A program made the translations under genes and the position numbers. Under the pieces are notes generated by a model, which was not told the DNA's origin, made no database searches, and saw only the letters and a list, made by a program, of their open reading frames with translations. A stretch of 64,000 bases of DNA from assembly GCF_910592395.1 (NCBI RefSeq), contig NC_088313.1, forward strand, positions 374,501 to 438,500. The letters run 5' to 3'. The stretch is from Lineus longissimus (taxonomy: Eukaryota > Nemertea > Pilidiophora > Heteronemertea > Lineidae). Position 1 is the stretch's first letter; the number at the start of each line of letters is the position of its first letter. Below, piece after piece: positions 1 to 64,000 of the stretch.

Positions 1-862
1 AAAACTTGAAATATTTAACAAATTTGGCCCCTTGCATCAGGTAACCTACATTTATGTGGATGTATGAATTGTAAATAAACCATAGATTTCAATTAACTTT
101 GATGAAAAATGTGAAAGTCACGTATTTTATGTGTGATTTAGATGTCTCTCCGTCTCGTCCATCAGCTGACCCGTTGATTTGCAGTGGTCATCCTAAACAG
201 CGTCCACCAGGTTTAAAGTCGAGTATAAAGTCATCAAAATAAAATTTAGTAGCCATAAACGTAATAAGTACACCATAATCAGTGACCATAAAAGAAAAGA
301 TGCGCCAATATCAATTACGAATTTTCATCTTAATACTAGGGCTTGGCCCTTGGCCAGACCTGATACGCCAGTCTACCACCTCATGACCCTGGCTGGACCA
401 ACAAACCATCATTGCTATAGATCTTCACGGTAAAAGACGCCAGACTATTACTGTCTACATCATATGTAATGTTGTCCTTTTTATGTACTAAGGCAATACA
501 GGCGAAAATAGACATGTTCTTTCACCCCACTGGCTGCATTGTGCATGTTGTCGTGGACCAGGCCCAGGGCCCAGGCCTGCACCCGCAGCTGCGACAGCTT
601 GCGTATCTGTAATCTGCCAATGCCCACCCTCATCCCAACAATGAACATCCATGAAGCAAGGGTAAGGTATTTGATGGTCACGGCTGGTGCAGAATGATCA
701 AACTGGCAATGATTTTAATTTAAAGGCCTTCTGAGACTGACATGGTCACATACTGACCCATTTTCACACAGTATAAATGGCCTGCTCACTCCTACCCCAG
801 TTTTGGAGAGTGCCCTGTACAATCCTGTTCCAATTGGTTGAATCCGCCAACAGGTAGGCGTT

Positions 863-895
863 TATATAAATAGAATGCAGAACAGCTGATCAGTC
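863..895 (+). promoter_or_regulatory. Candidate TATA/initiator core promoter of NT5C2
   Basis: A TATA element, TATATAAATA, lies at 863-872. An initiator match, TCAGTC, lies at 890-895 with its A at 892. The first T of the TATA box would then be at -29, close to the canonical spacing. The first NT5C2 start codon is at 1176, giving an unspliced leader of about 284 nt. Position and spacing are read from the sequence; use as a promoter is inferred. Confidence 0.5.
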
Positions 896-1011
896 AATAC
901 AATTCCTGTTCAGAGCAAGCTGATATTGAACTTGCTGACCATTCAGATTCTTTCTGTGGACAAATATTTTGTGCTGTGATCAGTTTTTCAATAGGATTCA
1001 CAGTGGGGAAT

Positions 1012-1120
1012 ATGCTCTAGATAGCCTTTGTCTGTGACATATTGGATAGCAGATTTTTTGTACAGAACTTTATCTGTGCACAACTAGATTCAGCTTTGTC
1101 CTTTGAGGAACATGGACTGA
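1012..1120 (+). other. Two minimal upstream ORFs in the presumed NT5C2 leader
   Basis: Within the presumed leader, ATG-CTC-TAG occurs at 1012-1020 and ATG-GAC-TGA at 1112-1120. Each is a two-codon ORF before the main ATG at 1176. Such mini-ORFs can lower translation, but this depends on the transcript really starting near 892. Low-confidence regulatory annotation. Confidence 0.25.
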
Positions 1121-1175
1121 GCCAAATACACTGAACAGAATTATATCGATTTGTGGTTTTAAAATTAAAACTGAA

Positions 1176-4100
1176 ATGGAGGTGATGAATGGTGATACTG
1201 TTCAGAATTGGTTGTCCACATCTGACTATTCAAAAACAGATGTGGACGAAATTATTACAGTAATAAAACGGCGAAACTCGCAGCAGACCGGGTCTTCAAA
1301 TCATGTCAGGTTGGTATTGTATGTTTAATTGTGTCGTCTCTCATTCTCCAAAAATTGTTGTTCTATCTTCGAGTATGAACTTTTTAAATCTTCATTTGAT
1401 GCATTTTCATGAAAGTTGGACTGTGGTACAGAATCCTGACTGAGGGGTAGCTTGCTTCATTCATATGGCAATATCATACAATACATGTAGTTTGTGCATT
1501 AGTGAGGATCATGTCATAAAGTCATCCATTCCTGATACTATACATGAATGTACAGTGGACCCTCTGTTAGTGGACACTTCTCTATTAAGGACAACCTCTC
1601 TATTAAGGACACTAGTTTTGGTCCCAAATTGGTAGGTTCTATTCAATTTGACCTCTAATCAGGACACCTCTATCAAGGACAGCAACTGTCAGTCCCGAGG
1701 GTGTCCTTAATAGAGAGGTTCTACTGTATGTGTTGTTGAACACATAAGTGACTAACAGTGAGCGTGGGACTCTTGAGGTTGCCTATAAAAACTCTCAGAA
1801 GTGCCCTAGTTTTCTTGTCATTCTTGTAGATCTGCATCATGTATGTGTTGGCCTATGTACATGAATGTCTAAACATCTGTGCAGAATTAGAGCAAAGAAA
1901 ATGTTTATCAATCATGCCCAGGGTCCATTTCAAGATCTATTACAGTGTATTCATTGATGAAATATGGCACTATCGATTTCTGTTTCAATCATGAGGCAAA
2001 GGCATCAACATCCTGACTCTCATGTACATCCTGACTCTCATGAAAGGCAAAATCAATTCTGGAAGTAGTAATTTCAGTTTGATACTGCTGTATTTGTTAG
2101 AATGTGCAGTTGTCAATTGAATAGTATAAGTTACAACTTCCAGTGGCCTTTTGTCTGATCTTGCTAAAAGTGTGGTAGACCCAGCTGTTGGCTTTCCAAT
2201 CCATGTTATGGTGCCCGTCGGTCTTAGCTTCACGGAGCTTTTCAAAATGTTGTAATAAAAAATTGGTGGTATCGAGCTAGATTAATTGAAGTTAGTAAAG
2301 TGACTTTCCCATTGTCACAATATGCCTCGATGTTCGGTATCAAACCTATCATTTTCAGATTAATTGACCATTTTACTTATGAAATGTCTTGTTTGTAAAA
2401 GGGCTGCCCGTCTTCAAAAGAAATGGCCAGAGGAGAGCTTTACGTCACATTGCAATTTATTACCTCAAGATCCTTGTCACATCATGAGCAGAAAACAAAC
2501 ATAATTCTTTGCAGCGGCCCTCTCAACATCGATTCAAATTTACCCTTCGCTCGAGACTGATGGCAAAATGCTCTAATTGCATTGACGGAAATGAATTGTG
2601 CATTGATTGCAGAAATTGCAGGGTCTTCTTGACTCTCTTGAGGGTGGGACAGCTTCGTGGTTGACAAGTGTCTGTTTGCTGTAGATAAAATTCAAGGAAG
2701 TGCTTGTGTAGTAACTGTGGTGAACTGGTCTGAGCCGGTCAGAGAACTGTTTCTTGTCGACATTATAACAGGTAAGCTAGATCTCATCTGGTGTATAATT
2801 TTGGACGTTGGAAACTTCTATCTTAACTCCTGCTTTGTGTATTTTCAGATTTGAGCCAGCAGTGATGGCGACTGATACGACCCCATCAAGACCTCGCCGT
2901 CCGAGCAAAACTGAGATGAGAAATGGCGACACACCGGATCACAAAAGTCACAGACGAGATGCTCAAGAGAGGTTTGTACATGCTTTCTTCCCATTCTCTT
3001 ATTTCGAAATTTTTAACGGAAAAACTCACCACAATAGACCATTCTATTCTTGAAATTCTTTTGACCTAATTTTATTTTGAATTTTTTCTCAGTGTCTGAT
3101 GCTGTCCTTTGTAAAGTTTGCCCTAGATTCTGTATACAATTTTACAACTTCTTTACAAGTGTGAGAAGTTCTGGTACTGTGTAGAGTAAGGTTTACTATC
3201 AGTAGAGACACCTGTTGGTCGCTTTGTGAGCATTGACCGTGCCTATCTTTCTGGTGCCTTTGATGTCCCTTTTAAAATTTGAACTATCCACTTCTTGGAT
3301 CTGAGCTTTCAGTGCCTAAAAGTGTTTGATTCCTTGGTGATTGATAGTCAGTATAGTGTCAGCAATATTGTATAATAATGATTAGAATTAGTATCCTCCA
3401 CATATATGCATTCCATTCTGTTGCGTGCTTCGATTGGGTTTCAGTGTTAGATTTGTAATGTCTCCTCTAGTCTACAGGGTGGCAATTCCGATAGGTTTCG
3501 AAAACTGAAAGTCGGCAAAATTTCCTCATTCCAATGTTCGTTGTGCCCACAGTGACAATGTGAAAGTAAACTGGTTGTGAAGTACAGTATTGTGCACAAT
3601 AACGACCCAAGTTCTAGAACGAAAGCGTCTGACTTTTTGTTGTCATTTCCCTTTGATTGCAGCCATGAGACCGCAGTGGCTACTGGTAGCACAGGTGCTG
3701 CCCCTGGTGGCCATCATGCAAGTAACTCAGACAATTCTGATAACGAACTCGAATTTTACTTTGACGGAAATAAAGATAAATATTCCCCTCATCGCCCGAG
3801 TGGTGGTTTGTCTCTAAGGGAAAATGTTTCTGATCAGTTCGATGGTGAAAATGTTGTCTCTGAGTTCTCTCGCATGAGGCTGCATCGGCAGTTCACCGTG
3901 CATACCTTATGCCCTGTGTCAAGGTATGTTCTGTGTTGACCACTAACTGTAGCATGTATCCTCAGCTTCTGTTGTGACTCAAAGAACTCCCAGGGCCAGG
4001 CTTCTGTAATTATGTGCCAAATATTGAGCCTAAGTTAGTTGCTGAGCATTGTTGATTTTCTCTTTAGTCACTGCTGTCCAAATCCATGTAAAATTTGCAA

Positions 4101-7100
4101 TGCAATACTGATATCACCTAACATACATTCAATGAGCAGTAGCTTTGATTCCTTGAATCACATTATGCTCTGCCAGAGATCTGTTACTGCCAGTTCTTAC
4201 TTAAAAAGCAAGCTACTCATTTGAGAGCCACAAAGTTACACAATTGCATGGCCATGGGTTGTTTTTGTGGAAAAAATATATTCAGAATGCTCATATAACA
4301 ACAAAATGACTTTATGTTTTGAAAATTGCCAACACTGTTTGAGTGTTGCTGATGATGAAATGTGTCTAAAACCTTGAATTGTCAAAAGCAGTGTGAACAG
4401 TTGACTAGCTTGTGCTCTGTCCCTTAACCGTTTTTCCAAATAACAGTTAATTTGACTTGTGGAATTGATATTCTGACGAAACAGGATGATGGTGTAGAGT
4501 GGATTCCTTGCCTTGTTTTATAGGAGTAACCAAGCTATACATACTGCTACTGGGTTTTCTTCAAGCACCAATACACATCCTTGTTCGCAACTGCACAGAA
4601 CCCTGCAACTTACCCCGACCATTTGTCTTTACAGAGATTCGTGCCTACTATCCCTAAATCACACTAATTACTGTGAAAAGCTCAAGACTTATCTCGCATA
4701 GAAATTCCTGCAGATTTAAGGAAAACACAACCAAAAGTTGAAAATCATTGCTCATGAAACGAGATTTTGGCCTTTGGACGTTTTTACTTTCAGCCCAATC
4801 TACAGTTTAATGCAGCTCTTAGTCTTGATTTTGAGTGCACAGAGAAAATAACTTATTTCAATTACAGCATGCCCTATATAATAACATTGTTGTATGATCA
4901 ATTGGTGTCTTCCTAATTTTGACTGAGAATTTATTTTCACCAATGTTAGTCCTAATCAGAGTTTAGATTAGGTTGGACTTCTTAGGTAATGCTATTATTT
5001 TGAGGGGTCTGTCTTCCTTTCAAATAGTCACATAGGCCAAGTGATAGGTAGAATTGGATTTGCAGTGTAATGTGGGCTATGGAGCTGTTGGACTTGGTTG
5101 GGAGAGAAGCCTGGAGTCCAATGTTTTATCTAGAGATTTTGCAAAAACAATACATGACTCAATTCCTACTAATAGATCGTAACAGCATAGGTATAGATGT
5201 TTGGGACTGGTACAGTAGAACCTCTCTATTAAAGACACCCTCGGGACTGACAAATGCTCTCCTTTGATAGAGAGGTGTCCTGATTACAGAGGTCAATTAG
5301 AATAGAAATTACAAATATGGGAACAAAGCAAGTGTCCTTATTATAGAGGTTGTCCTGTTTACGGAGGTGTCCGCTATGGGAGGTTCTGCTGTAGTGAAGA
5401 GACCAGGCACTGGTTGACATACTTGGGAGTGAGAGTAACACAGTGATGCTGTTATTTCTGCGTACACAAGCTTTATTCTATGCACTGCTTAAAATCAAAG
5501 CAGATGCTTTTGTGCACTGGATGTACAGTCAGTGTGTCATACATGTATGACTCTTCCTGTTGCAAAAAAATGTCGACTAAACTTCAGTGAAACGTCCTGT
5601 ATATCATGAGGTTTGTTTATATATTGCTGCGTAGTGATGTGGTGCCTGGTAAATGAGTTTCCTGGTGTCATGTGATGCCAGAAAATGTTCCTCTATTGTT
5701 AGAATATGGTGGCAACAGTAATCATAGTAATTTATATGTAGCAGCTTGTGTGTTGGACTTGGGGTCTTGAACAGTGTGCATGATCATGAGTCAGGTTGAA
5801 CCTTTAAATGTGGCCTGGGGGAATATTTAAAAAGTCTTCCTTCTTGAGAGGAGATCGGTGGCAAACTTTTAGGATCTAAGACCGATCCATAAAGCTGACA
5901 AATCCTGAGCTTATTGCCTCACCTGGGCTTCTTCATAGAGCCAGTGCTCCCATTTACATTGGTAAACTAAAGAGAGGTTGAGGAGGTTGTCAGGCTAAGT
6001 GCTAAATCTTGTATCATCTTATTTCAGGGTGTTTGTCAACAGAAGTTTATACTTGGACAAGATCAACTTCTATGGCTTTGACATGGACTACACACTTGCC
6101 GGTAAGTATGGAATTGCACAATTCCACAAACAACACGCCTGATTCATAAGTTCATCCTGGTCATATTTCAAGAGGAACAACTTGTAGTTGTTCATTGTTT
6201 GGTATTGATTGGTCTTACTCTTAACCAATCGGTACGATTTTTAATCATGCATATGTCAATTGTCTGCAATAATCAGAACTTTGTTGACTTTTATTTCTCA
6301 TCTTTTGTCTTTCAGTCTACAAATCACCCGAGTACGAGTGCTTTGCCTTTGACCTTATAGTGGAAAGGTTAATCAGTATTGGCTATCCCGAGTCAATCAA
6401 GGAATTTGAATATGACCCCACTTTTCCTGTCAGGTAATTATCACATGTCTGGTTATGATAATTCAACAGCATGAATGATAAGTGTACATTTAATTCATGT
6501 CTTACGGTCTCTGTAAATTGATTTGAAAGTTCAGTCTGATTATAATTTATAGAATTTAGAGAGACAAAGTTAAGTTAAAGTCTATTGTAAAGGTTAATTT
6601 TAGGGTTGTTTTCTCTTCTTCAACTCTCTCAAATGTCTCTTTTATCAAATCCAGGTAAGTAGTATAGAAAGGGTTCAAATAAACCCCTCTTTTAGATGAC
6701 AGTGAACTCTAAATGTTTGTGGTTTTATCAGAATTTTAATAGGGGATGATAGAGAATTTCAGATTGATGAATTCTTTACGAATTACAACTTATTTGCCCG
6801 CATGGAAAGATTATCCTTCCCTTGTCCTATTCAATATATTGCAGTAAACAAGTTACTAGAACTGACATAAGAATGTGTAGTTTAGCATCTTGTTGTTTAG
6901 CAGCAATGTTTACCTGATAAGAATAAGTCTCCCTAGGTACTTTGTTTGTATTCTATTGCGCAGTCAAACAAGTCTTAAAAGTAAACAGCATCTATTGAGG
7001 TAATGTACATGAGCGACTACATGTATACAGAAGTACATAGACCTCATTGTTGCCCAAGCTGGAAACTGTGTTTTACGTAGTGAAATAAATAAATTAACAT

Positions 7101-10100
7101 GTAGTGGTCTGTAAAACTGATACAAGCATACAGGAACTACAATACCAAAGACCACACATGCATGCATGCATTACAGTGTATGTATTGAATAATCTGATGA
7201 TTTCATTAGTTTCAGCCACAGAGTCAAGGGCAGTTGTCCCTGAACACAAAATGAGTTTACCCCATAATCATTCATGATATGTTTACGTTGAATGCCTGGG
7301 TGAGATATCAGAAGGATTTCCCGCATGAAATAATCATTTGTTTCAGAGAAATAACAGTTTTGGCTCCGACTAGCCTTCTAATAGTTGATTGTGCCTGCTA
7401 ATTCACTAACTAAAGCATGCAGTGTTCTCCTCCGAGTATTGAAAGAGGGAAATATGGTAGTAGGAAGTCCCTGAGATCAAAACATGGTTAGTTTTGAAGA
7501 TCACGGTGACAAATCATTCATAGCACTTCAATAACTCAGAGTTGTCGAAGCAATGGGTTTGCAGAATTAAGTTGGAGTCATATTTTGAATTCAAAAGAGA
7601 AGCATGACTGCTGCTTGGCAATCGCTGCTCTGGAGAAATGCAACAGAATGCTGTTCTGAATTCAAAGTGTGGCAGGTTGGGGAGGGGCAGAGATGAGACT
7701 ATAAATAAGCCAGATGGAACCAAAGCCTGCAAGGACTAGGGCCCATAAGTGTGCCATACTTCCGTGGTTTGGTTCAAAACCTGTGAACGCAGTGGTCTAG
7801 GGTGTCTCTCTAGCAGGTAGGGCTAGCCAATTACCCTGCCTCATTATAATCCATGAGTCTTTAAAACGGCCTCAAATGTTTCTATACAACACAAAGAGCA
7901 AAGTTTTGTTGCAAATTACGCCCCTCTTTTGACTGGAGAACACTGCTTTTTAACATACTCTTAAGCAGAGGTCTTACCCTCTGTACCTGTAATTTTTTCT
8001 CGATATTGACTGCTATTTCTTTGGGACAGGTCGGTGACGACCTCCGCCAACAACGGGCCAGGATGACATCATGAATCACGATGCGTACCCTAGTCTGCCT
8101 ATGGTACAGTGGTAAACATTTTTGTCATTATGTGTGTCTTGGACAGTCACAATTAATGCTTCCTGGAGAATCTATTGCACACTAATTAAGTATTTTAGCA
8201 GTTTCTGGAATGTGAGGATGAATGAGATGCCTCTTAATGGTGAAGGGGAGAGGAAGATCTACTGAGTCCACGTCTGGGCAGTTGTCTTGAGAAACGTTCA
8301 TCATCGGCATCCGTTACTCTGATCTTAGAATGGAAATCTTACAAGGACCTTTTGTAGGCAGATTGATGTCAGAATCATCCCACTGTCCTGGTAAAGGGTC
8401 ATTAGCATCATGGACAGTACATGATACAGGTTGTGTGATTGATTGATTGAGAAGTTGGTTGAAGGTGACATTAACCATCCAATCTAGTAATTACATTGAA
8501 AAGATTAACAGTGGTAAAAAGTGTTGAGCATGCTGTTACTTGGTATCTGTAGAGAGAAATCATTGGTTATTGATTTGTGTGTCTACGAAGGTGTTGATTA
8601 AGCTTGGCTATAGGCTATCATATATTCTTTGTTCACAACACTGTAGGCTCTGGAGCTCAAACTACTTGTTAGATTTATTTGAAGGTTGAGCAGGTTGATT
8701 GCATTCCAAGCTTCGTTTTGGCTGTGTGGCAGGTCGCAGAAATTCCTTATTGCAGAGCGGTTTGAGAGATTTTGTTGATCTGTGGCTGAGTTCTGTATTC
8801 CTTAGCTTTCCTAAGAAGATTTTGCTGAAACCCTGAAATCTTCAGCTTCCCTACCAGAAAGAGATATCTTGGGTTTATAGTCTGATTTAACTGCGGTAGA
8901 GGTGGCTACTGATTTCACACTTGAACCGTCGTCTGTCCTGAAATCTTTGTGTAGATCACAGATTGAGCTGTGCATTCATCGTTGCAACCTGAGCATTTGT
9001 ACCAGTGCCCATTGGTACACCTCGGTGGAGTAAAGCAACATCTTCAAACAGACCTGCTGAAAGTCCAACGTCGACTACGGGTTTGAACCAGGGACCTCTT
9101 GACGGCTAGCTGAGAGTCCGAGCCACTAGTGCACTCCTGACATGACCTGACTTAGATCTGTGATGTGAGACCCTTTAGATCTAGTACGAGTAGGATAAAC
9201 ACTTTTATTGTGGTGAATGCTTGTCTGACCCTTTTCGTGTCTTTTCCAGGGGGCTGTGGTTTGACAACCTATATGGAAATCTCCTGAAAGTTGACAACTT
9301 TGGAAACATCCTTGTGTGCTCCCATGGATTCAAATTCTTGAAAATGTAAGTCACGTTTCTCCTGGGCGATTCTCCCAGGATAAGATACCATATTTTGTAA
9401 TCCTTGACATAAAAAAGTTAACTGTTCTTTTTTTTAATGCTTCGCTATGACCACTAGATTTTTGCTTACTGAAAGTGAGGTCTTTTTGGGAAAAAAAAAA
9501 AATTTTTAAATTTTCAAATTTTTTTTATTGCATCTCAGAAATTTTACCAGGACAGGTTGGTGAAATCAAAAAATCACAGAAATTTTTTATTTTTTTTTTC
9601 CGACAGCCTCTCAAAGTTTGGAATAAAAGTTTCACTAAACAAGGTATTAAAAAACTCTTGCCCTAGTTGATAAACCAAAGTGGTATTGTGTCCTGTAGCT
9701 GTCAGTTGTTCTCAGTGCCTGGCTTATCTTCTCAGCAAGCTCAACCCACACTCATGATTGCAAAAGGTGCCAAAACCCATCTAGCTACTATCTTGTTGAC
9801 TCTGTTCTCCATTATTTTCTTCAGCCAAGAGATCCGAGAACTGTACCCGAATAAGTTCATCAGTCTCGATGAGAGTAGAATATATGTCCTCAACACTCTG
9901 TTCAACCTTCCAGGTATGTTGGATTTAATTCTAATACTTAGCGATAGCCCAACCAACTCTAACTCAGTATGCGGTTGCCCATTTGATAAGCCTTGTGGTT
10001 TGTTGTTTTCACTACTCTACTGGAAACTATGCTCAACTGATGGCAGCCCTGGGCTACAGAACAAAGTGATTTTGAATTAGGCATACATGTGCACTCCTCT

Positions 10101-13100
10101 CTGGCCTCTGCAAAGGTCAGAACATATCACTACATCTAATGCATTGTAAAATCCTGATGTCTAATGTATTCGAGAGTTCAAGTCCTCTATTGATGGCTAT
10201 TGCCAAGTTGCATATTTTATGCTGCCCACTTGTTTCAGAAACCTATCTCCTCGCATGTCTGATCGACTTCTTCACAAACAACTCTGCTGACTACTCCGTT
10301 TCCATCAATGGTGTGAAATCTGGCGAACTTTACATGTCGTACAAGTCCATATTCCAAGATGTGAGGACAGCTGTTGACTGGGTACACATCAAGGTAAGGG
10401 AAGGAGAGAAGGGGGACCTATTGATTCAGATAATAGATTCATTATACATGAAAAATATGAATGGCATCTTCTCCAGCGGTTGTTTGCACCTTGGATTGAA
10501 GTTTGCAAGGAGTCAATAAAAAAGTTGAGTTGGAAAAAGTACTTCTAGCTATTGTTGCTAATGTGTTGTCTACAAACCTTGATATTCAGTTTACATTGTT
10601 TTCGAATCATGCGACTTGATACCCATTTCGATATGATGAGGTCTGACACAATTTCATTATCCTTTCTGCCATTGCTCACCATGGAATATTCCTTTCAGGG
10701 TCCCCTAAAGCCGCTGACGGTTAAAGATGTTGAAAAGTATGTCCACAAGGATGATCGACTCCCAGTTTTGCTGGACAGAATGAGGGCCACTGGTGCTAAA
10801 ACCTTCCTGCTGACAAATAGTGGCTTTACGTACACAGATGTAAGTGACAATCCTATTTTTGCTCAGTGCAGATCCAGGTGTGTATTGCCAGCCTATGGAT
10901 TCCTGGAGACTTGTCTAAAGGCTGATAAGATCTACAGCATATCAACGAAAAGTAGTAGCAACTCATTTTGACCAGCATTTATATCTGCTTTCTCTAATTT
11001 ACAGAAAATCATGGAATTCTTGCTAGACTATCCAGCAAAACCAGGTGAAGAGAAGCGAGACTGGGTTTCATACTTTGACTACATTGTAGTAGATGGCAGG
11101 AAACCACTGTTCTTTGGAGAGGGAACCATTCTGAGGCAGGTCAACAGAGTAAGTGAAGACTAGTTGATTGGGATTTCTTTTTCTTCTTCTGTGTTCTCTC
11201 TGCCTTTGAATTGAAGGTTCCTATCACAGTCCAAGTGCCTTCATACTCGAAAATGACATTATTTTATATCAGTATTTCATTTCTCTTCATTACAGAAAAC
11301 TGGTGCTCTTAAGATTGGTACTCACTGTGGACCACTTCTAAAACATACAGTTTACTCAGGAGGTGAGGCAGTCTACTTGACAGTTTTCTTCTCATCAGGC
11401 TTTAGCTTCCAGATCAACTATCATTTCCAATGTAACTCGTGGCCAATTACTTATGAGTTATCCTGAAATATACAACAGTGCTTGAGCACTTAAGTAAGAC
11501 AGGAATACTTAATGGATATGTCACTAGCACCTTGATTACTATTTTATTCAATATTAACTTGAGAAATGAGGTATATTGCATGTTTATGAGATCAACCAGG
11601 TTACAGTTACATTTGGTTGACCTTAAACCCCCAAGTTTCAAATTTCAAATTGATATTTTGATTATTTCAGGTTCATGTGATGTATTCTCCGAGATGATCG
11701 GAGCGAAGGGCAAGGACGTATTATACATCGGCGATCACATATTTGGCGACATTCTCAAGTCAAAGAAGATCCGTGGTTGGAGGACATTCCTGGTGATTCC
11801 TGAGTTAATGCAGGAATTATACGTCTGGACGGAGAAGAGGGACGTGTTTAGTAAGTTGGAGAATCTTGACCAAGTGTTGGGAGAATTGTACAAGTAAGTA
11901 TTTGAATACCAACTTTCCATATGAAAGATTTCGTAACTTCTATCTCAGCTTGTGACATTTCCTGGCAAGTGTCTGTCTGTGTGAGCTCTGGAAATACCAT
12001 CTCATTATATATGTGCTTGTTCCCCAGATATATAACGTGCATTGCAATCTTAACTGAGTTACAACTTACATGTCTTTGGCTAATCTTGGTGGAGTTGATT
12101 TTACCAAGTTGAATCATTAGAGAATTTGTTTAAGGAATACACTTACAATGTTTAGTTCTGAAAGGTCCGCAGCTTCATTTGTGAATGCTTCTCTTCAGAA
12201 ATTTGGACAGTAGCACCACTGAGAAACCAGATATCAGTAAAGTTCAGTGTGCCATCCGAGAAGTGACGCACGAGGTAGACCAGTTCTATGGAATGTTGGG
12301 CAGTTTATTCAGAAGTGGTAAGTTGAAAATCGACTTGATAAAGAGGTTTTGTTCAAAGAAGTGATGTGTTGAAACTGGACTTAAAGTAGAAGTTTTTCCA
12401 TTGAACTTGAACTGAACAGAATTGTTTGGCAGGCCTTGACTTTGAGGCGGGTTTTTTTCCCCAAAAATTTAGAAATTGGCGATCTACCAGTTGTACAGAT
12501 ACAGCAGTAGCCCACCGTAGCTCAATTGTGTGTCCCAGCTTGCTGATGTCATTAAATGAGTTATAACTTTCCTTTCAGGTTCCCGACAAACATTCTTTGC
12601 CTCCCAAGTCACGAGATACGCTGACCTGTATGCTGCTTCATTCCTCAATCTTCTCCACTATCCATTCAGTTATATGTTTAGGGCGCCACCTATGCTTGTG
12701 AGTAGTACTAGTTGAGAAATGTATCTGCACTTTGGCATTGATAACTAAAGCCACAGTGAACATTTGATAACAGGTTCATGTATATGTATCAGTTGATCAG
12801 AATGTTGGGCAATGGGTTTGGCTTAAGGAGAGGAAGATTTGAACCTTCAATTTATGAATGAAGTACTTATCTGTTTTTGAATATAAAGGTTTTCTTCAAA
12901 CGTTTTGAAATACTTTCTCACCATCACCTTCCTATCTTCACAGATGCCCCATGAGTCGACAGTGGAGCATGAACGTTCCATCAATTTCAACGGCATGTTA
13001 GAAACCGAAAGTCCTATGGCCCCAAGATCAAGAGTCTTCAGTGAAGTGGTTGACAAGAATACTCCACAACTCTCACCGACACCTAAGCGGGTCAAGGTGA

Positions 13101-13216
13101 CAGGGAACGAGAGCCTTGTGCCTAATTTGCGGGCATCTACTCCCAAGAAATTGATCCACCACCACGATGAGGATGATTCAGATGATGATAGCTCTGATAA
13201 GTCGTCTGCTTCGTAA
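1176..13216 (+). CDS. NT5C2: Cytosolic purine 5'-nucleotidase (cN-II), HAD superfamily
   Basis: Hydrolyses IMP/GMP-type purine nucleotides in the cytosol. Exons: 1176-1309, 2849-2971, (3663-3923 optional), 6028-6101, 6316-6433, 9250-9345, 9825-9913, 10239-10393, 10699-10839, 11005-11148, 11296-11362, 11671-11893, 12199-12317, 12579-12697, 12944-13216. All phases agree. The product is 624 aa without the optional exon and 711 aa with it; from the internal ATG at 2865 it is 574 aa, close to human (561). Motif I is GFDMDYT with nucleophile D104 of the 624-aa form. TNSG (motif II), [10 protein letters not shown] (motif III Lys) and YIGDHIFGD (motif IV Asp pair) all follow. The C-terminus ends in an acidic tail (HDEDDSDDD), as in vertebrate NT5C2. 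The catalytic core is intact; the N-terminus is the variable part. Only exon choice at the 5' end is uncertain. Confidence 0.95.
1551..1728 (-). mobile_element. Pogo/Tc1-like MITE, copy 1
   Basis: A 178-bp element in an NT5C2 intron begins TACAGTGGACC and ends GGTTCTACTGTA, so it has inverted CAGTRGAACCTC-type ends bounded by TA. The interior repeats 'tctctattaaggaca' and 'gtcctta' modules in alternating orientation. Three more copies lie at 5211-5393, 36735-36916 and 44867-45045; this one is in the opposite orientation. TA flanks and the CAGT-type end fit pogo/Tc1-mariner MITEs. There is no coding capacity. Confidence 0.75.
3663..3923 (+). other. NT5C2: Optional (cassette) exon of NT5C2, 87 codons
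   Basis: The exon is bounded by ttgattgcag and a GTATGT donor. It enters and leaves in phase 2 and is 261 nt, so it can be included or skipped without a frame change. It encodes a Ser/Asn/Asp-rich, apparently disordered segment ending HTLCPVS just before RVFVNRS. Human NT5C2 has no equivalent: there a sequence like exon 2 (RRDAQER) runs straight into VFVNRS. Splice signals and open frame are visible; tissue use is unknown. Confidence 0.65.
5211..5393 (+). mobile_element. Pogo/Tc1-like MITE, copy 2
   Basis: Same family as 1551-1728 in the other orientation. It begins TACAGTAGAACCTC, ends GGAGGTTCTGCTGTA, and carries the 'gacaccctcgggactgacaa' interior. It sits in the large NT5C2 intron between the exons ending 3923 and starting 6028. 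TA flanks both ends. Confidence 0.75.
8995..9135 (-). mobile_element. tRNA-derived SINE fragment, minus orientation
   Basis: Read on the minus strand, this contains an A-box-like AGTGGCTCGGACTC, a B-box-like CTGGTTCAAACCC, and a downstream body with TTTACTCCACC. The same order and wording recur on the plus strand at 42461-42690. Paired internal Pol III boxes with a shared non-tRNA body indicate a SINE family. It lies in an NT5C2 intron. Confidence 0.6.
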
Positions 13217-15600
13217 ATTTGAATGGGTGACTATACAGTGTGTCCCAAAAAAGGAACCGAGATCTCCTTTCAGGGACAAAGTGTATACTCGGTCCTTCAA
13301 TCTGAAAGTTTCTTGTGATCAATGTTTAACAGTGACCAATAAGGTGACCATACCAGTCTCCTATATGCAATACAGGTTGTTCTAATAATTAATTAGATAA
13401 TTAATTAGTGGTGTTATAAGCCATGTGTAGATTCTCTCGCATGTAAATCATCATGTTGACTATGTCGGTGGTGTTTCAATCACCAGCATTTCAATTTTCA
13501 TGTTGTCTGTTTGGTATTGGATTACCAATGAATGTTTTATGAAGGGTGAAATATAGAATTATTATGATTTGGCTAGTTTGAACGAGTGGAAGACTGATAA
13601 TGAAATGCAATTAATCCCAATTCAATTTTTATTCAGTTCGTATGTGTGATTTCTGTTGAATTTTGCAAGAGGGGGATATTTCTTGGCCATTAGTGACTGC
13701 ATCAATAGTCAGTCAAAGCTCAAGTAGTTGCAGATGTCAGAAATACTGGGTTGGTTAAAAGCAAGTTTCAACTTGCCATCAACACTTGTTATGGAAGGGA
13801 TAATATAGTTTCCATTTTAGTGTAAAAGCTTGGCCATAAATACTTCAGTCTTCCTTGATTCCATTTTGTCATATTATTTTAATATTCTCTTTTATTCCAC
13901 CCCAGTTGATCCAGATAGTGCCATAGACACACTCCATAACTTCAAATGGTCTCATACTCTTACAAAGATTTTACCAGAAATGCTTGAATCTGTATTACTA
14001 GGGTTGAATCAGAATGAAGTCATGGAGCATACATACCTACCCTCGCACATACATTGCAACTTGTCTGTCCATTGTTTTAACTGTATATTGATTACAACCA
14101 GTTATTTCTGTTATTGGCAATGATTTCAATGTTTATTTTCTATGTCAAAATTGTGTAATGAATCTACTCAGGCAAAGTGTCATTTTAATGACTTTGCATT
14201 TATTTAACAGTAGTATTACTAGTTAATCACTGAAATATATGTGTGTATTCTTGTGTTACGGGTTAGTCTGCCTTGTGATACAGTTCATGTATGTGGGATC
14301 CATGTTAAACGGCTGATAATAGGAGACAGAAATAGTATAATCTTCTAAACCTTGGTCTTTGTAAATTCTATTCAGGGCCTATTGGGTGTATAAGATGTAG
14401 CTTAGGTACAGTACATGTAATTACCAGTAGATAATCTTACATGAGTATATCTTGTTTACGTCTTTGCAAACACCATTATGTAAAAACCTCTTTACTTGAG
14501 TATGCCAGGTCCTTTTTGCTGTTAGTTCATCTTGGTCTGTATATCAGACTTTGATAGAGTTCTGCTTGAAAGAGAAAATAGCACTGTAGCCAGAGACAAC
14601 CCTGGTGAATCAGTGTTGCATTACTTGTGTTAGCGCCAATCTCCACTGAGATAATGGTCTGACTGACATTCCCGTATTCTGTTATCTGTCATTTACTTCT
14701 AGATTTGAAAGACTGGTCCAACCGAATGCCTCTTATTATTCAGTTAAATTCAGAGAATGATTCTATCATTCCGAGAATTGTTATGCTTTAAGTTGACTGT
14801 ATAATTCCTGTTTGCTTATGTTTTTGTAATGTCTAAGGTATAGTCATGTCTGCAGGATTTATCAGCAGTGTTTGTCATGATATGTCTATGCAAAACTTTT
14901 GTCTGCGATGCCTTGAAATAGGCATTGCTTTAGGTTTACAACTCAAATTGGGAGAAAGTTAGTGCTTTAAATCATTTACTCAAAGGGGATCGGGTGTGTT
15001 ATGTGTTGTGATGTGAGGTCAATACCATTGGGAACTGGGAGTATGAAGTGAATAGAGTCATTGTTTGCAGTCTGTTCAAAATTTAATTGGTAATTTATCT
15101 CCTGCAGGCTCAAAATCTGTAATTATCAATGTCTACTTATTGGAACTGAATCGAGATTCCTGACTTAAGTTACTGGCATTAACTGGCATTTACAGGCACT
15201 GTGCTACTGAAACACTTTGTTGCATTGTTTGTCTTGAAGCATGAAGAACAACCTGTCATCATCTGAAATGCAACAAAGGCACAGATGATGTGTAGTTTTC
15301 TTGTATTGGTACAAGTCTTTTTTGTCGCACAGCCTTGGATCTGTCTTATTGCTGTGCACTGTGTATGCCAGTCATTGCTATTATTCTTATCAAAATCGCC
15401 CAAAGGCAATCACTGCACTTAATTCAAACAAATTGCTTCATTACTATGCTCGTTATAATGTTGTACATATCAAATAATTTTATTTGATATTTTATGCTAT
15501 TTAAAAAGAAATAATCGGTTATAGCCATGTCAATCCTCGTTGTCTTGTTTTGTTGCATCAGCACATGCTTTAAAGGAGTCAGTTGGGACGACGGATCACA
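13217..15600 (+). other. NT5C2 3' flank / probable 3' UTR
   Basis: AT-rich sequence after the NT5C2 stop. I see no supported coding exon. Open frames here are short and lack splice context or recognisable residues. I could not identify a convincing AATAAA close to the stop, so the transcript end is not placed. Confidence 0.4.
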
Positions 15601-15620
15601 GCATCCCTGTCAAGGACACC

Positions 15621-15847
15621 CTGTAATCAGATGGGCAAAGACCACGCATTCACTGACCACTGAAAATCTCGCGGGAAAAGAGTGCTAACTTTGACCAAGG
15701 AGGCCCATAATGAGTCGAGCTGTATACTGTAATCAGATGGGCAAAGACCACGGATTCACTGACCACTGAAAATCTCGCGGGAAAAGAGTGCTAACTTAGA
15801 CCTAACTTAGACCAAGGAGGCCCATAATGAGTCGAGCTGTATACTGT
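15621..15847. repeat. Tandem direct duplication, unit about 107 bp
   Basis: The unit starts ctgtaatcagatgggcaaag at 15621 and again at 15728. Both copies run through 'aatctcgcgggaaaagagtg' to 'gagtcgagctgtatactg'. The second copy has a small internal 'gacctaactta' insertion and otherwise is nearly identical, which suggests a recent duplication. Confidence 0.9.
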
Positions 15848-16044
15848 GAGGGCCAGACAATAGATAAAGATGCCAAATCAAGACTGCACACTACAGGTGG
15901 CACCATTCAGATGACCAACCTGGCATTGGGTCTCCAGCCCCACTGGTCATCTCCCCAATGCACAGAAATGTATTTAGAGAACAAGGAGGGGTCTTGAGAG
16001 GTGATACTGATTGACAGATGGCATCATTGTCGCTGCTGGAAAGC

Positions 16045-16135
16045 CGATAACCAGCTGTGTGAGGTTTTGGCATATTACACAGGAGAAACTCACCACAGGA
16101 TAGTTGATAACCAGCTGGGTGAGGTTTTGGGCATA
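16045..16135. repeat. Short two-copy direct repeat
   Basis: Two copies of a roughly 30-bp unit, 'gataaccagctgKgtgagg' followed by ttttgg-catatt, start at about 16046 and 16107. They make overlapping open frames on the minus strand that have no other coding support. Confidence 0.7.
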
Positions 16136-16426
16136 TTCATACAAGAGAAAAACCATTTATGTGAGCAAGTATAGTCAACAATATCTTACTTGCACTGAAG
16201 AAAAATCCTGGCCTCCACCTTCTTTCCACAATAAATAGCTTACAATTGGATTTACACCATATCTGTGAAAGGCCAGGGATTGTCAAAAAGAATAAGGGTG
16301 TCACAATGAAGTGCTCTGCATGAGGACTGAAGTGTTCGACTCCCTAGGCTGTTCAGTAAAGCTCTGCCCATGGGAGAGTTGTTCTACTGCCTCTCATTTT
16401 CATCTTGCTGCATCGCATCATCCTGA

Positions 16427-16487
16427 TATTGCCAAAGAAAGTGCCTGACCCAAACTCACACCACATCTTGATCCGGCTGATTGTCCC
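16427..16487 (+). repeat. 61-bp dispersed repeat, copy A
   Basis: The stretch from tattgccaaagaaagtgcct to ggctgattgtccc is repeated base for base at 25681-25741, 9.2 kb away and in the same orientation. Flanks differ. This points to a mobile or recently copied sequence, not chance. Confidence 0.85.
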
Positions 16488-16498
16488 ATTAAATATGA

Positions 16499-16608
16499 TC
16501 TTTTCAGTTCCTATCGTGCCCTGAAGATGGCGTAGTTCAGAACTTTAAATGACTTCATGAAAGAACTACGCCATCGCCATCTTCAGGGTAAGGTAGGAAC
16601 TGAAAAGA
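16499..16608. repeat. Hairpin-forming inverted repeat
   Basis: The left arm (16499-16540, starting tcttttcagttccta and containing gccctgaagatggcgtagttc as two adjoining parts) is mirrored by the right arm at 16563-16608, ending aggaactgaaaag. A short spacer separates them. It directly abuts the 61-bp dispersed repeat and may be the end of the same element. Confidence 0.75.
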
Positions 16609-19600
16609 CCTCGATCAGCTGTGCATCATCCTTGAGCTGTTTTGCATCAATATCGGGTACGGTGAGACCGTCGGCCTCCTTGTAGATCTTTAGAGACTCG
16701 GTGTACATGTATCCTGCGCCGTCTTGAGAGCCTCCATTGCAAGGTCTCGTTTATTGTTGTATCGGCTCTCAGCTCCAGTTGGACTGAAAACAATCATAGT
16801 TGCAGCTATTATTTTGCTCTCAAGCAGATGTTGTTGTTGTGGTAGAGATCACTCACAACCAGCCCTTTATTGGAGTACTCAATGTAACTGAAAGCGAAAT
16901 CCCCCAAAAGATCTTGTGACTGTCCTTGCTTGGATATCTTGTGGAATCCTCTACTCAAGTTTTGGTCCGACTATCCCATGTTCTGTGCAGCAACAGCTTC
17001 TGACCTTCACGCTGCAAACTACCATTGGTAACAGAAGCTGTCAATAGTCAAGTTCGATGCGGCAAATAGGAGAGGGTCACTGAGTCAACATATTGTCTTC
17101 TTTTGTAAGTGTTCTAGTCATCATAAAACTGGTCCTGGATCTAAGTGCTCCAGATGGCTAGAACTCCTCCCTCATGGCTGCTAGTTCAGGGCATTTTGGA
17201 CACTCTGTCGTATGTCACATCCTTCGAAGTACAAGGGACACACGATCTGCACCCTCGCAAGACGAGTTGCCCATACCAGGTAATGCCAAATCAGTTACCC
17301 CCAAGACTAACACTGGAGGTACAGGGTTGTCCGCTTCACTGCCCATACTTCTGTAGGGACGCTCTCAGCAGTTTGAAAGTCCTGTGAATGTATTAGTGTC
17401 TTTTTCTCTCAAGGAGCTGCATTGGACACTGTGAGATGTCACATCCTTCGAACTAATTGGACACAGCTCATGTGCCCTTATGAAATAGCAACTCAGGTTA
17501 GTTATAGCTCAGTTAGTTATCTCGTATCAGGCACCACCCAAGAAGTACTAGAGTAGTGTTTGAGGAGATGACATGAATAAACACCAGCAAATGCTTCGTC
17601 TTCAAGTGACGATTGCGGTTTACCAGTTACTCTAAGCACGGGTTACTCTGGGCAGAGATGGGGTGTCAGTGTCTCTCTCAAGAGCGTACAGCGGACTGTC
17701 TGCAGGATGCCTCATCCAAAACTAAAGAGACAGGGCTTTTAAGCACCTCTGTAAGTACAACCATACATCGTAAGGATAGGATACAACACAAGTTTGAATG
17801 TCCTGGAATAATTCGCGTCTCTTTACGAGACTAAATCGGACGCTCTGTAATGTCACATCCTTCGAACTCCAGGGACACAAAGATACACACATTGAGCGCC
17901 ATTTATTTTCCGTGAGTAGCGGAGAAATGGGACTTTGTCAGTAAAATTTTTTTATCTAGGCAGATTTCGCAAGCCCTCACGAGCGAAGATGTATGAAATC
18001 CTGCTTAAGTTCGGTTACGCGATATTCGTAAATCGGCTCAATCATTGATACCATGATGACCATACAGATATAGGAAACCAGACAGAGCTCTTCAGAACTG
18101 TCGTCATACATAGACGCTGGTCTCCGCAAGGCTTGGAAAAACTGTCTCTTCTTCTCGATCGTCAACTGCTCACATACAAGTTGGCTCTCTCATTCGGGTT
18201 TGAAACGGGATGCAAATTAAGTTACGGTACAGACGCTGGGCTATTTCGTCCCTGACCGCAGGCGTGAGGTATTTTTGGTGAAGAAGGTGCATTTGGTAAG
18301 TGCATAAATCTCACTTTTCGAGAGTGTCCCCCACGCTGAGAGACCGAAGGACAAGAGACAAAACCCGATGATATGGCAACTTTTATTGGGTAAGTATATA
18401 ATATATACTACAAAACTTAGAATTAGTGGCCGGCATGCGGAATCAGAAAAGGCTGACCGTAAATTGTTGCACGTGAAGATAGTGTATAGTGTGTTAATCG
18501 AACTTGTTGGGAGTGATCCGCACACTTATTTACCGAAGGACAAGAGACGAAGGTTACGATATGACAACATTTATATGGCAAGTACATACATATGAATAAT
18601 GCAAAACTTGGAATACAATAACACAACGTTGATCCTGCTGACGCCGCTTGAGCCGCTTAAGCAAGCGTGTCAAGGGATCAGATGTTGGGTCAGTGGGCAT
18701 GCGGGGCATGGGATGGAGGGTGGTGCACTGTGAGTGTCGATAAGGATGGGGGGAGGGGGCAAAGGCAAATGACAATAGCATAATAACAATTGAACAATGT
18801 ACAAGTCGTAAGTAACCATGACCGCTTTCAAGGTGGCTAGAACTGATTGCTGACCAAAATAATGACATATTCTGTTAACACCAATGGAGCATTCTCTTGT
18901 ACTGTATTTTAGCCCAAAACCGCCCAATCAAAATGGTGCAGAGACTCGATTGACTTTTAATGTCTTCAAGAGGAAATTGATCTCAAAACTGATATGGGCC
19001 TATAGTATAAATAATATCCTCCCTAAAATATAGGCCTTCTGTTAAATTAGGCCTGCCTTAAGAAAAAGGAAGAAAACCTACAACCAATTCCTCTTGAAAA
19101 CAAATATGTCAATAAGGCTCATCCATACATCATTTGAGTAAAACAATGTAGAAACACATTTTTGCTGTGATCAAGAAATAGCTCCATTGTTGTAATGTTG
19201 CACTTCTTGTGCTGTGAAATAGCTCAGATACGGTAAATCGACTGCCACATTGAAAACGGAACAAGAAATAGCAATATTCTGGATCAGCGAGTACATACAT
19301 GAAGTGCTATTGATTTCAGGAATAAGCACATATTTTGCAAGGTTCACTTTTAACAAAGAGTAACAATGTTCGATGTTTAATTTTCAGGGTCGAAAACAGG
19401 CGAGTGTCAACCCATTCTGAGCCAACAGTATGAATTACAACAAGAAAAGGGTCAATTCCGTTGGGAACTGCTGTTCCCTGATCATGGCTCTTGACTACTG
19501 GCCTGGAATAGAAAGGGAACATTTAGATACCAAGAAACATTGAAATATACAATTTAAGAAATTGAAGTATTAGATCATTTTTCATGACGTTTTTTTTTAA

Positions 19601-20470
19601 ATCTTGCATTAAAGCATATCAATAATATGTCTATACACATGTTTATGTCTGTGACAGCCTCATTGGCACTAATAAGATGAATCAATTAAATTGAATTGTC
19701 AGGCAATGGTGGTCAACCTGCCTCGGGTTTGTCCCAATATCAGTCACATGATGACGGACCTAAAGCCTCATTTCATCAACTGTAGCCAGCTTATCGAGTT
19801 TTATCTCATTTACCTCAATTGTGTTCCACAAATCTGGCATCCTGAATATTTATCTCTCAGAAGTGGCCTCGGTTGCGTTGGCTCGATTCTTGGGACGGGA
19901 CAGCGAAACCACACGAGATGGAGCAATCCACCTGAAAAAATTGAGACAATTCGAATGCTGCTTCAGTGAACAATGGGCGATCTGTTCAGGAGACGTCTTT
20001 CAAATCGCCCATTGTTTCATAAACGAGAGCTGGACAGACAGTTCCAGCTACTCTTGGCAGATTTCCTTCTTCCAATGCATACATCGCGTTTTGTCTCGAC
20101 CACACTTGCATAGCTATTTACTTTGAGGTCACGTGCAGGTCTTATTGGTAATTGCTGGGGTGAAACTTGGTACTGCGGGACAGACTACATGTCCACAAAA
20201 CGCAATGTCACTGCTGGACTGATTTACAAGTCCACAAAACGCAGAATGGGACATGGACATCATTACCCCAGCAAGAACCCAATGTAACCCCACAAATAGG
20301 GCCGTTTATAATGTTTAAGACATGTTTATACAATAACAACGCTGAAGCTATTGCCTGCAGTGACCTTGCTAATGATTTTTATGTGGGAGGGGCCAGGGAC
20401 CGTGACTATTGATAAAGTCCTCACGATTTTATATTCGTCAACAATGGGGCACAGACTTTCAGATACTTTC
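16609..20470. other. Gene-poor intergenic stretch
   Basis: No supported exon was found on either strand. Open frames of 60-104 codons occur but have no family signature. 'tgtcacatccttcgaa' recurs at about 17215, 17440 and 17850, a weak dispersed motif. A small hairpin (aacaatgggcgat and its complement) lies at about 19970-20019. Confidence 0.5.
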
Positions 20471-20795
20471 GTGACTGACCTATATTACCAGTACAGTCCA
20501 ATATATATTTCTTTTTTTTGACTGACCTCTATTACCAGTACAGTCCAATATATATTTCTTTTTTTTTGACCGACCTCTATTACCAGTACAGTCCAATACA
20601 TTTCTATTCTTCGTGACCGACCTATATTACCAGTACAGTCCAATATATATTTCATTTTTCGTGACTGACCTATATTACCAGTACAGTCCAATACATATTC
20701 TATTCTTCGTGACTGACCTATATTACCAGTACAGTCCAATATATATTTTATTTTTCGTGACTGACCTATATTACCAGTACAGCCCAAAGATACTA
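20471..20795. repeat. Minisatellite, 47-48-bp unit, seven copies
   Basis: The unit is built on 'gtgactgacctatattacca' plus 'gtacagtccaatatata' and a T-rich tail. Copies start near 20471, 20518, 20566, 20613, 20661, 20709 and 20757. Because the unit is mostly 48 bp, it stays open in more than one frame and yields 16-residue repeats (CTGNIGQSR type) on the minus strand. I treat those as by-products, not proteins. Confidence 0.95.
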
Positions 20796-21949
20796 TTTAG
20801 TCTGTATATTATTCTAGGGCTGGGGTGGGGGATGGGGAAATTCTCCAGTGACAAACTTTTTTATTGTCATTCTGGTAAAAAAAAAAAACACGTCCAAAGA
20901 AGAAATTTATTCTCATAATTTTTAACAATGCTCGAAAAAAACTTTTAAAATGTTCATGTGGCGAGTTGCCACATGTACCGACTATACCTGTGGATCTTAA
21001 TATATATATCATCATTGAAATCCTAAGAGAAATTAAACCAAGACAAAAAAGGGTTCCATGCCCTTGGTTTCCATGTACCGCGAACGATGCTAACGATAGG
21101 ATTTAGCTGACAGGATTTGGCCACATGAACCCCTCCCTGTCCAGAAGACGCGGGGGTCGTCAGATCAATTTGAAACCGCCATGGACATCACTTCTTCCCC
21201 CTCACAAGTCGGTCGCGATGACCTCCATGTGCAAACCATTTTGGCTGTGGATGCCCTGGTAACCCATGTCGCCTAACCAGACATAGCGCGCTGCCTGACT
21301 AGAAGTTACCGCCTCTGAGACCCAGGGTTGAGACACTGGGGTCTGCCCCTAGCTGACAGGTGGCTGGAGATCCATATCATAGAGCATACCAACCGTACAT
21401 AACCGGCTGGACTGGTACACCCTATCAGGCTCAGACTCCCCAACGGAGTCTATTGAGCGCAGCCGCAGCGCCAGTTAATATGGATGGATTTACGTCGTCA
21501 AATAACTGTCGACCTGATGAGCATTCGTTCACGGTACATAGAGTTTATCGGGGTTGGGGGCGAAGAGACAAGACCAGGAACTCCTATGGGGTCGCGGGCG
21601 CAATGCAACCCGAGGAACGAGATGCACCCAAAGTACAAACTCGAAAATAACTGGCTCATCCTTCGCCATTAGGTGTCAAGTATGTACCACTTATACAGAC
21701 AGGCGTCATTAACGTTGGGTAACACCTCACAAGGAGCAATACCAAGCATTTTCAAGACCTCATATTTAGCGAAAAGGTGTGACAATAATGATAATATATC
21801 AGATCCAATACCAGTCCCTTGACCAAACCCAACCATTTCTTGAAAGTTCAAAGGACGTCGGGGCTTCTGAAAGAAAAAAGAATTGGCCATGACAGCTACG
21901 GTAGATAGATCGAAGTGATAGATGGGATAACTGTCTATCTGAAAAGCGA

Positions 21950-22040
21950 ATTTTTTTTTCCTGAACCTTTTGGGCACTATAGTGTACATTTGTACAGGGA
22001 CTTTCAGCCAATCAGATTTCGACAAATACATGACGTCAGA
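21950..22040 (+). repeat. Element end, plus copy of an inverted pair
   Basis: The segment 'cctgaaccttttgggcacta' then 'gtgtacatttgtaca' then 'cagccaatcaga' recurs inverted at 22500-22615 with scattered substitutions. The pair encloses about 460 bp that includes a tRNA-like sequence. It resembles two copies of one repeat, or the ends of one element. Confidence 0.75.
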
Positions 22041-22053
22041 AGTCTTAGAAACT

Positions 22054-22138
22054 TCAGAGCAGTTGGTAGAGCGCTCGTCAAAAATGGCAGAATACGATGT
22101 TCGATCCAAAGATCGTGAGTTCGAATCCGGTTGTGGAC
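22054..22138 (+). repeat. tRNA-like sequence (SINE head or tRNA pseudogene)
   Basis: AGTTGGTAGAGCGCTCGTC at about 22061 matches a tRNA D-arm/A-box. GAGTTCGAATCC at 22117-22128 matches a T-arm/B-box. Spacing is tRNA-like, but I could not pair a proper acceptor stem, and a pyrimidine-rich tail follows at once. It is better read as a tRNA-derived SINE promoter than as a working tRNA gene. Confidence 0.6.
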
Positions 22139-22499
22139 AACATTTTTCTTTTTCTTTTTTACTCTTTATATTTTATTTTTATAACGCGTTTCTTTTCCCC
22201 TTGTTATTTAGATTTTAGATATTTTAGTTATTTCTGCTGCCTGCGACATACCTACAGAAAGGACAATAACAATAGCCCATCTCCAAGATCCAAGGGATAG
22301 TCCTTCAGATATCATATTGAGCATGAATATACAATGAGACTTGTCTCATGTGAATGGTCTTCCTCCAGGAGGAATATATTTCTCTTCAATGAGACTTGTC
22401 TTTCGATACTGCCTCGTGTGTATGGTCTTCCTCCAGTATATTTTGATACTGTATGCTTTAAATTTGATTAACAAGCACAAAACAATACACGCTTACTTC

Positions 22500-22615
22500 T
22501 AAGTTTCATGATGACGCCCCAATGACGACACAGATTTATCGGATTCTGATTGGCTGAGAACCTGTGTACAAATGTACACTCTACTGCCCGAAAGGTTCAG
22601 GAAAAAAATTCGACC
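22500..22615 (-). repeat. Element end, minus copy of an inverted pair
   Basis: Reverse-complement relative of 21950-22040, with 'tctgattggctgag' and 'tgtacaaatgtacac' in mirrored order. Its divergence suggests the copies are not recent. Confidence 0.75.
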
Positions 22616-22718
22616 GACGGCACAAGGATAGCTTTGAAAGCCACCTCGTGACCGCAGGGCCAATGCATTGGTGTCATTATTCACATTTATCATCTTCGTG
22701 ACCACGTGAAAACATACT

Positions 22719-22996
22719 TAAAGCCGACATGCATGCATAAAAACCCAAACGACAAAGATAGAAAACACAAACGCCCGACCACCAAAAGACAAACTGCACT
22801 TGAAACATGATAGACACTCAGCGACAGGTCTCACTAGACTGCACAAACACAAGTTCATTGACGAGACAGGTCACAGAGAAATAAAAAAATAAAAAAATAT
22901 TCCTCGAGCGGGTTCGAACTCGGAACACTCGCCACTTCATCCTTTTCGTCTTTTCTAATTTGGCCGTTAGGGTTTTTATGCATGCATGTCAGCTTT
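22719..22996. mobile_element. MITE-like element with ~28-bp terminal inverted repeats
   Basis: The left end, TAAAGCCGACATGCATGCAT followed by AAAAACCC, is mirrored at the right end by GGGTTTTTATGCATGCATGT followed by CAGCTTTAA. The interior is about 220 bp, has no ORF of note and contains a B-box-like GGTTCGAACTC. Size and ends fit a non-autonomous DNA element; the superfamily is not determined. Confidence 0.7.
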
Positions 22997-23449
22997 AAAG
23001 GGACAACCTGGGCGTGGGATTTCCCTGGCCAGGAGGATAATACCTCTGCTTGTCACCATGCGCCGCCACTTATCTCAAATAGCGATTTTCGCCAGTGTGC
23101 GAGGCAGTTTTGGACATGACCTGTGAAATTCAGGCAGGCCTAAGTTTACACCCAGTTTTTGTGCACTGTTTATTGCAGTTCAATGATGTATTTCAATTTT
23201 CCTGTTTGGGTGGGAAGTCACGGTTCTACTGGAAGCCATTTTTGTAGGAAAAACCACCATATCTCATGCCACAGTTGTCCATATTATACCACTAAATACA
23301 AGAGGGGGTAGGCCTATCACTAAACCAAGGTCTTTTCATAACACTAGCCTGGGAACAACTGGCAGGTTTATCAAAGCTCTGGGATGCTGATCTCCGACTG
23401 ATCCTCGATCGTCGCACAGTTGGCAGCACAGAGGTGAATTGAGACGATT

Positions 23450-23706
23450 GGTGATCACTAAATCCTAAAGGCTAGAGGGAGGTAATTATAATATGATCTC
23501 CACCGCCCGACCCGATGACGTCATTACCGGAATTCAGGGTGGGAAATACCCCAAGTATTTACATCACAATGGCGGCAACTTCAGTTCTGAAGTAATCGAT
23601 GAGCTAGAAGTTGCCACCCGGAATTCCGGTAATGACGACATCGGGTCGGGCGGTGGAGATCATATTATAATCACCTCCCTCTAGCCTTTAGGATTTAGTG
23701 ATAACC
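23450..23706. mobile_element. Hairpin MITE with ~92-bp inverted arms and 9-bp target duplication
   Basis: The arms begin GGTGATCACTAAATCC on the left and, reversed, GGTTATCACTAAATCC on the right. They match with only a few mismatches over about 92 bp, through 'ccgcccgacccgatg' and 'cattaccggaattc'. The direct repeat GAGACGATT flanks the element at 23441-23449 and 23707-23715. A 9-bp duplication with G-rich ends is typical of Mutator-like or Merlin-like elements. The interior adds a further small palindrome (ggcaacttc/gaagttgcc). Confidence 0.85.
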
Positions 23707-24033
23707 GAGACGATTGGTAATTTCTGCCATGTCTTCATGTAAATGGCTCTGAACTACTTCGATTGTATGCCTCATCTTTCTGATCCGGTCAAGGTCCTCA
23801 TCAAACATATCACATGTCACAGTATCAAGGGCTGATTGGTTCAGAGATAGAATGTGTTATGAGCACGTGACACATTGCGCCAAGCACGTGGCGTGTGACG
23901 TCATAAAACATGGCAGACATGACCGATCGTCTCATTTTCTTGCTGCCAGAACGATATAGTACCATAGATAGGGTATGGGCTACAGTGTCCTCCTTTCAAA
24001 GGTCAGCTGAGCCGAGTGTGGAAATATTCAGAA

Positions 24034-24220
24034 CAGCAGTGGCGGATTTAGGGGTCCCGCATGAGTCATCCCTCTTTGATATTTTAGGGCACGTGTACCT
24101 CTCCTCAAGAACCCTCCCCCTCATTTTCAGGATTGCACCTTCGGCTCTATCATGAGTTCTCATTGGTTGGGCAGCGCCCCCCCCCGCTTCTTTCCCAAAT
24201 TTCTGGATCCGCCACTGCTG
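24034..24220. mobile_element. hAT-like MITE with CAGTGGCGGAT ends
   Basis: A perfect 14-bp terminal pair: CAGCAGTGGCGGAT at the left and ATCCGCCACTGCTG at the right. CAGYGGCGGAT-type ends are widespread among hAT-like MITEs. A related, more degraded element lies at 26747-27000, sharing 'tttcccaaattt-tggatc' near its right end. I could not confirm an 8-bp target duplication. Confidence 0.6.
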
Positions 24221-25680
24221 CAGAGATGAGAAGTTTCAAAAGAATACATGTATGTGCGATCAAGGAAGTTTCGATAGAGAAAAATAACTCACCACGTGGT
24301 GTTCATGTCGTATCTTGTGATAAACCGGTTGGGCAGAATTGGGTGTGCTAGACAGGACAACGTATCTGGCGTCTGCAAGAAATGAAAATGAAAAGATAAG
24401 ATTGTACATTGTATCAGACAATAGTCGCAAAATTTGGGGAGAAAAAGTTGTGGAGAAATCAGGCTGAACTCACCAACGTTGAACCAGTGCTTCGACTTGG
24501 CGTCGACACAACTGAACGCTTGTGTTCCCCAAACCGGTCTGTCATACCAGGAGCACAGCCAAATTCAACGCCCCGTATTGAGTACGTTACGTCAGAGAGG
24601 TTACCAAACCACTCATCTATTCAAATTGTGATTTTCAATCAAATTCATTGACCCATACACGAAAATGCTTCACTATATAAAGCTGATTGGTAAAATACTG
24701 AGGTCACGGACGGATGAACAGGAGTCGGACAACAAGTGACATAACTTCGCGGAAACTTGGCTTTTGTGGTATTTTTAAACGAGTCTACGTGACGTAACAT
24801 GATTGTTGAAATTTATAGCCAGTAGTATTCACACATGGCAAATATTTTTTAATTCAAGTTCAAGTTTGCGCACTGAGCGATTGAAAGTGGTCCGTTTTCG
24901 AGTACGTTGGGTGCGCTCAGATGAATTGATAGCTTATGCTGATCCGCATGTCTCGCTGAGAGTTATGACTGGTCAAATCTCTATGCTGTGGCCACACCCA
25001 AAACTTTGGGGGGGGGGGAATTCCCCAAAAATACAAAATTTCATAATTTTCTCATATTCTATTCCTCTTATTTCAGCTCACGACCGCGAAGCATAAAAAA
25101 ACGTCTTCCTGCTCGTGAGTCGTCTGTATTAAATAGCAGACGACGACCACATCAATCTTGTGCTCACAGTCAATGACTAACGGATTCCCGGTGTGGCGGG
25201 GATAGTAGTCCTAGGGCTGATAGTCCGTGTAACAATAGCCCGCATTGCTAACTGTTTTGGTTAGGGTTAGCGGTGGAATAGATCATGCTGCTTCATTGGT
25301 CAAATACAATGCTACCGGACTATGACTCCAGGGGGACTATATCCGCTGTCACACCGGGCTCACTGTCTGAGGGGAAACCCTGGATCCTTGTCCTGGAGAA
25401 GGCTAGCGCCATCGATCGATGCTTGCGCTATCTATCGATGCTCGCGCTAATTACCGATCCGTAGAAAGCGCTACAGTTCGTCGCATTCCATATGGGCCGC
25501 GCGTTGGCCGATCCTGTATTCATGACGCACCGCACCCACAGTTACGACGTCGCAGAGAACGGGGAGGGGGTTTGGGGGACTCATCCCCCAATGTACTGGC
25601 TAAATATGTCAGAAGGACGGGGGGGGGCTCCCCCATGTCAAACAGTTGTGTGAGTTCACTAGAGCTTGCTCTTTACATAT

Positions 25681-25741
25681 TATTGCCAAAGAAAGTGCCT
25701 GACCCAAACTCACACCACATCTTGATCCGGCTGATTGTCCC
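25681..25741 (+). repeat. 61-bp dispersed repeat, copy B
   Basis: Identical to 16427-16487. It lies inside a 184-codon open frame (25419-25973) that I do not accept as a gene, because repeat sequence runs through it and no domain is recognisable. Confidence 0.85.
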
Positions 25742-26746
25742 CGATTGTCCTAGACCCAACCACGCGGGCTGTAGCGGAAACAAAATTTTCTTCGTTTCAG
25801 ACGACAACCACCACACTGAAAGCTACGGCCAATGGGGAATAAATTCACAGTGGTTTATCAAAAAAATTAAAAAGCCATTCTCCGACCACGTGTTGCATTG
25901 TTGCGCTCTTAAAACCATTTCATTCACGTTTTGGCAGCTTATGTTTCCAGAGACGGTCTTAGCCTTTGTGTAGACCTTTATGTCCGCCATAATTCAGGCA
26001 ATACATCCAGCAGTCCAGTGATCAAGCTTTTTCGAATACCCCTTTTAATAATGCTGGGCCATTTTGGACGGTGGGAATGGGTGGGGCTCGAGGGTCAGAG
26101 TGCTACTGCATGCCCACCCCCCAATCTTCTCGGAATAAAATGTTTGATGCATGTATTTTGACCCTCTCCCCCCAGAGTGCCTTATCCCCCCCCTTTCGGA
26201 CCAAATAGTACGGCCATGTATTGTAGTGAGAGAGATAGGCCTGATGATCTATTTCAAACGGGCAAATTAAGACAAGACCTGAAACTGCATCGCATAGCCT
26301 AGACTCTACATTTTATGAATTGGAAGACAATTCAGTTGTCTCCTGGTAATGATTAAAGAATTGTCATTATTGATACAGATAAAGACAATTTGTGCTCACA
26401 TATTTTGCAGATAAGGACTAGGACATTCCTTTTTCTTTTTCAGTTCCAAAGCTGAAGATGGTCCAAGAGTTGTCAACAGTTAAGTGATTGAAAAGATTGC
26501 TACTAGAGAATTGGTCAGTGGTGTAGAGTCCACCTTACCATTTGGTTTTGTTGGCATTTTATCAAGAAAAACCAGGTTAAAGTAGTTCCTGCATTCATTA
26601 TACTAAACTAGACCATCATGAACTATACAGTGCACTGTTGATTGTTCATGAGGCTTCTAAACCTCTCCACCAAAAGCTGTGTGTATGTGTGCCTGTTGGA
26701 CATTTTGACTGTCAACTCTGTATTGCTGGCAGTGGTATGTTGTAAT

Positions 26747-27000
26747 CAGAGGCAGATTTAAGTGTGTGTGTGTGTGTAAGGGGGGGGGGCTCAGCAACAG
26801 ATTTTCAGGAACCTCCCTCAAGAAACGAATATTAAACCTTCAAATATAAGCCCTCAGATGCCCACAAAGTGCATATTTGGCACTTAAATCTAAAGGTTTT
26901 GTGGGGGAGGGCCCCCAGAACCCCTCTCGTGTCTAAGAGTGCACCCTAGGTGGATCTGTGCTCCCTAGAGACCTTTCCCAAATTTATGGATCTGCCACTG
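26747..27000. mobile_element. Degraded hAT-like MITE, second copy
   Basis: Ends are CAGAGGCAGAT (left) and ATCTGCCACTG (right), diverged from the 24034-24220 element. The right-terminal 27 bp closely match that element. A short (GT)n and poly-G tract lies inside. Confidence 0.5.
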
Positions 27001-27433
27001 GGTGAAAAAACACTAGCCAGTGGACAATGTCTGTGTGCACGTTATAAAGCTCTCAGCTGTGAGGTTCCCCCTATAATCTCTCGGGCTAATCATGAATAAT
27101 GTATTGATCTGACGAGTGACCTGCTGTTCTTAAAATAGCGAATGCTATTTTTAGTGCCATTGCAGTATATATTCACGAACGAACATGGCTGCCTCATAGG
27201 TAGGAAGTAGTGTCATTTAGCATGTTCTCTCCTTCTGTCTGTAGGATTAGGACTAAAATCTGTTCTTAATAGTTGCTGGCCACTTGATTTTGATCCTGGA
27301 GAGTGGTTAAAGGTTAAACTAGAAACCACTTATTCTTCAATGGAATGATACTTTGACTTCCTTACTCTACTGTTCAGCTTAGCTCGCTCCCTTCTGTGAT
27401 ACAGAGCCAACTCTTCCTCTACCCACCTGCATT

Positions 27434-30400
27434 ATGGCAGTTGTTACTCCACCGGTCTCAAACTTGAATAACTTGAATTTGATGATTGCCCTTGGTTTGT
27501 GGGACCCACAATCATCCAGGAAATACCCCAAGAATGAAGGTAAAATACTCGTCTACTGTTCTTTGACAAGTTAGAATTGTCATTACCCAAATTCTGTAGG
27601 CCTACATCATTCATCAGATGGTAAGAAGATACACTTGAGAATGCGATATGAGGTGCTGAGTGTAGGAATGCTGTAATATACTTTGATTTTGACTAGACCT
27701 GACCTAGAAAACCAGCGTCCCCAGAACTCTTAACAATATTATCATCGTCTTTGCTCTTTCCTTTTCCATAATCATCATCTTATCCTTTCAGTGAATGAAG
27801 TAAAATACCAGAGAGTCAAGAACACCTACGGTGGGGGCAGGATGGTGAAGTTACTCAGTGATATCTGCTTGGGCTGCATTGCCAGCAATCTGGACTCGAT
27901 ATCAAACGTCAGACAGTATCTCCCCGCAGTTCACAAAGAGATTCTCCTGAAACGCCTCTCAGATCATGATATGTTGATGACATCGTATCTACCCCATGTG
28001 ACGTATAATTTATTCTCACCGGTGTTAAAACGTGTCGAGTTCTACTATTGTGATCAGCTGACAGATGATGTGCTTGTGAGTCTGGCAAGAAGTGGTTGCA
28101 AATTGAAGGAATTAACTATAAAAAAATGTTCAAATGTGACAGGTATGTTTTTTTCATTGTCAGTACATTGTATATGATTGTTAGAGACTTGCATATAAGC
28201 TGTGATGGCCATATTTTGGATAAGTTGATGAGGGGTCACAAAAAACATGTTTTTGATCTAAATTTGTGTCAGAAGTTTAATATGTTCTTCCTTAGCCCCA
28301 AGAACCTGCTGCCCTATGACCATTGATGACTGGTCCCTCTGACATGGCTCCAAAGAGCATTGGATTACTGCTCAGAATTATTGAGTCTGTTTTGTTTTGA
28401 TCAAATCATAGCACTTGATTTAAGTGAATGATTTCTGATGTTTCTTTCCTTTTCTCACAGAGGTTGGACTTCAAAAGATCACTCGGGGACAAGATGAGTT
28501 GACATACTTCTACATCAAGAGTTTTCCTGGTCTTGGAGACAAGGGACTGATGCATCTCAAATCCAAAAACTTAACTACATTTAGGCTGCAGAATTGTCGC
28601 GATGTAACATCAGAGTGTAAGTAATGAAACTTACAACAGTTTATTTGAGTACTGCAAATGTATTTCTTCGACTTATTGGATTATTGGGACGCACTGTTAT
28701 GGTACTTTTGACACTTGTCAGAATGTTGATCAGTTGATTCAAATCCTCATTATTATCATTGAAGCAGCCCAGTGCTCATTAAAACTCAACCAGTAGGTCA
28801 ACCAACCATGTATTGACTCGACTGGGAGTAGAACTGCTGCTGACTGGTTGTAGCTCTTTTCCAGACCACATAATTGATGGATTAACTCTCTCCAAATAGA
28901 TTTGAACCATGTTAACAGTGTAATTCGCTTCCTATGAAGAACTTTCCTCACTTCTTTGCGCACTTTTCAAACATTCCAGGTATCAAAACAGCAATAACGA
29001 ACAATCCTTTCATCAATGTAGTCAACCTCAATGACTCCGTCAAACTTGATGACACTCTCTTCCCCGTGATAGCAACAACTCTGAGAGAAAACCTGGTAAG
29101 CATGTAACACGGCTACACACTCTGTTGCCTAGTGCTGGGCATAGAATACGGTAAGTTTATATGTGACCAGCACTGTCAAAATAGGCGCTGAAGTTCAAAA
29201 AGAGGTATTGAGTTATTCACATACATGCATGTAGTTCTACTTTGTTAAACTTGTCTGTTTCTGATATCACAGCAGAATACTTCATCGTCTTGTTTTATGT
29301 TTGGAGTTTCTCTAACCATGTTGGTGCAGAGGGACCCGATTGTATTCAATGTCAAATTGGCTGGTATCTTCTGGCCTTGCTGGCTTGATTTTGAAGCCTC
29401 CTCCTAGATTTCTTGCCGTGCAAGGCTGACTAGCAACATTTATAGCGACAAAAATGACCTGCCATTTATCAGGCTTCACATTACATCTTGGGTTATTTTC
29501 TAGATTACATTTGGATGATCATGATTTTCAGGAGAAGCTTCATTGCCGTGACATCCACTGCATGAGTGATTCCAGCCTGTCAATGATCGCTGAACATTGC
29601 CCAAATCTCCACACGCTCGATCTGCTTGGCAGTAGCAAGATAACAAAACTCAGTGTGGAGAAGGTAAGATGAGTAAATCAATTGACCCTGCTGAAACACC
29701 TTCCATTCAGATGGGTTTTGATCAAAACGTTCCTCGTTAAATTGCTAAATAGAAAGATTCAGTAGACCGGTTCATGCCTGTCCCAGCTCAAAGCTTTAAG
29801 AGTTGCGTGGCAGCAGACCAACCTTTCTTCAGTTTGACCTTGTCCTGGTTTTTAATGTGGCATGTCTGAAATCCATCTGTTGGAACAAGTACTTCTTTCC
29901 TGTCATCCCAACAGTGAGTGTCCTAGTCACTGTCAACTCCATATCTTTACCTATCCATATCGTGTTTTCATTTCAGGTGTTTCAGAATTTAAGGAAGTTA
30001 AAGAACCTGGATATTTCCTACTGCCCAAAACTTCAAAACCAACCAGATGTACACGTTTTAACCCAGATGCCTTCAACGTTACAAGAGCTTTCATTATGTG
30101 GTGTATTCATAACCGATAGGGATATTTTAGTCTCGGCTGTTCAGCGATTGGAAAATCTCCGGAAGGTCCGCTTGTGTGGTGTGCCGTCTCTTGATGATGA
30201 TGCACTGGAGGAGGTGAGTGGGGGTATTGTCCGTAAGGATAAATTGTACTTGGAGACCATTCGTCCTCGAGGACGAATCGTCCTCTGGCTTGGTTTGTCA
30301 ATGGACAAGGTGTCTACAGGGTGAATTGGTGGTGATTGTCTGCGGTGTTAATTGCCATCGTTGACTGATATGTAGGTTGCTGTTAGAATACTAATTGACC

Positions 30401-31863
30401 ACAGTGAGGTTGCAGCGCTGATTGCGCAGCTCATCTGACCTCTACTCATCGTTTTAGAATAGACCAGTGTTGAGCGCGAAGTCAAATGATTATCTCTTAG
30501 TAGTTGATACCAGACTATAGACCCCAAACTTAAACTTTCTACATTCTCCTTCACAGATTTTGAAAGCAGTGGGCGGCAACCTTGAAAGGTTAGATTTGAG
30601 CGGCTGTCGTGAAATCACCGACCATGGTTTGAGGGCCATTACTAAATACTGCCATTCACTTGAAGAGCTTGACCTGACACAAGTAAAGAACGTCACTGGC
30701 GAGTCGTTGTTACGCCTGTTTAAAGATGAGACGAGAGCTGATCTGTTGCTGAGACTTAATCTTCGATGTAGTGTTAGTAAGGTGAGTCTCGTTTTACCAA
30801 TTGGATCCAAAGATGATGGGTTCGATGGCAGTTGTAAGTCACTTGACTTTGCCTCCATGGCCCGGTGCTAGAAACTGCAGTGCATCTGGAAAGTCCACAG
30901 ATTGAAATTTGATAGTCGAAAATGATATTTGGTGAATTGGGATGGAATCATTGATACTGCACTTGGCTATTCTTCGTTTGTTCAACAATTTGAAAGTTCA
31001 ACTCGATTGAATATACTATGGATACCAAGTTTCAGCAAATTTGCTTGCACAATTGTGAAACGAGCAATATCATAAAAATTATATCAACTTTTTGCAGTTC
31101 AATGAGGACCTTCTCTACACCGTGATCAGTAAGTGTCATAACCTGGAGATGCTCGACATAGCCGGTCACCTGTTTGTGACGGATGACATTGTCCTGAGCA
31201 TCGCTGAGAATTGCCCTAAGTTGAGAGAGCTGTACATCAAAGGATGTAAAATGGTAAGACAGTAGGAACTCAGTCGTTTTAGGCAAATCTGGAGGTTGGC
31301 ACAGTGTTTAAGTGTTGATATGAACAGTCATGCAGTCTGCGTTAGAGGGCAGAATCCTGGAAAGTGATCCAGGTCGCTCACTGTACAAGATGGCTATTTG
31401 TGGCCTTGGCTGTTAACTCATTGAATTAATTTGACTAACTTTTGGATCAGACACAGCATCTGATAAATTGATCTTTATAGAAGATTAGATATAGATGTGA
31501 CTACATTGTCGAGCGTACAGATTTTCTTCTGCTAACTCTAATCCCCTCTATATTTTCTTCCAGGTGACAGATACAGCCATTTGTGAGATCGCCTGTCGCT
31601 GCCCGCTAACGATACTGTCAATATCCGGCCTGCACAACCTCACCGATAAGAGTATCTTCGCTTTGGCCAACAGTTGTCACTACCTCGAGGAGCTCTACTT
31701 GAGTGGATGCGCCCTCATCTCGCGGGTGGCTCTCCGGTATTTGCAGGATTGCTGCATCACTCGTGTTTACATCATGCATAAAGTGCCAAACGCTGCCTCG
31801 AACATGCTCATGGCAAAGAATTTAGACACCGGCGAGTTCTGTCGAGCTGATCTCATGAATTAG
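27434..31863 (+). CDS. Leucine-rich-repeat protein, AMN1/ZYG11-like
   Basis: Exons: 27434-27539, 27792-28142, 28461-28616, 28980-29095, 29532-29663, 29977-30213, 30557-30781, 31098-31253, 31564-31863. All frames join to a 592-residue protein with a TAG stop. The N-terminal block LLSDICLGCIASNL plus LPAVHKEILLKRLSD resembles the start of AMN1 and ZYG11/ZER1 proteins. It is followed by cysteine-type LRRs across most of the chain, e.g. LDLSGCREITDHGLRAI, LYIKGCKMVTDTAICEI and LYLSGCALISRVALRYL. There is no F-box I can see, and no ARM repeats as in ZYG11. Such LRR proteins commonly act as ubiquitin-ligase substrate adaptors or cell-cycle regulators, but that is family inference. Introns fall between repeat units, often in phase 0, as expected for repeat-unit expansion. 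I do not assign an ortholog. Confidence 0.85.
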
Positions 31864-34074
31864 GGACCGGCAGCTCATCAAGTTTGTTGATGCTGAAGGG
31901 GTTATCTGGACATGGTATTTCCTGCGATTGATCAGTGGCGTTGCTAGTGTGCAAATTCTGTCAAGGGAAAACTTGCAACATTGATGTTGTCGTTATGTCA
32001 TTTGGAGCTCATAACAGAAAGATTTTAAATTTATTTGTCAGGACCAATGTCGAAATGCCAATGTAATTTTTTTCATGTATTAATTACTTAGAAATGTATG
32101 AAAGTTCTGCTTCTTTTTTTAGTGTATATGGTGCTTTAAGGGAGAGTATAGTACATATACATGGATATTTTTCATTTACAAAATCTATCTCTGTGATATG
32201 TGAAACGACTGTGTATTAGTACCTGTTATTATTTGAAGGTTTCTTTACATATTAATTATGATTAAGGATTGTGAACTTGAGAGAAAAGTGCTCTTGAGAA
32301 GATTTTTTTCCAAGCAACAGTCTTTGAGGGTTAGAAAACATCCTAAGAATTGAAGCTGATGTAATGTCTAGTCATGCCATTACATTTCCATGACAGCTAG
32401 TTATACGTCACTGCAGTCTATATATGTCACAATATTCAATCAGAGTCCTAATGCACGTGCAAATGTGTGCAAGCTTTGTCTGTATACAGTTAATATATAG
32501 TTTGCGTGAATCAGTTTACCTGATTGTGTATGTTACCAGTGGGCTAAGTGTGCACTGGGATTGTCATAGGAGAATATACCAAAAGCTAGGTTATTGTATC
32601 AATCTTGCCATTACAGGAGTGGTGTGTGTCATCTTCATGGAAACAACCACCTAAGTAAACCAAGTAAGGCCTTTAAAATCAGGAAAACTTAGTTTATTTT
32701 GCTCTGATTTTGTTCATATAAAATTTGTCTTTACTTTCTACTGTACGGTATATGTATTTGCACTGCGGCAAACTTGTAGTTGGCCATAAAAAACCACTTT
32801 TGTATTCGACATGTAAAAACCTATTGGAGGATATACAGGGACAGTGTGATCCAGTGTCCAAAATATAAATTGTTGATGTAATCCATTTGTTGTTTTTTTT
32901 GCTTGAAAAGTAAGTTATGAGATTGTCGATAGCAAGATAGGCCTGTACTCGAGATCCTGATGTGTATACAAGCTTTCTCAAGTATTCTTCACAGTCATAC
33001 CCTGGATTCAAACTTGTTGACTTTGCCTACATGTAGTGGGCAACATCACTCATGGGTTGGACGTGCCCTTTTCTTGGGCAGTATGTGGAGGAAACTTTTC
33101 CTGTCCCTTGAAATGTGATATCACCCCCGGCCTCTGGTGATACCACATTCTTCATGTCGGAACATTCATATTGCCCTTGACCGGGCTATATTTGATTACT
33201 GTTGACGTTTTTGATGAACCTTAATATTGATCACTGCACTCCAGTGTCCTGCTGTCCTCAATTCATGCACATGTTCATCAACATGCCAAGGTGAGCCCGG
33301 TTCATAGCTTGTGTGAGAAATACTGAGAATTAGTCTCTCCATAATCTTGAACCGAATGTCTTCCTGTGACCAGCCATATTGGGATGACATCATTGTCTTG
33401 TGATCACACAGTCGAGCATTTCTAGCAAAGTTTGTACATTACATGGAACCAGCATGCTCCTATATCCACTCAATCGGCAGTGTTGCTGACACAATTGAGT
33501 TTTACATTGTCAAATGGATGTGACTGTCTTCAGCAGTGTCTTCTAGGGGTACTTGAACCACATCGAGGATGATATCTCAATATGATCAGACTCTGAATTG
33601 CAACATCATCTCTGGTTGAACGTCTCTTACTGATGACCTCATGATGCTAGTTTCCAACAACCTTTGCCATGGTCAGAGTTGCTCAGGTAGATGACCCAAG
33701 TAGAGTGATCGGCAACTTTTACACCAAAAGTCTGTCCGTTCATAGCAATAATGACGAGAACCGCAAAATCCTAATAGATAAAGTATATTCTTATTCTGAA
33801 CATAATTTGTATTATAACATTAAAAACCATTTTACAACACTTAAAACTTGTATATATTCATGATACACTTGTCCTGAGAGTAGATGACAAAATACAAGTG
33901 TTGACGAAAAAGGTCAATGTTACCATCTTGACATTTTCAGTGCCACCATTGATTGAATCATCGGCAAAATTATTGTATAGTACTGTATGCACTTTACTTG
34001 AGAATGTTCTAAATATCACAGTAAAGTCCGATACAAAGAATGTCACAACAAATCAGAGAAAAAGACCTCTACTT
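31864..34074. other. Convergent intergenic region (LRR and SelL 3' ends)
   Basis: The two flanking genes face each other here, so this 2.2 kb holds both 3' UTRs. A minus-strand AATAAA (TTTATT at 32693-32698) is a possible distal poly(A) signal for the selenoprotein gene. No coding exon is supported. Confidence 0.4.
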
Positions 34075-34095
34075 CGGGATCATTCGAATTGCGCC

Positions 34096-34138
34096 ATCAG
34101 CCAGTAACCTCCGCACAGGTTTTGGTCACCAGCGTCAT
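34096..34138 (-). promoter_or_regulatory. SECIS element (selenocysteine insertion hairpin)
   Basis: On the minus strand the core reads ATGA at 34138-34135, then after one C the ten bases GCTGGTGACC. An apical loop beginning AAAA follows, then GGTTACTGGC and TGAT ending at 34096. The two ten-base arms pair without a break (three G-U wobbles). ATGA/TGAT sits at the quartet position and the unpaired AA run opens the apical loop, as SECIS elements require. CC/GG inside the loop could form the extra mini-stem of a form II SECIS. It lies 30 nt beyond the selenoprotein L stop codon and about 450 nt (spliced) from the Sec codons. Confidence 0.85.
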
Positions 34139-34168
34139 AAAATCGTCAGATTCCAAGCAGTCTTGTAC

Positions 34169-37103
34169 TCACGCTGTCTTCATTTGCTGCAAAATGGACG
34201 AAAAAACACATGAATTTCTGTTCTCTCAGTAACGAAAAGATAAAACTATACCAACAAATAGAAGGAGAAACACTACACTCTGCATAACAATCTCTCCTCA
34301 AATTTGAAAAAAAGAGGGATCATTTTCTGAAGTAGTTTCATGCCTACTACTCTTTTCGTGCTTTACAATGAAATGACTTGTCCAATCACGCATTCTCCTC
34401 GAATTTGCCACGGGAATAAGGCACGAGATCCATCTGCCTGATGTCACAGTTCATAGAATATGATTTTTAAAAAATCGAAGCGTTACCTGCAAAGTTTGTA
34501 AGAGGGTGTCAACTGTTGGTCTGTCAGGAGCAGTCTTTGAGCGGTGGATCAAAACAAGCTTTCCATCCTTGTCGAGGATGAAATCACCACCCATCTGAAA
34601 CAAAGGAAACAAAGAGTTTTAAAATGTTTCAAAAACTCGGCTTTTATAAATGGCTGTGTCTACATGTGCACATGATGTGGACTGGTTGGGTGTGTTTTAA
34701 ACACAAACCTGTTGGTTGATTTCTGGCCTGGTTACAGAATCATTGGCAAATGACGTAATTTAGGTGCAAAAAGTACCCCTCCACATCTGGTGCTGAAGGT
34801 GTCAAGCTTGATATCAGGACAGGTGCCTGAACTATAATGACTGATAAACTGAAAATCTGTTCCTTCTGGCCAACTTGCAACGTCGCGAGGGAACAAAATG
34901 CTCAGCAGACGTCACTTTGAATATTCTGTAGGGTACATGTAAAGAGAATTCATTACGTCTGCTTAGCATTTGGTATAAAATGCTCACCTGTAAAACGTCC
35001 GACTCCGCCCCTTCATATTGCCCATAAAGCTTCCTCCCAGCAGCCTTCTGCTCAGCATAATATACAAGAGTTGACATCGTCCAGGCCCTGTACACCGAGC
35101 GAGGAAGTCCTAAATAGCAATAGATGCTTCGGTCCTCATCAGCTAGAACATCAAAGGTGCACTCAATGTCTTGTGACCATTTCTTTGCACCCAAGGCAGG
35201 ACCAGTTGTCACGACTATTACCCTGCAGCTAGCGTCTGATAACTCTGGCTACAATGATGATACAGAAAATAAGAAATTTGTCCCCTCCAATACGGATGTC
35301 AATCTTATTCATATACCAGTATGCTCCAACCACAAAAGTGCCACTGATCTAGTGAGGTACAAGCATACCCCAATGATTGGCAGAGCACAAATCTAGCCAA
35401 AGATCAAGGCCACATACTTTCATTCACCAGTCATACGGCCAACATGTCCACTGTACTGTTACAGTTTCACAAAACACCTTCTGGAAAGTCAATAACAGGA
35501 AATCCTCAAAGAACCCTTACCTGTCTTTGTAATAGTTCCTTGACATGGTCCCGTCATGGTAGTCATCCAAAATGGCGGATCAGGACCAGCAAGATGGGTC
35601 CACTTCCGAAGTAGTCCTTTAATACTGCTGTGGCATCAGTTTTGATATTGAGCAAAGGTATGTCACAAGGTCCTGGGGAACCGATATCCAGTTTTGGAAT
35701 GTCCGCTGATTTGTTGATTTGCTTGTCAACGGTGTTGAGGAAGTTGTCATAGTCCTGCTACAGTGAAGAAAAAAATGAAACGAAAGTTAAATTTGGCTTT
35801 GCTAGGTCCTTGGCTTATTGAGCTCATCTGGCTGTGGCTTATCTTACCTTGATTTTGTGGCATTCTATTTCTGAGAGATAATTGAAGTGTTGTTTGTCTT
35901 GCTATAAAAATAACACCCGACAGACAAGATCCTCGAACTCACATAAGAATTGTTACCGAATTCTTGATAAAGCAACCACTATCCCAAACTTGACAACAAT
36001 TAGCAATACTCACTTCTAAGTCTTCAAGTCTATCTGCTGCTTCTTGAACTTCTGGACAACTGAAATGCAAAAATTGATTGAATCAGCACCACTACCTGTG
36101 TCTCGAAACAATGAAGTTGGGAGAAACAAATAATATGTAGTCCATTTGGGTAATTTCTGATGATAGAATGAGAAGGTGAACCTACCTGTAATACTTCTGT
36201 ATTAATGCATCAACATTAGCTCTTGATGTAACAGAAAGACTGAAATAGAAATGATTATATCATGTTTAAAGAGATATCTTAACTTGGATATGCATTCAGA
36301 TATGTCAATCACATGCTGCTTATAACTCTGTTCTGGGTCTCCAACTCATAAGCAGAGCTAAAGATTTTCATCTAGACAGAACCATTACATAGTCTTCTAT
36401 CTTACTTACATGTAGGAGTGAGGGCATGATCAGAATTTTAACCTACCTCTGCAAAAATCTGGCATAAACTCCAATGATGGCACCCAGGGAAGACAGCTTA
36501 TTGGTGACAAAGTCATCCACAGATTCTGAAAAAGAAATGGAATTTCCATTTATGCTAGTCTGTAAATTCATAGGAAAAGTATCTTATCAACTTGGCAGAA
36601 GAGAGTGTAAGCTATAAAATTACAAGTATATTTGTTCAAGGACAAGTGGTCTATTCTTTGCTGCAGCCATATTTGATGATGTGATTTTCTGGACAAAAAA
36701 TGTCTCTGCTGAAAAATTTTACCTGTTTAGATCATACAGTAGAACCTCTCTATCAAGGACACCATCGGGACTGACAAATGCTGTCCTTAATAGAGAGGTG
36801 TCCTGATTAGAGAGGTCAAATTGAATGGTAAGTACCAATTTGGGACTAAAACTAGTGTCCTTGATAGAGAGGTTGTCCTTTATAGAGAGGTGTCCGCTAA
36901 GGGAGGTTCCACTGTACTTTCATAGACTGTGACCTTTTTAATGATGTCATGCAGGTCACATTGTTGTCCTAGAAGTATAGATTTCAGGAGTACAAACCTG
37001 TGACATAATTCTTGGCAGTTTCTAGGATTTTCTCTACTGTGTCTGCTGTCTCCTCCAGACCTGTCACCAGTCGGTCCTTCACCCCATCTGAGGCTGAAGA
37101 CAT
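34169..37103 (-). CDS. SELENOL: Selenoprotein L, peroxiredoxin-like, Sec-x-x-Sec
   Basis: Exons (minus): 37103-36998, 36525-36447, 36239-36186, 36059-36014, 35757-35521, 35248-34988, 34594-34487, 34186-34169. They join in phase to 302 residues. Two in-frame TGA codons, at 35565-35563 and 35556-35554, give RHFGULPURDH, with U160 and U163 where related PRXL2/AAED1 thioredoxin-fold proteins carry CxxC. The domain continues with CRVIVVTTGPALGAKKW, IYCYLGLPRSVYRAW and GGDFILDKDGKLVLIHRS. The first four short exons encode a helical N-terminal extension typical of SelL. A SECIS follows the stop. In the known family the two Sec residues form a diselenide, implying a redox role; the substrate is unknown. 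A conventional gene caller would truncate the protein at U160 or skip the exon. The TGA at 34171-34169 is taken as the true stop because it is too close to the SECIS. Confidence 0.93.
36735..36916 (+). mobile_element. Pogo/Tc1-like MITE, copy 3
   Basis: Full-length copy inside the first SelL intron. It begins TACAGTAGAACCTC and ends GGAGGTTCCACTGTA. Of the four copies, its interior modules are among the cleanest. Confidence 0.8.
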
Positions 37104-37680
37104 CTTATATCTAAGGTGTTCAGGGCTTTTAAAAAAGGAGAATTAGTTTGCATCTTATTTAACAAAGCTGGTCACAGTACGAGGAATACATTTAGTGCTG
37201 AGTCCAACATGACCCAGGGCCCTTACTGTGTATAGGCCTCTTAGTCACCTGAAGATGGCCAAATTAGCCCCTCTGCTCCTGCCTATAGTCAGATAGACCC
37301 CCTTTAAGAGGCTAGCTGGTTAAGTCTGCTTGTGTTAGTCTTAGTGGAACACACTCTTATTTGTATCCCAAGTAGTTTACACGACCTTCTTTTATCTGGA
37401 TGTCTCAGCCTGGGTCCTATGCCAACACCAACTGAGACAAACGGATGGTTGTGACATTGTCTTTATACGTATGTCTCCTTGTGAAAATTGTGTTCTTATC
37501 ACACCGACAGAGTGGTGTGAACCTCACCTGGGTAGATACAGTGTAGTTATACTGATTCATGTCGGAACTATGATAAAGAAAAGTCTCTCACACCTTAGAA
37601 TATATGATCAGGGCAGGGTCCGGAGTCCGTCCTGGGGACCATGACATGCGTGATGAAAAACAGGAAAACCCCTCGGTGCA

Positions 37681-37977
37681 AAAATAGTTTGACGTCACAA
37701 GGCTAGCCAACCAATCAGGCCATTGTTTAGACCAACACTTCGACCCCAAAGGTGGGGACGAAGTGTGAGCATTCTCCAAGCGTTGTCAATGGCGAGTATT
37801 GTGGCTAAGTCTCACTCGACCAACTGACAATGTAAGAATTTCAGCGGGTGCATGTAAAATTCGACAGACGGACCGAAGACCGGGAGATTGAAGTGCGAGG
37901 TGCCTATTGCGAAAATGATTGGTTGACGAAAGAATGGCCCGATTGGTTGGCTAGCCTAGTGACGTCAAACTGTTTTT
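37681..37977. mobile_element. MITE-like element with ~42-bp inverted arms
   Basis: The left arm holds 'agtttgacgtcac', 'aggctagccaaccaatc' and 'ggccatt'. The right arm is its reverse complement with few mismatches. The roughly 200-bp interior has no coding signal. It lies upstream of the SelL start codon and could carry CRE-like TGACGTCA sites close to the promoter. Confidence 0.7.
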
Positions 37978-37984
37978 CATCTCC

Positions 37985-38500
37985 TTGAGACACTGCTCTT
38001 GAGAAATTTGGTGACTGTAATCTTAGTTTAGAGAAATCTTCCCAAAGCCAAGTCAATGATAAACACGTACTAACTATAACATGTTGTTGGTGTGAGGTTC
38101 ATGATGGACCTTCACCTTATCCTGGAGTGATGCTTCCCCGGCAGAGAACCCGAAAATGTGTTTTTCATGCAGATTTGGGCCCTTTCCCCACAACTCTCCA
38201 TTGTGTGGAAACCCTTGGGACTGACCAATGCTCTTTTTAAGAAAGGTCTTTTCATTACAGAACAGAGGTGATTCCACAGTACTTGGTACCATTGGTGCCT
38301 TAGTTGGCACATGGAGACATCTATTCAGGTCCCCAACTCGGCAGCTTTTTTCTGACTGTTAATACAGTCAAAATTTTCCTTACAAGGGAAGAGACTTCAG
38401 ACACTGCTCTGAGAAATTTGGTTACCGTGAACCACAATGAATAATCTTAGTTTAGAGAAATCTTCCAAAAGCCAAATCAATGATAAACACGTAACTCTAA
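37985..38500 (+). repeat. Direct duplication, ~95-bp unit, ~410 bp apart
   Basis: 'cactgctcttgagaaatttg' to 'caatgataaacacgta' at 37990-38070 recurs at 38401-38492 with small indels. The shared core 'aatcttagtttagagaaatc' is unbroken in both. It lies between SelL and MRPL35 and is non-coding. Confidence 0.8.
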
Positions 38501-38765
38501 CAATTTGTAAAAAGTCATTCAACATGTATTCACAAACACAAAAAATAAGTATCTGGGGTACAAGGTTACATCGTCGTAGAATTGGTCATGCAGGGTTCCA
38601 ACTCAAAGTTGCCTTTCTTTATGATGACTTGTGTGACCAAAACCAGTTGATTTCATTACTTTCTTTCAAAGAACTAGCATGTTTTTTCTTCAGGGATCAT
38701 TGTACATTCAAGAACTGAGTAATGATCATAACAAATACACGTATACCCAGCAATGCACAAACAAC

Positions 38766-40057
38766 TCAAGGCCAAAATGGTTTTGGTAATTGTACCCGAT
38801 CTCCTGTAAAGCCTGTCCTCTTGTGATAAGGTGCATAGATATCATCGACAAAAAATCTGCGCTTTTGCCAAAAACTAGTAACCATTCTGTTGAGAAGTCT
38901 ATTTTGTGTGTCCTTCACAAAGACATGCTGGCGAGATCTGTATTTCCTTGAGGAGCGTTTCTGATGTAATCTCTTGCCACGGCCAGCTTTTGGCCGAATC
39001 CAGAGTCCTGAGTGTAAGCGATAAAATCGATGGACAACGGCTTTAACTGTTTTTGGTTTGCACTTCCTCATTGAACCGAGTACCTTTGTTCTCACTGACT
39101 GAACCACAACAGCAACTGAGGGTTCCAGTAATGACCTGGAAAAGCAAAGAAAGTACCACAAGTATTTTACAGGTCTGCCATATTACAGGTGAACTTGACA
39201 AGAAAGAAAAATTATTATGAATAAGTCATATATCATATACATGAGCTTCGATTAAAGCTATTGTTGAAGTGGGCTAAATAACTGCTTCACACTTTGCAGC
39301 CCAATAACCACCTTTGGTCAGTCATATCACACGAAGTAGCATGCATAGAAGATAGCCTGGAATGTACGTACAGTAATGTGTACCTCTAGTGAATAAAATA
39401 CATTACTCATTAATGGTAACACTAACAATGAATATATAACTCTTAATCTCCACTCAACCTTTTGTCCACTGGGTATTTTAAAATGTTATTTCAGAACAAT
39501 ATATACCTTTGTAAAGATCCTCCATTCATAATTGGTCTTGCCATACTTGATATAGAGAGGGATGCAAAGGCTCTACCCAAACCAATACTGCATGCAGATG
39601 GTGGTGATCCTAATTGCTTAATCAGGAAGGGTGCTTTCTTTGTCTGGCAGAGCCATAGGTTGTTACTCATTGAGACACTCTTTCTCAATCCAGTTTGCCA
39701 TCCTGTAGTGTAAGATACAAAGACACAATTTTTTAATCACGGCATCCTTACAGGAGACTTACACCTATGATGCTGCTGCTGCTGATCTGCTAAATATGAG
39801 TTGCATAATTTTCATGTCCGACAATATGTTGAGCGAGTCAGGATCCGACAAATGGAAACTGTCGAGTAAATTTTCAAATAACACCTCATGATTCATCAGG
39901 ACGAGACAAGATAAGAATAATGAGTGTGCAAACATGATCACAACTCTTTAAAGCATATCCAATTGGTCAAGATGACCTATATCTCAAAAGGACCTATGTA
40001 ATTCAAGAAAATACCTCGCGAAAACTGCCGGGCTGCGGCCAACATGGTAGTCGCCAT
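38766..40057 (-). CDS. MRPL35: Mitochondrial large-ribosomal-subunit protein bL35m
   Basis: Exons (minus): 40057-40015, 39702-39507, 39135-38766, phases 1 and 2, giving 202 residues (human 188). The N-terminus MATTMLAAARQFSRG is basic and hydroxylated, as expected for a matrix-targeting peptide. The bL35 core follows in the last exon: KTVKAVVHRFYRLHSGLWIR, then a Lys/Arg-rich stretch (RGKRLHQKRSSRKYRSR), and TQNRLLNRMVTSFWQKRRFFVDD. It is a structural component of the mitoribosome large subunit. It is divergently transcribed from IMMT, with 255 bp between the start codons. A second in-frame ATG four codons later is possible. Confidence 0.93.
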
Positions 40058-40312
40058 TTTGTCCTATCACGTGATTGAAATACGAATTGAGTGGTGTTGT
40101 AATTCAGATTTAAGAAATATTAAAAACTTGTGAGCAATTCTTCTAAAAGATATGATTGAATAAAGGCTTTTTATAATCCAAAAAGTAATCATATATGCTT
40201 CAGATATTTTTTATGCGGCTTTTGTTTGAAACTCAATCGCTTGCTATTAATTACGTCTAACTCTGTTGACGTGTGACCTTCCGCCATTGCCGGTTTTCTT
40301 CGCCCAAAAACG
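40058..40312. promoter_or_regulatory. Bidirectional MRPL35/IMMT promoter interval
   Basis: All 255 bp between the two start codons must hold both promoters and leaders. There is a palindromic TCACGTGA E-box at 40067-40074, close to MRPL35. The MRPL35 start context AAAATGGCGAC and CCGCCATTG near IMMT (40281-40289) resemble YY1 sites. TGACCTT at 40274-40280 is a nuclear-receptor/ERR-type half site. YY1 and ERR control many vertebrate mitochondrial genes; their use here is inference. No TATA box is evident at the expected place. Confidence 0.6.
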
Positions 40313-43300
40313 ATGTTGAAAGCATCGAGAAACTCCTATAACCTCGGTCTTAGGGTAAGAGGCTGGTGGACAGACTAAGCGGATTGATTTCTTCTTTCGA
40401 TCCAACTAAAATGTTGCTCTGTAGCAACCACTCAATGCCCAATAGTGGCCATCAATTTATCGTTCACTTGACACTTTCTAATTCTTTGATCTTATTTCGG
40501 ACAATTGTTCCGACGTGCTCATGACTCATGTGCTGATCGAATCTGTCATCTATACAACTCGACACCACGGTGCGTGGCTGGGAAAGGACATTACAACTTT
40601 TCTTTTCAAGAATTATCTGTGGCCCCGCACTTCTTATCTGTGGCCCCTCACTTATTATCTGGAAATAGAATGGGCGAATTCGTTGTTGTTGTCGTGAAAA
40701 GTAAACTCAGTTGATTTATTTCTGCAAAAGCTGCAAAGGTTTGTCTCCTTTCTGCTATCCACAATTCTGCTATTTCAGATCAGCACTATACGTCCTAATG
40801 TGCGGAAGCCGTTCTCCACTGATGCTCCTCCTACACAGCCAAAGTGAGTACATTTCATCAATATCCGTATGCCTTGAGTTGCTTGGTCCATCGACTCCAG
40901 AGTCCAGTTCAGGAGAAGGCAGGTTTTCCGCCAGTGGGGGAACAAGGGGTATTTACTTAACCACTACCTTATTTGAGATAATTCTTACATTTTCAGAAAA
41001 GGAGGTGGAGTGTTTCTTAAACTTGTTGGCCTGACAACCTTGGGTCTTGCTGGTACGACTGGCTATGCATGGTATGATGCCGCATTTAAAAAGAAGATCA
41101 CAGACAATGTTCCATACTCCCAGGAAGTACTAGACTTCATCTTCCAGTATCTTCCAAGCGAAAGACCCCAGCTGCCATCGATGCCTTCAATGCCATCAAT
41201 CAGCATGCCAGATATTCCATTTTTCAAGTAAGTGTCATATAACTGCTGAGGAATCATTTGGAAAATATCATACCTATTCCCTTTGATATGAAATCAGGTC
41301 TGAGAGAATTTCCTTACCCTAGTATTTTGTACCCTTTTCAGAATACTGAGCTAAGAACTTAGTTGGTGTCTACAAGAGATCATGTTGATTCGTGACAGAG
41401 ATGCCAAATCTCCCTTGGGAACTAAGCACCTACCTATATTGCCTCGGATCTCATTTTCATCTCTTTTCTACAGGAAAGATACTGCAACCCAAGACCCCCT
41501 TGAATCAAATGAAATCATACCATTGAAAAAGCGTGATTCAGCCACCAGTGTAACAGTAAAAGAGGTGATTCAATAGATATTATTGGAGATATTTCTCTTG
41601 GTCATAATGATGTTAAGAAACATAGATAATGCAAAAGTAAGACAAACATTTAGCAGTTTACAATGGTGATTAGTTTGTGCTGTCAAACTATTGTCCAGTG
41701 TGACCACATGGCAAGACAGGATGCCCCCTTTAATTATCCAAAAAGAATGTATACCTGTACTAAGACCAATCACATGGACTGGATGCACCATGTGTATGTA
41801 ACACTGTGGAGACAATGGTTTTCTGTGTTCATCAGCTGCATTGAAGGGCTTTTAATATCAAGTTATAATGCACTTAGTCATTTGTTACAAGAGTGTACCT
41901 CTTCAATTCAGCCTCTACCAGTTAAAGTGATAAAGAGTGACGGCACAGCCAATGCTCCCCCATCGAAGGACACAGTCGAACGTAAGGCAGAAAGAGCTAA
42001 GCAAAAGTCTAAAGGTGAGCCTTCTGTTAAGGTCATGGTGGTGGCTACCAAAATATGGAAACTTGTTTCCCGATGTACACAGCACATGAAGGTACACTTG
42101 TCATGAAATATTAGTCTCGCATTATACATTTATGTCATCTCATATGTCTCTAGAGCCACTGGTTCATACTGTATTATCCAGAAGGCTTTGGGTTGGGATT
42201 AGCTTCTCGAAGAGCTCTTCTATCTGCAAAATGTTAATGGTCAAGTTGCCGTGCTTGCCCTTCTAAACCTGTGAGGTTCTGTTTTGATCGAGTAGTTACA
42301 TGCTGTACATACTTAGGAATAGTCTGCGGTTTCATTCAGATTCCGTGTAAAGTTCTGTACTGAGTGCACTGAATGTGTTTCTTCTTCACCTTCTTTGTAT
42401 CAATTTTGTGTTCAAAGAGATCTGTTTGGCATTAGGGGTTTTTAATCGAAACTGAGGAACTGCTGTGGTGTAGTGGCTCGGACTCTTGACTAGCAGCTCC
42501 CTGGTTTGATACCCACTTTGGGTGTGAGACTGAAGACGTGTCTCTTTGCCTACCTTGCCTTACTCCACCTAGGAGTGTAAGTGGGTACAGTTCAGTATTG
42601 CTCAGCTTGTAGGACTGGTTGATCAGCTTTTCTGAATTCTACTGAAAGGTTTCGAGGTACACCAGAGATAGAGTGTGAAGTCGAATGATAACCTCTACTC
42701 CAGTTGATATTAGACTTAATCTCCAACTCTAAGTTTTGGTCTTTAAACTGAATGGCCAATCTTTGCATATCTATCCTAGACCTATCAATCTTCTTGTGAA
42801 CTCAACTCCATTTCTTGCAGATTTCAAATCTATATATTCTGTTGTTTAAAGATTCTATATCAGACAGTTTCATTGTTTTGGCTTTAACAGGAACTGTCCA
42901 GGCTTGATCACTGTTAAAAAAGGGTTGTCAGGGACCTGTAATGACCACCGCAAGTGAGGAGACTTATGTTGGGCAAAAAATAGCTCGTTTGCTGGGGTCT
43001 TTAGGGCTGGCTGGTTGTGTTTCAGGCTGTCAGGGTGTGTGGTTGACTGAAATATATAAACATAAAATTCCTTTAACTGAAAACTTTTCAATCAAAGGGT
43101 TCAGGTTCTGATTTGCCCGTAGAATGTGTACTTGCTGTGCGCAATTTATTTTGCAGTCTTACACATCTATGTTTCTAAACTTGATGCGTTCAAAGTATTG
43201 ACTTACCTAGTATGGTACAATTAATTCCTTGTTCTAGCAAATTCCTAGAGACGAGGTTCTTCCTTGGCATGCTCAGGTTGTTTTTGACCTGATTTAGACT

Positions 43301-46300
43301 TCATGTTTATTTGTTATTTCCTGAACTAGACTTTGAAGCGAGTCGTGACTATGAAGCGAGTATGTGGTTTGACGAAGGTCGTTGGGCTGATCCTCTACTT
43401 GTTCCAAAGAAAAAAAACAAGAAAAAAAGAAACAGTTAGTATCGATTTCTATCTCTAACTTCTAGTGGTTTCTGTCTATTTATCTAGGTGCTTTTCGTTG
43501 TCTAATTGTTCTCCTCACAAATTTTACAATGTATCTTTGATTGTTGGTGTAAATCGCTTTCTTGCAGTTTAGAGCTTCCTAATGTGTACAAAACTGCACA
43601 GAGGCTATTGCCAGTAGTCTGAAAGGACCGCTACTACAAACGGGTTTGTGGCAGAATGATGTACATTTCGGGATACCAATTTCAATACAATACAATGGTC
43701 CCTTGTAAGGGCAGTCCGGGGAGATGCCTAGACTGCCCTTACAAGCCCAGATTTATGCATATTTAATGAAAAACGATGGAGGAGATTGCAATAGTGGCAA
43801 ACAGCTCTTTGTCAGTTATATCATTGATGCCCAATTCTGGTATTAATTACAGAATAATAAAACACAAACAGCCTATTAGTATGAATCCCTGCTTATTGTA
43901 ACACTCATCGCCTTCACCTCACAGAATGTCACCTAGGTCCATTTTGGAAAATTCACCTCACGGAATGTGTCATTGTAACAATTGGTGTGGGTGTGATTCC
44001 TGAACTGAACTGAGTCCAATTGACTGCCATGGTGCTTGCATTTGATATAAACACGTCAGTCAAGATAAGTTTGAGGGCTATTGTCTCGGGGGGGTGCTAA
44101 GCCAAGCTGGAGAAGTGAACATTAGCCCCTGATTTCCTTGGGATATAAAGACCATGCACAGGTGGACAGTTGCCAGTGGTTAACTCAACTTCTCTCGGCC
44201 AGTAGCTTTAACTGATAACCAAACTAAAAATTATCATTCATATTGTACAGTTTCATTCATGGGTGCATGTAGATGTATGACGGAATTGTGAAATGGCCTG
44301 TGCATTTAGGCTTGAATTTCTTACATGATGGTGTGTTGTTTTTGATTGTTTATAGTTTTATAGTTTTAAAGTTTTACAGTTTCAAGATGCATGCACATAG
44401 ATTTGTTATGTTGTGTGTCTTCATCTTGCTGTCCATATTTTGATTGCAATAAGCTAGTGCAGTTATTGAACATGTTGAAGAGAAATCCTTGCATTGTCTT
44501 TAGACCAGCTCTTCTTGAACGACAGATCAAAAAATGCACAAGCATTGGCCGTTCATTTAGAATTAGATCCTCATGTGCTGTAATTCTTAACTGAAATAGT
44601 TCATATTAATGTACAGGATATTGCTAATTTTATTGCCACATTCCCATAACCAGCTTTCGTTTCAATTACTGCATGCTCATACATAACAAACTTCAGCCTC
44701 CTTGACTATACTGTGTTGAAGAAGCCAGTAGAGGATAGTCTGTGTCACATAGGTCTAAATGTAAAATAGGCCTGTTGTACACGCACTCCTCATCTGGCTT
44801 TGACACAGTATGTCACTCTAAAACATGTTGTATTCATTGATGTAGCATGTGTGTTGTATCAATGATTACAGTAAAACCTCCCTATTTGTGAGTAAGGACA
44901 CCCTTCGGACTCACTTCTACTGACCTTGATTATACATGTTGAACGGAAACCTGATCACTCAGTCAAATTGAATGAAAATGGCCTGTTGAGAACCAACTTC
45001 GGTGGCATAAAAGTTAGGATGTCTTCTAAGGGAGGTTCCACTGTACAACACATTTGTCATCATTCCCCCTTGTTGGCAGTGAGTTTGACCTTGTGTTGAC
45101 TGGCGTTCTGATAATCCAATCTTAGTTGAATACAGAATGGCTGATGCAAACCAGTTCTCTCTAACAGGCAGACGCAGAAGAAGGAAAAGATTAGACCTCC
45201 TGTGGAGACACTTTCGCCCTGTTTACAATACATCCTTGATTGAAGAGTTTCATGTGTTTGTACTTGTAGGACCTGAATCCACAGTAGCGCCCCCTACTGC
45301 TGCTCAGATTGAGGCGGAGCTAAAGTCTAAAGAGGTGGACGATGCTGCTGAAAATGCTGGTGAGTCATTTTCAGAAATGAGATCTCTCCATTTTGTACCC
45401 CAGCAAAATCATGTCAGAAGAGGGAAAATTACCTTCCATTTAGTCATTGAGTCCTGAAAACTGTATAATAAACTCTAATTTGGTATTTAATAGCATGGGC
45501 AGTGAATATTGCTTCTTTATTCTCAATTTTCAGTTGTTTCTAAAATTTTATAAATGACTTTATTTCAACACATTTCAGCCCTGGAGTCCATACTTACGGA
45601 GGTGCTGAGCGGTTGTAAAGAAACATCAGACCAAGCAATCAGCGCCCAAAATCTTGCTAGGGAGGCAACGGAAAATCACTCACAGCTAATGAAGAAGGCT
45701 ATGGAGGACCCTGATGTGAGTGTCTGTTGCGGTATTTGCCTGTTTCTGAGTGAAACTCATTAATGAATTGTTGCCAACAGAACTGTCAGTGTCAGAGATT
45801 GACAGAAGTTGGTAGTCAGAGTATAGATTAAACAGAATATATTCAGCAACCAAATCTGAAGGTTGTGGCTGACCACCAGAAAAATAGCTCCTGTGATTTG
45901 AAAACTGCCTTGATTGCTGAAATGTACACCAGTATAACATGCTCATATACTTTATTATCGTCATATTCTTACAGTTAGCTTACAAGAACCAGCAGTGGTT
46001 GGCTGTGACTCGGGCCTTGGATGCCAAAAATGATGCTAAGAAAACAGCAGACAAGTTAACTTTAAACGCAAGGTACGCCCCGGTTGTAAATTCTATCATC
46101 CATGTTGCTGATATTTAGAGGCTTGTGATGTTTCTGCTGAGTATTTATGATGGAGAAAACTGTCCTTTGTGTGTTTTCAGGAAAGACATTGAGAAATTGA
46201 AGACTGTGATTGTTGATGCAAAAGAGCATGCAGCTACCAAGTCTAACAAGGCACTCATCTCTGCTCAGGAGGTGCTGGGTAAAATACAGTACGATCTTGA

Positions 46301-48371
46301 TACCACAATCAACAAGGTAAATAAGTGTTCTCATTCGTCAGCAGCTAGTATTTCAACGTTGCTGTTGTACTCTACTCTATAATATGAAGCTGGTTGTCTT
46401 ATTCAGACTGCTTTGGGGAGATGGAAATTTTCATGAATCTGACCCCAGATAAAGAGTCTGCAAATCCCTGGCAGAATTTGACTCTCAAAGGCATTCCCTC
46501 AAAACAGAAGAATGACTTAAGCTGATTACATTCTATCAAAGTGTGACTGTTGACTTTCTAGGTCCATTCTGCTGAATCGATCACCAAGATGTTGAATGAA
46601 TACAAGGACCTGATAGAGAAAGGCAAACAACAGTTGAGGAAGGAATTAGAAAGTGTTTCTCCTGCAGTCACTATGGGTGGAAAAGGTGAGAAATGGTTCA
46701 TGACATTTACATTCAAATCGTTCCAAATGTCCCGAAATTTCATTTCGGATTAGTCTCAAATGCACTCAACATTAGTCTTACAACAATACTCTTAAGTTTT
46801 AAAGGGGATTAATTTTACTTGCAGGAAAGAAACTGAATGAAGAAGAATTGAATAGTCTAATCGCGCACGCCCATCGGAGAATTGAACAACTTCAGCGCCA
46901 ACTTGCTGAGGAGCAGGCGCTCGGACAGAAACGATTGGATGATGCTATGGTCAAACAGAGGAAGGAGGATGAGCGCTTGGCTGGTGAAGTTGTCAATGTT
47001 GAGTTGCAGAAACAAAAGAGTCAGTACGATGTGCAGAAACAGATATGGGTAAGGGCGACTACTGATTTTTTTCTGGAAAAAAATTTGAGAAAAAAAATTC
47101 AGTTTTTTTGTCCCCACAAATGCGATCCTGGCAGAATCTGTGAAAGTTGTCGTGTCTACATCGAAATGACGGGATAATAAGCCATGGCCTTCTTCAAAAT
47201 TGTATCCCATTTCATAATTTCAGGAGGCAATGGCAAGAGAACAGATGGAACAAGAACTCCGCCAACAACTTGCGCGTCAGGCAGCCGCCCACAGCGACCA
47301 TCTGGCAGACGTCCTGAGAATCCAAAGGAAAGAGATGATCATTCAACAGGAGGAGCAGCTGAGGGAGAAGCTGATCAGTGAGCATGTGAGGATACAGAAG
47401 GAACTCGATGGCTGGATTCAGAGACTCAAGGGTATTGAGGCTGCAGTTGAAGGTGAGGGTTGGTTGTTTACAGAGATTCAGCCATTTGTATGTGGAGAAT
47501 ATTGAGTTGCAAGCTGAGCGTCAACAAGGGCATTGTTTGCTCTATAAACAGTATTGGGTGATTGTAATGTAAGTAGGAGGAAACCGGACACCCCGGAGGA
47601 AACCTCTGCTGTCGAAGAGAGTGGCTCTCTCAATCACATCTGGGACGTCAGAGGTGAAAGGTGTTCATGTTTGTGCTGCGCCACTCCAGACCATTTCCTT
47701 TTTTGCTAATAAGTGGTGATGGTTTTCTTATTTTCTCATCTATTGTTTAAGGTCGGGCCGAACAAGAAAAGATCGGCAGAAAAGCACAAGAGCTTTGGTT
47801 GGCCTGTCAGACTTTACAGAAAGCCATTGCACAGGGCAAAGGTGATGGCTCATTCGGTGAAGAAAAGCTCAAACCATTAGCAAACGAATTCATGGCCATT
47901 CGAGAGGCGGGCAACGGCCACCCTTTCGTCAACCAGGTGATCCAGGCAGTTCCGGAAGAAGCCATTCAGCGCGGTGTGTGGACAGAAGATGAACTACAAA
48001 AACGGTTTACAAAAGTTAAGAAGATATGCCGCCGTGTTTCAATGATTGACGAAACTGGCGGGTCACTCCTGAAGTACTTTGTTTCCTATTTGCAATCTTT
48101 GTTCATTGTGGAATATGCCGCAGTGGTGAATGCTAGTGAGGAGCTAAAGGTTGAAGACTTGGACACTTTTAAAATTCTTGCTAGTGCCGATCAGTGTCTC
48201 CAGGACGGTGATTTGATAACTGCTGTAAGATTTATGAACCAGTTGCAAGGGGAACCAAGGCGTGTTGCATCAGGATGGCTAAAGGAAGCGTTACTGTTGC
48301 TCGAGACTCAGCAGGCTGCTCAGTGTTTATTAGGTCATGCGTCAGCTAGGGGTCTAGGGTCATTATTTTGA
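40313..48371 (+). CDS. IMMT: MICOS complex subunit MIC60 (mitofilin)
   Basis: Inner-membrane protein that holds crista junctions. Exons: 40313-40354, 40779-40843, 40997-41227, 41474-41564, 41912-42014, (43330-43434 optional), 45270-45359, 45579-45715, 45975-46072, 46181-46316, 46562-46685, 46825-47048, 47224-47452, 47752-48371. All phases close. The product is 729 residues, or 764 with the optional exon (human 758). It has an Arg/Ser-rich mitochondrial presequence, one Gly-rich membrane segment (LKLVGLTTLGLAGTTGYAW, about residues 45-63) followed by a Pro-rich linker, and a long coiled-coil middle with LNSLIAHAHRRIEQLQRQLA and RQAAAHSDHLADVLRIQ. It ends in the C-terminal mitofilin domain, with RGVWTEDELQKRF, RRVSMIDETGGSLLKYF and FMNQLQGEPRRVASGWLKEA. 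The C-terminal domain lies almost wholly in the last exon. Confidence 0.95.
42461..42690 (+). mobile_element. tRNA-derived SINE, plus orientation
   Basis: A-box-like GTGGTGTAGTGGCTCGGAC and B-box-like CTGGTTTGATACCC are spaced like a tRNA. A unique body follows (cttactccacctaggagtg). It is the same family as 8995-9135, on the other strand, and lies in an IMMT intron. Confidence 0.65.
43330..43434 (+). other. IMMT: Candidate cassette exon of IMMT, 35 codons
   Basis: Bounded by ttatttcctgaactag and a GTTAGT donor, 105 nt, phase 1 on both sides, so inclusion keeps the frame. It would add an acidic/aromatic stretch (DYEASMWFDEGRWADP) and then a Lys-rich run (PKKKNKKKR) between the linker and the coiled coil. 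Vertebrate IMMT also varies in this region, but I see no sequence match. Real exon or chance frame is open. Confidence 0.4.
43702..43745. repeat. Perfect 15-bp hairpin in an IMMT intron
   Basis: CTTGTAAGGGCAGTC at 43702-43716 is exactly complementary to 43731-43745, with a 14-nt loop. It may be a decayed element or a structured RNA. Confidence 0.7.
44867..45045 (+). mobile_element. Pogo/Tc1-like MITE, copy 4
   Basis: The most diverged copy: TACAGTAAAACCTCCC to GGGAGGTTCCACTGTA. It lies 224 bp upstream of an IMMT exon. Confidence 0.7.
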
Positions 48372-49086
48372 GGTATGCTCAGGATAGAAGCATTTATGAA
48401 ATTGATTTTCCTAGTAAGTGTCTGCTTGTGATACAACTCAAAAGTTTGACCTGCTCTGGCAAAAGTACAAAAGTAGGTGCTGGTCGGATATGGAGAAAGA
48501 GGAAATTGGAAATAGTGAGGAAACTTTTGTGTGGGAATATCACTTCCATTGATTGTTGAGAGTAGGTTGATCACTCAAGATAATGACTTTGGTGACAACT
48601 TCATGATATCATCACTTACTTGCAAAGGTATTAAGGGGTTTGTGGTATCTAATGTGATAAGGCCACACTTTTTATATTGCATTTACTTGGATTACAAAAT
48701 GTTCACCCAAAAAAGACATGTGTGGGAAGAGGGGAGTATACAATTTGTGATGTCTTTTTGAAGCAAGTGTCCTGGATTACAGATGATCTTTTCAAATGAA
48801 GATGTTAGCTGTGTTTTATCAAAATATAACATGAAAATTTAAATTAAAAAAAAATCATCTCTCGACAGCAATAATGTACTCTGAAGACTCAAAAGGTATC
48901 TAAGAAGCAAAATTTTTCCTCCTTCACCGAAAATCAGTGAGGATGGATTGATATTTTCAATCTGTTTTTTTTCTCGGAAACCATAGAGGGCGGTTTTGTA
49001 ATCCAACTAATTAAAAAAATGTTGCCTTACTGTAAATATTTCTGAAGCACTGAATCACCCTTCTAGAATAATGTGCTATGTTGTGT
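48372..49086 (+). other. IMMT 3' UTR
   Basis: AT-rich and non-coding, from the TGA stop to the poly(A) signal. Short open frames here have no support. Confidence 0.6.
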
Positions 49087-49092
49087 AATAAA
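49087..49092 (+). terminator. Poly(A) signal AATAAA of IMMT
   Basis: First canonical AATAAA after the IMMT stop, about 715 nt downstream. T-rich sequence follows within 40 nt (ctctttttatttttgtc). Confidence 0.6.
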
Positions 49093-49309
49093 AGTATATG
49101 ACATAAGTAATTTCTCTTTTTATTTTTGTCCGAGGAGGATATTATCATGTATTTTCAATAGGACAAGGACTTCCAAAACATTCCTTGCTGGATAACATGT
49201 CCTCGAAGGAGAGTGTCCTCGGAGTAGAGACACAATCATCTTTCATAACGTTTTCTGCAACGACCTACCCATAAAACATTTCATCCAAGGACTTTAAAAC
49301 ATCCCTAAT

Positions 49310-49444
49310 GTGTCCTAGGAGCATCCCGTGTTGGATAGTGTGTCTTAGGAGCATCCCTTGTTGGATAGTGTGTCCTAGGAGCATCCCTTGTTGGATAATG
49401 TGTCTTCAGAGCATCCCTTGTTGGATAATGTGTCTTCAGAGCAG
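49310..49444. repeat. Minisatellite, 30-bp unit, about 4.5 copies
   Basis: The unit is 'gtgtcctaggagcatccctt' plus 'gttggatagt'. Units start at 49310, 49340, 49370, 49400 and 49430 (partial). A unit divisible by three yields 10-residue repeats (HYPTRDAPKT type) on the minus strand; I do not call them coding. Similar wording ('aaacatccctaa') nearby suggests decayed outer copies. Confidence 0.9.
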
Positions 49445-51538
49445 AGACATGGTCCTCCATCATTACATATTCTTCAGTGATCCACCCATAAAACGTTCTA
49501 TCCAAGGCGTTTCAAAGCATCCCTTCCCGCAAGCTGAACTGTCCCAGATATGAGCTCTGGAGTGTAATATTTGTCACTTCAGTCTATTTCACCCAACCAT
49601 AAACTGAGAAATCATCCCCGCTTCAGATTTCACTAATAGTTAATGCGACTTGACCTACAGTGTCCTTATTTTCAAGTCGGTGGTTGAGAATATTGAGATG
49701 TCTCGACTCCTCACTGGAACATCCGAGTAGTTTTTTTCCCGGGCAGACGATCGAGGAAGATCACCTGACCTGCAATTGTTGGTGATACCAAATCCCCAAA
49801 GATCGTCGCATCTTTCCAGTTCATCTGTTCACTCTGAATGGCCGTATTCACAGTCAAACAGTCAGAAAGATTCAATTTTCTATCTATTTTCCGCTTGGTG
49901 ATTAGGAATTACATTAGCCTCCACGCCCGTCACTGATTCAATAAGCGTAGGGATCGCTCCAGTGGAGTCTGGGAGGAGGGAGCGTCACAGCATCTCCGCG
50001 CGGCATTTCGCGCTCGTAGTGCCGACCTCCCTGAATGACAGTATTGATCTAAACGCATGGGACGAAATATGACGTTTTGAGGATTTCTGAGATTCAGAAG
50101 GAATTGTTTTCTGTTCAGAAAGTGGACACCTTTGTTTGACCAGATATATGCATGGTAAGTTCCTTTCTTCATTTTCTCATTAAATGTTTCTTTGTCGGTT
50201 CTTATGTAGTAATATTAGTCAGTGATACTGCCGATTCGTTTCACCTCAGTTATGCCAAGAGGTCTCGCAACTACGAATAGCGAATATCACATTACTTTCT
50301 TGGTGAAATACGATATGTACCTGTACCTGGTGGTTAACAACGAAGTATAAATTCGACAAATGTTTTTGCAATGTTCGCGTTTTTAGACGTCCGCAAAGTC
50401 TTCGTTTGTCGTTCACATGTACCTAAATTCGTATCAATCGGAAAGTTTTGATCTGAAGTAGTTCGGGACACTAGCAAGCCTCTCTATTATCTTTCACATC
50501 TTCCGAGTCCAATGTGATCTTTCCGTTTTTGGCCATTTTTGTCGGAACAAAGCGGGCGTACAGAAACGTCTCTGAGCTGTCCGACAAACCTTTCATTTAC
50601 GGCAGAGGAAAAGCATCGCTGGCTGAGCAGCAACACGAAACTTGCGGCACTCCTCCTTCGGCAATTCAAACTTTCAGCATCATGCGGCTGCACTCTTGAA
50701 GCAGTGGTGTTGTCAGCCTCGGGCTGCATCGGAAGCTTTCATACGGCCGTTTCAAGTTGCTTTTTAAGCATGAAAGCAACACCAACTTGCAGCAACTTGC
50801 ACCTTCCAGCAACACTGATCAACAACAGTGACCAAACTTGCGGCATCATGCGACCGGTACACCTTCAATGCATTCAATAATCACCGCCGTTCCATCTGGG
50901 TCTATTCAATCTGGCTTAATCCTATATCATTCCCGCTTCATATCAACTCATTTATTTCCCCCGATCCGCATGGTTGCCAACGATGACGGCCATATATGCA
51001 GCATCGTTGTTGCTTTTTACCCGCGCAAAGCAAAGTAAAACTCGGTGGCATTTCGGTTAAATCATAACTCGAACTGTCTTTCACAAGCGCTTGAGGCTTA
51101 AAAGAATCACAAGAAGATGATTTCAAAGATTACTAATGGCATATTCCTTCATGATATGAATCGCTTGATGAAAATCACTGACATATTTTGATTCCGCTAG
51201 TATAGTTTAACATATCTGAAATTGGTCTTTCAAATGTCTGATGGCACTGCAGGGTGATATTTCGCAGTCCGTGGTGATATGAATGAAGACAACGACTACT
51301 AGTTTTGCCAGGCACGATTCGTTAGTGGACAAATAGCCCTGCCACTGGTTTGACAGATCGACTAGGATACGTTTTTGCGCGGGGCGCAGTGCAGTTTTTG
51401 AGACTTAAAGCTGGGCGGTCACTTGTACAAGAGTAGTGACTGATTACTTCGCGAATGGTCGTAACCTAAGTACCGGTGTGGTGTACGAATTTTGTCCGTT
51501 CTTTTGCAGGCAAGTAGCACTTCAACCTCGGATATAGC
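49445..51538. other. Intergenic region and SLC18 upstream region
   Basis: No supported exon. ttcttttgcag at 51499-51509 resembles a splice acceptor 29 bp before the SLC18 ATG, so part of the leader may lie in an upstream exon. Open frames near 50490-50880 appear on both strands and overlap; none has family residues. Confidence 0.4.
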
Positions 51539-54500
51539 ATGCCATTCCTTGACATTACGGGCCGCCTTCAACGGGCAAGAAGCTCGCGAAAAGTAGTCCT
51601 TGCCCTCGTTCACTTCTCGCTCCTGCTTGATGGGTTTCTGCTGACAGTAGTTGGTAAGTTTCCTGACTTGCTTTCAAAGATGAGCAGCCCGTGAAAATTT
51701 CATTTTCCGTCATCTGTGTACTGAGAATCACCTATGAGATTTTGGTATCAATTTTGTCGATCATAAATTGCTGCTTTCTTGCAGTTCCAATTCTGCCCGA
51801 CTTTCTCTACCAAATCGAACTGGCCGAAGACAGGCGGAAATACCTGGCGAAACAGTGCCACACCTGTTGTCCATGCAATGCGTCCAAACCACTGGCGCCC
51901 CCTGATGAAAACGGCCTCATATCGAACGAAACATTTATGAACGTGACTGATGGATTTGGCTACATGCTACCCCAGGATATAATCAATGAGAATAGTAAAG
52001 TCGGATGGCTGTTTTCTTCCAAGGCGATCGTTCAGCTTTTGGCAAATGGCATCATTGGGCAACTTACAAACAGGTAAGCGTCAGCCTAGGAGGATATCGC
52101 AAGTGCGTCACACTCGGATGTGACGCACTTCCGCGTCCCTGTCAGCCACGATTTCAACACAACCCTGGCTCTGCCAAAGGTGTACTGCATCTGTCTATCA
52201 AAACTAACATAGCTGGCACTTGCATATCGCCCCCGCCTGTGGCAGAGGTTAGATTTCAACTATCTCTTGACACTTTCACCTATGCCTTGGCAGTGGATGG
52301 CTTGGGGACAGTTATTGAGAGATTCTGACATTCTCTATTCAAAGGATTTTTATTAAATTCCAATCTCGCTTTAAAGATTGACGGTATTCGCAATTGATAA
52401 TGGTCACAAGCCATAAAGTAGTCAACGAATTTCGTTTATTCTTGCCAACTAGTTCCAAGGTCAGGATCTGATTTCCGGTCCTTAGATTTTGTGATAGCAG
52501 ACGACTTCATCAGTCACAAATCAATTGGTGAAATAATGTCGAACGAAATACAGTGGTTGTAGTAATTTTCGACGATATTGTGCCAATCTTGTTTCAATCG
52601 CATCAGATTATTATGAAAATAAGACCAGACATCTGGCAGACGACAGACTTTGTTTTGTCGTCTGCGCAATGAGACTTGAAATTGACAAGAATGCGATTCG
52701 TTTTATCCTTTGAAATCGCTAGATTGAACACGAGATCATTTCAGAGATTTCCGAAAGCTGCAGGTTTTTACCGCTGCTGTGATAAAAACTGGTCAGTTTT
52801 TACAAAGCCTGTTCTCTCTCTTGATAAAGCTTACTGTACATGTATTGTGTCTTCTTTAATCAGAGTAGGCTACACCATACCCCTGTTCGCTGGAGTTGTG
52901 AGTCTGACTATATCTTCACTGGGTAAGTCCACATTTGCAAAGTTATTATTTCCATTCAGTGTCCCCTCTTAGATTCCGCTCCCTCCCACCTTAAAAATAA
53001 TATTCTTTGAGTCACTTTGACAGCCACTTGGCTTCTGTTGAGACTAATTAGCACCGGACAAACTATGATTTTTCGTCATCAACATTTTCTGTTTACTTTC
53101 TATCACGACGGTCATGGTAAATAGAAGCAATGCTCATATGATACAGTTACAACTATAGACATTTCCTTGGCAAAATAACCAGCACCAGCAGCCAAATATT
53201 AAGAGATAGAACGCGGGACGCTGTATACCACAGATAACGCGCACCAAGGCGAGCCAATAATCAGAAATTAATCGAATCTGCCTTAGTGTAATTACGAGTC
53301 GGTGGGCTGGGCTGGGAGAGCGACAAGGGGCTGATACAGCCGCGATACGGGCTGATGTCATTTTCGGCTTGGCTGCAGATCGATCGGATTCAGTATTGAA
53401 ACTAGAAAGAGCGATTAAAGAAAAATAGTAACTTGATTAAGAGGAACGGTTACAAGGGCGTTGGGAGTTCGTCGGTGGGACCCAAGATGGTTAAAGCTAT
53501 TCAGTCTCTGTGCTTGCTGATTGTTAATTGAGTCGTCGTATAGCGTTCTCAGATAAAATTAATGCGCCCCAGATATGACGACTTTGGAATCTATTGCAGT
53601 AGCCTAAATGGCGCTTTTATTTTGCCTCATTCGTGACTGACGTGCGTATACCCAGAGGTTATAAAAATGTATAAAATTTTGGTGAAAAAGGATTCTTATA
53701 ATAGTTAAATACCGTCCTTTTCTTCCAGGTTTCGCACTTGCCAACTCCTACATCCCGCTGTTCATCGCCCGAGCCATCCACGGCATTGGAGCAGCGTGCT
53801 TTCTCATTGCGGGTAAGGGCATGTTATTGGTATTAGAGAGGTTTAGATTTTGATCCGGGAACGAGAACGAGGTGACATTTTGACGGCAGATATCGCGTTG
53901 TTTGTTGCTGATTTCTCGTTCTTGACTCAAAATCTGAACCTCCCTATGTTCTCAGCGTAAGGCGGCGATTCTCCTTTCTCGATGGCTGAACCTTTTGATG
54001 CTAATGCGGCTGAATGATATTCTACCGTGTGGGCGAGGTTGTCCCTGAGAATGACTGACTCCAACGGTCAAGCAGCGCTGTGATGGATGTATTGCTTCCA
54101 TTCGGCGGGCTTTGTCCGTCCCATTGACCGCGTGATGACCATTGATGATATTCCTTAGCGACAGTTCATTGATCTCCGCTAGTTCGACCAAGTGAACGGT
54201 AACTGCAGCCGCCACACGGAGATGCAGGTTGTGACCATCGATGACCGCCGTTTTGCTTCGGTACGCGACTCCGTCACGGCCGCAAAGTTCCTCTGAACAT
54301 TTTTATGTAAAGACTTATTTGTATATGCATTTTCCAGGCATGGGTATATTGGCTGACATCTACCCGGAGGACCTCGAAAGGAGCAGAGCGATGGGAATAG
54401 CTCTTGGAGGACAGGCTATTGGCGTTCTCGGTAAGTTTGCAACATTTCCAACAATATCAACTATTCTTAGATCTGCCCCAAACAACTGACAGATTTGGGA

Positions 54501-57500
54501 AAAACTGTAAGTTGGCCGTAGCGTGCTTTATGGCTAAACTTCGATTTCTCATCTCAGAAACCTGGAGACGACCACGTTGGTCTTTCTCTGAAATCCGGTT
54601 TACAAATGATCAAGAGCTTCATAAGAGTCTAGCAAACCTTCGCCTTTTTTGGCCAAGTAAACGACACGTTTACTCCTCTGCAGACAATACACGTAATACA
54701 TGTAATCGATATCGACGTCGATACCCTAGATATTGTGTACTATTCCTTTTTTTCAGCCGGCTATCCCGCAGGAGGTGCCTTGTACCAGTTTGTCGGCAAG
54801 ACAGCACCCTTCATGATCTGCGCCACGCTTCTCACAGTTAACGGCGGTAAGTTTGGTCGCCTTGCATAACAGAAACAAGGATCATCCTTTCTGCCATTCG
54901 GTCAGGCTCTCGCCATCTCGTATATTGTAAGATAAGCTGTTTTCTTCTGCAGGTCTTCAATTTCTTCTCCTACAACCTAGCATCAGCACGAAGAAATGCC
55001 TTGTGGGAGAGTCTTGGTATCATCTGCTCAGGGACCCTTATATTCTGGTGGCCGCCGGTAAGACGAAAATTCAAAAGTATTTTTCCCCAACTTTTAAATC
55101 ATAGGGCTAGTCCGTTGTTGTCAAAGCTAGCTTAACGGAGTCGTTAAGTCCAACGTAACCGTTAGGGATAACATGACTTCTGTGCTTTTTAATCAAACTA
55201 AGTCAGGGCCCAGAGGCCAAAGTATCGAAATTCTATGATGATGTTGTGCTTTACGAGTTCATTAATCACACAGAGCATGAAAGGTCCACACATGGATTTT
55301 TGTAGGTGCCCTGATGTTCCCTGAGATGGCGATGGCCATGCTAGAACCAACCCTTCCAATATGGCTGGCCGATAATATGCACTTGGAAAAGTGGCAAATT
55401 GGTAAGTTCCCCTGATGACTGTTGTGGTTTCGCAACTGTTAGGAACCATGAAGTACCGTAAATTAGATTCTGGATTTGGTACAGTACCGAGGAAAAACGC
55501 GTCTTTCGTGCAGATTTGAGACAAAAAGTGTTTTTTGTCTCAAATTCATCGAGTGTTAATGAACCACACGTTATCCAGTGTCATTGATTAACACTCGATG
55601 ACGTGTTCATCATTACCGGAGTCTTTCAACTGAAAAAATCTGTCTTTACCAAGTATAAGCAAAGTTTTTCATGCATTTTTTTCATGGATTTTGTGCTCCC
55701 CTCACGTTTATAGAGCCTATTCAGTGCACCCTCGAACCAGAGTCTTTCAATACTTATTTTATTGAAAGTCTCTGCTCGAACCAAAAGTTCAGCACTGATG
55801 TTTCCTTCTATCTTTCTAAAAGAACTAAAGCTGAACTAAATGCCAGTCCTGTCATATACTGATAAAGTCATGTATTCCTAAGGCATGAGTCCATCATAAA
55901 TATCCCATTCTATCTTCCAGGTGCTGTTTTTATTCCCGATAGTGTTGGATTCCTGATTGGGTGCAACGCGTTTGGTATCGTAAGCCAAAAGATAGGAAGG
56001 TATCTATATAGAAGGTTCCTCCTCCTGCCTTGTGCTACAGCAAGGCGTCGTAACGACTCAGAGAACGACTTAGATAGTCAAGATTTATGCACATGTATTC
56101 GATTAATGGCGCCATTTTTTCCACCAATGCTTTAAATGACTTGAATACATTGTTCAAATCGTTTATATCAAGGGTGTCCATAGCTGGCTGCTGTTCAGTC
56201 TCATAGTTCATGTCGGAGTCGGATAGGGAAAGTTGCTAAAGCTCGCTATTAGTAGCTGGACCAAGGACATGTCACCAACCTCCTCTTCTTCACCAGGGCA
56301 GTCTGATTACTGTCGTCGGCAAGGAGCGTCCATTTCAACAATTACAGCCACAGCAATCTCGAGTGCCGCGCCCTGTGCGGAGGTCATTGAGGATGTCACA
56401 TATATAATGGGTCATTTTGTTCCATTTTAGATGGGTGTGCAGTATTACAAGCCTTCTGCTGGTTGGGGGATCTCTGATATGTGTACGTAGACATATTGAT
56501 TTAAAGTTATTCTATGCATTGAAATCCTTTGGGTAAACTACATTTAGTCCGCTCCCAAAGTTGGTAATTGATGTAAAGTACTTCACCAGAAACTTCAACC
56601 GATTGGTTACGAATTTGCAAACCTGCAAGCATTCTAGTTTGCTTGTGGATGTGTCAAAGTAGCGAATAGTCAAATTTTCACACGAAAAATGATTCGCTAC
56701 TTTGACAAAACATGGACGCTTTCTTGCATCATATTTCAGGTGCCATTTGCTACACAGATGCCCCACCTCATTCTGCCTCACTTTGGGTTTGGATTTGGAA
56801 TAGGTACGTCCAATTTGGTCATCTTAAACAGCGTCCTCCTGGTATGAGTGTGTGGTCGCAAACTTCATCATATCATAACATTTGCTGCTGTTGCGAATGA
56901 TATGAAGTAGAATGACAGTGTTTGAGAGTTTAGTTTAATTCAACAGAAAGGTTCCACATCCTGGACCTCTATGAACTCAAAATGTTAGTTGCGAATTAAT
57001 TTGTTTATGAAAGGTGTATCCACATGTGCATGTTTGCTGCCAGAATCTACTAATTTGATAAATTAGATTTGATTTTCAAATTTTGTGTTGGTGAAAATTT
57101 AAGGAAACGAAGGAACGACTGTACACTCTCGTTTTGTTTACTTTTGATAGGAATCATAGATGCATCCATGATGCCCCTCCTTGCGTTATTGGTGGACCAA
57201 CGTCACGTGGCCATGTACGGGAGCGTTTATGCCATTGCTCAAGTCGCCATCAGCCTCGCTTTCGCTATCGGTAAGTGAAAACAACGAGGTGCCACTTGCT
57301 TCGATCTGAAATCATATAATCGATTTTGTCGGCATGAAAGTGAATGCTGGCTTGCTACTGGCAGCGTTGTGGGTGGCATTGTCGTCGTTATCAGTGGTCT
57401 TCCTTACTTGTCACCGGCGTTGAGGTTTAAAGGGTAATGTAAGGTTATGAGCCTGGGAGGTTAGTCAGATATCTACTCCATGTAAGGTAGAGGTATCCTC

Positions 57501-60500
57501 CGGCTTTACCAAGCTGTGCCTCTTGGAGGTACGCACATGGTGCTACAACCCGGTCAGTGGTCTGAGGTACAGTAACTAATGACTTCCCTCACCCAGGCTC
57601 GTTTAGTCATGTCCTCCATACAAACAGGTCGTTTCCTCAAAGTTTCTAAACGTCTCTCATACTCAAACGGACGGAGAAACTTCCTTCATAGGCAATGCAT
57701 TTCACGAGATCAATGAAGAGCATTGATAATATTAAACAATTGAACTCATATTAAATAGGCACACGACAGACACAGCACATTTCAAACTGCTTTAAAATTC
57801 TACCAATGCATACTTAGAGCCATTCTTCCTTGAAAGGAACTGTCTTTTCTTCAAAATACGCGCTTGTTTAAACAAGCTGGCGGCACTTTTATATTCTGTT
57901 TACTGGCAATTTGTGACGGACAAACCAGGCCTATCGAATTCATACTCTTTTAATAATGGACTCAATAATTCGCCCTGAGCATAGTTTAAGAAAAATAATG
58001 CATCAACGTTTTTAAATGCCGCGGCTTTTCAAATCGTGTAGGTATTTTCGGGGTGATTTCCAATAACATGATGCATTGTATTGATACAGGGACAACAGTA
58101 CTGGAAATATAGTCTGTTTTGAAATACATTTGTCTATCAACATGGGATTATCATTCACCACGGGCGATATGATGCCCATTGAAACAGAATGCAGAGTTGA
58201 AAGTCCTGGCGTGGTGATAAATGTACATCAAGTTTTTGTCGTGCGCGACACAACGAAAACTCATTTATTGATATTCCTACTTATGGATCCAATGACCCAA
58301 ATCTCGTGCATTATTCTATAACAGAATTTGATGTAAAGTCTCCCTTAAAAGGCATGTTATTCATGTGGACAAATAGAGTGATCTATTGAGAAAAATATCA
58401 CAACGGCTTATCCGTACGTTTTGTTGTCATTTGGAAGGTCGGAAACGTGGTTGTCAGGAAGCTTTTGGTGTGTTGGATATTGTCACCTCAAGTTCCCTTC
58501 CTTAGGAGCAGGAGTTTCAAGAAACGGTTTTTGGATTAGTTGAGTGCAAGCAACTATGAGAGTTCTTTCTCTGCGGGTACTTTGATGCCGCCAATTTTGA
58601 CTGGTGACTGACGTGAAAGTGGACTTTCCGCACTGTTTTAGAGAAATAACCGTTTTTAAGTGACAAGGAAGTGAACAAAATCCGTTTGTAACGGTATCAT
58701 AACGAGTGGAATATTGAAATTCGATTTGCAGAAACTTTTGCAGAAATTTTCTCGGAATTTATATTTTCAAGCATATGACTCGATGGGGTTTCGAATCTGT
58801 TTACCGTGCCTATTCAGTAAGTGATCTTGGTCATACATTGGTTTAGGCCATATCGTTTTAAACACTGGTAAACTATTTGAAGAGTTAATCTGGATTAGAT
58901 AGTGACACTAGAGGGATCTTCCTTTTAATGACAAGGCCTTGCCAAGGACAAATAGCAAATGTTTCTTCAGGTTAAGCAAAGACTAATCGGACATTGGTAA
59001 ATAATCCAATTGCCTAGCTTGTGAAGCTTCCTTTGAATATATTTTCTATACGCTTGCACATAATTTACACTGGCTGTGACAGAATTCAAGCAAAAGACAT
59101 TGGCAGAGGATCTGTGTACGTGACCCATCACCACCTTGTTTGATCTGTCAATTGTATTGAACATTTGAATAGGACTATAAAGCATACACTTCAAATATAG
59201 ACATTCAGATTGGAAAAATACCATCGGAGGCCGTGGGCATAGTTTTTAAATCTGCTCGATATAGATGGATATATGAACTCTGGTTGCTAAGGATCCTGCC
59301 TTACGGCCTACGGTTTGTTTTCAAGTCTTGTTGTATTCTCGCCGTATTGAAACATTGGATTGGAGGATGTCGCACCACATTATGACGAACGAGGTTCACC
59401 GTGCCGCGGTGCCGAGATTGAAGTTCGATACAGATCTCGGAGCAGACGATCACGATCATTACGTCTGCAACATGGACTGTCGAATCTGTCAAGAACGATC
59501 CAAACAAAACCATCGCGTACCTTTGACGGATCGCTATAAAACCACGTACGAGAGATCATTTACGAAACCTAAGGACATACAGAATGCTTTCAGACGATTT
59601 GAGGAAGAGATGGGCATGCTGTCGAACCGTTACGGTCCTGATGCCTTCCGCACGAGGGAACAAGAGCTACACGAAATGGAGATCGATCGGGCCGAGTTTC
59701 CATTCGGGAGGAAGCGGATGTTTTATCACAACAGGCCAGGAGAGGGCGACAAAAATAGGTATTATGAGTATGAAAACCCCGAAGAGGAGATGAAACACTT
59801 CTACGAGCGCCATCACCATGATGATCATGAACATATGCATGATCAACGGGGCCCTCCCCAACAAGGAGCAACGCAGCGCCGGTATTCACCACCAGATAAC
59901 TTTCCAGAAACATACGTCCCGACGATCGCCACCAAGCATATTGACCACATCAACAAGGGCACTCAATACAGCGAGCCGCGCTCGGCGACTAAGCTGGCGC
60001 AGAACGGCATGATGCAGACGATGTCGCCGAGGGAGCGCGGCCCAGCCAGGGAACCAAGCCCTCTTAAGCTTCACCAGGACTCCCCGGTCCTGCCAAAGCG
60101 TGATGAAGACTTCCTAAAGGAGTTAGACCGGGAGTTCTACATTGAGCCCAAGACGGACCGAAGTGACGGATTCAGGCGCTTAAACCGAAATGACATCCTC
60201 CCAATTGCTGAGAACCTTGGTATACGGTTTGCTGACTGGATGTCAGGCCCGAATATCCAGTCCATGCGGGTTAACGAGCTTGTGCTCCCGACAGCTCATA
60301 ACGCCCATTCGTACAAAATCCACGATGCTTTCCCTCTAAACATGAACCACATCATCTCTCAAGCATGCGACGTCTACGACCTCCTTCTCGGCGGGGTTCG
60401 ATGTCTTGAGTTGCGACTTCACAACGACCAGTGGTGCAGCGTCCAGCGCTTCAGGACAGTCCGTATCACTGAACTCGCCAACCTTGTCGGGAAGTTCGCC

Positions 60501-62810
60501 ACAGACTACCCCACAGAGCTCGTGTTCCTGGACATGCAGAACGAAAACAATCAGTTGGGCAGTGACCACATCAGCATACAGAAACTCTTTAACGACACGT
60601 CAGGGCAAAGAGTTGCAAAGAATCTAACAGATAGCACGACGGTTGGGGAGTTAGTCCGCACACGACGGAATATCATCCTCATATGGGCCGGCAAAATGGA
60701 CCAGCTGAGCATCGTGGATTCACAGTATGAAACCAGTGGTTCTAGCCCAAGGTTAGTTGTGGAGAAGTGCCAACGCTGGGCCCTGAAACAGCCCATAAAA
60801 ACCAACCACGCGGGCTATCTGAAGATGCTATCCTGCTATGTCTCGCCGCCAAAGGACGCGTACGTCATCGGTGGAAACGTTCGAGTCTTGGATGCGGATC
60901 TTCGCCAACATGCGGAAAGCTGTAACTTCCTTGTGAAGTCTTTTATCCTATCTGACGATATCTTGGATAGGGTACACTTCATCAAGATAGATTTTGTCCA
61001 TACTGAGATTATTTCGAGGATCGTGGATTATAACATGAAGGTGAACTCGCGGAAGAGGGCGGGATACTTGTAGGCGAAAACTTGTGGGAGATTAAATGTA
61101 ATGTACTTGTATATCAGCCGTGTTACAAACGTTAGAAAATTAAGTGAGTTTTTTATACGATATTTTAATATGGATTTAAGACAGGAGCTGGCTACATTGG
61201 GTCGATATAGGATTAGGCAGTTAAGAACAATAGGCCGATGTGTGAGTGAGTGTGACGTTGAACCGTAAAAACGTAAAAGCCAAGAATTTTGGCACACATA
61301 CATGTACTTTCTCACTCCCGCCACGACTTGATACCTCATGACCGTCTTTCAAAGGATAAACTGACGAGGTTATGTGGACATCGTGGCTATCAATTTGTAA
61401 GGATTACTGCAAAATAGATAGCTTCATACTCTGGATTAGTGCATACTGTACGTAAAGCCAGACGTCCCTTAATGCGCCGTGATCGGGTACATTCTTGTGC
61501 TGTGACTGAAATGTATACTAAAAAGAAGTTGATAATGCTGAATACAAATAAATACCACTATTCGTATATTGTAATTGACATACATGTACGTATCACGATA
61601 GCTGAAGCCAATTACTTTCATCTTGGATTAACCATCTTTATCGATAATAAGCCTGCACATCAATCTTTAATGAACCGTTGGTAGGCAACGGAATAATACC
61701 ATCATTGATACCAATATGTATTTTGTATATCCTTATTGATACATATGTATATCATGAGCCTTCTGTAGTTCGCCACATTTTCGCGCCTCTCTCCTCTTGC
61801 GAACTGACTGTTCCCTAAAACATTTTGTAATTGTACTCTACAAATATCATGACAGCCATCTTACTGTATTTGTTTGTGTTTATTTATCAATCAGTATAAA
61901 CTACATGTAATGTATGCCGAGTCAATAAAAGAAATTTAGCTGATATATCGCTGCCTTAATACAATAACTACGAACGACTCTGGCAGTGCGTGGAATCGTT
62001 TAGAATTCTTGGACTTCCGGTCGTATTGTCTAATGAGATGTCCTTACTTCAGACTTCAAAAATAACGGTTAATGACAAGGTTTTATGATGGTCGTTTTCA
62101 GGACCTTCCGTTGGTGGACAGATCGTGAAGTCGGTCGGGTTCCCGTGGCTTATACGAGGGATGGCCATAGTGATCGTCGTTTATAGTCCACTTTGCTACT
62201 TCCTGAAGAACCCGCCCGGAAAGGAGGAAAATAAGGCAAGTTCAATTGAAGGATAAAGGCTCTACTGGTGTTCTTTTGCAAACGCAACCTCTGCCGCCAC
62301 AAGGGCTCTGCAGTAGCTCCTTGGCTTAGAAAGGCCGCAGTCCCTGTCGACAATGATGAAAAACGTGGGTGCGTTCATTAGCGCTGCAATTCAGAAGTCC
62401 AGCTTTCCGGAAATGTCGGCACGATTATCATAAACACAAAATAGCGGCTGGGCTACAGCGCCTCTGCAGCAGGAGTGAGGTACTTTGGGACCACTGACTC
62501 ATAATATTTCCACTAGAGTGTCCGAGGTGCAAAGTATTTGAATCTGTTATGCTCTGTTATTCTCTAAAGTAGGCGGTTGTGGTCTCTAATGAACCAGATA
62601 CCTTAATTTGTCACAATACAATAGGGACACACTTTTTCCAGGGGGACATTTGAACTGCTACACCGGCTATTAAAGGCAAAACGTATCGACATCTTGTCTC
62701 TCTTTCAGTCAATCCTAGCGGGGGAAGAAAATGGCCACGCAATGTATACCAACGAAAAAGAGGCGTCGTTCAACTACTCCAGATTCAAGGGAGATGATGT
62801 CACTCCCTAA
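51539..62810 (+). CDS. SLC18 vesicular amine transporter-like protein
   Basis: Proton-coupled vesicle antiporter of the VMAT/VAChT family. Exons: 51539-51653, 51785-52073, 52864-52922, 53729-53812, 54338-54430, 54757-54846, 54953-55057, 55306-55401, 55921-55999, 56431-56482, 56740-56803, 57151-57270, 62102-62235, 62709-62810; 493 residues (human VMATs 514-525). TM1 keeps D31 ([14 protein letters not shown]). The luminal loop has N-glycosylation sites N70, N86 and N91 and four Cys. TM2 keeps K118 ([10 protein letters not shown]). TM7 has E292 in [10 protein letters not shown], and TM10 has D379 (IIDASMMP). TM11 reads YAIAQVAI: Q406 replaces the Asp found in VMAT and VAChT. The tail [14 protein letters not shown] resembles the VMAT2 tail. 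The intron after 62235 begins GC. VMAT-like is favoured over VAChT, but a divergent paralog with another substrate is possible. Confidence 0.9.
52101..52130. repeat. Perfect 12-bp hairpin after SLC18 exon 2
   Basis: AAGTGCGTCACA and TGTGACGCACTT are separated by 6 nt, starting 28 bp past the exon 2 donor. It could affect splicing of this long intron; that is inference. Confidence 0.75.
53838..53942. repeat. Inverted repeat directly after SLC18 exon 4
   Basis: GAGGTTTAGATTTTGA (53838-53853) pairs with TCAAAATCTGAACCTC (53927-53942) with one mismatch. An inner gaacgagaa/ttctcgttc pair extends the stem. Overall about 105 bp, pre-miRNA or MITE sized. Confidence 0.7.
55514..55600. repeat. Two adjacent perfect hairpins in an SLC18 intron
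   Basis: The first has 14-bp arms (ATTTGAGACAAAAA, 55514-55527 with 55532-55545) and a 4-nt loop. The second, beginning 2 bp later, has 14-bp arms (CATCGAGTGTTAAT, 55547-55560 with 55587-55600). Confidence 0.75.
56652..56707. repeat. Perfect 16-bp hairpin before an SLC18 exon
   Basis: TGTCAAAGTAGCGAAT (56652-56667) is exactly complementary to 56692-56707, with a 24-nt loop. It ends 32 bp before the exon starting at 56740, so it overlaps the branch-point region. Confidence 0.8.
57271..59366 (+). other. SLC18 intron, 5' part, upstream of the nested PLC-X gene
   Basis: No supported exon. It must hold the nested gene's promoter if that gene is independently transcribed, but I see no clear TATA/initiator pair just upstream of 59367. 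Confidence 0.4.
59367..61073 (+). CDS. Intronless PLC-X-domain protein nested in an SLC18 intron
   Basis: 568 residues from ATG 59367 to TAG 61073 in one exon; a second ATG lies five codons on. The C-terminal half (about 290-565) matches the PI-PLC X-domain fold of PLCXD proteins: [21 protein letters not shown], then TAHNAHSY with H311 as the likely first catalytic His, [10 protein letters not shown] with R350, [11 protein letters not shown], and IKIDFVH near the end. The second catalytic His, normally in a V-H-G motif after the Arg strand, is not seen; the matching stretch reads QWCSVQRF. The protein may bind lipid without cleaving it. The first half is unlike PLCXD: charged, with [10 protein letters not shown] and a His/Asp-rich patch ([11 protein letters not shown]). 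Higher GC than its surroundings and lack of introns suggest a retrocopy or an old single-exon gene. Confidence 0.85.
   Translation: MSHHIMTNEVHRAAVPRLKFDTDLGADDHDHYVCNMDCRICQERSKQNHRVPLTDRYKTTYERSFTKPKDIQNAFRRFEEEMGMLSNRYGPDAFRTREQELHEMEIDRAEFPFGRKRMFYHNRPGEGDKNRYYEYENPEEEMKHFYERHHHDDHEHMHDQRGPPQQGATQRRYSPPDNFPETYVPTIATKHIDHINKGTQYSEPRSATKLAQNGMMQTMSPRERGPAREPSPLKLHQDSPVLPKRDEDFLKELDREFYIEPKTDRSDGFRRLNRNDILPIAENLGIRFADWMSGPNIQSMRVNELVLPTAHNAHSYKIHDAFPLNMNHIISQACDVYDLLLGGVRCLELRLHNDQWCSVQRFRTVRITELANLVGKFATDYPTELVFLDMQNENNQLGSDHISIQKLFNDTSGQRVAKNLTDSTTVGELVRTRRNIILIWAGKMDQLSIVDSQYETSGSSPRLVVEKCQRWALKQPIKTNHAGYLKMLSCYVSPPKDAYVIGGNVRVLDADLRQHAESCNFLVKSFILSDDILDRVHFIKIDFVHTEIISRIVDYNMKVNSRKRAGYL
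61924..61929 (+). terminator. Poly(A) signal AATAAA of the nested PLC-X gene
   Basis: AATAAA about 850 nt after the nested gene's stop and 170 bp before the next SLC18 exon. Its presence inside the SLC18 intron supports a separate transcript unit. Confidence 0.55.
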
Positions 62811-64000
62811 TCACGTGACAAAAAGTGGCGGTCGGCCAACCTCATTCCCGGCACTCATCAGGCCACTCGGGCTGAAAAAATCATGGGGACTGTGGCAACT
62901 CGACGCAGACGACCTGCTCCTAGTCGAAACAACATTGTTGGTGAACGACAGTTTTCCTCTGTCCACAGGCCACCATTAGAGATACATGTGTGCTCGCTAT
63001 GGCATGTGTGGTCCTTTATTGGTGCTGCTCTGGGTAACAAGGTTTTGGTTTGAGGTTGTGCTGCCACCTATCGGAACGAAATCGATCACTCTCAACGAGT
63101 GGAAGGAAAAGGGGTGTCTCCCAACCAGATGGCTTTTATGGCAGAAAATATACTTATTTTTGTGAGACATATTAGCACGATTTTGCGCATTTAGTTAGGT
63201 CAATGTCGGTGTAGCGTATTTGCATCTATATTGTGTTGGCACAAGTTGTGATTTAGGAACAGATTTTTTTTTTGAAAAACCTGACGACCCAGTTTCAACA
63301 AAGGTTTGACTTCGTAGGAAGACCCCTGGCCCAGCCCTCGTAAAATAACCGAAAATGATGTTCTTACATCGTGCCTGCTCAGGATACTCACAGTTGACAT
63401 TCATGAATGTAATGATTTGATGGAATGCAGAAGATTTAATTCTTTGCGACCATAAATCTACTGGATACACTCATTTCCCTCCCCTCTCCCCCTGCTGAAT
63501 TCTTTTTAGAATGCAATTGCGCACATAAGGCCTACTAAGTGTAGACCACACTCCTTGCACAGTGATAGTAGTGTGATGAGGCGGTATCCTACTGTCGTAC
63601 TTTGGAGAATAAGTGCAGACGTTACAGTTTTCCTGATCTTTAATGACCTGTTGTCGATTTTACAGACACATCTTCAGAGGCGGTGTTTACAGTATATTAT
63701 CACCTGATAGATGTATTCCTATCAACAAGTGTGGATACGTGCTATCAAGGTAAAGAACGATATTCCTGGGTCCTCTGGTGGTTTATAACCTATTGTTTAA
63801 GTATAGTCAGTAGTGTAGGAAAATAATCTGAAGCAATAAAAATAACGAAATTCTGAACGAATCAGTTTAGCAAACTTTATTTTCAATACTGAACAATTTA
63901 ACATGACACTCATTACAACAGTACTATAGCCAAGACGCGTCTTGACTTAGGGAGCAAGCAATCGAAATCCAATTACTAAAAACAAGTTTGTTCATACAAC
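62811..64000 (+). other. SLC18 3' UTR and flank
   Basis: No further coding exon is seen. AATAAA at 63835-63840 is a plausible poly(A) signal, about 1 kb after the stop. Confidence 0.45.

Follow-up and report, generated by a model that had tools for sequence, protein, structure and literature searches.

A selenoprotein L-type gene with two in-frame UGA codons and a candidate SECIS element in the nemertean Lineus longissimus

Introduction

Selenoprotein L (SelL) of animals was reportedly described in 2007 by Shchedrina et al., with a UxxU motif in which U is selenocysteine (Sec). Its distribution is documented in several papers. One names Amphimedon, Trichoplax, Nematostella, Capitella and Branchiostoma as having SelL, with no entry for Lottia (PMC3473315). 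Ciona SelL is known from ESTs (PMC2874816), fish SelL has a single SECIS (PMC3316567), and platyhelminths are described as having lost SelL (PMC3828610). The family is presented elsewhere as common to prokaryotes and eukaryotes (PMC2398784), and a 2026 prokaryotic review covers both UxxU and UxxC Prx-like oxidoreductases (PMC13188914).

In the open-licence literature, which leaves most subscription papers outside, we came across no published account of nemertean SelL and none of any selenoprotein in Lineus; the one paper found there on a nemertean selenoprotein concerns SELENOP, which is Sec-rich (PMC8744743). Nor did we find a report of mollusc or oyster SelL in the open-licence literature. 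The L. longissimus assembly, of 391 Mb (PMC8593623), contains the locus that we analysed. The window is a 64-kb stretch of this assembly, and all coordinates below are positions in it. SelL is already on record from a sponge, Trichoplax, an anemone, an annelid, amphioxus, a sea squirt and fish, and from bacteria as well; a nemertean gene adds a member to this known family and is a modest taxonomic extension.

Results

Gene structure

The SelL coding sequence is complete, lies on the minus strand between 37103 and 34169 in eight exons, and encodes 302 residues in the spliced frame. By splice-site inspection all seven introns are GT-AG. Exon 1 (36998..37103) probably begins with the ATG at 37103-37101; it starts in phase 0, leaves in phase 1 through a GT donor, and its N-terminus is roughly collinear with homologues. 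Exons 2 (36447..36525), 3 (36186..36239) and 4 (36014..36059) have AG and GT sites and align to homologues. They are followed by exon 5 (35521..35757, 237 nt), which holds both putative Sec codons, and then by exon 6 (34988..35248) and exon 7 (34487..34594), both with AG and GT sites. Exon 7 contributes most of the conserved QMGGDF motif in the homologue alignment. The last coding segment (34169..34186) ends with the terminator TGA at 34171-34169, and the 3' UTR continues in the same exon. In the spliced frame TGA occurs at codons 160, 163 and 303, the last being the terminator, and TAA and TAG do not occur.

The initial annotation had proposed that exon 5 reads through TGA at 35565-35563 and 35556-35554 with intact splice sites and phase on both sides. 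This was borne out: the two codons are the sole stops in the frame of the exon, which is preceded by AG, followed by GT and bounded by phase 0 at both ends.

Two features of exon 5 bear on its splicing. Its acceptor reads TAG-CAG-GAC, a possible NAGNAG site of which alternative use would drop one Gln. The exon is also symmetric (237 nt, phase 0-0), so in-frame skipping is possible. The resulting isoform, 223 residues long and encoded without any UGA, would lack the redox motif. Skipping could then respond to selenium and switch the gene from a diselenide enzyme to a protein free of Sec or back, an idea that we regard as very improbable.

The gene has several neighbours in the window. Upstream on the same strand, an exon of ribosomal protein L35, probably the mitochondrial one, lies at 39182-38769 (−) (Pfam Ribosomal_L35p). 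MIC60/mitofilin occupies 45270-48371 (+); its eight exons, when joined (C-terminal 551 residues), are 100% identical to L. longissimus MIC60 and 49% identical to that of the other named nemertean among the matches, Tubulanus polymorphus; on this identity the window almost certainly derives from L. longissimus, the bootlace worm. A long single open frame spans 59277-61073 (+), and the 569-aa ORF within it (59364-61073) has no Pfam match and one relative, at 76% identity. A 5'-nucleotidase family protein (PF05761) is represented by exons at 10549-11897 (+). Open frames at 27734-30321 (+) gave weak leucine-rich-repeat matches, both below Pfam cut-offs, and likely represent an LRR gene convergent with SelL.

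Family membership and animal relatives

The encoded protein matched the NCBIfam model NF040769, 'SelL-related redox protein', at 143.9 bits (cut-off 120), and Pfam AhpC-TSA_2 (PF13911) at 57.7 bits (cut-off 27) over residues 170-281, a match noted for exon 6. A search of 5.8 billion proteins returned nine relatives, seven of which cover 95-97% of the query. They include proteins of the starfish Patiria miniata, which is 40% identical over 97% of the query, and of amphioxus and fish; one of the fish proteins, P0008, is named selenoprotein L. When NF040769 was run on seven of the relatives, three scored above its cut-off (P0002, P0006, P0009) and four below (P0003, P0004, P0005, P0010). Seventeen of the 18 columns that are invariant among the nine relatives are retained in the L. 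longissimus protein. The SelL identity assigned by the initial annotation is thus supported by the family model, by full-length animal homologues, by the CxxC alignment and by the SECIS-like element after the stop codon, the last two of which are described below.

Full-length Lineus SelL was absent from these nine relatives, while the database searched does include MIC60 of Lineus. The search had a length limit of 0.55 × 302 = 166 residues, and a gene model ending at the first TGA would reach 159, just under it. The absence is compatible with the earlier expectation of a gene split or truncated by automated annotation, as indirect evidence that under the 166-residue limit reads the same for a truncated and for a missing model.

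The two in-frame UGA codons and the redox motif

The two TGA codons lie in the context RHFG-U-LP-U-RDH, and in the alignment both fall on the redox CxxC positions of relatives. The initial annotation had placed them where PRXL2/AAED1 relatives carry this motif, and alignment with human prostamide/PGF synthase confirmed the placement. Sequence alignment, together with a model built for the Patiria relative (40% identity), puts the motif at the catalytic CxxC of a thioredoxin/peroxiredoxin-like fold. Codon 160 (35563..35565, minus strand) is the first position of the motif and codon 163 (35554..35556, minus strand) the second; both would be read as Sec, against Cys in relatives (Ser at the second position in P0006 and P0008). 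We set aside chance placement of the two stops: the 302 codons form 45,451 pairs, so two stops placed at random would occupy precisely codons 160 and 163 once in 45,451 cases.

Six of the nine relatives cover the motif, and it is written CLPC, WDPW, WLPW, CLAS (twice) and CLLC; P0003, P0007 and P0010 are without it. The CxxC proteins are P0002 and P0009, and the CLAS pair are two models of one Channa gene. The WxxW forms are most simply read as TGA-x-x-TGA translated with Trp, and the C letters may be real Cys or the database's rendering of Sec. As deposited, Sec at both sites is therefore not universal among the animal relatives that cover the motif (two WxxW, two CxxC, two CxxS).

Bacterial relatives

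A genome scan matched the search pattern 95 times, and 14 of the matches proved to encode a relative, a sample limited to loci that share a DxxQMGGD-type pattern. All 14 loci have TGA at the codon aligned to Sec160. At the Sec163 position five have TGA and nine a Cys codon; no TAA or TAG occurs in the aligned stretches. Because TGA is constant at the first position across these loci, we suggest that the first Sec is the attacking residue. The initial annotation had described Sec-x-x-Sec as the hallmark of a selenoprotein known from aquatic animals. That statement is refined by the presence of TGA at these positions in bacterial SelL-related genes as well. In a viral collection 26 stretches matched a pattern, and none of them encodes a relative.

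The first upstream Met lies at most 34 residues before the aligned start in 13 of the 14 loci, and L011 has none (counting ATG starts only, not GTG or TTG). The bacterial alignments begin at query residue 118-151 rather than at the N-terminus. Since the bacterial relatives start late with little sequence upstream, animals seem to have added the N-terminal helical region.

The bacterial SECIS lies inside the coding region. A CAGTTG hexamer begins 24 nt past the first TGA in 11 of the 14 loci (L001-L014), and we take it to resemble the apical loop of a bacterial SECIS. It also codes for a conserved Gln-Leu, and so may reflect protein constraint instead.

A candidate SECIS element in the 3' UTR

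A SECIS core that the initial annotation had not located occupies 34096..34138 (−) and begins 30 nt past the stop codon, in the 3' UTR. It comprises an AUGA quartet, a C, a 10-bp helix, an apical AAAA and UGAU, in the layout of Rfam SECIS_1. A strict pattern (quartet, uninterrupted 9-12 bp helix with G-U allowed, AA, UGA), which was written after the element had been seen, matched only here in the 64 kb on both strands, with 0.075 matches expected per window from 40 first-order Markov simulations. With one helix mismatch allowed, the pattern occurred at three places in the window against 1.725 expected, and only the strict form is telling.

Covariance and folding results were mixed. The Rfam SECIS_1 match at 34144-34086 scored 21.5 bits and so fell short of the family's gathering score, 35 (E-value 0.13 in a 551-base search against 4,227 families). 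Scanning the whole window at Rfam gathering scores gave no matches, and an E-value scan (E ≤ 10) of the whole 64 kb against all families gave ten, none of them SECIS. All ten pairs of the canonical helix formed in the minimum free energy structure at 59, 201 and 301 nt. At 91 and 131 nt none of them formed, and a shifted pairing narrowly beat the canonical helix. Pair probabilities for the helix were about 0.43-0.77, from folding programs that omit the non-Watson-Crick quartet. The folding energy of the 3' region did not exceed that of shuffles (z −0.13 and z −0.91), and free energy was not used as evidence. Taken together, position, strand and core motifs nevertheless make a convincing candidate SECIS, one that would presumably be functional.

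The spliced transcript puts 459 and 450 nt between the two Sec codons and the SECIS core, and 30 nt between the terminal UGA and the core. A published minimum spacing for recoding is 51-111 nt, with a range in mammalian genes of 207 to 5207 nt (PMC3316567). As 30 nt is below that minimum, the third UGA should terminate translation. The terminator itself (TGA 34171-34169, minus strand) offers a natural test of the SECIS spacing rule.

Alternative explanations

UGA decoding is inefficient in general. This general inefficiency, with a SECIS that scores below the Rfam threshold and whose predicted folding is mixed, would suit a SelL gene in which only one of the two UGAs is efficiently recoded, or which mainly yields a 159-residue truncated protein, leaving the UxxU enzyme a minor product. 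The frame is conserved past both UGAs through exons 6-8, however, which argues that the full-length product is under selection, and in SelL a single SECIS serves both Sec residues (PMC3316567). We consider inefficient recoding improbable.

A still smaller likelihood attaches to a pseudogene, a former Cys-type PRXL2/SelL in which both Cys codons decayed to TGA. Each change from TGT or TGC needs a single base, and relatives written with CxxC exist (P0002, P0009). Against such decay, the 302 codons in eight exons with GT-AG introns contain no further stop or frameshift, both stops sit exactly on the redox pair, the terminator is followed by a SECIS core, TGA also stands at these positions in bacterial relatives, and the invariant columns are kept in 17 of 18 cases. 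We find decay hardly credible.

To our knowledge, no variant nuclear code is known in nemerteans. That this genome simply decodes TGA as Trp or Cys, with no selenium involved, has a negligible probability: two relatives are written with W at the motif positions, but the gene's own terminator is TGA, a Trp in the redox CxxC would not sustain thiol chemistry, and nemerteans have the Sec-rich SELENOP cited above (PMC8744743).

Discussion

The locus is very probably the L. longissimus SelL gene, in which two UGAs are recoded as Sec via one SECIS in the 3' UTR. If the gene is expressed as its sequence predicts, two UGA codons whose starts are nine nucleotides apart would both receive Sec under the direction of that single, presumably functional element, and the third in-frame UGA, 30 nt ahead of the SECIS core, would terminate. 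The product would consist of an N-terminal helical region and then a peroxiredoxin/thioredoxin-like domain, with U-L-P-U at the start of a helix, where relatives have CxxC. It would most likely catalyse a two-electron redox reaction, the first Sec attacking a substrate and the second resolving, with cycling between a selenol pair and a predicted diselenide.

Nemertea can accordingly be added to the phyla with a complete UxxU SelL gene, here one with a candidate SECIS. Together with the annelid gene already published, it supports the presence of the SelL family in the lophotrochozoan ancestor, and the blank for Lottia in the published list (PMC3473315) would then be a loss or an assembly gap. 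The gene also illustrates how automatic gene sets can come to miss selenoprotein genes, and it involves no new mechanism; a 2026 paper deals with flawed selenoprotein annotation in vertebrates (PMC12822975).

Three known systems can be compared with the L. longissimus gene. The PRXL2 family, represented by human prostamide/PGF synthase (PDB 9us9, 9usa), resembles it in the AhpC-TSA_2-type fold and in the position of the redox motif. The human enzyme, which is 22-23% identical to the modelled Patiria relative, uses CxxC, whereas the L. longissimus protein has UxxU. Bacterial SelL-related proteins (NF040769) share the redox domain and are 31-43% identical over the aligned part. The third is animal SelL as reportedly described by Shchedrina et al. 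(2007), with which the gene shares UxxU in a Prx-like domain and a single SECIS in the 3' UTR. The N-terminal region of about 115 residues also occurs in the starfish, amphioxus and fish relatives. Compared with published animal SelL, the present gene differs only in details: its nemertean host, the LP between the two Sec positions, a SECIS core 30 nt past the stop codon, and UGA as the terminator.
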